From Cryoendolithus antarcticus (Eukaryota > Ascomycota > Dothideomycetes > Cladosporiales > Cladosporiaceae), in assembly GCA_002077065.1 (NCBI GenBank), contig NAJO01000010.1, forward strand, positions 992,001 through 1,056,000: DNA of 64,000 bases, given 5' to 3'. The notes beneath the pieces were generated by a model. The model saw only the letters and a program-made list of their open reading frames with translations. It ran no database searches and was not told the origin of the DNA. Position 1 is the stretch's first letter; each line of letters starts with the position of its first letter. Shown in pieces: positions 1-64,000 of this stretch. A program made the translations under genes and the position numbers.

Positions 1-1536
1 AGTTTCGCGAAGATCAGAGAATCAACCTTGGCAAGTGGGTGTTGCGTTACTTGTTCTCGAATCTGATCACCGAGGAGATACGACGAGATCAGGCTTTCCG
101 AAAGCAGCTTCTTACGGGAGATCTAGCACAACAGGGTCTACAGCGAGAGGGTGCGCCGTCTAGCATCCAGATGCCACAGGCGCAGTCGAATGGCTGGCAC
201 CCTGATGCTACTGGACCGCAGTCGTCGTCTACTGTAAAGCCCACAAACGGACATGCACATACGCCTGGAGTCGGTGGCATTGGAGCTGCGACACCGGGAG
301 GACTTGGTCTGATGCAAACGAACAGTACAGCTAGTGCGACGACAGGCTCCACTGCTGATGGTGAGCCGGCCGCGTCCTCCCAGAACCAATCTCGAACATC
401 ATCAGATGGGTATTTCTCCCGAGCTCAGCCACCGAGCAGCACGTCAGAAATCACCGCACAACCTTCTCTAGTCAAGCCGCCTGCCACGCCTGCAGCAGAA
501 GACGAAGCCGCGGCTGACGGCGCAGCAACACCGACGAAAGACACGCCCAGCAAAGAAGGACTGTTCGGCAAGAAGTTCCGCATGAACATGTCCTTCGCAG
601 CGGGTATGAAGAAGATGAACATGCCCTCCCTCGGCACAAACCGCACGAGCACAACAGACAAACCTGCCGCAGTAGCCACAGAAGCCGCGAAAGAAGACAC
701 CGAAACTGACTCTCACTCCTCCACCTCGCACCGCACAACCGACGAGAACCTCCTCGGCACCGTCCAGCGCATACGATGGGCGTACGAAGACTCCCTCCAA
801 TCGCAAGTGAACTCCAACGCTGCTTCGGAGAACGGCCTCCCAGTAGCAAGACGCAGCATCGACATCCCCTCCCTCATCACGCCCAGCCTCCCAGCCGAAA
901 CGCCAGTCCTAAAACCGCCCCTCAACACGACTATCCTCATCCAAGAAGATCGCCCTGAGGCAGGCGGCGTAGCAGACCTCTTCGAAGGCTCCGTCGGCTC
1001 GCTTTCCTCTAGCATCGACCTAATCGAACGCGTAGCGCCAATGTGGCTCGGCGAGGTACTGCTGCGAAACACCGTTCCGGCGAAAGATATCGTGAAGATC
1101 TCCTTCGTCCTTGAACCTAAGGAAGCCAAGGATGGCGGCGCGAAGATGCTACCCAGTATCGCTGCGGATGGCAATAATCGCCTGAATGCTAATAGGATGT
1201 TGCGGGCGAAGAAGATCCTGGCGTATGTGGCTGAAAGGATTGAGCCGGGGAAGCAGGTTGGTGAGGGCGAAGCGGCGGAGGGCGAGCTGCGGCCGGAGGA
1301 GTATTTGGAGCTGTGGTGTAATGGGCAGGTTAGTCTTGTGACGCTGCTGTGCCTTCGCTATGACAAAAAAGCTGACATTGACGTTGCAGATAATCCCGCC
1401 GAACATGACGCTCGCCACCATCCGGTCCTCCATCTGGCGCGGCGGAGGCGATGTCCTGCTGCACTACCGCTCAAACGGCAAGAGAGAGATCTTGCACGTT
1501 GCTCCCCCGGCGCCTGCGGCTCCGGCTCCGGCATAG
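1..1536 (+). CDS. WDR48/Bun107-family protein, C-terminal part (5' end outside window)
   Basis: This is the 3' part of a gene for a WD-repeat protein of the WDR48/UAF1 family (Bun107 in fission yeast), which binds and activates ubiquitin-specific proteases. The frame is open to the window edge and starts mid-protein ([17 protein letters not shown]), so no start codon is present; the WD repeats lie upstream. A long Ser/Thr/Pro-rich linker follows. The C-terminal DUF3337 region contains [11 protein letters not shown] and YLELWCNGQ. An intron (1329-1389, GTTAGT to TTGCAG) joins WCNGQ to [17 protein letters not shown] and then [15 protein letters not shown], matching the ubiquitin-like C-terminus of the family. 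Without the splice the reading frame runs into an unrelated tail. The stop is at 1534-1536. The family call is firm; the exact partner protease is inferred. Confidence 0.85.
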
Positions 1537-1664
1537 TATGCCGCTGCTCGTAGTCTCGCGGCGAGGTCGAGTGCAGCGAAATTGGATGCGGAGATAGCAT
1601 TGGCAGAATAATTGATAGGCTCAGGCATGGAAGATACCCAGCTTAGTTACAACTGTAATGCGCT

Positions 1665-2009
1665 TCATATGTAGCGGAACATGTTACTCTTCACGCTTCG
1701 CTTCATGGATACTGGCACGCCGTCTTCGTACTCGACGCCTGATTCGCCGCCGTCGCCTGAGAGGCCTGACATTTTGAGGCGGAGCTCTTCGTCGAGTTGG
1801 AGTTGGGTCTTCTTCTTGGGTGCGGGTTGATCAGTGTTTGGGGACTTTGCTGTCGTGGCAGTTGACTGCGTGCGAATCTCTGCAGATTCTGCTGTGTCGA
1901 TCACTGGGTCTACCGCAGACGTTCCGGCCGATGTGGATGCGTGGGCTCTCGATATGAGTGGCGAGAATTTAGAGATCGCCCGAAAGCCTGATCTCGTGAT
2001 GGAAGACAT
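1665..2009 (-). CDS. small predicted mitochondrial protein, fungal
   Basis: A 114-residue protein with an Arg/Ser-rich, acid-free N-terminus (MSSITRSGFRAISKF) typical of a mitochondrial presequence. A Thr/Ala/Pro linker follows, then a compact C-terminal block (QLDEELRLKMSGLSGDG, EYEDGVPVSMKRS, NMFRYI) that looks conserved and ends at the stop. I chose this ATG because it begins the presequence. An in-frame ATG 81 bases upstream (2090) would add 27 residues with no targeting character. The gene ends about 130 bp from the 3' end of the WDR48-type gene, convergent with it. Function is unknown; related short proteins occur widely in filamentous ascomycetes as far as I recall. Location in mitochondria is inferred from the N-terminus only. 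Confidence 0.7.
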   Translation of the reverse strand: MSSITRSGFRAISKFSPLISRAHASTSAGTSAVDPVIDTAESAEIRTQSTATTAKSPNTDQPAPKKKTQLQLDEELRLKMSGLSGDGGESGVEYEDGVPVSMKRSVKSNMFRYI

Positions 2010-2298
2010 GGCTGTAGACGACAGAGTCTCCAGTAGATCTTGGGGCCCTCTATAGGCAGTGGCACAGCTTCTGAGTGTTGTGACCTTCACTATATGCCTT
2101 TGACTACAGGGCAGTCATATCGTAGTACCTCAGCCGAGTATCCATCATGCATGTCCATTGACCGCGCGAGTCATTTGCGATGTCCAACGCGCTTTCCATG
2201 ACCGTGCACATGTCCTTTCCATTCACTATAGCAGCATCTTCACCCTCGAACTCCTTATTACATCAACCTCCTGCCTCACCTCTCGCACCACCGCCACG

Positions 2299-4620
2299 AT
2301 GCCAGTCGTCAAGGGCGGCGTCTGGACCAACATCGAAGACGAGATCCTCAAAGCCGCCATCTCCAAATACGGCCTGAACCAATGGGCCCGCGTGTCCTCG
2401 CTCCTCGCGCGCAAGACAGCAAAGCAATGCAAAGCCCGCTGGACCGAATGGCTCGACCCGGGCATCCGCAAGATCGAATGGAGTCGCGAGGAGGACGAGA
2501 AGCTGCTGCACTTGGCGAAGCTGATGCCCACGCAATGGCGGACCATTGCGCCAATAGTTGGCAGGACAGCGACGCAGTGTCTGGAGCGATATCAGAAGCT
2601 TCTTGATGAGGCGGAGGCGCGGGAGGGGGAGGAGATGGGCTTAGGTGGGCCAGAAGGCGGGGAGTCAGCAGCGCCGAGTGCGGATGATGTTAGGAGGTTG
2701 AGGCCGGGGGAGTTGGACCCGGAGCCTGAGAGTCGGCCTGCGCGACCGGATACGGCGGATATGGATGAGGATGAGAAGGAGATGTTGAGTGAGGCTAGGG
2801 CGAGGCTGGCGAACACGCAGGGCAAGAAGGCGAAGCGGAAGGCGAGGGAGAGGCAATTGGAGGAGAGCAAGAGGATGGCGCAGTTGCAGAAGAGGAGGGA
2901 GCTGAAGGCTGCGGGGATCAATATCAAGGTCACGACAAGGAAGAAGGGGCAGATGGACTATAATGCGGATATCCCGTTCGAGAAGGCGCCTGCGCCGGGG
3001 TTCTACGACACGCAGAAAGAGATGGCCGAGAATGAGAGGTCGAGAGAGATGTTCGATCCGCGGAAACAGCAGCTGGCGAATAAGAGGAAGGGCGATGCGG
3101 CGGAGGTGGAGGGACAGGAGCCGAAGAGACGGAAGAATGAGAAAGATGGTGGGACTGCTGCGTATGCTGCGGCGGCGAAGGCTGGTCAGTTGCAGAGAAT
3201 ACGCGAGGCAGAGCAGAGCTCGAAGCGAAGGGCACTAAATCTGCCCGCGCCCCAAGTCAGTGAGCACGAACTCGAGGATATTGTCAAGATGGGTCTGTCC
3301 GGAGATCGCGCGAGTGCGCTGGGCGACAACGACACCACGCGAGGTCTTGTGGGCAGCTACGGTAATGTTATCGGCGCTACACCTATGCGTACACCGCAAG
3401 CACCTGTTGAGGAAGACCGCATCGCCAATGAGCTGCGGAACGCTCGAGCACGCACAGAGACGCAATCAGTACTCTTTGGCGGCGAGAACACTCCCCTCCA
3501 CGAAGGCGGTGCGACGACAGGCTATGAAGGTGTCGCGCCGAGTAAGCAAATGTCGTCCACCCCGAATCCACTAGCAACCCCACTGCGACAACTGAACGGC
3601 GCAACGCCAATTCGAAATGGACCTAGCCAAACGCCTGCACGAGACGGTTTCAACTTGAATAACGCCACTCCTTCCACAGCACTTGTCAGCCAAACGCCCA
3701 GAGATCTGCGCTTAGCAGAACGAGCTTCGAAGAGCTCACTCCGTGGCGCACTTGCAAGCCTGCCCAGGCCCCAGGAAATGGCCTTCGAGCTCGAGCTCCC
3801 CGACGAGCAGCCAGAGCTCAGCGCTGAAGAGGCTGCTGCTATGGCTGCCGAGGACGCCGCGCTACGAGACAGAAGGGCTCAGCAGGCAGCGGATGATGCG
3901 GCGAGGGCGGATCTTGCACGACAGACGAAGGTCGTGCAGCGCGGCTTGCCGAGACCGAGTACGGTGGACTTCGCATCGCTGATGAAGAGCGCGAAGGCGA
4001 TTGAGGATCCGGTCGAGCGGCTGATAGCACAGGAGTCTGCGAGACTGATCGCCGCTGATGCGGTGAAGTTCGGTGGAGCACGTATTGCTAACCCGTCAGC
4101 AATACCTGCGGTCGAGCCGCTGGACGAGGAGACTGCAGATCGCGCGAGGATGGAAGTCATACTCGAGATGGGCCAAGACGCCGACCGCGCTCAGTTTGGA
4201 CAGGCCTTCGAGCGCGAGTGGGTTGCTGCGAGGGCGAACAAGCTGCTACCTGGCTACCCTGACGAGGATGAAGAAGATAGTACTGCCGATCTCTCGACTG
4301 CTTTCGACCGCACGCAAGGCGATATCAATACATCTGCTACCCGCAGCAGTGCGCTGGAGTCTAAGCTTCGCAAGATACATGGCGGCTACATTGATCGCGC
4401 TGGCAAGTTGCGGGCCAAGATCGGCGAAGCAGCGCTTGCTCTCGAAGGGCTCAAGGTGCAAGGCGAGACGTTGAGAGGCGTAGACTCGGTCGAGCAGGCT
4501 GTGCTTGTTGATCGACTGGAGGGTTTGCGCGAGGAGGTTACCTTTATCAAGAAGCGGGAGCGGGAGGCACAGGAGGAGTATCGGGTCAGGAGGGAAGAAC
4601 TTGCTGGGCTGGAGTCTTGA
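2299..4620 (+). CDS. cef1: pre-mRNA-splicing factor Cef1/Cdc5
   Basis: A 773-residue orthologue of Cef1/Cdc5, the Myb-type core subunit of the Prp19 (NineTeen) complex that is needed for spliceosome activation. Two Myb/SANT repeats fill residues 6-105 ([20 protein letters not shown] and [17 protein letters not shown]), with the family signature [15 protein letters not shown] between them and [16 protein letters not shown] at the end. A basic helical region (about 175-205) follows, then the Cdc5-specific [20 protein letters not shown] Thr/Pro-rich middle and a C-terminal coiled coil complete the protein. The start is the ATG just before PVVKGGVW, where family members begin; an upstream in-frame ATG at 2158 gives a non-conserved extension. 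No intron is apparent. Identification is very secure. Confidence 0.95.
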
Positions 4621-4909
4621 TCTGAGCGCTCCAGCGATTGACTATGTACATTACTGTAGGAGCCTGTACACCAGCAGCGAGATCTCGGTACATGTATGCT
4701 AGCCACGTGCTGCCATCTTGCAGTAGCATGCACGGACTCTGACGAAACGTCTGGAGCTCACCATGACGTGCCTGACGATCGCGCCAAAGCCGAGGCCAGA
4801 CTTTTGCTTGAGACAGATCTCTAGCTCGTAATGTACCTGAAGTTCCCCCATCACCATCCTGCTCAAGCACCGGAATCAGCTCTTCGCACGCAGTTCCTCC
4901 ATCATCACG

Positions 4910-5368
4910 ATGTACTCCCTCCGCACCACCATCGCCCGCCGGGCCCCTACAGCTGCGCGATCATTCGTCCCTGCGCGATCATTCCAGAGCTTCAGGCCAT
5001 TGGCAGCAGCCAAGGAGTCTTCGTTAAGTACGCAAATGTCCACACAAGGCTCCCGCAAGCCAATGGGCTTCGCAATGTAAGGTTACAGACTGACGGATGA
5101 CCAGACGCCGACGGCCGCGGCGAGGAAGTCGAGCACCACAAGCAGGAGCAGCTTAGGAAGCAGAAGCAGGGCACGAATGAGTATAAGGAGGAGTTGGCTA
5201 GTGATAGTGAAGTCGCGGTATGTTGGAGCAATCCACAATGGAAATTGCAGAGAATGGGACTAATGATGGCAATAGCTGAAAGCAGACCGAGGCGAGACGA
5301 AAGACGCGAAGAAGGACATTGCGGACTTGCAGAAGGCTACTGCGGACGCGGCGCAGAAGAAATCGTAG
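4910..5368 (+). CDS. small mitochondrial hypothetical protein (three exons)
   Basis: A short spliced gene I reconstructed by eye: exons 4910-5027, 5105-5217 and 5276-5368. Introns are GTACGC...CCAG and GTATGT...ATAG with branch-like CTGAC and CTAAT motifs. The 107-residue product begins with an Arg-rich presequence (MYSLRTTIARRAPTAARSF). A charged, helical segment rich in Glu/Lys/Gln follows (GRGEEVEHHKQEQLRKQKQ, EYKEELASDSEVA, KDIADLQKATADAAQKKS). This layout matches a family of small fungal mitochondrial proteins of unknown role. The alternative, an unspliced frame starting at the same ATG, stops after the presequence. The first donor is the least certain boundary. Location is inferred from the presequence. 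Confidence 0.6.
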
Positions 5369-5543
5369 ATGTGCGATCGCGCGACGGAGATTGTGAAGGG
5401 CAGCGAGCATAGGGAGGATGTTAAAAGGATGTAGGAGTATGATCTGAGGGTGTGTAAAAGTACTGACACCAGTCACAATGAGGCTCTAAGCGACACAAGG
5501 TAGGGTGCGATTCCGTTTCTTCGCTTCATCTATCACGGTTTAT

Positions 5544-7042
5544 CTAGTCCTTTTTCTTTCCTATCCTCGGCAGGCACATCCACACTACCCAAATCGCGAC
5601 CAACAAGGCCAGGATGATAGGCTGCAGGACTTGCACGCCCTTTGCCTGCGCCAGGGCCCCCACAGCGAACGGCAGTATAGCGCCGCCACTCCCTCCGAAC
5701 GCTGCCACGAAGCCGATGCTCGATACGTGCAAGTGCCTGGGTAGAAGCTTGGTCATGGCCACCACGGCGGCCGGGAATAGAGGACCGAGGAAGAAGCCTT
5801 GCAGTGCCACAGCCACTGCCGAGACGTAGAACTGCGGCACCAGCCAGAATAACAGCTGCATCCCCGCCGCGATGGGCAAGTATATTGCAATGCTTAGCTT
5901 CTCGCCAATCCGCGGCGTGACGAAGCCCAGGATGACTCGGCCAACCGTAAGACCCAGCCAGAACCCCGTAGCCACCATGCCTGAGGCGAAGGCAGCTCCA
6001 TCCCGAATGTCGATCATGAACACCACGATCCAGCCACCAAGCGACACCTCAATCCCCACATACCCCAACAAGAAAATCGCACAAAGCCACGTCGTCCTCG
6101 CAGCAGGCATCACCAGGCAAGCTTCCTTCAATCTCGATCCGCCTTCATCGCTCGTCCGTGGGTTCGCCTCTCGGAATGCAGACCCTGTAGCACCCCAGAA
6201 AGCGTGCAGAGATGTTGCCAGCTCCGTGGCAGCGAAGGCGATCATGCAGTAGTACCAGTAATACCACTGTAACCCCCCACGCGTGATCATCGTCGTGGCA
6301 ATCAGCGGGGCAATAGTCGCTCCCAGCCCATAAAACCCATGCAGAAATCCCAACAACTCATTCGCATGCGCCATCGCGCCAATCCACGCATTCCAGCCAG
6401 CGTCCTCAAGCCCGTTGCCAAACCCGGCTAGGATGAAGGCCACGACCATGACCGGGTAAGGTGGGTGTATGGCGATGATGATGTAGGCTATGAGGTGGCA
6501 GGCTGGGCCGAGGAAAGCCACGCCGCGCTGGCCGAAGCGGAGGTGGATTGCGTTGTTTGTTAGGGCTGCGGCTGTGTAGCCTACAAAGGGGGAGAGGAAG
6601 ACGAGCGAGACTATGGTGTAGGAGAGGGAGTAGTACTTTTCGAGGTAGGGGATTATGGCGCCGTAGGAGGCGTCGTTCATGCCCATCTTTGCGTTGAATT
6701 AGGTGTTTGTTTCGGATGGATTGAGGGTGTCTGGCTTACGATCGTGAATGCCCATAATGTTGCTGGGAAGCGGTAGAGGTTGACTTTTGGATTGTTCCAT
6801 GTCTCGACCTGGGTCGATGCGGTGATGGGCGAGGGAAGGGTCTCGTTGCGGTCTTCTGGGTTATCGTCACTATCGAATTTCTTCGACTTGCTTGACGAGG
6901 CCGACAAGGAGATACTTGGGAGCTCTGACTTTGGTCTGATTGTGTGCAGAGGTATGGGTTCTTCAAGCACGACCGTCGACGATGCGCCATTGCTTCGAGT
7001 CGTTGCCATTGCTGTGTACGGAGTAGGAGAAGATGGGGACAA
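5544..7042 (-). CDS. MFS transporter (Bsc6/FHS-like)
   Basis: A 481-residue major facilitator superfamily permease in two exons (6740-7042 and 5544-6686; intron GTAAGC...AAAG, 53 nt). Splicing joins LWAFTI to MGMNDASYGAIIPYLE, giving a continuous first membrane helix with the GMNDASYG turn of fungal Bsc6-like and fucose-type transporters. The first 90 or so residues are hydrophilic and Ser-rich. The rest alternates hydrophobic helices with loops (for example FAGFGNGLEDAGWNAW-like and FFLGPLFPAAVVAM stretches), about eleven or twelve helices. An alternative start at 7009 (MATTRSNG) is possible. The substrate cannot be told from sequence. The gene is convergent with the small mitochondrial gene and lies head-on to the intergenic region that carries the tRNA gene. 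Confidence 0.85.
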
Positions 7043-7514
7043 GACGATAGCGATCTGCCAATGAGGAGGAAACAGAGACTATGACTTGCCTACGACTTCC
7101 ACGCCTCAGCTTATGAAGTAGATGAAGCACCAACTACTCTCGCTCTGCAACACTGCTATCACCATCAATGGCGATGCCGGCAGACATACTCGCCTTGGCG
7201 TCGAGGTCTCTTTGACTGATGACCAACCGGGCTTGCCCAAATGCGGTCATGCCGCTGCAGAAGTGGTAGCAATTCGCGATCAGCTCGATTCGGTCCACAT
7301 GTCGGCCCATCGTCGGGCGGATAGAGGACCGCCTTGCCGCGACGTGAAAATACATAGGGCGCAACTTTATAGACCGATGTTTGGAGGCTGCGTGTTTTCA
7401 AGCTTAGTGCTGATGACTCTACGCTGGTTGAGACTCCCAGCGGGCATTGATGTAGGGCAAAGAAGATTGACTACGAGTATATGAGTATTAACGGCTCGCT
7501 CGGGAGTTACCGTC
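7043..7514. other. intergenic region upstream of the tRNA gene
   Basis: Holds the 5' flank of the MFS gene and of the tRNA gene. Short open frames are present but lack protein-like composition. I see no further gene. Confidence 0.5.
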
Positions 7515-7551
7515 GCTCCCTTGACGCAGTGGCTAGCGTGCCGTTCTTATA

Positions 7552-7579
7552 CATGCGCCTGCGGGACCTGTATGAAGCT
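7552..7579 (+). other. canonical tRNA intron (between positions 37 and 38)
   Basis: A 28-nt insertion one base 3' of the anticodon, the place used by the tRNA splicing endonuclease. It contains GTAT (7570-7573), which can pair with ATAC overlapping the anticodon (7549-7552), as expected for intron-anticodon pairing in pre-tRNA. In yeast the intron of tRNA-Ile(UAU) is required for Pus1 to modify U34 and U36, so an intron here is expected for this isoacceptor. Confidence 0.85.
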
Positions 7580-7609
7580 ATGCGGAAGTCGTGAGTTCGA
7601 CCCTCACAG

Positions 7610-7661
7610 GTAAGCGCGCGTCTCATTCTTCTTCTCTATCATTGATACTAACAACCACCAG
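7610..7661 (+). other. putative spliceosomal intron inside the tRNA acceptor stem
   Basis: A 52-nt segment with donor CAG|GTAAGC, a pyrimidine-rich middle (TCTCATTCTTCTTCTCTATC), a perfect TACTAAC branch point (7646-7652) and acceptor CCACCAG ten bases after the branch A. Length and signals match the protein-gene introns around it (47-101 nt). It splits the 3' acceptor strand after its second base. Removal restores a perfect seven-pair acceptor stem and an A discriminator. There is no run of four T inside, so Pol III could read through. Confidence 0.82.
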
Positions 7662-7684
7662 GGAGCAAGGGCGATGGTCATTTC

Positions 7685-7688
7685 TTTT
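7685..7688 (+). terminator. probable RNA polymerase III terminator (TTTT)
   Basis: First run of four T after the tRNA start, 18 nt past the discriminator base and downstream of the spliceosomal-type intron. Its position fits a Pol III transcript that includes both introns and the complete acceptor stem. Confidence 0.6.
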
Positions 7689-8062
7689 GCCATTTTGCTG
7701 TCAGACGTACCACAGACCATCAGGGCGGAGAAGGGAAGCAGCAGTCACGGGCTGTTCAAAGAAGCCTACTGCTGGGGAGACTGGGAGCACGAGGTTGGTA
7801 TTAATTTCTTTCATTCCATCTATGAAACTCTAGACTGCGCCCATCGCGCCGCATAGCTCATACAGAGCATGCTTTCTCTAAGTCTAGAAGAGGGGAGATC
7901 CCTTGGGTATCCTGTTAGTACACACACCGGCCGTTGATCGTTGCCACAACTTCCCAGCACGACCGTCAAAGCGATCAGCGCTCAAGTGTCCCATCAACGC
8001 CACTCGCTAAATGCATCAAAATTACACTGCCTTCCCATCTTGCCTACTTCATGCTGCAGAGC
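7689..8062. other. intergenic region between tRNA and PPR gene 3' end
   Basis: I see no gene here. Short frames such as 7674-7856 overlap the tRNA terminator and look random. Confidence 0.5.
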
Positions 8063-11000
8063 TCACCTGACGAGCTCCGCAATCTTCCCAGCCACGGCAC
8101 TAGGGTACCCGCGACCCAATGCCTCCTTCACGATACTCCTGGCGCCCTCACGGTCCTCGGCCGCGAGATGGGCCCTCACCATCGCTTCGTAAGTGCTAGG
8201 CTCCCGCTTCGCCATAGCCACTAGTCCGAAGGCCGCCTTCGCTCTCTCGAGATTATGCTGCAGCGTGTACCCATGGATCAGCGCATTGGCGATGTACGGC
8301 GTGAACTCGACATGTCTGGCACGCATATCCTGCAGTAGAGGCTCAGACAGCTCGACCTGATGATTCGCGTTGAACGACTCGAACAGAGCCTGGTACATGC
8401 AAGGCTGCGGGCGGGTCATGCCAGCAGCGATGACAGAGTCGAAGATCGCCTGCGCGCCGATCACGTCCTGCTGAGTGCAGCCTTTGGCGTGGATCAATGA
8501 GGCATAGTGCACGGCTTCGGGCTGCAGACCGGCGGTCGCCATCTCAGTGAGCACAGACTCGGCTGCACGCATATCGACTGGCTCGAGGGTTGCATGAGCG
8601 TCGATGAGAAGCTTGAAAGTGTGCATTGTCGGCTCGATGTTCTTGCTGCGCATGCGCTCGTAGTACGAAAGCACCTTGGCCTTATTGCGCTTCGTTGTCA
8701 GGAAGAACTGCATCAGGCTGTGGTAAGGTGCAGGGCGGGGCTTGTAGTTTGATGCGGACTCCATCTCCTCGAAGATCTCCTCGGCGAACTTGTCATCGCT
8801 AACACGGCAGAGTGCGTTGACGACAGTGCCGTAAGTGACGCTTGTAGGCTTGATCCCAGTATTGCGCATCTCGGCGAAGTAGAAGAGACAGTCATCGATG
8901 CGGCGTGCCTTACCCAGCTTGCCGATGAGGGCGTTGTACAAGAACGAAGAGGGCTCAACACCCTCAGCCTTGGCTTGATGAAAGATCTTGACTGCCTCAG
9001 TGGCCTCATCGAACGTCTTCGTGTTCTCCTTGAGCGTAGTGATGTACAGTCCGAATGTGTTAGCAGAAGGCGCAGCGCCCATCTCGGTCATGTCTTGATG
9101 GTAGCGTGCAGCGAGGTCACGCCGGTTGACATTCAGGCAGCCCGCCACCATCTGGTCGAGAATTTGCTGCCACCCGAAGCGTACGACGCGGTACCGCATG
9201 TCGAAGGGGACGTCTTGCTTGGCCATTTCCAGAATGTCAGTCGCTGCCCTAAGGTTATTCTCCTTCGCAGCGCCTTCAATAAGCTTGCCATATGTGAACA
9301 TACGTGGCACACGCCCGACACGACGCATATTGCGGAACCTTGTCAATGCTTCACTCAGACGGCGGCCGTGGGGACGTTCAAGGAGCTCATTAATCATATT
9401 GGAGCCCTTGATGTCAGTTTTGGCGGCGTACGGATCGAAGGCTTCGTCGAAGACAGGTGGTTGGAAGGGTAGCACAGGGCTGAAGGCGACCGGAGTCATA
9501 ACCGGAGTCGGTGGGTATCGGTAGTTGTTCCACAGTCTCGAGAGCTCAGTGCGGTTGACATTGACGAGCGTTCTCTCGATGATCGTCTCGGTCTCTGCGG
9601 ATGGCATGACGGACTTGGCGACCAGGTTCTCCAGGAGGCAGCCGAACCGTTCGGGGCCAGCAATATCAGCAGCAGACTCGTTGATGACCATGCCCGCTTG
9701 CACGCGAAGTAAGAACTCGATATCGGCAGGCGCAAGACGTGCAATCTGCTGAGGACCAAAACGTGCCATCACATGCTCCGCTGTCGGCGTTACAAGACCG
9801 CCGTTGTCAGTCATCATGCGCAGAAGCTCAACACCAGTCTCGGGCTGCATCGGCAATGAGCTGCCGAGTGCGAAACGCCCTATGACTTCGATTGCCTCAT
9901 CGATGCGATTGGCGGTCTCTGATTGCGCGCTCTCTGCTTGTGAATCCCTGATGCGGCCGAACATGCGACGGGTCTGTCTCAGACCACGCTCTGCTTGACC
10001 GATGGCTAGTAGCGAGATGGTTCGCATTGTGGTCGGCTCAACGAATGACAAGGTCGCAGGTGCAATCTCCATGACGGCCCAGTACGGTGCCGCAGCCTCG
10101 ACGTTGCTGTTACGGATATGCATCGCTAGCATGGCGACCGCCGGTGTAGACAAATCCTGTGTAAGGCGGGCAAGTGAGGAGAAGGCCTGCTCGCTCTGCT
10201 TGAGGCTGTCGCGATCGGCTGCGTTGATGCATATGCTAGCCCATGCTGACGCCAGTGCTCTGCCACTGAGCGAAGTTGTGAGTGTGATCGCATCACTTCC
10301 AGCGGTGTCTTGAAGTGCGACAGGAAGTAGCGCACTAAGTACGACTGTCTCACGCATGGCCTCGAGCTCTTTGGCATTGACATCGTCAACATTCTGCAGT
10401 CCTTCGAAGAACTTGAGTCCGCCCTCGAGGCGCCCGGAGAGGCCGTACGCCTTGATCAGCGATGCGTAGACATCGTTGTCAACGCGATCCATGTCGTGTT
10501 GGCCTGCGTTGTTCTCAATGGCGAGCGCCTTGTAGTCGTCGTAGATCTCAACTGCGGATCTGAGGTCGCCGTTCTTACCGAAAGCTGCAATTGCTGGCGG
10601 GAAGATGTCTGCGGGTACACTCATGGATTGCGACACCATGTGGTCGTAGACTTGTGCCATCCCATCCACGCGCCCTTGCTCAGCGCATGCTCGGACCAGA
10701 GACGCGCAGACCACGCTCGGTAGCTGATCGTCAGGGTTCCTCAAGGCTCGACTGAACATCTTCAGTGCAATGGATAGACTGCTGTCTTCTAAGAGCATTG
10801 TGTACTTCGCTTGGGAGGAGCGGAAGACGAATTGACCGGGTTGCTCAGCTCCACCGTAGCGCGTTCGGCGTATCTCCAGCTCAGTACGCTGCGCAGCTGA
10901 TTCTGAGGCGCGGTTTGCGAGAAGCCCAATCAGTGTGGCAAAGGTAGCAGTATCTGGAGTCACCTTCCTCCTGAGCATATCTGAGTAGACCTCCAAAGCC

Positions 11001-11929
11001 TTGGGGACCATGTGGGATTTCCCAGAAGTCAACTGGAGGGCAGCAATCAATAGAGCGCGATATGCAGCTGGAGCAGGTTGCTGCACGCCTGCGCGCAACA
11101 TGGCCTGGAAGACAGCTGGTACTTCATGGTGACGCCCCTGTGCGCTGAGCCGGAGGAGTTCATCAGTGTATGCCTGGCTTTCCGAGCTCGCATATGACTC
11201 CAGGCTTTCCGGAGGCGTGAAGACGCTGGCAGGTGTCGCTGACCTTCGCGGCTCCGAGAACAAGGACTCCTGTGCTGGGGAGACCTCTGACAAACGGTCT
11301 GCATCTTCTACGACTTCCTTCGACTTGTGTCCCTCCTCCACCATGGCATCGTTGACCTGAGCGATGGCTGCATCACCAGCGGCTTCATTATTGATGAAGA
11401 CCTTGGTGAAGTCATTGAGTGCGCTCGTGGTGTAGGAACGCCTGAGCAGAGGAGCCACCAAAGGCTCTGTTCTCGTCTCGTCGCCATCCTCCTTGGTCTC
11501 GACCGGCACGAGACTGGCGCTCGCGCCATCAGGAACAGTCGTTGGCGGCTGCCACTCGAGTCTCTTGGCGAACTGGTACTGCTGCCATTCCTTCTCCTTC
11601 AGCTCATTTCGCTGATACTTCTGCCACGCATCGAAGTATCTCTCGAGACCCGGGTCATGATGACTGGTCTCCGGTCTAGCGGCAGGCGCGTGCGAAGTGC
11701 TAGCCTGGCGCACATTCTCTATCTGATGGTATGCATTGTGAGTCTTGGACTTCTCCGCCTTCCGGAACCGGCCGAGAAGGTGATCCGCGAGAGGAGTAGC
11801 GGCCGGGTTCTGTACGAGACCGGAGGACTGGGAGGCTGCAACGATGCCCTGGGCGCCGCCGTGGGTGAAGGATTTGAGTGCCGAGCTGGCAAGTCGCGTG
11901 AATTGGACTGTGGGCTTCACATACACCAT
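8063..11929 (-). CDS. mitochondrial pentatricopeptide repeat (PPR) protein
   Basis: A single 1288-residue frame with no visible intron. The N-terminus (MVYVKPTVQFTRLASSALKSF) is basic and amphipathic, as in mitochondrial presequences. PPR-type helical repeats appear from about residue 290 (PALEVYSDMLRRKVTPDTATF-like) and are densest from about 960 on: FLYNALIGKLGKARRIDDC, VTYGTVVNALCRVSDDKF, HTFKLLIDAHATLEPVDM and NALIHGYTLQHNLERAKAA. The overall plan resembles fungal organelle expression factors of the Cya-5/Ppr type that bind mitochondrial transcripts. The RNA target cannot be read from the sequence. The gene runs toward the tRNA gene and away from ERG8. Confidence 0.88.
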   Translation of the reverse strand: MVYVKPTVQFTRLASSALKSFTHGGAQGIVAASQSSGLVQNPAATPLADHLLGRFRKAEKSKTHNAYHQIENVRQASTSHAPAARPETSHHDPGLERYFDAWQKYQRNELKEKEWQQYQFAKRLEWQPPTTVPDGASASLVPVETKEDGDETRTEPLVAPLLRRSYTTSALNDFTKVFINNEAAGDAAIAQVNDAMVEEGHKSKEVVEDADRLSEVSPAQESLFSEPRRSATPASVFTPPESLESYASSESQAYTDELLRLSAQGRHHEVPAVFQAMLRAGVQQPAPAAYRALLIAALQLTSGKSHMVPKALEVYSDMLRRKVTPDTATFATLIGLLANRASESAAQRTELEIRRTRYGGAEQPGQFVFRSSQAKYTMLLEDSSLSIALKMFSRALRNPDDQLPSVVCASLVRACAEQGRVDGMAQVYDHMVSQSMSVPADIFPPAIAAFGKNGDLRSAVEIYDDYKALAIENNAGQHDMDRVDNDVYASLIKAYGLSGRLEGGLKFFEGLQNVDDVNAKELEAMRETVVLSALLPVALQDTAGSDAITLTTSLSGRALASAWASICINAADRDSLKQSEQAFSSLARLTQDLSTPAVAMLAMHIRNSNVEAAAPYWAVMEIAPATLSFVEPTTMRTISLLAIGQAERGLRQTRRMFGRIRDSQAESAQSETANRIDEAIEVIGRFALGSSLPMQPETGVELLRMMTDNGGLVTPTAEHVMARFGPQQIARLAPADIEFLLRVQAGMVINESAADIAGPERFGCLLENLVAKSVMPSAETETIIERTLVNVNRTELSRLWNNYRYPPTPVMTPVAFSPVLPFQPPVFDEAFDPYAAKTDIKGSNMINELLERPHGRRLSEALTRFRNMRRVGRVPRMFTYGKLIEGAAKENNLRAATDILEMAKQDVPFDMRYRVVRFGWQQILDQMVAGCLNVNRRDLAARYHQDMTEMGAAPSANTFGLYITTLKENTKTFDEATEAVKIFHQAKAEGVEPSSFLYNALIGKLGKARRIDDCLFYFAEMRNTGIKPTSVTYGTVVNALCRVSDDKFAEEIFEEMESASNYKPRPAPYHSLMQFFLTTKRNKAKVLSYYERMRSKNIEPTMHTFKLLIDAHATLEPVDMRAAESVLTEMATAGLQPEAVHYASLIHAKGCTQQDVIGAQAIFDSVIAAGMTRPQPCMYQALFESFNANHQVELSEPLLQDMRARHVEFTPYIANALIHGYTLQHNLERAKAAFGLVAMAKREPSTYEAMVRAHLAAEDREGARSIVKEALGRGYPSAVAGKIAELVR

Positions 11930-12726
11930 TTAGGTGATGAACGGACCCTTCAACCTGGAGGGTAGAACGGAGTGATCTGGTTGTAGTGTGGACGCAGGTT
12001 CATTTGACGACAAAGGCCGTCAATGAACGCGCGGGTTGTTGGTGATGGTCGGAGGGGGGCTGGTGCCTGTGTCGCGTGAGAGTTCCTGATTAGCCAAGGC
12101 AAGAACGCCCTTGACACAAAGTATTGAGTGAAATATTGGTTGGAAGTAAAGCTCAATGGCGAGCTGATGGTGTTATCACCAAGAAGGAGACGGAGGCAGC
12201 TCCTCAGGCAGAGGGATTATCGAGTCGACGTGTTGCGAGTGCGAGGTGCAAACATCCCTGTCAATCTCGCCGTCTCCCGGATTATACGCGAGACAAGCTT
12301 CGCAGGGCTGACGGAGGCGAACAATCGCTCTTTCCTCTCGGACTTGCTTCCAATCTGCCTTGTAGCATATCTGCCTTGACCAGCAGTATAGTAGTGTGCT
12401 TGGGTTGTAACATGAGGAAGTCCGACACCATCTCCCTGTTGTGGTGACCGCAACGCTGGAGTGATGTGCTGGCTTGGCACATGCCACGAGCATTCACGAG
12501 AATAGCCCGGCAAGACTACCACGCTAGCAGTTGTCACACGATCCAAGGATCGACATCAGCGGAAACGTCGCTGCAAGGTACGCACTTGTGGTCAGCTTGA
12601 TCGACTTCACCTCCACCTTCGCAGTAACTGATTTGTGGGGTTGCGCAGCTGTTGCCACCCGGTATATGCCTAAGTGAGGCAGTCAGCTCGTCAGCTGATG
12701 CCATTCAGCCATTGAGCATCGCTGCT
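11930..12726. other. divergent promoter region between PPR gene and ERG8
   Basis: About 800 bases between two genes transcribed away from each other. Several short overlapping frames occur on both strands, but none shows a conserved motif or splice structure. I see only 5' flanking sequence. Confidence 0.5.
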
Positions 12727-14219
12727 ATGGCTGATCGTCAGCTGGTGGCTGTGTCTGCGCCCGGCAAGGTACTGCTGGCTGGAGGCTACCTGGTATTGGA
12801 CAGGAAGCATACGGGTCTGGTGTTTGGACTGGACGCGAGGATTTACTGCATCGTGCAGGAGATTTTAACTAGCAGCGGAGTCGTCTTGTCAGAGATCTCC
12901 GTCCAAAGTCCGCAATTCGAGAATGCGGTCTGGCACTATGGCTACAGGTGGGATGGCAGGGACGGAGGTATGCACATGAGTGAGTTGCGAAGGTAAGTGC
13001 GACTATTCATACTCTCCTCCCTCTCGTGATCAGATGGGGATCATTCGGGTTACTTGTCTCCATTGCCAGGCAGTACGTATATCATCGCGCCTTCACTTAC
13101 ACCAGCCCTGCTCACAGAGACGCAGACCTTGCCTTGAGCCGCAACCTCTTCATCGAGACTGCGCTATGCTACGCTCTCAGCTACATCGGCTCTGTCTCGT
13201 CGCCAATCATCGCCCCAGCAAGCATCACCATACTCGCGGACAACGACTACTACTCAACGCCTGCCGATCTCGAATCAACAGATCGCTTCCACAACTTCGG
13301 CGTGCCCATCTCGAAAGCCCACAAAACCGGTCTCGGGTCCTCAGCAGCCCTAGTCACTGCTCTTACGGCGGCGGTGTTGACGCACTACCTGCCTACTGCA
13401 CTTCTCGATATTAGGAGCGACATCGGCAAACGCCGACTGCACAACCTCGCCCAAGCAGCCCACTGCGCCGCCCAAGGCAAAGTTGGATCTGGCTTTGATG
13501 TAGCAAGCGCAGTCTACGGCAGCTGTCTGTACAAGCGCTTCTCCCCCGACATCCTCTCGTCCCACGCCGAGCCCGGTGCGCCTGGCTTTGCTTCCCAGCT
13601 TGTCGCGACTGTCGACGATATTGACAGTAAGTGGGACACCGAGATCACGAAAGCCAAGGTCAAGGTGCCCGAAGGTCTACGTCTAGTAATGTGCGATGTC
13701 TCCGTCGGTAGCCAGACGCCAGGCATGGTCAAGCAAGTGTTAGCCTGGCGCAAAGCGAATCAGGAGGAAGCAGATTGGCTTTGGGACGACCTACAGGCTT
13801 CGAACGATGCGCTGGCGAAGGAGCTCACGGTGTTGGCAGAGGCGGATGCTAAGGTCGCGCCTGATTATTCGAGGTTGCGGATGTGCTTTTCGGCCATCAG
13901 AGAGCTCATTCGCGAGATGGGTGAGAAGAGTGAGGTTTCCATCGAGCCGCCTGCGCAGACGAAGCTGCTGGACGCTTGCGAGGCTGTTGAGGGGGTGGTG
14001 GGAGGGACTGTGCCGGGTGCGGGTGGGTATGATGCTATTGCGTTGCTTATACAGGACAAGCAGAGCACGGTCAAGGCTTTGAAGGACTTGCTGGAGGGCT
14101 GGAAGTTTGAGGGTGAAGGCGTTGGTGGTGGCAAAGTAAGCATGCTTGGAGTGCGCGAGGAGATGGAAGGCGTGCGGGTGGAGGATTTGAGCGGATACGA
14201 GAGCGAGTACTTGCAATGA
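12727..14219 (+). CDS. erg8: phosphomevalonate kinase
   Basis: A 471-residue GHMP-family kinase that converts mevalonate 5-phosphate to the diphosphate in sterol and isoprenoid synthesis. Exons are 12727-12992 and 13070-14219; the intron (GTAAGT...CCAG, 77 nt) joins ELRR to QYVYHRAFTYTSP. The N-terminus has VSAPGKVLLAGGYLVLD, the family's opening motif. The ATP-binding GHMP motif KTGLGSSAALVTALTAAVL lies near residue 175, with KVGSGFDVASAVYGSCLYKR after it. The C-terminal GGTVPGAGGYDAIALL is the second conserved glycine block. The start is the ATG right before ADRQLVAVSAPGKV; a longer in-frame start at 12652 adds a non-conserved leader. Length fits the family. Confidence 0.95.
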
Positions 14220-14427
14220 TTGCTCGTTGCTGCAGGCCCGGCTCTTATGTTCATAGCGTCTTGCAATGTGAAGCGTGTCCTCCTATCATACACTCACAGC
14301 AGCGTACCAAGCGCCTTTCCTGCTTCTCGTCCCTACTGTACATTCTAGCTGCGCTGTCGCGTCATTACCGGGTATCATCCAGCTCCCAAACGCCATGCCC
14401 AAGAAAAACCATGAAGTCATGAATGCC

Positions 14428-14964
14428 CTAATCGCCACCGCGGCCACGAGTGTTCCCAGTGCCAAAGCCATAAAGAGATGTGCCTCTACGTCTCAGTGCG
14501 AACACCACCTACGCAAGTCAGTGCTGAGCTAGAGAACCACTGAGAAGTTACGTACGTCTGTGACGGTGATCGTCTTGCGATTGAACGTCGATACCACGGC
14601 ACAGCAGTCATGCAGAACTTCTTCGAGATACATCTTTAGGACTTCGCGAGTCTTGGGATAGATGTCGGATGAGATGCGCTTGACACCACCGCGGCGAGCG
14701 AGGCGACGGATGTCGGGTTTGGTGATGCCGTGGATGTTGTCGCGGATGATCTTGCTTTTGGACTTGTTAGTGAGTGACATTGGTAGAGTTGGATTTGGGT
14801 GCTTCGTACCGGTGCCTCTTTGACTTCGACTTGCTGGCGCCTACAGACCCAAAGCCCCGTTTGCCTTTGCCTTTTCCCAGGCCGATGGCAGGTCGAATAG
14901 ATGAACTGGCAATGCCACTAACATCGGAGCGCAGGATGTCGTTGCTGCTTCTGGCGGGCGGCAT
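14428..14964 (-). CDS. divergent histone H4 variant
   Basis: Three exons (14810-14964, 14556-14754, 14428-14508) with introns of 55 and 47 nt, both with good branch points (CACTAAC, CACTGAC). The 144-residue product has an unmistakable H4 fold: [56 protein letters not shown]. It departs strongly from H4, which is normally almost invariant. The N-terminal tail has about 27 extra residues and no SGRGK start, although [10 protein letters not shown] recalls the usual GKGGKGLGKGG. Helix 2-3 reads [22 protein letters not shown], and there is a ten-residue C-terminal extension ending RGRGGD. Canonical H4 must lie elsewhere. The role is unknown; nucleosome assembly in a special context (chromatin domain, sexual or resting stage) is inference. 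Confidence 0.88.
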
Positions 14965-15404
14965 CTTGGCGAAGCGACTCTCTACTGTACGGGGGATGGT
15001 CGCTCAAGTTGAAGCTACCTTAGCGATGATAGCGAAAGAGAACCATACAGACCTGTAGTCGATGTTCGATCAAAAAATGTGATCGGACGTTCACTTATTC
15101 TCCATGTTTACATCACTTGAACCAGCAGGTTCGAGGTGAGGTTGACGGGAGCAGCGGCGTTTGAGTGATGTTAAGGCATCAACATGTAAGATGCCTTAAT
15201 GCCCGAAGCTTGCAGCGTCATGTTCGCTGCCTTCTCACGCGTAGAGCTTCCGGGTGAGCAGAAGCAGTCCAAAGTCACATATCAAGTACTCACACAAGCG
15301 ATACATCACCCCTTAAAGCCCATAGTCATCGACTTCTGCATCTGAACCGCTCGTCAACCATCAAAGCCACCCACATTGCCTGACTAGCCCAGGCGCTCGC
15401 CATC
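14965..15404. other. divergent promoter region between H4 variant and UMP1
   Basis: About 440 bases between genes that diverge. It contains one clear structure, the inverted repeat at 15171-15199 (listed separately). I see no gene here. Confidence 0.5.
15171..15199. repeat. perfect 10-bp inverted repeat with 9-nt spacer
   Basis: Arms TTAAGGCATC and GATGCCTTAA are exact reverse complements around AACATGTAA, which itself contains the palindrome ACATGT. It lies about 205 bp upstream of the UMP1 start codon and 205 bp upstream of the H4-variant start, almost midway. It could be a dimeric regulator site serving both promoters; no known factor is matched. Confidence 0.6.
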
Positions 15405-15960
15405 ATGGTATATTCCCTCCCCTCCTACCTTAATCTACTACAATCATGACTAACTCCAAACGCAGTCCCTCCGCCTGGTCCCCACCCCCTCCCACGCCTC
15501 CACAACCCCCTCCGCCATCGGCGCCCCCTCAGCCCCCGGCGTCCATGACACCCTCCGCCACAACCTTGCCCTCACCTCCTCCGCGCCAGCCAAATCCTCC
15601 ACCTCCCTAACCAGCACAACAACCTCCGGCCACCCTCTCGAATCCCGCCTCCACGCCTGGAAACAAACCCAAGACGCCCTCAAACACAGCATGCTGCGCC
15701 GGCAATTCGGGCTCGCGGAGCCGGTGAGACGGGCTATGGAGCTCGGCGTTGTGGCGCAAGGGGAGTGGCGGCCGAGTGTGCTTGGGCCGATCGGGCATGG
15801 CGGTAGCGCTGGGGTGCATAGAGATATTTTGGAGGGGAGGGATTGGGAGTGTAGCTGGGAGGACGTGTTTGAGGGGGATGTGTTTGCTGGGGCGGCGGCG
15901 GCGGAGGGTATGGGGTTCCATGCTGAGATGGAGACGAGGAGTGGGATGGACTCGTGGTGA
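15405..15960 (+). CDS. ump1: proteasome maturation factor Ump1
   Basis: A 165-residue orthologue of Ump1/POMP, the short-lived chaperone that assists assembly of 20S proteasome halves and is then degraded by the new particle. The first exon is only the start codon (15405-15407). A 58-nt intron (GTATAT...CGCAG, branch GACTAAC) follows at once, and exon 2 (15466-15960) carries the rest. The family hallmarks are SLRLVP at the N-terminus, GVHDTLRHNL, HPLESRLHAWKQTQDALK, MLRRQFGLAEPVRRAMEL, and GRDWECSWEDVF. Skipping the intron leaves no start codon in the right frame before residue 74, which supports the split-ATG model. It is divergent from the H4-variant gene. Confidence 0.92.
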
Positions 15961-16416
15961 GCCATTGGTTGGGGAGAGTAGTGTGGGAGTCAATGACATC
16001 CCTGTGATCGCGATATGACTGGGTGCTGTGTACAACAGGAGCATCGGGAGTACTGGAGACATTAGTCCATCTGATGAGCTGTACGACTAAAGGCATCTGC
16101 TAGCGCTCATAGAAGATGAATACACAATCGAGCTATGCAAAAGACCGCGATCGCGCACTCGGATCGGTACTCACGCTTCATTCCTTCGAAAGGCGTTGCG
16201 TAACGAGCGAACGGCGCGGACACAGGTTACAAGTGCCACTTCTGCAGCGTTTCGTGTTCCCGATCAGTGAGCGATCTATTTCTACATTCCCCTCAAAAGG
16301 CTGCACATGACCGCACAAGCGAGTCCATAACGCCTGTCCAAACACCACACTGCCATGCTGCGTGAAGCAATAACCCAACGAACGCCATTACAATGCACTC
16401 ATCCCAAGTGTACTCC
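15961..16416. other. convergent intergenic region
   Basis: 3' flanks of UMP1 and of the ubiquitin-fold gene meet here. Frames present are short and antisense to the neighbours; I see no gene. Confidence 0.5.
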
Positions 16417-17250
16417 TCACAAGACAACGCATCGACACCCAGCGCCACTGTCATCAGCTCCAGCCCTCGCTCTTATCGATCCACCTTTTGCCGTCTTGCC
16501 CGTAGCTTCCGCCTCATCCTCCATCAAGTCCGCGGGTTTGATCGTCATATGCACCACATTCGACGCATCGAGATTGAATGGGAGGTCTGTGAACCAATAT
16601 GTATGTCAGCATTGCTCCATCATCTCCATGGCTCAACAGCAGAGCCTACCTTTCAGCGGGATCTTATCATCCAACATCCTCCCCATAATAATCAACCGGA
16701 TGCTACTCGGATCCCGCGGTCTGGGCTCCCACTCCGGTCTCCAATCCGTCCAGATGAGCTCTTTCAACTTGTACCCGCTCATACACCTCGGATCGAACTT
16801 CCCCTCCGCATCCTCTGCTTCAACTTTCCGCGATTGTAGGTACTTCTGCGAGATCGTGTAGGCGTGTCGCGCGCCTGTCGTGAGCATGAGCGTTATCCGT
16901 AGTGCTGCTGCTGTGGTATCGAGGGGTGCTGCGGGTTGGCCATCTGGGCCAAGGGCGAGTTCAGCGGTTTGAGAGCGGTTTAGGGGGATTGGGGCGGGTG
17001 CGAGGGTGTTGGGCTGCAGGGCAGAGGATATGCTTTCTTCTTTTGGCTCGTGTGTAGTCTCGCCAGAAGGGTCTGTGGTGGTGATTGCCGGTGGAGGCGG
17101 ATGTGCTGCTGCTACTGCTGGTGCGCTCTGAGGTTCCTCCGCCGCCGATGCGCCTGCTTGTGCCTGCTCTCCCTCGGCCGTGGGTCTGAAGTCCATGATT
17201 GTTGACCTCTCCGTTGTCTCCTCTGCGCTGGGTGCTGCATTGGCTGCCAT
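16417..17250 (-). CDS. membrane-anchored ubiquitin-fold (MUB/UBL3-like) protein with CaaX end
   Basis: Two exons (16650-17250 and 16417-16586; 63-nt intron GTAGGC...CACAG with CTGAC branch) encode 256 residues. The first half is Pro/Ala-rich and probably disordered. The second half is a Rad60-SLD_2/UBL3-type ubiquitin fold: LRITLMLTTGARHAYTI, YKLKELIWTDWRPEWEPRP, SIRLIIMGRMLDDKIPLKD, VVHMTIKP. The spliced protein ends Cys-Arg-Cys-Val-Val-Leu, so CVVL is a good prenylation box; Leu at the end favours geranylgeranylation. Plant MUBs and animal UBL3 are likewise prenylated, bind membranes and recruit E2 enzymes. Without the splice the protein would end a few residues after the fold is broken. 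An alternative start is 17196. Confidence 0.85.
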
Positions 17251-18123
17251 GGTCGGCTGAGGTAATGGCCTGCCAGAGGCTGAGGCTATGCCCGGTGGAG
17301 CGGTGTCGTCGTCGCCAGTGAGGTGTGCGGCGGTTTAGTAGGTGCAATGCCTCAGTGCCTGCGCCAATGGGATGGATGGTGTCGGCGAGAATGCAATGCG
17401 ACAGACCAACGCAATCCCGATAGGTAATAGTGCGACGTTACAATGGCCTCGAAGTGATAGCGGCCACAAAGCAAGCAAGCAATCTGTCGTCGTACGCGCG
17501 CTGCCAGTGTTCCGGTATGATGTGTTCCAAGTGTAGTCACTCCTTCTCCTTCCGCCGCGTCAGCGTCCGACAGTAATGCCAAAGTCTACTGTACCGCACA
17601 ATGTCTAGATAGGCGCAAACTAACAATAGCAGAAACAGGGCCGAGTCCAGAGCGCGGGTGGAGGTGCGGGTGGGCGCGGAGAGGGAGACGTTGGATTGGG
17701 GATTGTGGAGTTTGGGGGCACACGATCAGATGATGATCACTTGGCAGGGAGACAAGACACTTTGTATGCTTGGCGATGGAATCATGGGGGCAGTGTATGG
17801 ATGTTCGGCACCCATATGCGAAGGTATGGCTGGATCATGCGATGCAGTACCATGTCTTTGCTTGACGGCCTCTCGACATGTGTCTGCGCGGCCCAACTGC
17901 GCGACTTTGGCACTCGGATGCAGCAAGTGTCAAGCGGCGAGACATACATGCTACTCAAGCCTGTGAGAGCGACCGAAGACTCATCGCTGAAGAATTCATT
18001 GGTCTATTTGCCTTCTGATGCTACTCATGCCACGAAGGGATAATGTATACTGTTCTGTGCTAGTTCCGGACGCCATGCTACCCAAGCAAACAAACACGAC
18101 AACCACATCCTCTCGATTACCAC
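17251..18123. other. intergenic region, no gene recognised
   Basis: About 870 bases containing the 5' flank of the ubiquitin-fold gene and the 3' flank of the DUF4188 gene. A 103-codon frame at 17658-17966 has no recognisable motif and an overlapping rival frame, so I do not call it. Confidence 0.5.
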
Positions 18124-19050
18124 TCAGTACGGCGCGTCATACTGCAGATCCTTATGCTCATCGGCCTTCAGACTCTTCGCCATCCTCCCCAGACTCGTCC
18201 TCAGCACGCCCTTACTCGCATCCACCAGCGTGCTAGCGTACACCTCCTCGCCGGTCTCCTCGTCCTTGATAGGCACAGTCGCGCTACCAAGTCCAGAAGG
18301 ATGACTGTTGATGTATATAGTCTCCCAGCCGCTCTTAGGCACCTGGAAAGTCTCATGATAGATAGACAGATGCGGGTGGCTCTTGTAGTTCTTGTTCCAC
18401 CAGTTCCAGGCGTTTTGATGATACTTGGAGTGAGCGAACCTTTGGAGCCCTTCGTTGGTGTCGAAGTAGCAGACCACCAGTGTCTCGTTTGAAGTGCCGC
18501 GTGCAGAGGAGTTCAGCCAGGACGTTGCGCCGAAGAACCCGAACTCGGATTTGTGCTCCTCGAGATCTTTGACCATCTGAGTGAACATTTCGCCCATTTC
18601 CTTGAACCCTGGACCGAGAAGGCCAAGAGGGTGGTTGCAGCGGGTGCCGATGTGGAAGACAACAAGATCCCGAGCTGCAGCTTTCGAGCCAAAATTGCCG
18701 GTAGAGTCGGGCAGCTGGGCAGAGACTTTTTTCATTATCACGCCGTCCATTTTGGGATTCTTCGTGATGCCCTGGATTTGCAGGCCGGTGTTGGCGGAGT
18801 GGAAGACGATGTAGGCAAGCGCGGGGAGCATTGCCACGCGGCCGGCGATCAGAATCAAGGCAGCTTGGGCGAGGGCACCCATTGCGAGCCAGGTGGTTGT
18901 GGTGAACATGTCGCGGAAGAACTGGGATCGTCAGTACGTGATCTTGTTGCATTGCAGAGACTGGAGACATACTGGTCCACCGCCTGCCTTGCCGGCGAAT
19001 GCAGAGCGAATGTTGCTGCTCGAGCGCTCGAGGATGGGTACGAAGTCCAT
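18124..19050 (-). CDS. DUF4188 family protein (monooxygenase-like)
   Basis: Two exons (18973-19050, 18124-18921) separated by a 51-nt intron (GTATGT...CCCAG, branch TACTGAC) give 291 residues. The N-terminus (MDFVPILERSSSNIRSAFAG) leads to FFRDMFTTTTWLAMGAL and two hydrophobic segments (about 30-60), so the protein is probably membrane-bound. The globular part is a dimeric alpha-beta barrel-type fold: FGFFGATSWLNSSARGTSNE, LVVCYFDTNEGLQRFAHS, HQNAWNWWNKNYKSHPHLSI, YHETFQVPKSGWETIYINSH. This is the DUF4188 signature found in many fungal proteins, including one linked to fumagillin synthesis. The substrate is unknown and no biosynthetic cluster surrounds it here. Confidence 0.85.
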
Positions 19051-19866
19051 TGCGAAAGGAGGTCCCGTCCCGTCGAAATGTTGGAGTTGTTCTGCTTGAT
19101 ACTACTGTCAAATATGCTAGGAGTGCTGTAGAGGCGAGAAAAGCTTGAGCTCGGTTGTTGAAATGCTGCTTTGGAGAGTGGATGCTGAGGTGCTGATGTC
19201 GAGGCGAAACATGAAAGCGATACTGTACCAGCTATATACCTACCCACTGTCTACGCGCGCCACATCCGACTCACAAGATGGTCTCGGCCGCCTACTGTCA
19301 AAACAAGCGCCTAGGAGGCGCATGAAGCGTATGTACGAAAGGCAGCTAGGAGGTGGTTTCCTCCGTCTCGCGGTACCAGCTTCATTGGATGGCTCGTAAA
19401 ACGCCATCTGCGAGGCGGCACGTAAAGTGGATGCACAGACGATAGCCGTGGGTAATTTGACGGACTTCGAGCCGCTACGGCCGAAGAATCTTGGCCAGCC
19501 ACGGCCAGCGTCATGCCCAGTACTTTGTGTCCCCGTGTAGTCAGCGACGTGCAGTACATCATTAGCACGGTGTTAGTCATTGCGGCCGATTCGAACAGAG
19601 AGGACTAAGATCTGTGCAATAATAACGGTCGTAGCTGACGCGAGATCATCACGCTCGCTGAGTAATGGCGACTTGCACCCGCCGGTACGCGCTCAGCGTG
19701 CTCTACTTTCTCACACTCACCCTGTCTACGCGGTGTGCCATGTGAAGGGCACGAACAGCACTTCTAGCCCATGCTCGGACGAGCAAACGCGGCAGAGAGA
19801 ATGATGCAATACAGCTATTCGCCATGCGGCGCAACAGCCTTCGTCTCCAGCACGCCTTCGCGTACT
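19051..19866. other. intergenic region, no gene recognised
   Basis: About 815 bases between the DUF4188 start and the stop of the HExxH-protein gene. A tRNA-like B-box at about 19590 on the minus strand has no T stem. I see nothing else. Confidence 0.5.
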
Positions 19867-21228
19867 CTACCTCTTCGCTCTCACGATATCTCCGTTCGCC
19901 TCACGCACGCGATACCCTACCGGCAGCAGCTCTCTCTTCTCTTTCTCTGTTAAAGACGCAAAGTCTCTTTGACCCTCCTTGTCAGCCTTGAACGCACGGC
20001 CTGTCTCCCTGCGAAAGTGCAGATCCGGCTCCGTCAGCTCCCAGAAAGCAGTTGTGAAGAACGGCTCCAGCCAACTCAACGGTATCCGCCAGCCGATATC
20101 CTTCGTCTTCGTCATCTGGGGACCGGACTTTCGAGCCCACAGAGCTAGACCATGGTGATAGTACTGATTCTTGACCGCAACACAAGGCCAGTCCCACAGC
20201 ACCATGATGCCAATGAATCTGCTGGGCTTGCCGTCAGCTTTCATGTGGCAACTGACATGTCCCTTGTCGTAGACCTTGTCTTGATCGTACAGTAATGAGA
20301 GGTGGCCGCCTAGTAGTCTGTCCTCCATTGCGAAGCCTACTTCGGCTAGTGCATCGTTGCGGAAGAAGATGTCGGTATCTCCTTCGGGCGAGTTGCCACA
20401 GCGGGCTATGAACAGCGCATGGCAGACTTCATGCACGAGCTCGAGAGCAAGCTGGAACTGCCAGGCCATGACTAGCGGTGGGTCGTACTTCTCCCGAGCT
20501 CCATTCAGGATGATCTTCAGGAAAAGCAAGTTCTTCCTGCTGTACTTCGTCGTGCTGCAAACACCAGTCAGATGTGTCGCTTTGGTGTTGGAGCCTCTAA
20601 TCTCATCAACTTCAGTAGTACCGTGCCCCTTAGCCAGCTTATCATCATCTACGAATCTTGCCATGTCAGCTAACTCTGCCAAAGCCTCATTCACTCTGAC
20701 CTCCTGTTGTCGCGTAAGCAATTCTCGACCGTCATCCGGATACTTATGCAGTGGCTTACGCTGATCGTCGAGCTCTCCAATTGACGTCGGGCGATGGTCG
20801 ACGATGGTGCGCATCAAGCGTCTCACCGAAGCATGGCCAAGTAGTCGCGTTGCCAGCCGCAGGGTCGGGATGAGGAGTTCGTGATGGCTGGCATCCGCGA
20901 AGTTCGCCCTTCGAAATACTGGATGAAGCTCATTAGTCAAGTCACCAGTTCGAGTCGTGAATGCGCAGGTGTTGTTCGCGAAGAAGGCACTGGTCTTGAG
21001 CAGACTCTGGAAGTGTTTTGCCTTGGCTACCTCTTCGACGAGCTGGTGTTGTCGGTGCTGCGCGGTACTTTGCTATGGCGCGCCTCTGATCCGTTGGCCG
21101 ACCTCGCCAGAGATGCCGATAATGGTCTTCTTGGCTGCTTTGAGTCCAGATGCCACTCGACCGGACTTGGTGCGATCGATGGCAGGAGTACCTTTCGATC
21201 CAGTGTTACTGCTTTTCTTGTCAGACAT
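19867..21228 (-). CDS. hypothetical protein with HExxH motif; 5' gene model uncertain (in-frame TAG)
   Basis: The secure part (from about 20937 to 19867) codes for some 355 residues I do not recognise by name. It contains ALELVHEVCHALFIARCG, whose HEVCH fits the HExxH zinc-metallopeptidase motif inside a helix. It also has a later KQDIGWRIPLSWLEPFF-like aromatic region (KDIGWRIPLSWLEPFFTTAFWEL). The frame stays open upstream to 21072, then meets TAG at 21073-21075. It reopens in the same frame as a 51-codon stretch starting at ATG 21228 (MSDKKSSNTGSKGTPAIDR). Either an intron removes the stop, or the gene is interrupted, or translation starts downstream. GTGGCA (after the codon for Arg in KSGR) to CCATAG is a possible in-phase intron with weak signals. 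Protease activity is inference from one motif. Confidence 0.6.
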
Positions 21229-21484
21229 GGGGCTTGTACTCGCTAGCCGGTAGCGATGTAGGTGTCTCTCGAGTCCTGTGGCTGGCGGGCCGTGCAAATG
21301 TCGAGTGCACCATAGCAGTCGACATGGAGATCCTTTGTCTGTGAGTAGTAAGAAGTGAGATATACACTCTTTGTGTGCCTCCAAACAAAATGACAGAGGA
21401 GCTGTGCACTCGCACTATGAACAAAGGAGACTTGAAGTTTGATCTGTACCTAGGAGTGAAGGCTTGCAAGAGAATGCATAGTGT

Positions 21485-22574
21485 TCATTTCCGACTGATC
21501 TCGCTGGTATCGCTATCATGCTCCGGTGGCGTCGCCGAGTACAGCATACCCAATCGGCCGTTACTGCCCTGCCTGCTTCGCTGTGATCCCTTTTGTATGC
21601 TCTTCGCTGTACCGCGTCGGCTACCGAGCAACGCCGTCCGTTCGGATGCCTGATGCTCCTCTGCGGCTCCGTCGACGGCGTCGGGCCCTTCGTCACTGTC
21701 GTAGAGATCGTTGGCGCGATCCTTGTCCGCCTTGCGTCGCGCCAGCCAGTAGCTTATCGCCAGTCCCAGTAGCGTGCCCTGCAGTATGCCGGTGATGATA
21801 TAGACAAGCCACGTGCTCCAGCCCTCCCAGCCGACTCTGAGCCAGAGACTGAATGCAAAGACAAAGGCTCCGGGAACTTGGATCAGCATTGTGATGATGC
21901 TCAGGCTCTTGATGTCGCCGAGGCGGAAGGTGTACCAGATTTGTGGTAGGTATTGCACTGCCGAGAGCGCGCCCGCAACAATGCCTAAGAAGTTCGCCCA
22001 TGCTTGGGTATGGTGAGGTGTGACGGCAACAACTGTGATGCTCGCAATGCCCACCGTGAGCAGGCAGACAAGTGTCGACACCCCGACAATGAGTGCGTCT
22101 CGACGCTTCGGCGGTGGTGTGGACGTTATGCTTGCCGCGGACGAGGTCATGTCGGGAGCTTCCGGGAAGAAGATGAGAAAGAGCATCACTCTGTGTTTCG
22201 TTAGCCGTAGGTCCACATACTTTTGATCATTTACAAGGTTTCACTTACACAAACATGAAGCATGCCCACTGACAGCCAATCTGGGCCACTCCCAGCAACG
22301 CCGCAGCACACGCTCCACCACTCAGCTCTTTGCAGCAATGTATGTCATCCCGGCTCGAAGGTAGCGTCAAGATATTACCGATCGCAGCGATGCTGCTCAG
22401 CCCACCGAGCAGCACCCACCATGGCGACAGTCCCTCGCTCGATCGGCGTGTGATGATCTTTGCATGCTGAGGTATGTACGAGACGAGAATGCCGAGCACA
22501 AGGAAGCCCGCTAGACCGACGGCAAAGACGTTTGGATTGGCGAGCTTGGAGCAGTGGTCTGCGAGAGACGGCAT
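21485..22574 (-). CDS. PQ-loop repeat membrane protein
   Basis: Two exons (22249-22574, 21485-22190) with a 58-nt intron (GTAAGT...CACAG) give 343 residues. Two PQ-loops are visible, SYIPQHAKIITRRSSEG near residue 35 and QYLPQIWYTFRLGDIKS near 205, each in a membrane-helix context; about seven hydrophobic helices are present. Proteins of this kind are lysosomal/vacuolar amino-acid transporters (cationic amino acids, cystine) or related solute carriers. The C-terminal tail is hydrophilic with an acidic patch (DLYDSDEGPDAVDG) and ERTALL, a dileucine-type vacuolar sorting signal. Substrate is not decidable. The gene is divergent from TYW1 with a 390-bp shared promoter region. Confidence 0.88.
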
Positions 22575-22964
22575 AGCTGAAGTGTCCTGTGTCGAATGAA
22601 GCTATGTGGGTATAGCTTCAGACGTCCGCTTCGAGAAATTGGGCTGAGTCGATTGATGCGACGTAAATGTCGGAGGCTGGAGAAGAAGACCTCACATGGT
22701 CAACACTTTCAGATACCCGGACGAGACATCTCGATCGCGACTGCCTGCTACGGCGCGGTTGCTCGGTCAAACAAACGAGATGCGTGACGCGAGAGGCGTT
22801 CTGGGGTAACAAGGTCCGCGCCGTAGCCAAGCTTTGTGAGCCGCTCGAGTACTCCACCACAGAAATCACTCGATATCTGTCAAACACGAACGGCCTCGAT
22901 GTCCTGAGATTGCCAGTTAGAGCGCTCCCGCTGGCGAATCGGATGTGCGGGCAGCATAGTAACA
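22575..22964. other. divergent promoter region between PQ-loop gene and TYW1
   Basis: About 390 bases of 5' flank for both genes. I see no gene and no clear repeat. Confidence 0.45.
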
Positions 22965-25241
22965 ATGCTCAACCAGGACTTCCTGCTCCCCGACGAGCTG
23001 CTTCACTTCTGGCATGTTCATCGAGTGGAAGCGCTGATCTTAGCCGGCCTGTTACTCCTGGCTGTCCGTCTTGCACTTCAGTGGCGAAGCAAGCTGGTCA
23101 TTGCAGCCAAGATCGCTGGTGACATAAAGACTGAGGAATCAGCACCAACGCCGGCGTTAACATCGCGGCATGCGGAAGAAGTGAAGCACGCCTTGCCGTC
23201 CTACGTGCCAGCCAGGCCAAAGCCCGGACCGAAGAGAGTGACTGGTCTTCGGAAGGCAAAGCCTCAGAATGTCGAAGAAAGAACGCCACTAGTACGGCCA
23301 ATCATCTTCTACTACTCTCTCGGTGGATCAACAAGATCATACGCCACCAAGCTCGCGGCGCTGCTTTCGTCTTCTGCGGAAACTGCTCAAACAGTGCCAG
23401 TCGAGGTCTTAGATCTGACCGAAATCGACTACGATGATTACTTCATTGCTACACCCAAGCAGACCGAGTCGGGTAGGTCCATCTCCTACTTCTATCTTCT
23501 CCTGATTCCAAGCTACGACATCGACACCGAGCTCTCCAACTTCTTGACTCATCTTGAGGAGACGCATCACGACTTCCGTATAGACACTGCTCCTCTATCA
23601 GGACTTGCAGGGTACTCCATCTTCGGTCTGGGTGATCAGCAGGAGTGGCCGACCGAGCAGGATGGCTTCTGCAGTCAGGCGATTGAGGTTGACAAATGGA
23701 TGGCGAAGCTGACTGGGAGGAAGCGAGCTTTCCCTCTCGGGCTCGCAGATACGCGAGGTTCCCCCGAAGTGAAGCTACAGGAATGGGCAATCGGTGTCTC
23801 GAGTGTAGGCAACGATCTTGCTATAGGCACAGGTCTCGGTGAGGGCGTGACTGGCAGTGGCGATGCCGTAGAGAGCGGCGACGAGGACGACGATGCGGTG
23901 CTTGATGGGGCTGAGTCGAAGGATGACCGAGAAGGCGACGTCGAAGACATTGGAGGCCGATCACCGATCCCAGTCGACTTCACGACGACATCCCGCACTA
24001 AACAGACAAATCCCTCTGCGCCAAAAGCCATGGTTCCGGTCTCCTCGCCAACGTATACCTCACTTACGAAGCAGGGCTACAGCATCGTAGGCACGCATTC
24101 CGGCGTCAAGATCTGCCGCTGGACCAAGTCCGCCCTGCGAGGCCGTGGCTCCTGCTACAAATACAGCTTCTACGGCATCGCGTCGCACCGCTGCATGGAA
24201 GCAACGCCCTCACTTTCCTGCTCAAACAAGTGCGTCTTCTGCTGGCGCCACGGTACGAATCCCGTCGGCACAACGTGGCGGTGGCAAGTTGATGAGCCGG
24301 AGCTGATCTTCGACGGGATCAAAGAGAACCACTACAAGAAGATTAAGATGATGAAGGGTGTTCCTGGTGTTCGAGCGGAGCGGTTCAGCGAGGCGATGCA
24401 GATTCGGCATTGTGCGCTGAGTCTTGTAGGAGAGCCGATCTTCTATCCTCACATCAACAAGTTACTCGCGATGCTGCATGCCGAGCACATCTCCAGCTTT
24501 CTCGTCTGCAATGCACAACATCCCGATGAGCTCGCTGCTCTGGGTCCAGTCACACAGCTGTACGTCTCGATTGATGCATCGAACAAGGAGAGCTTGCGTA
24601 AGATCGACCGCCCACTACACCGAGATTTCTGGGAGCGGTTCCAGCGCTGTCTTGACATCTTGCACACAAAACGCAACACGCATCGTACTGTCTTCCGCTT
24701 GACACTCGTCAAAGGCTTCAACGTCGACGAGGAAGCAGAGGGCTATGCAGCCTTGGTCGACCGCGCTCGGCCCAGCTTCGTGGAGGTCAAGGGTGTGACC
24801 TACTGCGGTACCTCCACAGCCGCTGGCGCCGGTCTAACAATGCAGAACGTTCCATTCTACGAAGAAGTCTGCGCCTTCGTGCTCGCCCTTGAGGCAGCTC
24901 TGAAGCGCCGCGGTCTGGACTACGGGATTGGCGCTGAGCACGCGCATAGTTGCTGCATACTGCTTGCGGATCGCGAGAGATATTTTCTGCCTACTGGGCG
25001 CAATGGGGAGAGGAGATGGCATACGTTGATCGATTACACGAAGTTCTTCCAATTGCTAGAGAATGGAGAGGCTTTTGGGCCAGAGGACTACATTGGAGAT
25101 GCAACACCTGAGTGGGCGAGCTGGGGCAAGGGTGGCTTTGACCCTCGGGATGAGAGGGTGGATAGAAAGGGCAAGCCGAAGGAGGTGTTGGAAGAGCTGC
25201 CATCGGCTGTGATGATACGCGAGGCCGAAGTCACTGGATGA
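22965..25241 (+). CDS. tyw1: tRNA 4-demethylwyosine synthase TYW1
   Basis: A 758-residue, apparently intron-free enzyme of wybutosine synthesis, which builds the tricyclic base at position 37 of tRNA-Phe from 1-methylguanosine and pyruvate. An N-terminal membrane helix (ALILAGLLLLAVRLALQW, about 28-45) fits the ER-bound fungal form. A flavodoxin domain follows (FYYSLGGSTRSYATKLAAL; SGLAGYSIFGLGDQQEW), which supplies electrons. An acidic linker (about 300-335) leads to the radical SAM domain: RCMEATPSLSCSNKCVFCWR gives the CX3CX2C iron-sulphur site, and ALSLVGEPIFYPHINKLL and LYVSIDASNKESLRKIDRP follow the family. The wyosine-base formation region ends with YGIGAEHAHSCCILLA. Length is standard for ascomycetes. 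Identification is very secure. Confidence 0.96.
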   Translation: MLNQDFLLPDELLHFWHVHRVEALILAGLLLLAVRLALQWRSKLVIAAKIAGDIKTEESAPTPALTSRHAEEVKHALPSYVPARPKPGPKRVTGLRKAKPQNVEERTPLVRPIIFYYSLGGSTRSYATKLAALLSSSAETAQTVPVEVLDLTEIDYDDYFIATPKQTESGRSISYFYLLLIPSYDIDTELSNFLTHLEETHHDFRIDTAPLSGLAGYSIFGLGDQQEWPTEQDGFCSQAIEVDKWMAKLTGRKRAFPLGLADTRGSPEVKLQEWAIGVSSVGNDLAIGTGLGEGVTGSGDAVESGDEDDDAVLDGAESKDDREGDVEDIGGRSPIPVDFTTTSRTKQTNPSAPKAMVPVSSPTYTSLTKQGYSIVGTHSGVKICRWTKSALRGRGSCYKYSFYGIASHRCMEATPSLSCSNKCVFCWRHGTNPVGTTWRWQVDEPELIFDGIKENHYKKIKMMKGVPGVRAERFSEAMQIRHCALSLVGEPIFYPHINKLLAMLHAEHISSFLVCNAQHPDELAALGPVTQLYVSIDASNKESLRKIDRPLHRDFWERFQRCLDILHTKRNTHRTVFRLTLVKGFNVDEEAEGYAALVDRARPSFVEVKGVTYCGTSTAAGAGLTMQNVPFYEEVCAFVLALEAALKRRGLDYGIGAEHAHSCCILLADRERYFLPTGRNGERRWHTLIDYTKFFQLLENGEAFGPEDYIGDATPEWASWGKGGFDPRDERVDRKGKPKEVLEELPSAVMIREAEVTG

Positions 25242-25581
25242 AGTGCCGACGTACCTTCGCTTCTCCGAAAATTCAGAAACGCTCCTATAGTACTATCTAT
25301 GCACCTGCAACAGGGCAGCTCTCGCTAAACATCGGCAGGAGAGAGGACAGTCGTCACATAGGGCTTGGCTCACGCCTGGCATATCTCATGAATACGGCAG
25401 CATTCTACTTTACTGCTATGGCTTAGCTGATGCGGGCATAGGAGAGTATCCGGACTCTTTGGAGAAGCGCAGCTATACCTACACTATGCTCCTAGTAAGG
25501 CAGTGGCTACATCCAATATCCCGCCATCTACTCCAATTCGTGAATCGTTACATGAACTACACTTCCCTTTCTCTTACTTCA
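25242..25581. other. convergent intergenic region
   Basis: 3' flanks of TYW1 and the DUF7053 gene; I see nothing else. Confidence 0.45.
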
Positions 25582-27231
25582 TCACGAGAAATGCTTACTA
25601 ACATGATGGCTGACGGCCGCCTCGTCTCCCTCGAAGTTCCCGCACACAGGACATTTACTGACCCCTCCTTTCGCCCCAAATTGAGTTGCGTCTACCTGAG
25701 CTGTCGGGTCCTGGATCCCTAGACCTTGCACTTGGCTTGCAAGATGCTGGTTGGGATCTGGGCTGTACCGCGAGCCTTGGCTGGGATTTGCGATCGTGTA
25801 CTGACCCGGCTGGCTGTGCTGGCCGGCGATTTGTTGGTATTGAGCTTGTTGACCTGGCGGGCTGGGTTGATTTGCGGGATGTGGGTATTGACCTTGCTGG
25901 CCGGGCGGACTGGGTCGATGTGCAGGATGCTGGAACTGCCCCTGTTGCAACTGCGGTGATGGGCCAGGCGGAGGTGGTGGGAGAGCTTGCTGTTGCTGTT
26001 GCTGCGAGATCGGCGGCGAGGTCTGAGGATACTGACCTGCTGGGTATGGCGGGTTAGGCTGTCTGCTGAAGCTGCCACTCGATGCTCGCGGTCCGGGAGG
26101 AGGAGGTTGATGGGAGCTTTGTGATGAGCTGTGCCTTTGCACTAAACCTGGACTGGGCTGTGGTGATGGCACGCCGCTCGTTCGATGTGGATTCAGTGGC
26201 GCAGGTCTCTCAGCCCCAGGCGATGGCATTGGCGGGTTGGCGGCCGAGATGCTCGTATCCGCCATCTCTACTGCAAAACTAGGAGTGTTTGGACTCAACA
26301 TCTTCTGTCCCTGCTGCTGTGGGTGGTAGTACGATCCCGAGTCCATCTCGATTGCTGAAGCAGGGATAGTTTCAAGTTGCGTCTTCTCAGCACCCGGGAT
26401 CGACTGTCGCTCTGGGCCTTGATAGCCTGACTGCTGGTACGATGGCGTGTATGAACTCGCTCGATGGTTGCTATTTCCACTCCTCCGATCCATCAGGTCG
26501 TGGTAGTTCTCGTACTTTGTAGTCGCGGTGAAGATACTAGGCGACGAAGAGGAGCCAGGGCTTCCTGGGCTCTCCATGCCATTGTTCTTGATGAGCGTTG
26601 TGTCTCGGTGATGCAGCAGCATGTCGTCTGGCCCGTCTTGAGCTATTGCAGGGTTCACAGTCTTCAGCCTGCCGTTCTCGAACATTGCGTGCAGCCTTCC
26701 CTCATCCAGCATCTCCGCCTTGCGCGTTAAGCGGTCCACCATGATACCGGCAGCAGCTTTCATCTCCTTCTTCACGAAGCCCGTGAGTGCCAGATTACAC
26801 ACGATCTCAACATCCTCTCGTAGGTAGAGTCCTTCTTGAGGCGTATCAATACCAAGCTCCCTCGGCTCCCGCGGCTCTCCCGGCTGATTGCCTCTCACCG
26901 TCCACTTATTGCGCAAGTCTACACCCATCGGCGCATAAGTGTGCGTCTGTAGGCCGTTCGGCAGATCGTGGAACACGCCCTTGAAAGCGATCTTCTTCTT
27001 CATGCCAAAGCCCCACGTGATGATCTCGCTGATCTCGTACCACTGCGCGAAGAACTCGTCCGAGGCGGCGTCTCGAGGTGCGTTTATGGGACGAACACCA
27101 GTCACGAGAGGATTGATTTTGATCACCTCCTCGTGGGAGTGCAGCATGTCCAGCGCGAGCTGGCGGGGGACATCGCGTGGGAGGGGAGTAATCTTGGTGT
27201 ACACCGTGCGCTTGCCCATCATACCCGACAT
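25582..27231 (-). CDS. DUF7053-type fungal protein with C-terminal zinc-finger-like motif
   Basis: A 549-residue intron-free protein. The first 170 or so residues form a compact domain (KRTVYTKITPLPRDVPRQLA, LDMLHSHEEVIKINPLVTG, QWYEISEIITWGFGMKKKIA, GLQTHTYAPMGVDLRNKW) that I recognise as the fungal DUF7053 domain of unknown function, START-like in general look. A long, low-complexity Pro/Gln/Ser-rich region follows (about 330-510, with QQQQQQ and PPPPPGPSP). The end carries SKCPVCGNFEGDEAAVSHHV followed by SKHF, a Cys-X2-Cys...His-X3-4-His pattern of a single C2H2 finger. The composition of the middle region would suit condensate or scaffold behaviour, but that is inference. Confidence 0.78.
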   Translation of the reverse strand: MSGMMGKRTVYTKITPLPRDVPRQLALDMLHSHEEVIKINPLVTGVRPINAPRDAASDEFFAQWYEISEIITWGFGMKKKIAFKGVFHDLPNGLQTHTYAPMGVDLRNKWTVRGNQPGEPREPRELGIDTPQEGLYLREDVEIVCNLALTGFVKKEMKAAAGIMVDRLTRKAEMLDEGRLHAMFENGRLKTVNPAIAQDGPDDMLLHHRDTTLIKNNGMESPGSPGSSSSPSIFTATTKYENYHDLMDRRSGNSNHRASSYTPSYQQSGYQGPERQSIPGAEKTQLETIPASAIEMDSGSYYHPQQQGQKMLSPNTPSFAVEMADTSISAANPPMPSPGAERPAPLNPHRTSGVPSPQPSPGLVQRHSSSQSSHQPPPPGPRASSGSFSRQPNPPYPAGQYPQTSPPISQQQQQQALPPPPPGPSPQLQQGQFQHPAHRPSPPGQQGQYPHPANQPSPPGQQAQYQQIAGQHSQPGQYTIANPSQGSRYSPDPNQHLASQVQGLGIQDPTAQVDATQFGAKGGVSKCPVCGNFEGDEAAVSHHVSKHFS

Positions 27232-27830
27232 TTGCTGCGACGCGAGGCCGCGCGATGGCTGTGGATGTGTTGCGCGCTGGCTTGAGAGCTTTCCAGATGT
27301 ACAGCTGGTCGCTTATCTTAATAGCGCAGCTGAGGGTAAGGTCTGAGGCTGAAGGGATACAAGCTGAACTAATGAGAGAAGGAGTGCAACACCGCTTACC
27401 TCGTCTGCGACACGCGATGATGGGCTGGCTGAAGTGCTGCAGCAGATGCGACAAGATGCTGACATGTACCGTACCATGCTGCTTGCGTAGCGGGTCTAGG
27501 CGCAGTCAGGGTGACAGCTTGGAAAGCTATTGATAGCTCATCGCCAAGCGACTCTACCGATCTTTGGTATGTTGCAAGCAAGTACAGTAGGCTGGGGGCA
27601 AAGATATGCTTTTTCGATTGACAATTGCAGGCTCGAGAAGACGAGGTTCAACTGAGAGTAGTGAATGGTATGCTGGCCTCAGGATGGACCGCATCGATAT
27701 CTCGTACTTGACAGAGGAGTATAGCCAATCACACACCGTCTACACAGAAACTCAAGGCTATGCAGCAATGCTTGTCTTCTCTACTGCAGCATCGTAGTCT
27801 TTGCCTCCGCGCACCGACTTGATGGCAATC
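27232..27830. other. intergenic region, no gene recognised
   Basis: About 600 bases between the DUF7053 start and the PRMT5 stop. Only short frames without motifs are present. Confidence 0.45.
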
Positions 27831-30235
27831 TCACATCAAGCATCCATTCTTCCTCGACGAATGCAGCTCCGACATCCCGACTCGTACCCTCTTCCCAGCA
27901 GGCCTTATATATACTTCCACAACCCACTCATACCACACCTTCCGATCATCACTTTGGCGCCACATACTGATCTCCATCTCCGCCCCGTCAGGAACGTGCA
28001 TGGGCGTCTTGAGTGGCAAGAAGATCGGGAACCAGCTGATCATGTCCTTACTCTTCGCCTCCATAGTCACCGGGTTCGTGCTCAGCTCAACCTTCTCGCC
28101 TGCTTTGCTGGTATAGAGAACGGTCTCAAAGTAGCCAGCGAGACCGTGGCAGGTCCCTCGAGATTGGCAGATGAACTTCAGCTTGCAGTATCGGGAGTTG
28201 TGCTCGTTGCCTCCATCGCCTCCGACCGCCCCGCCGGCACCACCGTGTTCTGCGCTGCCGCCCTTGCGAGCTTCTGCTTGAGCGAGGACTGCGGGTGGAA
28301 CTGGATGGGAGAAGCGCCATGTGAGTTGCACGTCAGGCGTTCGAGTATCGTCTAGAGTAGCCAAGAAGTCGTATTGCTGGAGCATGACTACGTATGGGAT
28401 CTCCCATTTGTCTGCGCCTGCTCGGCCGACCAAGTCGGTATGCAGTCGTGGGGTGGCGATCGGTGTCGCATGCGCAGTATAGGACTGGGGTATATTGATC
28501 CCATGCTCGTGGTCCAGTACGTGCTGCACGCCGTCAAGACACTCAGGTGACAGCTCATTGTCTGCGAAAGACCCCAATAGTTCGGAAACGAGAATGTGCA
28601 CCTTCCGTACTTGCCCATCGATGACTGGGCCTTTCCATGCGCGCATATCAGTCTTGATGACAGTGACCCGCTTGTCCCAAAGCGGATCAGTCATGTTTCT
28701 GCGCTGCAAATGCACATATGCGTTCGGGTTCTTCTCCACCGCCCAGAATCTGGCTTTGACTCCACTGCTTTTGCTCGCAAGAATGGCTTTGGACACCAGT
28801 GGTCCGCGACCTGCACCGACCACGGCAACGACGATCTCCGTGTCAGCTCCGAGCGCCTCAGCCAAATCAGTGAGTGCCAATGCAATGGCCCGCTCGTACC
28901 AGTCATACTTGATAGGGTCCTTCTCGAAAACTTCGTACGTGATACTTTCGAGATTATCTGCGAGTGGCTGCAGCGGAGACTGCATGTAGTCTTGGTAACC
29001 CTGACCGAAGCGTTCGATGGTTGGCAAAGGTGGCTGGTTCTGCTGCAGATGTCGAATGTACTGGAGGTGCGCTGTTGGCTTTTCGACGCTGTGCTTTGCA
29101 GCTTCGGCTGGCGTGGGCTCGACTGCCGTGGCTTCGTTGGCGACGAGCTCGAGCGCCCCAACATCACTCAGTAGTATACAGGGAGGAAGCCGCAGGCGCA
29201 TCAGTTGGTTGAGATAGTCTTGATGTGGCTTTGCGAGTACTGGGAAGCCAGCAGTGTTGCGAATGAATGTGGTGCGCTGCAAAACAACAGCTCGGACTGG
29301 CTCTGAGTACCAGCGATCTTGAATGAATTGATGAGGTAGTTTCCTAGGCAGCTCAAGTGCTGCGCAACGCGTCAGTAAGCTAATGACGACGGAAGATATG
29401 AGGGCAGGTCATACTTGCTGAGCATGTTTAAGTTGTCCGAGTAGGGCACTGATTATGTCCAGCGGCAACGACACGATTGTAGACTGAAGACATAGATAAA
29501 TGGGAAGATGCAGAAAGACGTACCTACTGATAACCTGCTGTTGTAATCGCAGATCGTCCTGATGCCATCCCACAAGTCCCAAGTGTTGAGACTGGAATCA
29601 GCGTTGACGTCGTCTTGCTCTTCATCTTCGAGCACTGCTCCACGATCGTTCGGAGTGTATGAGTCTCGCGCAAGCTCAGCGAGATGCTGCTCATCGCTTC
29701 CAGCATCCTCACTCTCGCCAGACATCGGCAGCATAACGAAGAAATGCAGATGTGCGCTCACGCTCAGAGCTTCGAGAAGAGCGCGGGCATACTGCGTCTC
29801 GTCACTGTCAGGCACGGGTCCTGACACGAGGACATGTTGAATGCCGCAGAACGATGCGTATGCGACTTCGAGGTTGAAGACTTGCCGTGAGACGTGGGCA
29901 ATGACTGGATCAGCTGATCCGAGGTCGAGCCACGGACTGATTCGAACCACTAGACCAGTATTGTTGTCCCCAGGTGCGAGCTCAGTGTCGTCTGGTGTCA
30001 GGGGGGAAATCAGTGGTAAAGGACGATCTGTTCCTACGTCGTCTGCCGATTGTGATAGATACTTGCAGACAGTTTCAATGACCCTTGCGTGTAATACTGG
30101 TGTCGTGAGCAGCGTGGTGATCAGATCGTAGCCGAGGGTTTGCGCTTTTGTAAGCGTTCGCGCTGGTGGACCTGGGCTCGAAGTATTGTTTTCGTAGCCA
30201 ATGAACCACATCGTCGACGGTGATGTGTTGCTCAT
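27831..30235 (-). CDS. protein arginine methyltransferase PRMT5 (Skb1/Hsl7 family)
   Basis: Type II arginine methyltransferase that makes symmetric dimethylarginine on histones, Sm proteins and others. Two long coding blocks are certain. The N-terminal TIM-barrel part is 30235 to about 29528 (MWFIGYENN, LGYDLITTLLTTPVLHARV, TWDLWDGIRTICDYNSRLS). The catalytic part is about 29360 to 27831: KLPHQFIQDRWYSEPVRAV, VVAVVGAGRGPLVSKAI for SAM binding, the double-Glu loop SELLGSFADNELSPECLD, and a C-terminal beta barrel. The model used here joins S (donor GTAGGT) to the codon at 29360, giving 745 residues. The junction is doubtful: the residues VALELPRK expected there exist in another frame, one base out of step, around 29341-29360 (see finding). 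The family is certain; the splice junction is not. Confidence 0.85.
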
Positions 30236-30489
30236 CGTTTGGAAGTGAGCTCACGGAGGCTACCGTGGCGATGCATGCCTCGCTGACGATTGCTACCTGC
30301 TCTGTCGTCGGTAATATGATACCTATGTACCATGGTGAGCGACAATGTTCTCTCTGTAAACGAAACAAGGTTTTCCTCGGGCTTGGCGGACAGTCATCAG
30401 CTTGACCTCAATCGTTCGATAAATTTGGCTGAGGTACATGTAGACCTGCTGAAAGACCTGCTCTTCAAGGGATCACCTGTCATTCTACA

Positions 30490-31840
30490 ATGGCAAGCAC
30501 CACCTGGTATGCCGTGCTCGTCGCGGTCGTCGCCGTCGCGTTCGTTGCCGGTATACGGTACGCACTCGCAGAGGTCTTCCCGTACTGGATCTTGAAAGGT
30601 CAGAAGCATAGCAGACCGCATGTCGTGACAGAGTCATATGCCGGCAAGACGGTGCTCATTACGGGAGCTCATGGCGCCTTTGGCTCACGGGCAGCGAAGA
30701 TGTTTAAGAACGTTGACACTCTCGTACTGGTGCGAAACGCCTGCCCTTTCCACGGCGCGCTCCCGGTCTGACGCGCGCCTAGATTGATCTGCTGGACTGC
30801 ACTGCTCTGAAGGAGGAGATTGAAGCTGAGTGTGATGCTGCGTCTGAAAAGCGGCCCAATGTGCTTGTATGGACGGTCAACATGATGTCGTATGCATCGT
30901 GTGCAGAGCTGGGACGCAAGATCAAGACGCTGAAGAGTCTTGATCATGCGCTACTGACGGCTGGCATCCTCTCGTTCAGTCGGCGCGAGTCTCCGGAAGG
31001 TTGGGAGACCAGTGAGAGCTACTTTGATCTTCAAGTCCTCCTGCATGACGGCTAATAGTTCCGCAGGCATGCAAGTCAACTACCTCTCGACGGCCCTTCT
31101 AGCGTTGTTTATCCTCCCGGTGTTGAAGTCTTCTGCTTCGAATCCGAGTCCGCCCGTTCTCACCATGACTACTAGCTTCGGCATCTACCCTGCATCTCCT
31201 ACCATGTCTAATACATCAAGGCCCGGCTCATACCTGAAGCACATCACCCGCAAAGACCGCTTCTCCATAGCTCAGATGCAGGAGCACATGTACGGAAAGT
31301 CCAAGATCTGCCTTCTCTACTTCGCACGCGAACTGGCTGCTCGGGTCACGGCCGCTCAGCAGGCGAACGGCAAGACCGACTTGCCAGTAGTCACGATCAC
31401 GAGTGGCGACCCAGGACCTGCGTGGACAGGTCTGACGCAACCTAATCAGGAAAAGCTAGTTCCGAGACTGATCCAGAACTATGGGTCAAGAGATGTGAGT
31501 AGACACCAGGCAAAGTCGCATTTGCAGATGGCGATCAGCTACTGACATGCTACCCTGCAGCCGCAATATGGGGCCACCTCACTGGTCAACAGTGTCTCGG
31601 TAGCTGCAGAGCACCATGGCAGCATCCTGACTGATAACATGAAGTCCCTACCGTATGTGTGGAATCCTCTGTCTGTTCCTGTCATTGTCGCGAGCTGACA
31701 GAATCAACAGACATCCCTCGTTCATGGAAAGAGCAAGCGGTCGTCGCTATCAGCAACGTGTGTGGGATGAGACCAGGCAAGAGCTCGAGGCGAACGTGCC
31801 TGATATCAAGGCTGTGTATGCTGCGCTGGATGCCTGCTGA
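30490..31840 (+). CDS. short-chain dehydrogenase/reductase with N-terminal membrane helix
   Basis: Five exons (30490-30729, 30783-31011, 31067-31494, 31561-31652, 31711-31840), all with GT-AG introns of 53-66 nt and in-phase joins, encode 372 residues. An N-terminal hydrophobic helix (WYAVLVAVVAVAFVAGIRY) anchors it. The Rossmann motif is GKTVLITGAHGAFGSRAAK (the TGxxxGxG cofactor site). ALLTAGILSF stands where NAG-type motifs occur, and MQVNYLSTALLALFILP is the NxxxT helix region. The usual Ser-Tyr-x-x-x-Lys is not clean: MYGKSKICLLYFARELA gives Tyr-Gly-Lys-Ser-Lys, consistent with YxxxK. The substrate is unknown; a broad family of fungal SDRs of this size exists. It is divergent from PRMT5 by 254 bp. 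Confidence 0.8.
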
Positions 31841-32050
31841 GAGTCCGGTGTGCCACAGGCGACGATCGCTACGGTAGACGACCTCGACGTTCGCGCCAGA
31901 GTACCTCATCGTGTGTTGGAAACGTTGAATTGCATGTGCAACACAGAAATCCGCAAGTCGCTTACGCTGCTATCGATTTCACTATGAGACGCGTTTCGTC
32001 GTTGACAGAAGGCGTTATAGCACACGAGACAGACGCCATGCCTACTGCAC

Positions 32051-33820
32051 TTAGTCGTGCAGTTTTCGTCCCTCTACCTCTGTCACAGGTCCCTTGTAAT
32101 GCTTCCTTGCAGTGACCGCGAAGTACACCAACGCAATGATGATTACCCCAACGAATATGGCTGATGACCAATTGAAGCTGGATGACGGACGTGTTAGCTA
32201 GCGCCTCTTCCATTGTCAAGACGATCTATAGGCGATGACTTACTCAGGAGCCGTCACAGGAGTTCCTTGCGGCCAGAACAACCAGAAGAAACACCAGAAC
32301 GAGTAGACGACTGACGCGCCGTTGATCCAAGGACCCCATCTACCAAGCTTAAATTTGGAAGGTGGAAGTGTTTCTGGATGGTAGATTCGTCGCCACATCA
32401 CGCATCCAATCGAGAGACAGTAGCACTGTAGTATGGCAACGGCGCCAAGTGAATTGATGGCGTAGAATGCGACTGGTGAGCCAATGTAGATTAGTCCGAG
32501 TAGGATTGCGATCGCACAGGAGAGCGTCGCTGCGTTCTGAGGAATTCTGCGTTCAGGATGTACACGGCTGATCCAGCCAGAGAACGGGAGTCCCTTGTCT
32601 CGCGCGAATGCAAAGAGATCTCGGGTGCAAGCAGTCAGGAACGACATGTTCGATGCGAAGTTAAGCATGAGGATGAGGACTAATATGACCGTCACCCAGG
32701 CTGGCGACATGGACTGTCGCAGGACGTAGATTGCGGGGTATGTCGTTGAGTCGGCGAGGGCGGCGTCAATGTCCGGGACGTGGTAGCTCACTGTTAGGAA
32801 TGCCGGAAACATGAAGGCGAAGTTGGTGAGGTAGATGTACATCATGATCTTCGGGAGGGATGCGGAAGCATCCTGGATCTCCTCCGCCATGTGTACGCTC
32901 TGGTGGGGAATTAGCTCTATGGCAGTCGGCGGCTTGAGGTATACTCACACCATCAACGCCGACTTGCTGGCTGATACCAGTCAATTGCCCGACCAGCAGC
33001 GTCAGCGTCATGCTGCTCCAGCCGCCTTCATTGCTGAACTCGCGCCAGACCTGGCTATGTGTGGCTCTCGGTGCCAGGACCCATATGGGAATGATGTAAG
33101 CAAGGTAGCAAAGAATGCGCAGAAAGAACACTGGGTTCTGCCAACGTGGCAAGTACTTATGCCCTGTATTACGTACGGTCAGCAGAGTTTCACATGTGCC
33201 ACATACTGTGCAGACCCACCATAGACGGAGCCAGTGTAGGCGAGAAGCATTGCTGCGAAGGCTAATAGCGTGCATTGCCATGGAGCAAAGCCATAGCTCT
33301 CATCGTTGACTGAGATGATGGTTTGAATCAGGCTTCCGACAATGAAAATGCCCACCGCATTGCCGGACTGCCATGCGATTGAGGAGGACCAGCCGGAAAT
33401 GTAGCTCAAAAATCGTTGACAGTTCTCTGGCGCGAACTCAGAGACCCAATGATACTGCGCGCCCGCGATTGGTGCCATGGAAGCCATCTCAGCCATACTC
33501 AAGTAAATGGGAATGAAGCAGATGAAGTTCCAGATCGTCGTGTACAGCAGTCCAGGCCGGCCACCATTGATAAATGACTGCGAGATAGTGAAAAGACCGA
33601 CCTCCCACGTGGCCATCGCAATGCCAGTGAAAGACGCAGTGGAGAAGGTCTTGAACTCCCGGACCAGTTGCTGTTGCTTGCCCATCCGTCTCATATCTGC
33701 GGCGTCCATGGCGGACGAATGAGTGATCTCATTGATGGGAGCGTTCTGGCCCTCCAGCGAAGAGCCATCGTCGACGACTGCAGCATGGACTGCCTCTGTC
33801 TTCTCCGGAACTCGCTCCAT
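32051..33820 (-). CDS. amino acid/GABA/choline-type permease (APC family), copy 1
   Basis: Four exons (33220-33820, 32949-33163, 32244-32899, 32051-32177) with in-phase introns code for 532 residues. After a hydrophilic N-terminus come about twelve membrane helices. Family blocks are KTFSTASFTGIAMATWEVG, SMAEMASMAPIAGAQYHWV, GVDGSVHMAEEIQDASASL (the conserved EE motif after helix 8) and FARDKGLPFSGWISRVHP. This is the fungal Uga4/Hnm1-like group of the amino acid-polyamine-choline superfamily at the plasma membrane. Substrate (GABA, choline, polyamine or amino acid) cannot be told apart by eye. Splicing is supported by HKYLPRWQNPVFF and HMAEEIQ being continuous only after intron removal. A related copy lies at 37408-39313. 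Confidence 0.88.
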
Positions 33821-35279
33821 GTCGATTCCTCAGCCTCGTTGAGCAGCTGTCGTGGATTCTTGCGGGGCTCTGCGAAGAACTCACCGCGGTCGGCAACTAA
33901 CGACCGTTTGACTGAGTGCGTTGGACACGAAGGTAAGTAGTATGATGGCGCCTGGACGATAACAGACAAGAGATAGAAATGAATTACTTCTTGAAGATGT
34001 ACCTACGACGTGTTCTCGGCAAAAGGTAGCATCATGCGAGTGCCTGCGCCAGAAGCTTATCAGGTTTGGGTGTGGGGGCTGATCTCCCAATGGCAGATCC
34101 GCCACATGGCCAGGCGGTCGAGAAGCAGATTCGCCCCATCTACCGTGCATAGTAGACTAGCCATTCACGGCAGCTGTCTGTGATACCGTGTTTCGTGCTT
34201 CGGCAGGGTGCGCGATGGCGCCTCGTGTCCCGTGGACGTCGTACAAGTACATGTAGAATCGAGCAATATAGTCTCCAGTCCGATCCCCCTTACGCAAAGC
34301 AGGGACAATAATCAGCTGGCATATGAGCGCACTCCATGTGACAAGTTGTGTCGCATCCTCACGGGAACTTCATTTGATCTGGGGATGTCGCCCACCCGAG
34401 GTCCCAGATCGGCGGATGGTTTCCTCGACTTGAAGGCGCCAGGATATTGCAGTGCCGCTACGCTAACGTCAGGTCACCACGCTAATGTGAGGTCGTTGCC
34501 ACGCATCCGTGCAGAACTCGTAGCAAGTGAATCGAGTGCTGGCAGTTCGCTTCATACACGGTCGCTCTGGCAGCGTACACAGCATTGTAGTGGTAAGCAA
34601 TATAGGGGCGAAAGCATATGCTAGATCTGTGAAGCACCCTAACACAAAGGATGCCATGCCGTGTCGCAGATCTGCAGCAGAGACGAGAGTGGTGTGGCAG
34701 ATAAGCTCGATCAAGCTGTCGGGGACGGCAGATTTAGCCGCAAGTCTAGCCCTTGATCCGATCCACCTGGCATTTCTTCCCCGAACCCACGGCCTGACTC
34801 TTGCTCTTCGGCTACCTGCATGAAGACGCCATCGTCAACGACCCGAACTCATCCCAGTACTCCAGAACCCAAGTCTACTACAAGCCGGTCTTCAAGGCAT
34901 TTGATATTCTTGACATGACATACGTGCAGACCGGTCAAGAGCCTAGCCAGTCCCATGCTGCCCAGCGTGAGGAGACCCTGCGCAAGCTCAGCCACCACCT
35001 GAGAAATCGGCTCAGGGCTGATGATGGCGTCTTTGCAAATTAATGGAGTGAAAGAGTCGACGGTATGGTATGCTTTTCTACGCCTTTCACAGGCGATTTG
35101 AAGAAGAGGTGGATCACGGGGGTTTAACGGTGCATTCTCTTCACGCGCAAAAGTGCTGAGTATGCCCTGTCGCGGTGTTGCTTAACTTGCCTCTCGCATC
35201 CCCCTTATTTCCGTTAAGCGCTACCAGCAAGAAGGACTTGTGTGTCATCGGGTGCTTCCTCTCTTACATCCACGGCGAG
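33821..35279. other. long intergenic region with one possible gene remnant
   Basis: About 1.46 kb between divergent genes. A 78-codon frame at 34804-35043 (FGYLHEDAIVNDPNSSQYS, YVQTGQEPSQSHAAQREE) has protein-like composition but opens right after a stop and has no start or splice context. It may be a decayed exon. Nothing else is seen. Confidence 0.4.
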
Positions 35280-36650
35280 ATGGCAGAGCTTGGTGTCGCA
35301 GCGAGCATCATCGCCCTGGTCGGCACCGGCACCAAGCTCTCCATAGCCATTTTCGACTTCGCAGCTACGGTGGGCGGCGCTGGCAAGGAACTACAGCATG
35401 TCGCGACCGAGATATCCGGTCTCTGCTCTGTCTTGCAGCATCTCAGGGCACTCCTCACACATGCGCACTTCAAGCCTTCTCAATCGGCTGTTGCGTCGGT
35501 CCAGAAGATAACGGATCATTGTGAATCGACGTTCTCTGAAATCGATGCTGTTGTCGCTGGACTACGTGGACATATTACTGACAGCCACTTCCCGGCAACC
35601 ACACCTGACTTCGCCAACAGGGTGAAGTGGACCTTCAAAAAGTCGAAAGTGACAATGTTACGCTCTTCGTTGGAGGCTTGCAAGTCTACCCTTAGCCTGA
35701 TGCTGAGTACACTGCTGTTAGCACAACGAGTTGCGCAAGGAGAAATCGCCGAATCTGATCTTTTGCACGATGAGCAAGGGAAGGCCGTAACGCAGAGCTT
35801 GGTGATCGCCCAACAGTGCGCTGTAGAACAGCTCGAGCACGACGAGGATGAGGTTGAGAAAGAGCAAGAGACTGCTAAGCTCTTGCCGGGCGTTGTCAAT
35901 GCAGCAAAAAGTACGCAGCGCCGGCGGAGCAAGGGACGTCTGATACGCATGTTCAGTGGGTTGTCCGTCGTGACCGACTTGCCAGCTCCACACGCAGTAC
36001 CCGTGCCGCAGCCCACGCGAGCGAAAAGAGCTTCTGTTTGGCTTGACGACATCCTCGCGCCACCAGGAGATGAACAAGGCCCACATCCTGGCATCAGACG
36101 TCAGAAGCGATTGTCCTCGGCAGGAACAGCGAATGCGCCTATGGAGCTGCTGCGTAAGTGGACAGATCTCCGAAGCGACTCTGTCGCAGGCACTGGCCAG
36201 ACTGCTACAGAGGAGATTCCGCTTACAGACATCTGGCGAGACTCCAAGTTCACGTTCCCTGCAGACGGCCGAGCCACTGTGCAAGCTGGGGCAAGCCACG
36301 ACGGCGTCCCAGAGATCCGTGGCATCGCACGCGTAGCCACTGACTTCGTCTCTCCGAAGACCGGGCGTGTGCATAGCCTCTCTTTCCACAAGGTCGTCGG
36401 CTTCGAAGGGTCCCTCGAGTACGCCGCAATCACAAGGCTTGACGATGAGCATGATGCAGATCTCGACAGTGTCAAGAAAGCAATGATGCAAGACTATGGG
36501 CTGACGGTCTCTCAAGAGCACATCTCGCTTTGCGTGTACTTCGGTGGCAAGACAAGAGTCCTCAAGAAAGCCGATCGCCCACTGGAAGTATTGCGGCAGT
36601 ATGAAGAGATGGAAATGGACCCAAGGCTTTTCCTGCGGCATGCGGTGTGA
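35280..36650 (+). CDS. fungal helical N-terminal domain (PigL_N-like) protein with RA-like C-terminus
   Basis: A 456-residue intron-free protein. The N-terminal 200 residues (MAELGVAASIIALVGTGTKL, VGGAGKELQHVATEISGLCS, LRSSLEACKSTLSLMLSTLL) are an all-helical domain typical of the N-terminus of fungal NLR/STAND-type proteins (PigL_N, related to HeLo-like cell-death or signalling domains). No NACHT or NB-ARC P-loop follows. Instead there is a charged linker, a basic region and a C-terminal segment (SLEYAAITRLDDEHDADLDS, ISLCVYFGGKTRVLKKADRP, PLEVLRQYEEMEMDPRLFL) that resembles a Ras-association/ubiquitin-like fold. The start at ATGGCAGAGCTTGG was chosen because such domains begin MAELGVAAS; an in-frame ATG 105 bases upstream is less likely. 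Function unknown. Confidence 0.78.
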   Translation: MAELGVAASIIALVGTGTKLSIAIFDFAATVGGAGKELQHVATEISGLCSVLQHLRALLTHAHFKPSQSAVASVQKITDHCESTFSEIDAVVAGLRGHITDSHFPATTPDFANRVKWTFKKSKVTMLRSSLEACKSTLSLMLSTLLLAQRVAQGEIAESDLLHDEQGKAVTQSLVIAQQCAVEQLEHDEDEVEKEQETAKLLPGVVNAAKSTQRRRSKGRLIRMFSGLSVVTDLPAPHAVPVPQPTRAKRASVWLDDILAPPGDEQGPHPGIRRQKRLSSAGTANAPMELLRKWTDLRSDSVAGTGQTATEEIPLTDIWRDSKFTFPADGRATVQAGASHDGVPEIRGIARVATDFVSPKTGRVHSLSFHKVVGFEGSLEYAAITRLDDEHDADLDSVKKAMMQDYGLTVSQEHISLCVYFGGKTRVLKKADRPLEVLRQYEEMEMDPRLFLRHAV

Positions 36651-37407
36651 GGCCGCTAGGGTCCCATCGACAAGATCTGGTCACCGCAGCTTCAGCATGG
36701 GTAACGCATGGCAGATCGACGAAATAGTGTCCTTGAGAGAGTCCGTTGCAGTGCACGTACATACAAATGCCGTGCACCGTTAATCGAAGCTTCGGTAAAT
36801 AAAGCGCTACTGCAAGCGCTAGCGGTCCACCGGGTTGCTGTAGCACTTTTGCGTTGCGGCAGATTAGCTCCTCATCTGCTGCTTCCCTTGTCGGCCTAGC
36901 ACATACACTCCTACATAACCATCCAATGCGCATCCGCGACATGGTGCAGAACAGCACTGTGCGAGTTGGAGGCGTCAGGGTTTCTAATGCACGTATCGCC
37001 GATGATACGGGACTACATTGCGATGCAATGCACATCGCACTTTCTTTCTCCGCTTCCACGGATGTCTGAAACGCAGCTTGTGCTCACATCGTTACGTTTG
37101 CGTTGTTGGAGCGCCGTATCACTGCACGCATAGTGACCTGATTTCAGGTGAACATACCTCACTGGAGAACACTCAGATTTTCTCGCATCGACATAGCTCC
37201 TCATATACGGTTGTTGCGGGTGTTGTTTAATACCACAGTCCCGTCCAGAAGCGGTCTCGTGCTGAGTTAGAGAGGCGGCAGTCTTTGCAGCTACACGCGT
37301 ACGTAGGAGCTTATTTATTGACAGTTCGATATTGCTGTTGCTTGAGGCTCACTTTGGATTCGCCCAGTCCAATTCCCTCGCGCACACTGAAAGCGCGAGA
37401 CGCCAGG
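36651..37407. other. intergenic region, no gene recognised
   Basis: About 750 bases, 3' flank of the helical-domain gene and 5' flank of permease copy 2. Short frames only. Confidence 0.45.
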
Positions 37408-39313
37408 ATGGAGGTCAAATCCATGGCCAACGATCATGATCATGAACACACGGCTCATACACAGCATGGTGGCGACAACGATGCGCAACAGCTGTCGACG
37501 CTTGGCTACGAGTCCCAACTCAAGGTAAGTGTGTACGTACTGATCTAGGTTCGGGTCCTCATGCATATTGCAGCGCAACTTCGGGTTCTTCTCTGTGCTG
37601 GGCCTCACGACGACAGGTAGTTGACGCCGGGTAGCCTGTCATAGCTTATCCTTGGCTGACGATTGACTAGTGATGGCGACCTGGGAAGCCTTCTCCGTTG
37701 TCTTCGTCTCAGTACTCGCCAACGGTGGAGCTGTAGCGCTCATCTACGGCTTCATATTTTGCTTTATCGGGACCCTAGCTACTTGCTTGTCTCTGGCTGA
37801 GTTCGCTTCGATGTCCCCAACCTCGGCGGGTCAGTATCTGTGGGCGGCTGAATTGGCGCCAAAGCAGCATAGGCGCTTCATCTCGTGGCTCTTCGGCTGG
37901 GTCACCTTTTGGGGATGGCAGCTCACAACGGCATCTCCAGCGTTCTTGGCCGCCACTATCATACAAGCGCTGCTCGTCCTGAATCATCCAGACACATACG
38001 TGTATCAACGTTGGCATGGATCGCTCATATACTGGCTCATCACCCTACTCGGAGTGGCGATTAACATCACGTTTGCCAAGTTCCTGCCGAAGATGGAGGG
38101 CTTTCTCTTCATCTGGCACGTAGCCGGCTTCTTTGCTGTACTGATCCCGTTGGTGTATCTCGGTCCTCAGAACACAGCGAGCTTCGTCTTCACATCATCC
38201 GCTGACGCGGGTGCGTGGTCGAGTATGAGCATGGGACTGGCTTTTTGCGTTGGTCTGGTGACCAGTACCTTCCCTTTTGTTGGCTACGATGCTGCAGCTC
38301 ATGTACGTCGCTCTTGGGCACGCTTCTAATGTCTCTGCATAGTCATAGCACATCCGCTGACTGCAGTGTTCACGCAGATGTCTGAAGAGATCAAGGACGC
38401 AGCGAAAGTAGTACCTCGTGCGATGGTCGCCACCATTCTGATCAATGGAGCGTTGGGATTTGCCATGATCATCGCATTGCTGTTCTCCATGGGTGACATC
38501 GAAGCGGTACTGGAGGCTCCTGTTTCTCAGGCTGGATATCCATTCATCCAGATCTACTACCAAGCAGTCAAGTCGCTGAACGGAACCAACGCGATGGTGT
38601 CCGTGACTCTGGTGTAAGTACCGTGCTCGTCCGCACCGGGCTATTTGACTAACGTTTACAGCATTGTCATCTTCGCAAATTGGGGGCTGCTCGCGGGCGC
38701 TTCGCGCACAACGTGGGCCTTCGCGCGCGATCGTGGTCTTCCTGCGTCCGATTACCTTGCTTACGTCAACCCTCGAAGTCAATTACCGGTCAGATCGATC
38801 ATCCTTTGCATAATCATACAGCTCCTGCTAGGACTGATCAACATAGGCTCGACAGTAAGCACCATATCGCATCTCCTGCGTGTTCTCAGCTGACTTGAGC
38901 TAGGCTGCGTTCAACGCGTTCGTCAATTCTGCTGCCGTAACACTGTACATCAGCTATGTTCGTATTCTCACGTCTCTCTGACCCTAATACTGTGCTGACA
39001 TCTGCAGATTACACCCGTAGTCCTCGGAGTCTGGAAGCGCATGCGGCGCGAGCCTATAGCCTATGGTCCCTTCCAGCTAGGACGATGGCGCAATTTGCTG
39101 AACGGTATCGCGATCATCTACACTTTCTTCACATGCATCTTCCTGTTCTTCCCGGCCGCGCCGAATCCCACACCAGCGGCCATGAACTGGAGCATCGTGC
39201 TTGTCGGAGCTGTGTTCGTCTTCGCGATCTTCTGGTGGTTTGTACAGGGCAGGAAGACATTCATTGGACCGAAGATGGACGTGGGTGAGACGGGTCACCG
39301 AGCCATGGAGTGA
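37408..39313 (+). CDS. amino acid/GABA/choline-type permease (APC family), copy 2
   Basis: Seven exons (37408-37524, 37574-37616, 37671-38302, 38378-38613, 38662-38854, 38904-38957, 39008-39313), every join in phase, encode 526 residues. Hallmarks are RNFGFFSVLGLTTTVMATWE across two splice sites, LAEFASMSPTSAGQYLWAAE, FVGYDAAAHMSEEIKDAAK and FARDRGLPASDYLAYVNP. About twelve membrane helices place it in the Uga4/Hnm1-like group. It is clearly homologous to the permease at 32051-33820 but far from identical and has three more introns, so this is not a recent duplication. The short second exon (43 nt) is needed for the first membrane helix. Substrate unknown. Confidence 0.88.
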
Positions 39314-39482
39314 TTCGAGTCTGCTTTTGTCGAATCTCCCGGAGGTCTCCTGCGCTCCCGTTCGTGTAGCTGCGGCTGCCAATGAGCGCAAGTACTCGTG
39401 TGAGAAGAAATTGCGGCTACAAGATCAAAAGGTGAGGGCTGAGCGTCCTCTCGAACTTTCTGCGGTAGCGCGACCACCACAA

Positions 39483-40454
39483 TCAGAGATCAGTCTCGAG
39501 CACTATTCGACCGAAGTCCTCCAAAAAGCGCTCCGGTGCCATCATACTGAACTCCACGTCCCCCTCATCGTGCCAGTACACGAAAATCTCATCACCAAGC
39601 GAGCCACCTGGCGCAACATCCTTTCCAGGCAGCCGCATGACCTCTCTGACCTTCCCAGCAGCAATCCGCTTCCCAAAGTCGATGACCCGTTCCACCGTAG
39701 CCGTAGCCACCGCATCCGAAGTAGTATGGCCACACGCAACTCGCACCAATTTCTCATTGCCAGCGTCCTCAGCCTTCGAGAGTCGCAACAGCTTCTCCAG
39801 ACTCGCACACCAGTCATGCCAGTTTCCCTGTGGCGGGAAGAGGATAGGCACGTCTTGCTTCTCAGCCCACGGCATAGTAGCTGCGCGTTGATAGAACGTA
39901 TCGCCTGTGAAGAGCCAGCGTTCCTTGACATCGTAGATCGCGAGAGAGTCCGGCGTATGGCCGGGCGTGTGTAACGCTGTCAGACCGAGATCATGACCAC
40001 TGTGAGAAAGATGCTCGTTGTCATCTGCAAAGTGCGTGACTTTGAACTTCGGTGTATCGACCCCGAAGGCTTTGCAGAAGGAGTTCTTGGGTAGATTGAC
40101 AGGGCTGATGAAGTCTCTATCAAACCCAGAAGCTACGATCGACGCATTGTCATCAGCGAAAGACTCAATGCCACCGATATGATCAAAGTGGCAGTGCGTG
40201 CAGATAACAAGGAAGCTCCATTGTTTCTCGTCGCGACTCGTCGATAGCACATTTTCTTCGATACACGTCTTCAGATCCGTCTGGCCGCGGGTGCCCTTTG
40301 TGCTACTTGCTCCACAGCCAGTATCGATGATCACAGCCAGTTTCAAGTTACCGTAAACCTTGACGTAGATGTAAGGGAATTCGAAGAACTTGTCGTTGTG
40401 GATGACTAGGTGAGTGGTCGAGTTGAGACGCGACACGCTGTACGAGGGAGTCAT
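39483..40454 (-). CDS. metallo-beta-lactamase-fold hydrolase
   Basis: A 323-residue intron-free MBL-fold enzyme. The zinc-binding signature is VICTHCHFDHIGGIESF (HxHxDH), preceded by the strand LAVIIDTGCGAS and followed by ALHTPGHTPDSLAIYD and WLFTGDTFYQRA, which bring the later His and Asp ligands. VRVACGHTTSDAVATATVER supplies the last His. The start ATG precedes YSVSRLNSTTHLVIHNDKF, the normal beginning of this fungal subfamily. The reaction could be thioesterase, lactonase or another hydrolase; nothing in the context decides it. It is convergent with permease copy 2 (170 bp between stops). Confidence 0.85.
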   Translation of the reverse strand: MTPSYSVSRLNSTTHLVIHNDKFFEFPYIYVKVYGNLKLAVIIDTGCGASSTKGTRGQTDLKTCIEENVLSTSRDEKQWSFLVICTHCHFDHIGGIESFADDNASIVASGFDRDFISPVNLPKNSFCKAFGVDTPKFKVTHFADDNEHLSHSGHDLGLTALHTPGHTPDSLAIYDVKERWLFTGDTFYQRAATMPWAEKQDVPILFPPQGNWHDWCASLEKLLRLSKAEDAGNEKLVRVACGHTTSDAVATATVERVIDFGKRIAAGKVREVMRLPGKDVAPGGSLGDEIFVYWHDEGDVEFSMMAPERFLEDFGRIVLETDL

Positions 40455-40965
40455 GTCGAATGATCGCTATGTCTGAGGAACATCAACTCGGATTGCTCAC
40501 CAGATCCTTGACAGCTTGCTTGTGCCGCTGAGTCGGCGACTTTGATTGGATGTCTTGAAGCTCGCGAGAGGCCTGATCTAGTATTGTCTGTGAAGCGTGC
40601 CAGTGTGTATCACTACGGTTGGTATGTAGCGAAGTAATAGGTGCCCTCGCAAGAGGGTTAGTAGTAGCGTCAATTGTTTGTATGACATGCGAGACATGCG
40701 TTCGAGCAAACAACTTCAACGCATGTAAGGTGATGTCAGCACGTAGTAGAGCGGGGTGTTTACGAATGAAGAAGAGCGTCCATGGATAGTGTCCTTATTC
40801 CGAGGTACATACAAAAGCCGCTTGTGTAATACTCAGGGCTAAGGCTGTATCTTGGTATCGATGTCAGGGTGGCCACAATGTGTGAAAATGCCTTTGCCTA
40901 CCATCCTGGTTCTCGGTGGTCCATGGTTGATCCGAGCCCAGATCTCATCCTTGCCACATGCGTAT
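40455..40965. other. intergenic region, no gene recognised
   Basis: About 510 bases. A 78-codon frame at 40483-40719 on the minus strand was considered as a 5' exon of the MBL gene but would need a 34-nt intron. Confidence 0.45.
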
Positions 40966-43305
40966 TCATGTCTGCTCAGTCGCTGCAGTTGCGTGCGGTG
41001 CGCTTGACTCTGCCATGGCCTCCGTAGTGTCCGCGCGACTCTCAGCAGCCGTAAACGTCGAGTTCTCACCAAGCCCAGTCTTTTCAGCCTTCTCTCCGCT
41101 CTGCTGCTCAGCCTGTGTCCTAGCCTCTTCCTCCCTTTGTCTAGCCTCGATCTCCTCCTCGTTCCTACGCCTCTCTTCCGCTTCCTGTGCCTGTACGTGC
41201 GCCTCTCCGATGCCAGGCCAAAGACTCGCGAAGAACAGTGCAGCAGCACGTTCAAGTGGTCGGACTTGCTCGCGCAAGCGATGCAGTGGCGCACGGTTGA
41301 GCTGGTCTTGCCGTTGCTGGAGTAGGCGCTGAGCCAGCTGCTCAGGTGTTGGCACGGCAGCAGGTTGTGCTTGCTGCCCGTTCTCGCCATGCGCGACCGC
41401 ATGCTCGCCCACTCGAGGCGCAGCTTGCTCTACTCTTACGACGCCCTCCCACCATCTCCGCATGATACCATTGTCGCCGAAAAGGCCGGCTCGTATCATC
41501 CAGAAGCCTAGTCCGATTAATCCGAGTGCCACGGGTCTCCGCCAGCCCATGTTGGCTCCCATGAGGAAGTAGGCGAATATCATGACTCTGAACAGCATCC
41601 AGAAATTGTTGATGAGAGGCTGTAATGGCGCCAAAGGGTCAGGCGCACCGCCTTGCTGTATCTGCGCAACGGCAGGGTCAGGTGGAGGCGCAGCAGCATT
41701 CTGCTGGGCGACAACCTGCTCACCCGGTGCTGGTACGGGTTGCGTAGGCGTCGCTCCAGGCTGGCTGGTTGCTGCTGTATGTGTAGGAACCAAAGAAGGA
41801 GCTCTTCGGAAACGCCGCTGTGTGGACGTATTGTTAAGTCGCCCAGTGAACTGCCCATGCTCGGGCGAGAACAGCAGCGCTTGCGGTCCGGTAGGTGAAG
41901 AGAGTAGGAAGCAGGAGACATCAGACGGGGTCTGCGATTGCGGTGCGGGCAGGTTGGGTCGGAAGCCGGTCGGTATAGGCATCTGTACCCGTCCGAACGG
42001 CGGAGCCTGGCCCTGCATTCCATGCGGTGCAGGAAATCCGTTGTGCAAGTGAATGAGATTAGGGAGATGTTGGCCACCGGTTGGCATGCCGTTAACACGG
42101 CCATTCGCTCCGCTCGTTGGGGTAGATGGAGGGGGTGGTGCTTGCGATAGTGGTGGTACTCGGCCGACGCGGAACGGGTCAATGTAGTCATTGACCGCGT
42201 TCATATGCTGCTCAAGCTGTGCAACACGCGCAAGCTCTGCCTCCCCTGCGTTTGATGCGCGCATCTGATCCAAGAGCTGTCGCATTTCCGTAACGTTCTG
42301 TCTAGCTCGATCCAGGGCTGAAGGTGCTCCCGATGCTGGCATCAATGGCACTTGTGGCCGAGGCGCCATTCCGGGCATTGGGAACGGCATACCTATGCCG
42401 GGAAATTGAGGCATTTGCATACCCACGGGCATTTGTCCGGGAAATACATTCCCAGGTATGTTAATAGTCTGCTGGTGAATTTCGAACCGATTGCCATCAG
42501 GGCCAACGCCTTGCACGTGAAAGCCTTGTCCACTGACAGGTCTGCCTGGGTTGGGCATGGCTGCCGGATTCGGGTTCTGGGCGGCTGCATCGCCCTGTTG
42601 CGGCTCGTTCGATGCCCCATCGACGTTCTCTTGTTGCCGATCGACTGCATCGGCGTTCAGAGCAGCAGGTGCTGGTGGAAGTACGGCCGCACCCGGAGCA
42701 CCCATCTGGGCTGGCGGCATGCCGAACGGTGCACCAGGTGCGCCAGGCCGGTGTTGCATCATCTGGTGTTGCTGCATCATCAAGTGATGTTGTAGCTGTG
42801 CCTGCTGCTGCATTGCAGCCTGTCGTTGCTGGAGCATGGCAAGGTGCTGGGCGTGATGCATATGCTGGTGCATCGGCCCATTCAATGGCGCACCTGCAGG
42901 CTGATGCGGTGCTCCCGGAGCGTCATGTGGTCCATGATGTACGGCAGCGGCATTCACTGGAGTAGGCGTGCTGACCATGCGCCTGTGTGGCGAGTTGTTA
43001 TCTGTAGCCTGATCCTTGACCAGCAAGTGAATGACATACTCGGTCTGGCTGGTATCTCTGCGCGTATTCAACGCATCTGCCAGCGTTTGCTCATTGTCGA
43101 CCAATGCTCTGCCGCCGTAGAGTATGCGCTGTCTTTCGGGGACTGGATTTGAGGGTAGGAGCTGCTGTATACGCTGGCGAACGGCGCCTACAGTCAAGGA
43201 TGTGTAGATTGCACCAACGCTGAACTCATCCCTGTCGCCCTCGAGATGGCCTGGCGGGACCTTGACCCGAAGAATGATCTCGCTGGGCGGCTCCGGGGGT
43301 GCCAT
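40966..43305 (-). CDS. HERP/Usa1-like ER membrane protein with N-terminal ubiquitin-like domain
   Basis: A 779-residue intron-free protein. The N-terminal ubiquitin-like domain (about 10-95) reads EIILRVKVPPGHLEG, TVGAVRQRIQQLLPSNPVPE, RQRILYGGRALVDNEQTLAD, YVIHLLVKD, very like the HERPUD domain. A long Pro/Gln/His/Met-rich region with MHQHMHHAQHL and QQRQAAMQQQAQLQHH follows. Two hydrophobic segments (about 570-620) contain FAYFLMGANMGWRRPVAL, close to the HERP membrane region. The C-terminal tail is a charged helix (EAEERRRNEEEIEARQREEE). HERP and yeast Usa1 organise the Hrd1 ubiquitin ligase for ER-associated degradation. That role is inferred from the domain plan. Confidence 0.82.
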   Translation of the reverse strand: MAPPEPPSEIILRVKVPPGHLEGDRDEFSVGAIYTSLTVGAVRQRIQQLLPSNPVPERQRILYGGRALVDNEQTLADALNTRRDTSQTEYVIHLLVKDQATDNNSPHRRMVSTPTPVNAAAVHHGPHDAPGAPHQPAGAPLNGPMHQHMHHAQHLAMLQQRQAAMQQQAQLQHHLMMQQHQMMQHRPGAPGAPFGMPPAQMGAPGAAVLPPAPAALNADAVDRQQENVDGASNEPQQGDAAAQNPNPAAMPNPGRPVSGQGFHVQGVGPDGNRFEIHQQTINIPGNVFPGQMPVGMQMPQFPGIGMPFPMPGMAPRPQVPLMPASGAPSALDRARQNVTEMRQLLDQMRASNAGEAELARVAQLEQHMNAVNDYIDPFRVGRVPPLSQAPPPPSTPTSGANGRVNGMPTGGQHLPNLIHLHNGFPAPHGMQGQAPPFGRVQMPIPTGFRPNLPAPQSQTPSDVSCFLLSSPTGPQALLFSPEHGQFTGRLNNTSTQRRFRRAPSLVPTHTAATSQPGATPTQPVPAPGEQVVAQQNAAAPPPDPAVAQIQQGGAPDPLAPLQPLINNFWMLFRVMIFAYFLMGANMGWRRPVALGLIGLGFWMIRAGLFGDNGIMRRWWEGVVRVEQAAPRVGEHAVAHGENGQQAQPAAVPTPEQLAQRLLQQRQDQLNRAPLHRLREQVRPLERAAALFFASLWPGIGEAHVQAQEAEERRRNEEEIEARQREEEARTQAEQQSGEKAEKTGLGENSTFTAAESRADTTEAMAESSAPHATAATEQT

Positions 43306-44454
43306 GGTGGGATATAGTTATATGGCCTTGTGGTGGTCCTGATCGAAGACCACGAGAGAGCCGCAACATGAGTTCGGAGGTGCACCGACAGCTGTTGTCT
43401 GTCACTTCCGGCTTACGTCAGAGCTCTGACTCGCGCCTACTTTATGGACTCTCTCCAAAATGTCTTAGAGAGCTCCTATGCTGCTATTACCGCACCTGCA
43501 ACAGTGGCTGACTGGACTGCCGTGTCTGTGAGAGTCTCGAGTTCGAAACGAGAACACTGCTGCCTGACCTGCTGTCTCATCGATCTGGCATCACTCATCT
43601 CCTCCTTGCAGAGGCATCTATAACGGCATAGGCACGCCTTTCGACTTTTGGAGAAGCGGCGGTAGCAAGCGTACGCATTTGAACAGGCGCAGTGACTTGC
43701 ACGTTTGTACACCACCAAGTGTCTGTCGTCCAGCAGCGGCAGACAACGCGAAGCTCAAGCGATGAATCCCATGGAGGCCACGTAGGAAATCGGCTCGGAT
43801 TATGATTCATGGGCCGACAATGCCCAGCTCGATGCTTGAGCACACATGATCAAGGGGGAGGACATGACGAGAAACCATTGCCAGCAGACCAGCTGAATCA
43901 CAGAGCTGTTGCGTGAAGGTTGTGGTGACCATTTGCACTCCTCAGGTCCACCTCTCAGTGTGTCCTTGGAACTGTAGCATTTGTTGTCACGGAGTCGGTG
44001 CTCAGATCACGCTGTTTAGCTAAGCTCATCGATGATACAGAAGCGTAAAGTCTGAGTATGGCCAAGCGAATCCTTCCAATCTCCCCTCCAAGATGGGGGC
44101 CGAAATGGAATTCAGTCAGAACCTCAACGTGCGGATGCATTCTCTGAACGCCACCCACAAAGCACGCTGGAGGGACTTTGCCAACGACAGGCGAGGCTCA
44201 CATACGCAGCCAGAAAACTTAGACTCCAGCTATCCACTACATCCGGGCCATCAACCAGCACGCACCCATCAGTACCGTTACGGGATCTCGCGGAGTTGCA
44301 GGCTACTGGAGTACAGTCACCTAAAAACAATATTCTGTTGCAAGACATCTCGTCTGTAGCCTTTAGCGTTTGTTGGCTTCTACGACCTCGATCAAAGGAC
44401 CAAACGAGCGGTCCGCGGATTAGGGAGAACGAGCGATAGTGCTCGCATTCTGCG
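43306..44454. other. intergenic region, divergent promoters
   Basis: About 1.15 kb between the HERP-like and GH72 starts. A T-arm-like GAGTTCGAAACGAG at about 43540 lacks the rest of a tRNA. I see no gene. Confidence 0.45.
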
Positions 44455-46298
44455 ATGTGGCCATGGACGGCGGTCCAGATATGGTGCCTTGTCTCTGTGC
44501 TGGTCAGCCAGGGATCTGGCGCACTGGCACCAATTAGCATCAACGGCACCAAACTGTACGATGTTGACGGTAATCAGTTCTTCACAAAAGGTACGTCTCA
44601 CCAATCTTCCTTCACTTAGTGGCTCTCACGAGTGCCTTCCTCATTCACTCGCACTCAGTCAATGCACACTCACTGATCTGCACCACCACAGGCGTGACCT
44701 ATGCCCCAAGTGATGTGACAACCATGCTGGATGTACTCCTTGACTCCAGTCAGTGCGATATCGATGCCGGGCTGATGAAGACTCTCGGAGTGAATGCCAT
44801 TCGTGTCTACACAGTAGACGGCTCCCAAAACCACGACGCATGTATGCGATCTTTCGAAAGTCAGGACATCTATGTTTGGATTGATCTATCAACACCTTTA
44901 CACGCGATCGATCGTAATACGCCTGAGTGGACCTTGGACCTTTACACTAACTGGACAGCCACTGTCGATGCCTTCTCGAAGTACGATAACGTTCTATTTT
45001 TCTCCATCGGAAATGAGATCATCAATTCGGCAAGCAGTGTGGACACCGCACCAATCATCAAGGCCGCAACACGCGACATAAAAGCCTATCAGAGCGCTCG
45101 AGGCTATCGTATGATCCCGCTGTCGTACAACGCTGCAGATTCCTTGGAAACACGTGAATACACAGCCGACTACTTGACATGCGGTCCCCTCGGCTCGTGC
45201 ATCAACATCTATGGCATGAATGTGTACAGCTGGTGTGGCAACTCCTCGTACTACGTCTCCGGCTTCGACAAGCTCTACGAGCAGTTTCAAGCGATGAGCA
45301 TCCCGGTATTATTCGCGGAGACTGGCTGCAATACAATCTCCCCCCGGGACTTCTCAGACGTAGGCACCATGCTAGGCCCAGTGTTCCAGGCTGTCTTTTC
45401 GGGCGCATTTGTGTACGAGTGGGCGATGGGCACGAATGGGTACGGCATCGTCAACTACACGAACGGCGAAGGTACTGGGTTCCCCCAAACACTAGATGAT
45501 TACAATGCTCTCAAGACTGTCTTCTCGACCGCAACACCGACAGGTACGGCACTTTCAGACTACACGCCCTCCAACACCCAACCAGCATGTCCTGCCACAG
45601 ACACTATTTGGTCGGTCCCCGGTACCGCAGTCCTCCCGACTATCGCGAATCTGGAGGTCAGCACAGTAGCTCGGGTGACGACCTACACGTCACCCTTGGC
45701 AACAAGCAGTGGCGGGAGCGTTGTCACTATCGCCTCCGCACTAGACGGTGGATCAACGACCGCGCCTCCTACGACGAGCAATACAGTGCTATCGACATCG
45801 CTGCAGACACAGGACGCGCAGTCACTACTCTCCACCGGAGCAATCGCTGGTATCGCAATTGGCGGCGTGGTAGTGGGTGTTGCTGCCGTACTCGGCATAT
45901 TCTACTTCATCTGGAGGCGCCGCAAGCGCACAGCTCGCAAGACCGCAGAGACCGAGAAAGTCAGCAGCGAGGGCAGCTCGAGCGAAGGCGGAGCACTCAT
46001 GGGAGGCGACCCGGATGAGGGAGTGCAGATGGGTCGCGCTGAGTTGCCGGCCATGTCGGCCGCAGCTGTCGTGCCAAGACAAGAGCTTGCAGCTTCGCAT
46101 GATGGTCACGAAGGCTACTATGGTACTGATGCACGGCAGGCGATGAAGAGGCAGGGACCCGTGCATGAGGCGGAGGACGCACAGGTGCTGGAGATGGATG
46201 GCGTGAGACCGGCGGGCGAGATTGATGGACGGCCGATTGTGCATGAGCTGGATGCAGGACAGCGGCATAGTCGTAGGTTTGGTCCTTCGGATAGCTGA
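44455..46298 (+). CDS. GH72 beta-1,3-glucanosyltransferase (Gas/Gel family) with C-terminal membrane helix
   Basis: Exons 44455-44590 and 44692-46298 (101-nt intron) give 580 residues. Exon 1 supplies a signal peptide (MWPWTAVQIWCLVSVLVSQG) and the ISINGTKLYDVDGNQFFTKG start of GH72 enzymes, which cut and rejoin beta-1,3-glucan in the cell wall. Catalytic residues sit in FFSIGNEIINSA (acid/base) and LFAETGCNT (nucleophile). After a Ser/Thr-rich stalk comes a strong membrane helix (AGIAIGGVVVGVAAVLGIFY) with RRRKR after it and a 125-residue cytosolic tail. Most Gas/Gel proteins instead end in a GPI signal, and no CBM43 Cys module is seen. A start at 44619 would lose the signal peptide and the first strand. 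Confidence 0.9.
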
Positions 46299-46611
46299 GG
46301 CTGCTCACACTGTTTTGCAGCGAGTTGTTGTATCAAACGTGTACTCCGCTGCACTAACGACGAAATTACGCTTCAGACCGCGTCTACAGCATGACGAACA
46401 GTAAGTCGAATAGCACTGATGAATACGCTTCATCGCCTGGCCCTTTCCGCTTCATACTCACTGGAACGTTTCGCCATGTATTTCAGCGACGTGTAGCATT
46501 GGGACAGGCGGCAGAAATCTTGCTCAATTTTTGGGTGATGATATATATAGGTTACTCTAGAAAGTACTCGGTCCTGTGGACCACTGCTGTCCCTCCCACT
46601 CTACACACCGC
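46299..46611. other. convergent intergenic region
   Basis: 3' flanks of the GH72 and GH5 genes, with an AT-rich ATATATATAGG at about 46540. No gene. Confidence 0.45.
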
Positions 46612-47914
46612 CTAGTGGAACTTGCCAGCAATGCACTTAGTAAGAAGCGGCACATCCGTGTACTTGCCTCCGCTAAGCGTCGGCGTCAGCGTCAGCGTGT
46701 AGGTAGAGTCGAAAGCACCCGCCGACCAACCAGTCCACCCAAGGTAGACATCAGAATAGCTGTTGAGCACATCCAACTGACTGCACACATACTGCAAGCA
46801 TGAGCTGTCGTTGGGCCCACCACCAGTCTCCGAAAGGATCGCCTGGCGCTTGTTCGTCCTGAGCCAGTTGCCTAGGGTCTGGAACGCGGCGGCGTTGTCG
46901 GTGACGCAGTTGGTGTGTGTGCCCGAGTTGTCGGAGTCAAGGTACTTGTGCACGTCGAAGATGAGGTTGGTCGTGCTACCGTCCAAGTTCTTGACGGCGA
47001 GGAGGTCTGGGCCGGAGCCGTTGGAGATGAACTGCGCGGCGGAGGTGTAGTCTGAGCCGGGGAGGAGAATCTTGTTGCCAGTTGCACCAGCCTGGCGGAT
47101 GGCGGTGACAGCAGCCTGCACGGACTGGGCCCAGGTTGCGACGTTCAGGTCATGGGGCTCGTTCATGAGACCAAACGCGATCTTGGTGTTGCCCTTGTAC
47201 TTCGTGGCAAGCTGAGACCAGAGCGAGGCGAACTGAGCGTTCGTTGGGCCGCCTTGGCCAATGATGCCGCCGTTCCAGCGGGCGTAGTTATGGATGTCGA
47301 CGATGCACAGGGCGGCACCGGAGCTCAGACAGCCCTGGACAAGGTTGTCGTAGTTTGCGAGGTTTGCGCTGTTGAGCGTACCACCGAGCTGGTTGTTGAC
47401 GAGATACTGCCAGCCGACTGGGAGACGGAAAGCGTTCAGGCCGTCATCTGTAACGAAGTGCTTCATTTGGGCGATACCCGATGAGCCCGGGTTCACGTTG
47501 GTGGCAGTGTTGCAGGTGCCATCGGTGCCGCAGCCGAAGTCGAAACCTGAAATGCTGCGTTAATTATTGATGTGATCGTCTTACTGCGGCCGACTACTCA
47601 CCAGCAATGTTCACACCAGCGTACTGAACCTTGCCACTCGAGGCTGGAGCAGAGGTCTGCGAGCCACCGGCCGAGGAAGTGGACGTCGCCGCGCGTGTCG
47701 TTGTAGTTGCGACCTTGGTGGTGGAGGCACCACCAGAGCCGGAACCGGAGCCGGGCAAACACTGGGAGTAGTAGGGGTTCGAATAAGTGCAGGTGTACCC
47801 AGACACGCAAGTAGTGGCGCCCGACCAGCCTTGGCCTCCGCACTGCGCGTAGGCAGCGCCCTGGGCAGCCGCAGTACCAGCTGCAGCTGCAACAGCGAAG
47901 ATGGAGTTCTTCAT
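46612..47914 (-). CDS. secreted endo-beta-1,4-glucanase, CBM1-GH5
   Basis: Exons 47602-47914 and 46612-47546 (54-nt intron) encode 415 residues. The signal peptide is [20 protein letters not shown] fungal cellulose-binding module follows ([28 protein letters not shown]1, about 20-60), then a Ser/Thr/Gly linker and a GH5 catalytic domain: [58 protein letters not shown] (acid/base Glu) and [10 protein letters not shown] (nucleophile Glu). This matches the Cel5A/EG II type that cuts cellulose internally. The longer in-frame start at 48091 is rejected because it would bury the signal peptide. Likely induced on plant cell-wall material, by family habit. Confidence 0.94.
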
Positions 47915-48931
47915 GATGAGAAGATGGAAGAGAAGAAGCGTGAAGAGAGTGGCGCGCTGTTCGATGAGGCTGAGGAAAGGCTTAAGGAACGAAAGTCTAT
48001 CGAACAAGGACGAGGTAGGTGATATATACCTACCGGCATAGCTGCCCGGCGAAGCCTCATCTGTTAAGGACAAGCTTTGGAATTGCTTCAAGGATCATCG
48101 TGCGACAGAGGGCTCTGTCAAGCAAGACTGCCATGCGGGCGGACCGCCGGGAGGAGATCGAGTGTTTGATATTAAGTATCTCCACAGCGCCAGCGAGATC
48201 TGGACAAGGAAGCCGGGGCAGCAGGGCATGTCCGAGCGCCATTGACAGCCGCATTCGTTTAGAGGCCACAGCCACGCGAAGATGATGTGCATGTTCACGC
48301 ATTGCGGACTCGCCACAACGTCAGACAGCTTCCTGTATGAGGGTGGTCGTAGATGCCCGGGCCAAACCCAGCGTCCGGCTGGAGCAATGTAGTGCGGGCA
48401 CAGTTGATGTCACCTGGCTCCGGACGCTATAACCCCGTGTTCGGTTCTGGACACGGCGCTTTGCAAGATCGGTCCATCGCTCTTCGGCACTGTGGTCAGG
48501 CGGTCGTCTCTGCCGTGCACTGCTGTTTGCGAATGCAGTAGCGCCGTCGTCCTTAACGGCGTGTCAGTTCGCCACCGGCTGGAGATGAGGAGGAGGGCAG
48601 GGGTCTGGCTGTTCGTCTCAGGTGTCAAGCGAGCCGTGTCTCAGTACGGAGCAATTGGGTCAAACAGCAATCGATAGCTGTAATGAATTTACACTGGCGA
48701 ATGGTGGTGTTCGCATCGAAGGGACTGTAGGAATATCCGTCAATGAAGAGCCTTCCTGCGAAAAGATAATGCAGTCGTCGAATGCATGAACAACAATGTC
48801 GAGTATCAAGCTATGGTGACCTCGGGTCATGAGCAGCCCGTGTACCCGACCTCACGTCTCTGCCCCTCCAGTACTGATGATGATCTCTTCGCTATAACGT
48901 AGTAACCCTCGAAGTCCAAGCAACCACAGTC
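47915..48931. other. divergent promoter region between endoglucanase and nitrilase
   Basis: About 1 kb. A TATA-like GATATATACC lies at 48021-48030, about 110 bp upstream of the endoglucanase start. A CreA-type hexamer CCGGGG at about 48214 would suit carbon repression of a cellulase, but such hexamers are common by chance. No gene is seen. Confidence 0.45.
48021..48030 (-). promoter_or_regulatory. TATA-like element of the endoglucanase gene
   Basis: GATATATACC (GGTATATATC on the gene strand) sits roughly 110 bases before the endoglucanase ATG, followed by a CT-rich leader, the usual layout of strongly induced secreted-enzyme genes in fungi. Confidence 0.4.
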
Positions 48932-50086
48932 ATGTCTCCTCAAACCCTCACCCTAGCCGTCTCTCAATCCCGCACCCTCTCCACCCTCTCCGCCACCCTC
49001 TCCGCCCTCCAAGCCACCACCCAGCTCGCAGCCTCCAAGTCTGTAGATCTCATCCTCTTCCCCGAAGCCTACCTGGGCGGCTACCCTCGGACCTGCTCCT
49101 TTGGCGCTGCTGTAGGAGCTCGCGCCGCCGAAGGTCGTGAGCAGTTCTTGCGGTACTTCCAGTCTGCTGTAGACCTCGGTGACACGCCGAGAGGAGCGGG
49201 AGACGAGTGGATAGATAAGGAGCTAGACGTTGCAAAGGGGAAGGAGTATCGAGGTGATGGGACACGTGAGTTCTTGGAGCGGGTGGCAAGGGAGACGGGT
49301 GTCTTCATTGTGACTGGCCTCGTGGAGAAGGCAGGAGGGAGTCTATATTGCTCTGTAGTCTATGTCTGTCCGCACCTTGGAGTGCTTGGCAAGCGGAGGA
49401 AAGTCATGCCCACCGGTTCCGAGCGTTTGATATGGGCTCAAGGCTCCCCTTCTACACTTCGAGCTGTCACTACCACGATCAAAGGGGTGAAGTTGCGGAT
49501 GGCGGCAGCGATTTGCTGGGAGAACTACATGCCGTTACTGCGGTACAGTCTGTACAGTCAGAACGTCAACCTGTATCTGGCACCTACGGCCGATGCGAGA
49601 GATACTTGGTTTCCACTGATGAGGACCGTGGCAGCGGAGGGGAGAGCGTTTGTGCTGAGCGCTAATCAGTGTATGAAGAGAAAGCAGCTTCCAGATTGGA
49701 TCACAGGGAAGACTAGCGGTGAAAGCAAAGAGGTGACGAGTGTGGCGAAGACCAATGGCCGGAGAAGAAGTACAGTCACTGTCAAAGAGGACAAGCACGA
49801 GCTGGTGCTGCCAGATACTGGCTCAGGCTCAGCCATCGCAGACGATGCTGCCGACCCTGCAGATGAAGAGTACGTCAGTCGTGGAGGCTCATGCATTATT
49901 GGCCCTCTGGGTGATGTTCTGAAGGAGCCTCTGTGGGAGATCGAGGATGGCGGCCTGCACATCGTGGAGGCTGACTTCGAAGACTGCGAGAGAGGAAGAC
50001 TAGATCTGGATGTTGCTGGGAGCTACTCGAGGAACGATGCGTTTCACTTGGAAGTTGATGGACTGGATCTGGACCCACCACCATGA
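48932..50086 (+). CDS. nitrilase-family carbon-nitrogen hydrolase
   Basis: A 384-residue intron-free enzyme of the nitrilase branch. The catalytic triad is visible: Glu in [19 protein letters not shown], Lys in [19 protein letters not shown], and Cys in [39 protein letters not shown] and the C-terminal [20 protein letters not shown] and [10 protein letters not shown] are typical of aliphatic/aromatic nitrilases. Between [17 protein letters not shown] and [10 protein letters not shown] there is an acidic/basic insertion of about 50 residues. It probably hydrolyses nitriles to acids and ammonia; the preferred substrate is not readable. It could also be a cyanide-active relative, but those are more conserved around the Cys. 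Confidence 0.92.
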
Positions 50087-50320
50087 TTGCCTTGACTACC
50101 CATGGAATACAAGAACGCCGAAGTCCAACCAAAGGAATACCAGCATCGCTAGCCACTGCCAGCCTCGCCGACCTGCCGCCTACCCATCGTCCACAATCAA
50201 TACATCTCTACCATTCCAGCCATGCACCATCGCCTCGTCGCCACCAAAGGGCAGATTCAATCGCAGACCCCAACGCCTCCGCCCCACCTGCCTTCCTGCT
50301 TCATACTGACGTTCCACGCA

Positions 50321-51847
50321 TCAAAAAAGACCACTATGACCAGCATGCCGATGCTTGCTCGACTTGTGGGGATCCCTAGCGCACTCCGAGCAGATGACGA
50401 AATTCTTGATGCAAAGCCCGCAGCGGTACATGCAGCGCACAATGACAGCATCGCAAATGCTGCAAGCATGCTGAGAGTTCTCTGCTTTGGTGGCGACCCG
50501 GGTGGCAGTGAAGTGACGCTTCACCCTGGCTTTCTCCGCCTTCATCTCCTCCCAGGTCAACGTCTTCTTGACAGTGACAGCGTGTGCAGCTTCGCACTCG
50601 CGGCAGCGAAAGTCTTCGGAGTCGCCGTAGTATTCGGCATCGTTCTTACGGGCGCGATAATGAGTGCTCCCGTCATAGCTTCGTAGATCTTGCTTGCCTT
50701 TGCCCACGCACACAGGGTGGAAGTAGAAGTGGCAAGCCGTGCACTCGACCAAGGTATCGCTGGAGCCGGCGCCGCATACGCAGTGTGAAGGCTGGTAGTC
50801 GAACTCGAGCTTGATCTCCTTCCCACCCTCAAGCTCATCTGCCTCGGCCACCATCTGGTCGCGCTGCTCCACCTCTCGCCTCACTGGCATGGCGAGTCCC
50901 TCTCGAGCTTGTTGCCAGACGTCCTGGGCTTCTTCCGTGATGGAGTGAAACCCGGCATGATCGTGCTGGGCCTGTGTCTTGTTGGGCGCCTGCGCATACG
51001 AGTGTGGACGCTCCTTGTCAACGAGGTAATCAGGCTTCATCTGCTCGAGCTTGGTTGTCCTGGCGGTGAACCTTTGCGGTCTGACGGAGCGCTCGTACTC
51101 GCGGGTGCGGTATTTCTTCTCGTCATCTCGCCCAGGCGACCGACTGCGATCACGACCTACCCTCAAGGTCGCGCCCAGGAACTCCTCCAGTGTCTTCGGG
51201 CCCGGGTTCTCAAACTTTAGAAGATCGAGTTGCCGCTTCTTCGCCGCCACAACCTGCCTCGCCACCTTTACTTCATCTTCTCGCTTCTTTCCGGCCTCGG
51301 CATCTGTGCCCTTCACCGTCGATATCTCGCACTTCCAAGTCATCTTCGCCTTGGCGGACTTGGTAGGTATGAAAGGCGAAGCGCTCGCCTCGCGTGTCGC
51401 CTTGCGCTTGCAGATGGAGTCTGGGCAGGAAAACTTGAGGCCAGTCGGGGGTGACGCACGCGTCATCATCTCGCAATTGTCGCCACAAGCCTTGATCTGC
51501 ACCGTGACAACTTCGTGCCCACAACGAAGCTTATGGTGGTGCGGTTGAATGCGCAGATACACGGCGGCATGGCAGAAGGTATCAGGTCGCGAGCCATCGG
51601 AGTTGAGCATGCGATCCGCCGATGTGGTCATGACAATGTCCTCGGTGACAAACAGGCTCTCGGCATCTTCTATCGGCTGCGGTACGAGGGGCGCAGGGAC
51701 GAGCTGCTTCTGTGGGCGCCCGCCTCGAGTCGGCAGTGCAGCCATCTGGTATGTCTGAAGTCCCCTTACGGCCTCATGTTGCTGCCACTGGGTCTCCGTG
51801 AGAGGTCGAGCAGGGCGCATTGCCAGCGGTATCAAGAAGGGAAGCAT
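50321..51847 (-). CDS. PHD-finger and ZZ-type zinc-finger protein
   Basis: A 508-residue intron-free protein of unknown name. The N-terminal part has a Cys/His-rich stretch (HHHKLRCGHEVVTVQIKACG, FSCPDSICKRK). A Lys/Arg-rich middle with RSRSPGRDDEKKY follows. A PHD-like finger spans about 360-435 (CVCGAGSSDTLVECTACHFY, FHPVCVGKGK, DFRCRECEAAH), with an unusually long insert before the last Cys pair. The C-terminus is a ZZ-type finger (CSICDAVIVRCMYRCGLC, CSECARDPHKSSKHRHAGH). PHD plus ZZ suggests a chromatin or ubiquitin-linked reader, as inference. The gene ends 234 bp from the convergent nitrilase. Confidence 0.75.
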   Translation of the reverse strand: MLPFLIPLAMRPARPLTETQWQQHEAVRGLQTYQMAALPTRGGRPQKQLVPAPLVPQPIEDAESLFVTEDIVMTTSADRMLNSDGSRPDTFCHAAVYLRIQPHHHKLRCGHEVVTVQIKACGDNCEMMTRASPPTGLKFSCPDSICKRKATREASASPFIPTKSAKAKMTWKCEISTVKGTDAEAGKKREDEVKVARQVVAAKKRQLDLLKFENPGPKTLEEFLGATLRVGRDRSRSPGRDDEKKYRTREYERSVRPQRFTARTTKLEQMKPDYLVDKERPHSYAQAPNKTQAQHDHAGFHSITEEAQDVWQQAREGLAMPVRREVEQRDQMVAEADELEGGKEIKLEFDYQPSHCVCGAGSSDTLVECTACHFYFHPVCVGKGKQDLRSYDGSTHYRARKNDAEYYGDSEDFRCRECEAAHAVTVKKTLTWEEMKAEKARVKRHFTATRVATKAENSQHACSICDAVIVRCMYRCGLCIKNFVICSECARDPHKSSKHRHAGHSGLF

Positions 51848-52509
51848 GATGTATGCCTATGAAAGCGAGGGAAGAGTTCGAGGATGTGTTGCTCGAAGTT
51901 GCACTGGGTGTCTGCAAGTGGCGCGAAGAGACGCGCTACTTCTTATACGACGCGCTCAAGTGAACGCGCTGCCAGATCACTGACATGACGCGCTAATGTG
52001 AACGAAGCCGTCGCCACGGAAACAATCAAAATCTCGCTGATGCAGTCGCGGAGGAGGAAGGCGCGATCCAGAGCTCCACGTTGAGGATACACCAGGCTCT
52101 CCAACTAGTCGACTGCCATTACGCAAGGCCCGACGAGATCTAGCTACATCGTGGTGGTATATACTAACGATGAGGTGGGGTGGGAGACCACGCCACGGTC
52201 ACTGCTGCGGTGATATATGTATAGTACAGCACTTGTCCTTTACGGCACTACTGGGCTCCAGCATGTAGTAGAAGCGCCTCAAACTTGGATGGACGACGTT
52301 CTTTGTCACACTTTTCCACAGCGCCGCGAGCTCAGTGCGGACGGTTGCGCCGCTCTGAGACAACACAAAGAAGTGAGACAGTCGACTTTCTTTCAAGGTC
52401 TGCCGAGATGGTTTCATTTACTCCTCGCACTCCGCCAATCCTCTTCTTTCTGACTCAGGGGTTCATACCGTGCTTCAGGTGTATCTACCAGTTCTACTTC
52501 TTCGCAGAG
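51848..52509. other. intergenic region, divergent promoters
   Basis: About 660 bases of 5' flank. A possible upstream in-frame extension of the next gene (from 52285) crosses it but looks non-coding. No gene. Confidence 0.45.
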
Positions 52510-53418
52510 ATGGCTGGCCAGCGTTTCGCACTCCCAGTTCCTTCGAGGACCAAGCGCCGAGCGTCGAAGCCCTCGAACATAACAGCGCCACAGTCCAGCG
52601 GGATCACTAAGCATCGAGCGACTCAAACGCCCACCAGACTGTCGCCTCGCACTCGCAAGGGCGAATCTGCTGCGAGTCTACCACTCTCGCCGAGCTTCAT
52701 GTCGCCCACCCTATCCTCAGTCCAGCATACCCGCTCTCAGACGTTCACCTACACAAAGAAAGTCATTCCTGAGCCCGCCGCTTTTGGACAAGTCCCCTCC
52801 AGCCCACCGTCCCTCTACACCTCCGCCCACGTGGCCGAGCCCTGCATCACAGCCTCCCTGATCCACGTACTCGCCCCATGCTCTCACAAAGTCATCACCC
52901 CGGCCCCCGAGCCTTGTGCCGCGAACTGCTCCCTATCGTCCCATCGCTTTGCCAACCCACGCACGGCTGAGCCTTTCGTATGTGCAAGTTGTGCTCTAGC
53001 GATAGTGGAGGCGGACTACAAAGCCAAAGTCTTTGTCTTCCAGTCGCACTGCGCTGCACATGCGCGGACGAACGGTGCTCTACCACCCGGCTGGGAGGAG
53101 GAGCGCCGGGCGAGGCTGGAGAAGGGGTGGATGTTGCAGGCTAGTAGTGAGCTGAGGAAATTGGAGCATGAAGGGAGGGCCGGGGAGGCGGTGTATATGG
53201 AGCCTGAGAGTAGGGCATTTATGGATCAGATTTTGGCGTTTAGGCAGAGTGAGGGGTCGGCTGCGCCGGGGAACTGGATCGAGGCTGAGGAGAGAATGAG
53301 GACGCCGACTAGGGCAAAGACTGGCAACACTAGGCTGCCAACGCCGGCTAGTACGCCGAGAAAGAAGATCGGCGGTAGCAGGTTGCCGACACCTGCGTTT
53401 ACGGCGGAGAAGAGGTGA
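52510..53418 (+). CDS. hypothetical protein with Cys cluster and C-terminal LPTPA repeats
   Basis: A 302-residue intron-free protein I do not recognise. The N-terminal third is basic and Ser/Thr/Pro-rich (RTKRRASKPSNITAPQ, TQTPTRLSPRTRKG). A central region carries spaced Cys and His (EPCITASLIHVLAPCSHKV, EPCAANCSL, FVCASCALAIVEADY, FQSHCAAHA) that may bind zinc. A charged helical part follows (EEERRARLEKGWMLQASSE). The end has two short repeats, TRLPTPASTPRKK and SRLPTPAFTAEKR. The start was placed at the ATG before AGQRFALPVPS because upstream in-frame codons are of poor composition. Short SxLPTP motifs of this type can recruit EB1 or kinases, but that is only a possibility. Confidence 0.65.
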   Translation: MAGQRFALPVPSRTKRRASKPSNITAPQSSGITKHRATQTPTRLSPRTRKGESAASLPLSPSFMSPTLSSVQHTRSQTFTYTKKVIPEPAAFGQVPSSPPSLYTSAHVAEPCITASLIHVLAPCSHKVITPAPEPCAANCSLSSHRFANPRTAEPFVCASCALAIVEADYKAKVFVFQSHCAAHARTNGALPPGWEEERRARLEKGWMLQASSELRKLEHEGRAGEAVYMEPESRAFMDQILAFRQSEGSAAPGNWIEAEERMRTPTRAKTGNTRLPTPASTPRKKIGGSRLPTPAFTAEKR

Positions 53419-53722
53419 GAAACAGCAGACTTGATCGTGGTACTGTATCTTCAGCGAGGGATGGCCTTGCGAGATTTCATAAGGGAAGATTTCGTTATAG
53501 GAAAGCTTGCAATAGAAGATTTTGTGATGAGACATATCACGTTATAGTCGTTGTTAAGGTGTAGACATTCAGTCTGGACCATCATACCAGCTAGCCGCAA
53601 ATGAGTGTCAGTTTCCCACGTCCACCTCTCGTTTCCACCATGAGTCCGCATTCATCATCCTCCATCACCCGCGGTCCCTCCACTTCAACTTCACGCCCCT
53701 CCCTTCAACGTCAACCTCGCCT
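53419..53722. other. convergent intergenic region
   Basis: About 300 bases, AT-richer than the average here (GAAGATTT... repeats at about 53480-53525). No gene. Confidence 0.4.
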
Positions 53723-54240
53723 CTAATACCCCTGGTACAAGATAGCAGAGTAAAGGTTGGTCACCCCATAGGCTGAGGCGGTATCGCACGAGTACCCTTG
53801 GCCGCTCTTCACACCCTGATGGTGCAGTTCGGCGCCAGAGCAGCCCTGACTTTGATACTAATCCGCAGTCGGATAAACACCGCCGGTTTTCTGACGCGTG
53901 AGCTGACCAGCGGAAGCCGGGATAGACCCCGTGACGCAGACACCACAGCCGAAACTGTTCGCGGAGAAGCGCGATTGGCCTTGGCAGTTGTCGAGCTCCC
54001 AGCCGATGAACTGATTGCCACATTGCGCTTGGAGAGGTCGGAAGGCTGGGCCGGGAGGTCGGCCATGTCGATGTAGGTGAGCTTAGAGAGGCCGGACCAG
54101 CCTGTCGTGTCGTTGAGGGTGAGGTACTCGAAATACTCGTCGTGGGTCCAGCCTGGGCCTGCCGCAGCGGCCGGCATCGCGAGAGCAATCTTGAAGCGAA
54201 GAGCGGCCATGATGGTGGCGAAAGTGGTGGTGGACTTCAT
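53723..54240 (-). pseudogene. broken gene for a small Cys-containing secreted protein
   Basis: The frame from 54240 starts with a hydrophobic, signal-like leader (FKIALAMPAAAAG) and runs on (WTHDEYFEYLTLNDTTG, GLSKLTYIDMADLP). Near 54030 protein-like sequence moves to another frame (NQFIGWELDNCQGQ, SFGCGVCVTGS). That frame meets TAG at about 53862, then continues in the same frame with GCSGAELHHQGVKSGQGYSC and ends at 53723. No GT-AG intron pair repairs both changes. I read it as a gene with one frame change and one stop. It could also be sequence error. The family is not recognised; small secreted fungal proteins of this look include candidate effectors, which is inference. Confidence 0.5.
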
Positions 54241-55220
54241 GTCTGCGGTTGCTACGTCGATGTCGAGCGAAAGTGGTGGTTTGACTGTGGGGCTTGCTGG
54301 AATGTCGCTGGTGCTGGTGGATGAACTGTTGATCGGAAGGGAAAGTTGCTAGTCTTTGTACGTTCATGTCGAGCACTGCACATCTGCGTGTTCAGTGCGA
54401 AGACCGAAGCTTACGCAAAATCACGGCATGAGGTGTGAGCGGGCAACCCCTCCTGCGCTGCTGTATGCAAGCCATCAGATGTGAGACATCAAGCGTGTCA
54501 ATAGTGTCTGGCGAGGGCGCGCAAAAGGGTATCGAGGCACTTGGGTTACGTCGCATCGCTCGGTGCCTCACTCTGAGGATGGTAAGGCCGAACATACTGT
54601 ACCCATCAAGGGTCATGTCGTGCGACAGCCCCAGAACAAGGCACTGCGTGAAACTTCTGATGTAGTGCTCCTGTCCAGCAATGTCCATTCTCGTCGTCGG
54701 GCAAGCCTCATAGCGATGTCATTCCGCGCAGACGTTGTATCGGCGTGGCAGCCACTGAAGCTGGAAGTCAGATACATTTCATGTTGTGTAACGTATGCGT
54801 GAGATGTGACGTGGACGAGATCTGCTCAATAGTGAGCCCGGTCATCGGCAATGACTCTGAGTTTGGTCTCGGCAATCGTTGTGGTCGTGAGAGGCTGATG
54901 ATTGATGCGTATAATACGAGCTTATATAAGCCTCAGGCAGCCATGCAGATATGATGCGCGGAGACACCAACGCCTACATGCCTCGCTGTCAGTCCTCGAA
55001 GACCAGTGGTAGCACCAGCTCGGGCTTTCTGACTGTCAGCGGGACGCCGGCCCGAGAACTGGAACGACTGGCTGAGCCTGGCGCGCGAACTTTCGCTTCC
55101 AGACTTCCTGCGGAGCAACCAGCTATCCATTATGGTCGACTAGTGATTGCAACGCTTTCAGCTCTGGAGGCGCAGACCAGATGGTTCAGAACTATAGACA
55201 AAGACAAATCGATGCCGATG
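54241..55220. other. intergenic region, no gene recognised
   Basis: About 980 bases. A self-complementary TTATATAA lies near 54920. The 120-codon frame at 54951-55313 overlaps the amidase antisense and is not called. Confidence 0.45.
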
Positions 55221-57027
55221 CTAAAAAGGCACCGGAAGGTTGCGGTCAAGGTAATTGCTCCATCCCGGTGGGGTTTTAGACCTCTGGAATTTCGACCCAC
55301 TGCTCACGAATAGATCCTCCATAGCACTCGCATATTTCACAAGACTTGCCTCGCTGAACGCCGTTCCCAGCACCGCAAGTCCATATGGCATGTCGCTGTC
55401 GCTATGCACTGATGCCGGGATCGTAATGATCGGGTATCCCGCTTGCGCCGCGATCTGCACAGCCTGCGCGACGTCCGGTGGTAGTAGCAACACGTCGAGC
55501 TTGTTCCCTCTATTGTGAAGAGCGTAGTCGATCCCCTCGTCCCGGGAGGTACGCTGGCAGAATGCGAGAGCTTGGTAGTACGTCTCGTTCTGGGCGCCCT
55601 TGGTTGCAAGGGAAGCGAGAAAGCCGTCTTGGCCTGAGCCGAAAGCTGGGTGAATGCCTGGAGTCCCGCCTTCGCTTCCAAAATTGTCGATGTTGTACTG
55701 TACGAGGTCTTCAAGGCTGCGTATGTTTGTGTTAGACAGTTCGGAGAGGTAGGTGGCGATGTTGTTGTAGAAGTCTACTGTGATGTAGGAGTATTCGGAC
55801 TCGTTTGGGTAGCCGCGTACTGTGCCGTAGTCCCTTGTGAGATGTCAGTCGTACACACTTTGGGAGTATCCCGGCTGCACTCACCAATTCCACCCATTAG
55901 GGCTCACGATCTCCGGATGTTGTAGCTCTGTGCCATTGATGATTGTTGCACCAGCAGTTCTCAGGACATCAAGCATCGTGAGGAGAGTGTCAAGTTGCTC
56001 CTGATCAGCGTACTGCCAGAATGACTTCCACGGGATGCCGAATCTCGCACCATCCAGTACCTTAGCCTTACTAAGATACTGCGCATACCCCCCATTCGGT
56101 GTCTTGCCAGCTTGCGCGGCCGTGTAATTATCACGTCCATCGATCCCATAAATCGCATCGAGCACATGCACAGCATCAGCTACGGTCTTACCGAACACGC
56201 CCACTGTATCCTGATGCTCGCTTTCGGGAACCACCCCGGCTCTCGACGTCAACCCGACAGTAGGCTTGATCCCCACGATAGCATTTCGCATCGATGGGTT
56301 GATCACACTCCCGTCAGTCTCAGTGCCAAGCGCGAACGGTACAACGTTGTTGGAAACCGCGATCGCACTTCCCGTACTGCTCCCACCAGGATTGACAGTG
56401 AAGTTGTAGGGACTGCGAGCCTGCCCTCCTCGCGCGGAGTAGCCTTCCGAGTAGTTATTGCTGCGCATGTCGGCCCACTCGCTGAGGGTGGCTTTGCCTA
56501 GTAGGATTGCGCCGGCTTCTCGGAGTTTCGAAACGACAGAGGCATCGCGGGGAACTACAGAACCAAGGAGCGCCCAGCTGCCAGCTGTGGTTTGGAGTTT
56601 ATCGGCGGAGGCGATGTTGTCTTTGACCAAGAACGGCAGACCGTGCAGCTTGGAGCGGACTTTGCCGGCTTTGCGCTCGCAGTCGAGGGAGGTGGCGATG
56701 TCATAGGCATCGGGGTTGACTTCCAGTACTGAGCTGAATGTTGAATTAGTGCGATACCTTGGACTGGGATCAGTCGAATTGATTGTACTTGATATACTGA
56801 TTCGTCTGGTAGTATCTTTGCATGTAGCAGGAAAGCAGCTCGACACTCGTCAATCTACCAGTCAACAAATGGTCTTGTAGCTCATCAATGGGAGCATCCT
56901 CGATCCTCAAGCCCCGGCACAAGGGCATTGTGTGCCATGATGTAGCTGACGCATTCGTGAAGTCTTGCGCGGTTGCGGAATATTTGAGGCTGGCAATGAC
57001 CACGATGACGGAGGCGGGCAGCATCAT
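55221..57027 (-). CDS. secreted amidase (amidase-signature family)
   Basis: Exons 56789-57027, 55885-56733 and 55221-55833, joined in phase (introns 55 and 51 nt), encode 566 residues. A signal peptide (MMLPASVIVVIASLKYSATA) is followed by the amidase-signature fold. The Ser-cisSer-Lys triad is visible: Lys in GLPFLVKDNIASADKLQ, and the Ser pair in NPGGSSTGSAIAVSNNVVPF with GTETDGSVINPSMRNAIVG. The C-terminal exon supplies FGSGQDGFLASLATKGAQNE, LDVLLLPPDVAQAV and YPIITIPASVHSDSDMP. Such secreted fungal amidases hydrolyse amides from the environment; the substrate is unknown. The start at 57027 was chosen for the signal peptide over 57141. Length is normal for the family. Confidence 0.9.
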
Positions 57028-57352
57028 ATCAAGCGATGGAACCGAGTTTACGTGTCGAAAACGCTGGCTACAGGTCTCTCGCGGAATAACGACAGCTCTT
57101 GTAGGTATTGGACGAGATCCATTGGGGCTCTGGAGGAGCATGCAGAATGATGCTATAGACCGGGTCCCTGCAGCCGAGCCGCAATCGTGCAGTACTAGTG
57201 GATGCTTCTGCAGTAGTGCTTGATTGTGCCTGATCTGTGCCTCGCTTTATACACACACAGTCTTCGCCACGGATCGAACTTGCACCCTACGCGGCCAGTC
57301 CTGTCATATGCCCTCGCTAGAGCGCCGTCCCGCAGTCTGTCTGAGTTGCAGG
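57028..57352. other. intergenic region upstream of the amidase
   Basis: About 325 bases; no gene seen. Confidence 0.4.
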
Positions 57353-58234
57353 CTAATACACCCAATTCATGTCCAACAGCCGCTTGCGTAGATCATCGTC
57401 CATTGGCGGTCGTGCAAACGGACACACTGTGACTACCACCTCTGCCCAAGCTACAACCAACGAACAGGACACCAGAAACACCACAACCATCGCGAGAATG
57501 AGTCTCGCCTCACTCGCACGGCGAAGTAGTCTCGGAGAGGCCATGAGTACTTCGCCGAACGCTGGCCAGACATTCACAAGGAGCGAAGCGTCGACCAGAA
57601 GATGCTCCAGATCATTGATGACCGTCAGGCGATCAGATTGCCAACCACCGCCGGCCGACTGGTAGGCCCGGCAGTACGCCGTATCCCGTACATCAAAGCC
57701 GGTCCAGGTCCGGAGAGTGGATGCCAAGGCTTTCCATCCTATAGATGGCTCTTTCGGTGCCGCGGAGCAGGCATACCACTGAAATGCTCTCAACGTTGTG
57801 GTGTTCGACACTGAGAAGTCTAGCTGATCGACTGGTGGTCGCGACAGCGAAGACGACAAAATGGTAGCACATTGCGGGGAAGCTGATATGAGCGGGTCGC
57901 TGCGACAGTATTCGTGAAAGTCTTTGATTGCAGTCCACTTGGCGAGGCGATACGTAAGCATGCCATAGTAGACTGCTGCGATCAGACCTCCGACAGCCAC
58001 GACGAGACCCGTCAAGTTAAGGATGTGACGACCGTACCCGGTCCAAGCCTTTGTTGTCGGAGTAGAAACAATACCAGTAGTTGGCATAGAAGATGCGTGA
58101 GTTGATGAACTTGAAGTCGTGACCGGAGCTGACAGCGCAGTTGGTGTTGCCACTGTCGATGGAGGCGACGCCGCTGCTGCCGCGTTCAGATTTGCCAAGG
58201 GTATTGGGCTTTGTGTCGACATGGCTTGCGACAT
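57353..58234 (-). CDS. hypothetical membrane protein
   Basis: A 293-residue intron-free protein I do not recognise. The first 60 residues are Ala/Ser/Thr/Pro-rich (STVATPTALSAPVTTSSSST) and likely disordered. A membrane helix lies at about 72-95 (LNLTGLVVAVGGLIAAVYYG) and a second near 250-270 (LILAMVVVFLVSCSLVVAWA). Between them is a soluble domain with several Cys (YCRSDPLISASPQCATIL, WYACSAAP, DTAYCRAYQ) that could form disulfides, so it may face the outside or ER lumen. The C-terminus is charged (DDDLRKRLLDMNWVY). The open frame is long for this GC content and free of splice signals; I give it moderate confidence. Confidence 0.6.
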   Translation of the reverse strand: MSQAMSTQSPIPLANLNAAAAASPPSTVATPTALSAPVTTSSSSTHASSMPTTGIVSTPTTKAWTGYGRHILNLTGLVVAVGGLIAAVYYGMLTYRLAKWTAIKDFHEYCRSDPLISASPQCATILSSSLSRPPVDQLDFSVSNTTTLRAFQWYACSAAPKEPSIGWKALASTLRTWTGFDVRDTAYCRAYQSAGGGWQSDRLTVINDLEHLLVDASLLVNVWPAFGEVLMASPRLLRRASEARLILAMVVVFLVSCSLVVAWAEVVVTVCPFARPPMDDDLRKRLLDMNWVY

Positions 58235-58567
58235 CCCGATCGAGCTGATGCGAAAGGTGAAGCGTAGATAAAGTCAAGCGTCCAACCCGGTTCTGGCCAC
58301 TGATGGCTTTGACGCAGCTGTAGACCTTGTTTGACCCAAGTTGTGTCTTTGTTGTCGAGTGGAGTGTCGCTACTTCGAAAAGTCATCGAAGGTGTCGGTC
58401 GCAGGATAATATACTGCACCGTCACTGAGCCATCGAGCTGCGCCTCAAGCCTCAAGTTCCAGCACCTCGTGTTTCAGCATCTTGCGTTTCAGCATCGCGG
58501 ACTCAGCCTCCGCCAAGTGGCATGACCCATCGGTACACATCACGCCACGCCGGTCTGCATGGTTGCC
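58235..58567. other. intergenic region
   Basis: About 330 bases between the membrane-protein start and the Sac-domain gene stop. Includes imperfect short direct repeats around 58455-58500 (TTCAGCATCTTGCG, TTCAGCATCGCG). No gene. Confidence 0.45.
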
Positions 58568-61454
58568 TCAGGCCCACACAAGCTTCTTCAACGAGTATCC
58601 AAAGCTCTCCACATAGCTTGTCGCCTTCTTCGCGTCTGCCAGCGAGATCACATTCTTCTCCTGCACAGTGGGCGCTTTCGACAAGTCAAGATGATCCATT
58701 TCCCTCACCTTCATGATTATCTTGTGCATCTCATCACAGATCTGCTTGACTTCGTCGCGCTCGCTTGAAGCTTTTGAGGGCAGCGCCTTGAATGCAAGCA
58801 GGCGCTCATTCTTGGTCTCTCCTGGCTTCTTCGGCTTCTTGTTCTCAGATTCTGTCTTCGAATCTTCGACGGCCTTTTCGTTATCTATCGATCTCGTGTT
58901 CGTCCTCACGACCGCGTGGCCGTTAGTCTTGTACCGTAGCGCGAACCCGACATTCTTCTCTTCATCCATATGACTTGGCGCAAGCGTGCTCGTCACATAA
59001 GTTCCCCTCCAGATCTCAGAGATATCCGTCAGGTCAAGTTTCTCGAATGATCCGACCTTCTCCGTACTCCAATCGAATCGACAGAAGTACAGCGCCACAT
59101 CCGTCAACAGTAATACGCACTCCTCGAAAGGCATCGCTCTCAAGCTATCAGCTTCGTGCGGACAGCTCAGTGCCCAGCCGTGGCGCAGATCTTCATCCGA
59201 GCCCTCGAGGACAATCTGAACGCACTTCTCGATCGCGCTTTGTCGGACCTTGTCCATATCAATAGCATGGTCCCGTGTCATCATCTCACTCTCGAACTCA
59301 TCGAAGACTTCCACACCAACGCCACCGAGGTAGAAGTCAATGCAAGCTTGCAGGAAGTAGTCGCCGAAGATGTTGTTGTAGTATCGATTGAGCGTCAGGC
59401 TGAGATCAGAGAGCGCGCCCGTCCAGTTGCGTTTGCGCGTGCGGGTGAAGTCGCCTTTGAGGGCGGCGGTGCCGGCGTACTGCCGACTTATTGCGTCGCC
59501 GTTGTCGGCCCAGAGGGTGTTGAACCACTTCGTCTTGGGGTCTGAGTGCAGATCGATGCTGAGACCGAGCTCGGAAAGCTGTTGCTGCAGCACCCAAGCG
59601 CCGACTGCGGATTGCGTTACGTTTGTACGGTCAAGACAGTCCATGCAGTTCGTGCGGAGGATGCCGGACTGCTTGGCCGTGGCCGCGTTGTTCTGGAGTG
59701 TAGTCCAGCCGTGCGATCTGAGGGAGGGTTCGAGGGTGGAAAGCAATATCGAGACGTTCTCGAAGCGCATGCCGCCGCATTCTTTGTGGAAGTAGAACCA
59801 TTCGAAAGCAATCTTGCTGTGGTCGGGTTCATTGAACCATTGAACTGCGTTCTGATACGCCACGCCGATGTCCTTCTCGACGCCGGTCTTGTCGACGAGA
59901 CTGGCAACCTGAACCTCGCCGTAGTGCTCAGTCAGACTCGAGAAGTGGGCTTTCAATGCTGCGTGATTCGTGCTTTCGGACCCGAACATGACTGGCACAG
60001 GCTTCGCTGCATATGGTGTCTGTGAAAAGAACAGTGGTATAGAGCCTCGAATCTGTAGTAACGAGAAGGTCTTCTGCTTGTTGTCCCAGTCCTGAGGCGA
60101 CAGGATTTGCTCTGTCTCGACGAAGTTCGCAACGCTGCCACTGTCGTCCACTCCTCGTCTCAAGTAGCGCAGGCCTGCGCGCTTGACAGATCGCCTCGAG
60201 ATGATGGTGATTAGCAGGTCACTCTGACTTGCTGCCTTCGCCGGGTCTTCTTGAGCAGCGACCACTTCCTCTGACTTGGCAGCTGCACCCACAACAACGT
60301 CACTCTCGCCTCCTCCCGATTTGCCGATCGAGAATGCTCTTTGTCCGACGAAACCCTGTATGACAGGCAAGATGACAAGATCTAGACTCCTGTCGATGAA
60401 AGGCTTCATCAAATTGCGATTCCAGAAAAAGTTGGTATCGAAGCGTTTTTGTAGCGGCGACGAGGTGCTCAAGGCACTCTCTTCGGCAAACCTAGCAGAA
60501 AGGTCGTACCCATACGAGAAGTAGAAGCTTCTCGAGCTGAAAAAGAGCTTCGCAGATCGGAGTATGCGTGGGGTCAGGGTCGCAACGTTGGACTTATGTG
60601 TTGTTGTGTTTGTGTCATTGCCGGTATCTGACTTCGAAGGCACTTCCGTGGCAGCTTCACCTGATCCTGCAGGCTCTGCTGTCGCGCGCGTGTCGTCTGT
60701 CTGTGCTTCTTTTGGCGCTTCCTTCAGTGTTGCAGGCTCCTGTGTCGGCTTCGTGGCTGGAGGTGTCCTGCTGAACCACTTGCCCGCAAATTTGCCATAC
60801 TTGCCCGTATTCTGCACAACGTTCTTCAAGATTGACGCTGGCTCCTTCTTCGATACCTCAGTCGCCTGCTCGGAAGGTTCAAGTGCTGCTCCAGTCTCTG
60901 CGGACGTCTCTTCGTTGATGTCCGCCACGTCTCCCTCCTCGCTCTCGTCGTGATCGCTGTCTTCATGCACTGCGGTGTTCCCTTGACTTTGCAAGTGAGC
61001 GGCAGACTGCACGGCCTTTGCAGCTTCGTCTTGTGAATCAAGCGGGACTAATGTGACGTCTGTGATCACGTAGATCGGCTTCCCCCTGATCTGAGCGACT
61101 TCCTCCCGTTGCGTAATGCATAACAAGTACTTTGCAGACCCTAGATCCAGTAGACCTGTACTGCATTAGAAAATTCCAGGGCAGCCGTAGGATCTTCCAA
61201 TTACCCAAGATGCCATGCGCCTCGATCCGGACTTCGCTTGCGTCATGCTCGTGCTCCAGCCGGATGGCTGCAACCTCTCCGCTGCTATACTTGAGTCGGA
61301 CACCGAGTGATCCATCTGGCTTTCCTTTCGGGCTCACAGGGTGGATGAGGACTCCATCCGCCGTAGCAACACTTGTGAATGTCAGTCGCGCGACTGAGAG
61401 TATGCACGAAGACTACCTTACTCACACGTGGAGCTTCTTTGCTAATTCCGGCAT
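58568..61454 (-). CDS. Sac-domain phosphoinositide phosphatase (Sac1/INPP5F-type)
   Basis: Exons 61426-61454 (nine codons), 61205-61371 and 58568-61155, joined in phase, encode 927 residues. The Sac domain begins with GVLIHPVSPKGKPDGSLG, IEAHGILGLLDLGSAKYLLC and ITQREEVAQIRGKPIYVITD. The catalytic P-loop is LRTNCMDCLDRTNVTQSAVG (Cys-X5-Arg), with KGDFTRTRKRNWTGALSDL and YYNNIFGDYFLQACIDFYLG after it. A 130-residue acidic, low-complexity insert (about 110-240) interrupts the first part of the domain. The C-terminal region (PFEECVLLLTDVALYFCRFD, EIWRGTYVTSTLAPSHMDE) is an hSac2-type PH-like domain, as in INPP5F rather than ER-anchored Sac1. It dephosphorylates PI4P or related lipids on endocytic/Golgi membranes, by family. 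Confidence 0.9.
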
Positions 61455-61890
61455 CGTGAAGGGAGAGAGGAAAGAGAAGATGCTTAGCTACACTGACTGA
61501 CTCGATGTGACAGCATATGAAAAGAATGGAAACGTGACGAGCTCTATACATTGAGAGTGTGCACGCGGCCACAATGATGTCAGTTCGTGCCGCGTGATGT
61601 TGGCATGCAGGCAGAACAGAAATACCGCAGGCGGAGACTATGATATGGTGTGAAACCGAATGGTAGCACGGGTATGACGGTCTTGAGAGCTGGGAGAGGA
61701 TAATGTTGCTACAGTGTGACGGTGGAAAGACAGGTCGCGTCAACAATGCCACAATGGGGGGCTCGTAGATCTTGCTGAGTAAGATGCACTGACCTTTGTC
61801 ACATCCCATCATTAACTTAGCGACTGCTTCAGGATAGAACCGAACGATCACTCGTTTCACTACATACCGTAGCACAACCTCTGTCACACC
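61455..61890. other. divergent promoter region
   Basis: About 435 bases between the Sac-domain and AIM3-like genes; no gene seen. Confidence 0.45.
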
Positions 61891-63058
61891 ATGGATAAGC
61901 TCAAAGGTGTCGCGAAGGGCGGTTGGAAGCCAGAGACCGATCGCGCGATCCATCGAGACACATGGAAGTCAGATCTTCTCCATCGAGGCAAGCAAACGGA
62001 CCCATACGCGAAGCAACGGGAGACGCATCAGTCGCAGCCACTTGCTGCGCTGAAAGATCGTAAGACTGTGTGAGGAGTGATGCATGTTGGCAGCATGGTG
62101 ACTGTCTCGCGCAGCGTCACAATTCGCACCCCCACCCAAGCACTCCGCATACTATGGGCCTGATGGAGCATCACCGAGTCGGACAGGGACGGGACTGTCG
62201 GCGACGTCTTCGGCTTCAACAGCACGCGGACTTGGTGCGCCGGCGCCTTTACCAGCGCGTCGTCCAGATACTCGGGAAGAAGAGCAAGCACCCAAGCCAC
62301 CTCCAGAGCCATACCGGAAGGACACCACAGGCCTAAGAACAGACAACCTGCCCGCACCGCCGGTAAGACGAGCAGGAACAGGGTCCTCGTCACCAGCTCC
62401 AGCACCTCCTCCACGAGCCAAACCACTGCCACCACCGCGCGTCAACTCCGGCCCACCACCAATCCTCCCACCACGCCAGAACGAGTACCCAGACGAACAT
62501 GCGCCTCCCCCACCACCGACCTACGGGGAGGCTACGAGGCCAGCGGTTGCGCGGAATCCAGCTGCGATCAATCGCCTAGCCCAAGCCGGTGTTTCCGTCC
62601 CCGGCTTCGGCATCGGCAGCAGTAGAGATAGCGCATCCGCCGTATCAGCAGCCGCTGGGTTAGTGCAGCGTCACCCAGACCAGGTCACAGCAGCTGCAGG
62701 CTATGCGCAGCGTCACCCAGAGCACGTCACAGCAGCGGCGAAGACAGTGCAGAACAACTCCGGGCAGCTCAGTGAGTTGCAGCAGAGGTTTTCGCGGATG
62801 GGTACTGGATCGTCGTCAACGCCAGCACCGGCAGCTCCAGCGCAGGCTGCACAACAGCAAGCGGCGCCATCCTGGCGGACAGGACTACAGGCTGCTTCTT
62901 CCCTGGCCTCCGCAAGACCTGCATCACCTGCATCGCCTACCACAGCTACGGGCAAGAAGCCTGCACCGCCTCCGCCGGTGAAGAAGGTGGGGTTGAGCAG
63001 TGGAGACGCGCCGGTACCACCGCCAATACCAATGTCGAGTAAGCCACGACCGCCATGA
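61891..63058 (+). CDS. AIM3-like proline-rich fungal protein
   Basis: Exons 61891-62059 and 62115-63058 (55-nt intron, GTAAGA...GCAG) encode 370 residues. The N-terminus MDKLKGVAKGGWKPETDR, RETHQSQPLAALKDPSQFAP and HSAYYGPDG match the start of Aim3-type actin-patch-associated proteins of ascomycetes. The remainder is Pro-rich (APPPRAKPLPPPRVNSGPPP, EHAPPPPPTYGEA). A short tandem repeat LVQRHPDQVTAAAGYAQ/RHPEHVTAAAKTVQ sits near 255-285, and the end is PPPPVKKVG...PPPIPMSSKPRPP, several SH3-ligand-like PxxP motifs. A role at cortical actin is inferred from the family. Only the spliced frame stays open across the junction. Confidence 0.78.
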
Positions 63059-63254
63059 CCATCTGAGTTATACGACCATGCACGATCATCAGGTGTCCAA
63101 TAAAATCGATGACAATAGCGTAGCATATCAATACAACTCTACCTTACAGCCTCAGCTTTTTCCCAAAAAGACACTTGCAGCACAAACATCACTTCACAGC
63201 CCACGCTAACACAACATCAACGCCCACATAATCCTACAAGCCATTCATCTCCAC

Positions 63255-64000
63255 TCAAGCCCAATCACTATGCCTCACCCAATTCCTCCCTCCCAAGACC
63301 CAGCACTTTCCACCCTTGAGCGCCTTCACGCTGTAGCATAAGCCCTCACTCTCTAGCCCCACCCATCCCGCAGCTCCGAAAGTAGCCCCGACAATTCGAC
63401 TCGTCGGAAAGAATGCGCCTTGCCTCACCAGGTCCGCCCGTAAGTACAAGATCGTTGCGCCTACGCTGTCAAGCGGGAAAAGCTCATCGTCCTTGGAGTC
63501 TTTGATCAGCTCCGGGACCGTCTTCCTCGACTTCTCGAGACGCGTGTAAGCTGCCTCGCGATCTGCGTGCGGGATCGCCTCAAGTAAAGTCTTCTCGTCG
63601 CGATTCAAAGCCCAGGCGTTCTTGTCGTAGTTCTCGATCTTGTGCTGTTGGCATCTCGCCGTTATGATCCCGGCTTCGGGGTTCGAGTCGGAGTGATGCA
63701 GCATCGTCTGTACGATTCGCGTCGATAGCTCCACGATGTCTACGTCCAGCCAAAGGATGTGTTTTTCATCTCGCAGCGCGCGAGAGACGAGGTAGTTCCG
63801 TAAACCAGCTATGGCAGAGCGACGCTGGAGCTGTAGGGCTGGGTCGTGCCGAGTGTCGTAGCTCAGACCTGGGATCGAGAACGGGGAGTGTAGGTAGATG
63901 TCTACTCTCGCGAACGGGAGACGGTCGGTCGCTAGCCGTATCCTCTCAAACTCCGAGGCTGAGGACGTGAGAAGTGCGATAGAGACATTGGCTAAGTTCA
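63255..64000 (-). CDS. GT62 (Anp1/Mnn9-like) glycosyltransferase, C-terminal part (5' end outside window)
   Basis: The frame is open to the window edge, so this is the C-terminal 250 or so residues. Readable blocks are NVSIALLTSSASEFERIRL, FSIPGLSYDTRHDPALQLQR, AIAGLRNYLVSRALRDEKH and ILWLDVDIVELSTRIVQ, where DVD is the DXD metal/sugar-nucleotide site of family GT62. DSNPEAGIITARCQQHKIE follows in the expected place. Anp1/Mnn9/Van1 enzymes extend the mannan backbone in the Golgi. The match is to the fold and DXD region; which member it is cannot be told without the N-terminus. The last 30 residues (KALKGGKCWVLGGRN) look atypical and a 3' intron may be missed. Confidence 0.7.
   Translation of the reverse strand, partial: NLANVSIALLTSSASEFERIRLATDRLPFARVDIYLHSPFSIPGLSYDTRHDPALQLQRRSAIAGLRNYLVSRALRDEKHILWLDVDIVELSTRIVQTMLHHSDSNPEAGIITARCQQHKIENYDKNAWALNRDEKTLLEAIPHADREAAYTRLEKSRKTVPELIKDSKDDELFPLDSVGATILYLRADLVRQGAFFPTSRIVGATFGAAGWVGLESEGLCYSVKALKGGKCWVLGGRNWVRHSDWA

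Follow-up and report, generated by a model that had tools for sequence, protein, structure and literature searches.

The window, by which we mean the whole 64,000-nt stretch analyzed here (NAJO01000010.1, positions 992,001-1,056,000), comes from Cryoendolithus antarcticus (Dothideomycetes, Cladosporiales, Cladosporiaceae), whose genome as we examined it comprises 46.97 Mb in 149 contigs; we take Rachicladosporium antarcticum CCFEE 5527 to be another name for this fungus. A draft of R. antarcticum is described as 47.4 Mb with an N50 of 896 kb, from Illumina reads at 41x (PMC5502844). The window contains a tRNA-Ile(UAU) gene at 7515..7667, with the sequence and coordinates that a first-pass annotation gave it. 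Its parts and neighboring signals are listed below, where L032 denotes an uninterrupted twin of the gene on another contig.

7476..7484, forward strand: TATA-like element, a possible Pol III upstream promoter, 37 nt 5' of the gene
7515..7551, forward strand: exon 1, tRNA nt 1-37, with the anticodon TAT at 7548-7550; same letters in L032
7552..7579, forward strand: ordinary anticodon-loop tRNA intron of about 28 nt, the length deduced by taking the 73 nt of the mature tRNA from the total of 101 nt
7580..7609, forward strand: tRNA nt 38-67 including the T arm, with box B at 7593-7605, read from the sequence
7610..7661, forward strand: 52-nt spliceosomal-type intron between nt 67 and 68, delimited by the insert-free homeolog L032, blind excision and motifs
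7610-7615, 7646-7652 and 7659-7661, forward strand: donor GTAAGC, branch motif TACTAAC and acceptor CAG of that intron, from motif reading
7662..7667, forward strand: final exon GGAGCA, nt 68-73, the acceptor strand plus discriminator A, which pairs with 7515-7519 once spliced; same in L032
7685..7688, forward strand: TTTT, a likely Pol III terminator, 17 nt beyond the mature 3' end and the first TTTT from the gene start on

The ends of the anticodon-loop intron were inferred from the cloverleaf, and ARAGORN places it differently. The claim that every canonical tRNA position can be assigned holds up except in the anticodon stem, where a U31-U39 mismatch, also present in L032, means that not all positions are canonical, and the claim had passed over the anticodon-loop intron. 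Standard tools do not report the gene: ARAGORN returned no tRNA from the 64-kb window, and Rfam returned no match at gathering score to any family, group I and group II introns included, while a sub-threshold Rfam tRNA match at 7519-7610 scored 26 bits against a cut-off of 29. About 3 kb from the interrupted gene, at 2299-4617 on the forward strand, lies an intronless gene for the splicing factor Cef1/CDC5, a proximity that is likely a coincidence.

Splicing out 7610-7661, an interval that contains no TTTT, restores the tRNA, with 12/12 acceptor and T stem pairs formed in the spliced sequence versus 9/12 in the unspliced one. When we made every single excision of 20-120 nt and ignored splice signals, one product alone equaled the score of the spliced form, and it can be reached through five equivalent registers, one of which is GT..AG. 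By our own estimate, a random 52-nt insert with five registers to choose from would combine GTRNGY, a well-placed CTRAC and YAG roughly 5 times in a million. The best reading of this sequence is that the insert is a genuine U2-type spliceosomal intron in a nuclear tRNA gene. The only mRNA intron that we located, in the PRMT5 gene, lies within an inter-exon gap of 164 nt, longer than the tRNA introns, in which GTACGT, CTGAC and CAG occur. A strict intron-motif scan gave 5 matches in the window versus 5 in the reversed control, and 6 matches versus 1 in the control across 216 kb, counts that are equal or close to those of the controls.

The twin gene, L032 on contig C60, is a 101-nt tRNA-Ile(UAU) identical in all letters and lacking the insert. 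Its locus is syntenic with the window locus, the flanks being 85-88% identical across two ~1.3-kb stretches, and a DNA search of the genome with a 221-nt query found, at its sensitivity, exactly one match beyond the window gene itself, namely L032. Because this homeolog has the gene without the insert, the 52 nt are bounded independently of any splice signal. The earlier proposal that a spliceosomal-type intron splits the acceptor stem is supported by pairing, by blind excision and by this empty site. The first-pass annotation had also reasoned that an uninterrupted tRNA-Ile(UAU) elsewhere, together with a lack of spliced RNA from this locus, would make the gene a pseudogene; L032 supplies the first half of that argument. 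It likewise undercuts the statement that the spliceosome must now act on this particular precursor, a need for which Arg(UCU) and Glu(UUC) make the stronger case. Given the intact homeolog, the window gene alone could be dispensable, and it is the least demanding member of the set described below, yet this copy is probably spliced too. It shows 0 changes in 101 letters relative to L032, versus 12-15% in the flanks; such identity would be unlikely without constraint, a very recent insertion or gene conversion. Constraint is not provable from the window gene by itself, and our argument for it rests on six pairs of interrupted genes.

What had been described as a single intron landing in one tRNA gene turned out to be one of 21 spliceosomal-type introns in 19 of the 79 tRNA genes that we recognized, spread over nine positions and 11 isoacceptors. 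We found these genes by taking Rfam hits that end before the acceptor stem, then searching with DNA queries and box-B patterns and reading the surrounding DNA; 53 of the 79 came from Rfam and 26 were further additions. The inventory is incomplete, and since genes for Phe, His, Cys, Asn and Trp are among those that were not recovered, 19/79 is not a genome-wide fraction. Nor does the absence of introns that break box B count as evidence, because a box-B search is blind to them. Ten budding-yeast tRNAs used as DNA queries, in a search that was too strict, gave no match, and the Ala copies on C106 and C108, whose flanks are identical, may represent a single locus that entered the assembly twice. 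Many tRNA loci in this genome form diverged pairs, which is why we call them homeologs. The spliceosomal-type introns are distributed as follows (isoacceptor, position, genes affected).

Ile(UAU): 67/68, in 1/2 genes
Ile(AAU): 65/66, in 2/4 genes
Leu(UAA): 68/69, in 2/4 genes
Lys(CUU): 8/9 in 3/4 genes, two of those three also with 68/69
Arg(UCU): 68/69, in 2/2 genes
Asp(GUC): 51/52, in 2/4 genes
Glu(UUC): 63/64, in 2/2 full-length genes
Thr(UGU): 63/64, in 2/2 full-length genes
Ser(UGA): 62/63, in one of the pair L081/L033
Pro(AGG): 69/70, in 1/2 genes
Val(UAC): 11/12, in the sole Val(UAC) gene found

Four Glu(CUC) genes were recovered, none with a spliceosomal-type intron. Loci of unsure assignment (L072, L093, L111, L118, L119, L127, L131, L147, L148, L164/L192, L189 and L190) were excluded from the count. 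One of these, L093 (C60:637197-637243), retains the 63/64 intron and the 3' part of Thr(UGU), but neither a D arm nor a 5' end is recognizable in it, and the gene is probably broken. L148, L164/L192, L127, L042 and L072 are tRNA-like, with inserts of ~70-140 nt between the D and T arms that could be placed neither as ordinary tRNA introns nor as GT-AG introns, and the paired loci L118 (C81) and L119 (C83) have a box B with GCTAACGGTG..AG just 5' of it.

As a set, the inserts are uniform. All 21 are 50-58 nt long, which is too short for group I or group II introns, and all contain a YTRAY branch motif that ends 8-11 nt before the intron 3' end. The donor fits GTNNG in 20/21 and GTRNGY in 18/21, and the acceptor is CAG in 14 and TAG in 7. 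We picked the introns by eye with GT and AG in mind, so the counts of these ends are partly circular; the script imposed neither length nor branch motif. Boundaries that make no use of splice signals were available from eight comparisons with empty-site homeologs or intact paralogs (interrupted/intact): Ile(UAU) window/L032, Ser(UGA) L081/L033, Pro(AGG) L133/L116, Lys(CUU) L062/L063, Asp(GUC) L088/L146 and L137/L121, Ile(AAU) L058/L060, and Leu(UAA) L055/L034. In blind excision of 20-120 nt, scored by pairing alone, no product outscored the GT-AG one in 15/15 genes tested (three Lys genes and the Val gene were left out). That product was the sole best in 9/15, one of three in 4 and one of 18 in one; Asp L088, with 2172 equal products, was uninformative. 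With this result, we set chance aside as an explanation for the inserts. Arg and Asp genes reach 11/12 stem pairs when spliced rather than 12. ARAGORN recognizes 7/19 interrupted genes unspliced and 19/19 spliced, two of the latter with the wrong anticodon.

The exons of the six interrupted pairs differ by 6 substitutions in 512 aligned letters, versus 47/298 letters in the introns with their ends removed (p = 7e-16 for exon versus intron divergence), and the flanks differ at 67/299 and 75/329. All 6 exon differences sit in the anticodon-loop intron, so the mature letters are unchanged. The Ile(AAU) pair contributes no intron divergence, since only 1/48 inner letters of its introns differ. Of the two Lys(CUU) homeologs, L062 (C73) carries the 8/9 intron but lacks one in the anticodon loop, and L063 (C94) shows the reverse; in the anticodon stem, L062 has a compensatory A28-U42 where L063 has G28-C42. 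A restored cloverleaf and constrained mature letters are what functional nuclear tRNA genes would be expected to show, and both are present here, the constraint in the six pairs.

The signals around the genes are consistent with Pol III transcription. The first TTTT lies 6-40 nt beyond the mature end in 19/19 interrupted genes, so that all 19 have the arrangement anticipated for Pol III, with none before the 3' end and one soon after. The introns themselves contain TTTT in 0/21 cases, which is only mildly unusual, as shuffles average 3.4 of 21 and give zero in 2.6%. TATA-like elements are found upstream of 14/19 interrupted and 25/45 uninterrupted tRNA genes, compared with 2.4% of 2000 random window stretches.

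We considered whether the interrupted genes might instead be pseudogenes, spare copies into which inserts have fallen while the uninterrupted copies alone do the work. Intact copies do exist for Ile(UAU), Ile(AAU), Leu(UAA), Lys(CUU), Asp, Ser(UGA) and Pro(AGG), broken copies occur in this genome (L093, which lacks its 5' part, and L189 and L190, which show only a 5' half within 401 nt), and the review PMC4090602 states that insertions in eukaryotic tRNAs have mostly been regarded as pseudogenes. Yet this hypothesis does not predict mature letters that stay constant while introns and flanks diverge, the compensatory pair in L062, or a window gene without a single change between diverged flanks; neither does it predict TATA-like elements as common as those upstream of uninterrupted genes, and intact Arg(UCU) or Glu(UUC) genes were not found in our searches. 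We therefore regard it as improbable. Assembly or chance artefacts, for which one could point to the 41x Illumina draft (PMC5502844), would have to recur in 19 genes on many contigs and in both subgenomes, with six pairs sharing inserts whose sequences have since diverged, and this is the most implausible of the explanations that we weighed.

Two further hypotheses accept the inserts as introns but assign them differently. If they were non-canonical tRNA introns of the bulge-helix-bulge type, which the tRNA splicing endonuclease removes, they would have precedents at many positions in archaea, Cyanidioschyzon and nucleomorphs, as described in PMC4090602 and PMC3978253. However, in a simplified test, a four-pair helix at the intron ends is possible in 3/21, matching the shuffle mean of 3.0; uniform GT-AG ends, a branch motif and lengths of 50-58 nt are unexpected of that class; and none of the nine positions is the canonical 37/38, all of which leaves this reading very unlikely. 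It is also conceivable that splicing takes place solely in lncRNAs or in read-through products of Pol II that run over the tRNA genes, with no tRNA made from these loci, Pol II being the usual source of spliceosome substrates. Excision nevertheless restores the cloverleaf in each gene tested, and the internal boxes, the TATA-like elements and the TTTT just past the mature end fit Pol III, and we give this option slightly less credence still.

We thus favor the hypothesis, at a probability of about 0.86 as judged from sequence, that the inserts are U2-type introns forming a family-wide set and that the spliceosome removes them from Pol III precursors. Removal of nuclear tRNA introns is conventionally assigned to a dedicated endonuclease and ligase. 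Here, Pol III would transcribe the whole interrupted gene, as the internal boxes and the downstream T run suggest, and the spliceosome would remove the GT-AG intron in the nucleus, completing the acceptor or T stem. If established tRNA biology applies, RNase P, RNase Z and tRNA export would act only after this joining, and the tRNA endonuclease would then excise the separate anticodon-loop intron.

The origin of the window intron may lie in reverse splicing. The genome search with the 221-nt query, which contains this intron, found no further copy of it, and tRNA introns of different isoacceptors are no more alike among themselves than shuffles. Near-identical copies, as introner-like elements would leave, were thus seen neither for the window intron genome-wide nor among the tRNA introns. 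A direct-repeat signature at the inserts was considered and set aside, the number of equivalent registers varying between genes.

Whether the cell depends on this splicing is best judged from isoacceptors that lack an intact gene. A DNA query for Arg(UCU) found two genes, both interrupted, and an anticodon-arm pattern found 15 places, two of them the interrupted genes and none of the other 13 reading as a tRNA upon inspection. For Glu(UUC), a DNA query found two full-length genes, both interrupted, and two 5'-half matches. The latter, L189 (C129) and L190 (C78), show no 3' half within 401 nt and could be split, long-intron or broken genes. Since no uninterrupted gene was found for either isoacceptor, decoding of AGA and GAA should require this splicing, although an intact gene, for example a diverged one, may have escaped our incomplete inventory. 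We find it reasonably probable that the spliceosome is indispensable for tRNA processing in this fungus, with several isoacceptors, foremost Arg(UCU) and Glu(UUC), encoded only by genes whose acceptor or T stem is split by a spliceosomal intron, translation of AGA and GAA dependent on the splicing of Pol III precursors, and tRNA genes open to spliceosomal intron gain.

Spliceosomal-type introns in nuclear tRNA genes are real, systematic and, as far as we searched, undescribed. If our reading is correct, translation is tied to mRNA splicing through a spliceosome that acts on tRNA precursors, and many of the spliceosome's substrates require neither a cap nor Pol II. Maturation of these tRNAs would also be ordered, because a split acceptor stem must be joined ahead of end processing and export. 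Homeologs that differ in whether they carry such introns offer a natural series for studying intron gain and loss in genes that lack reading frames, and the interrupted genes are of a kind that standard tRNA annotation silently misses.

In the open-licence literature, we found no description of tRNA genes with spliceosomal introns, in agreement with the first-pass statement that no described nuclear tRNA of this kind was known, although such genes may be in print elsewhere. The main text of the tRNA intron review PMC4090602 contains no word starting with "spliceosom". Further literature cited in this work is PMC11782384, PMC11412873, PMC12730881 and PMC6461891. Interruptions away from 37/38, sometimes several per gene, are described for tRNAs of archaea, Cyanidioschyzon merolae and nucleomorphs (PMC4090602, PMC3978253), where they are attributed to the tRNA endonuclease or, for those of 3-24 nt in Guillardia, left unexplained; in contrast, GT-AG ends and branch motifs mark the introns of this fungus, and the helix that we tested is not enriched. 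Introner-like elements of Dothideomycetes (PMC4457414) likewise are spliceosomal introns gained recently within this fungal class, but their copies, spread over many genes, are nearly identical, whereas the tRNA introns are unlike each other across isoacceptors.

The closest comparisons come from other small structured RNAs, of which U3 and U6 are described in PMC5832005 as the only ones known to be often interrupted. Fungal U3 snoRNA introns are spliceosomal, but their host is not a tRNA and their sites fall nearly all in the 5' stem-loop. An mRNA-type intron is described in the U6 gene of fission yeast, Schizosaccharomyces pombe (PMC10484740). Both U6 genes that we found in C. antarcticus, L197 (C1) and L198 (C62), are interrupted, each by one intron, 56 nt long in one gene and 58 nt in the other; the signals GTGAGT, YTGAC and CAG are like those of the tRNA introns, and the length matches too. 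The U6 introns follow GGATGACA and begin GTGAGTTCGAACCCC, and GTGAGTTCGAACCCC resembles box B. They are of a known kind, in which a Pol III RNA is spliced by the spliceosome, and repeated intron insertion into fungal U6 genes is reportedly the subject of one study. Like the tRNA set, fungal U6 introns lie in a structured Pol III host RNA, have GT-AG ends and are of similar length; unlike them, the introns described here have tRNAs as their hosts and occupy many genes and nine positions, with up to two such introns in a gene beside the ordinary tRNA intron.
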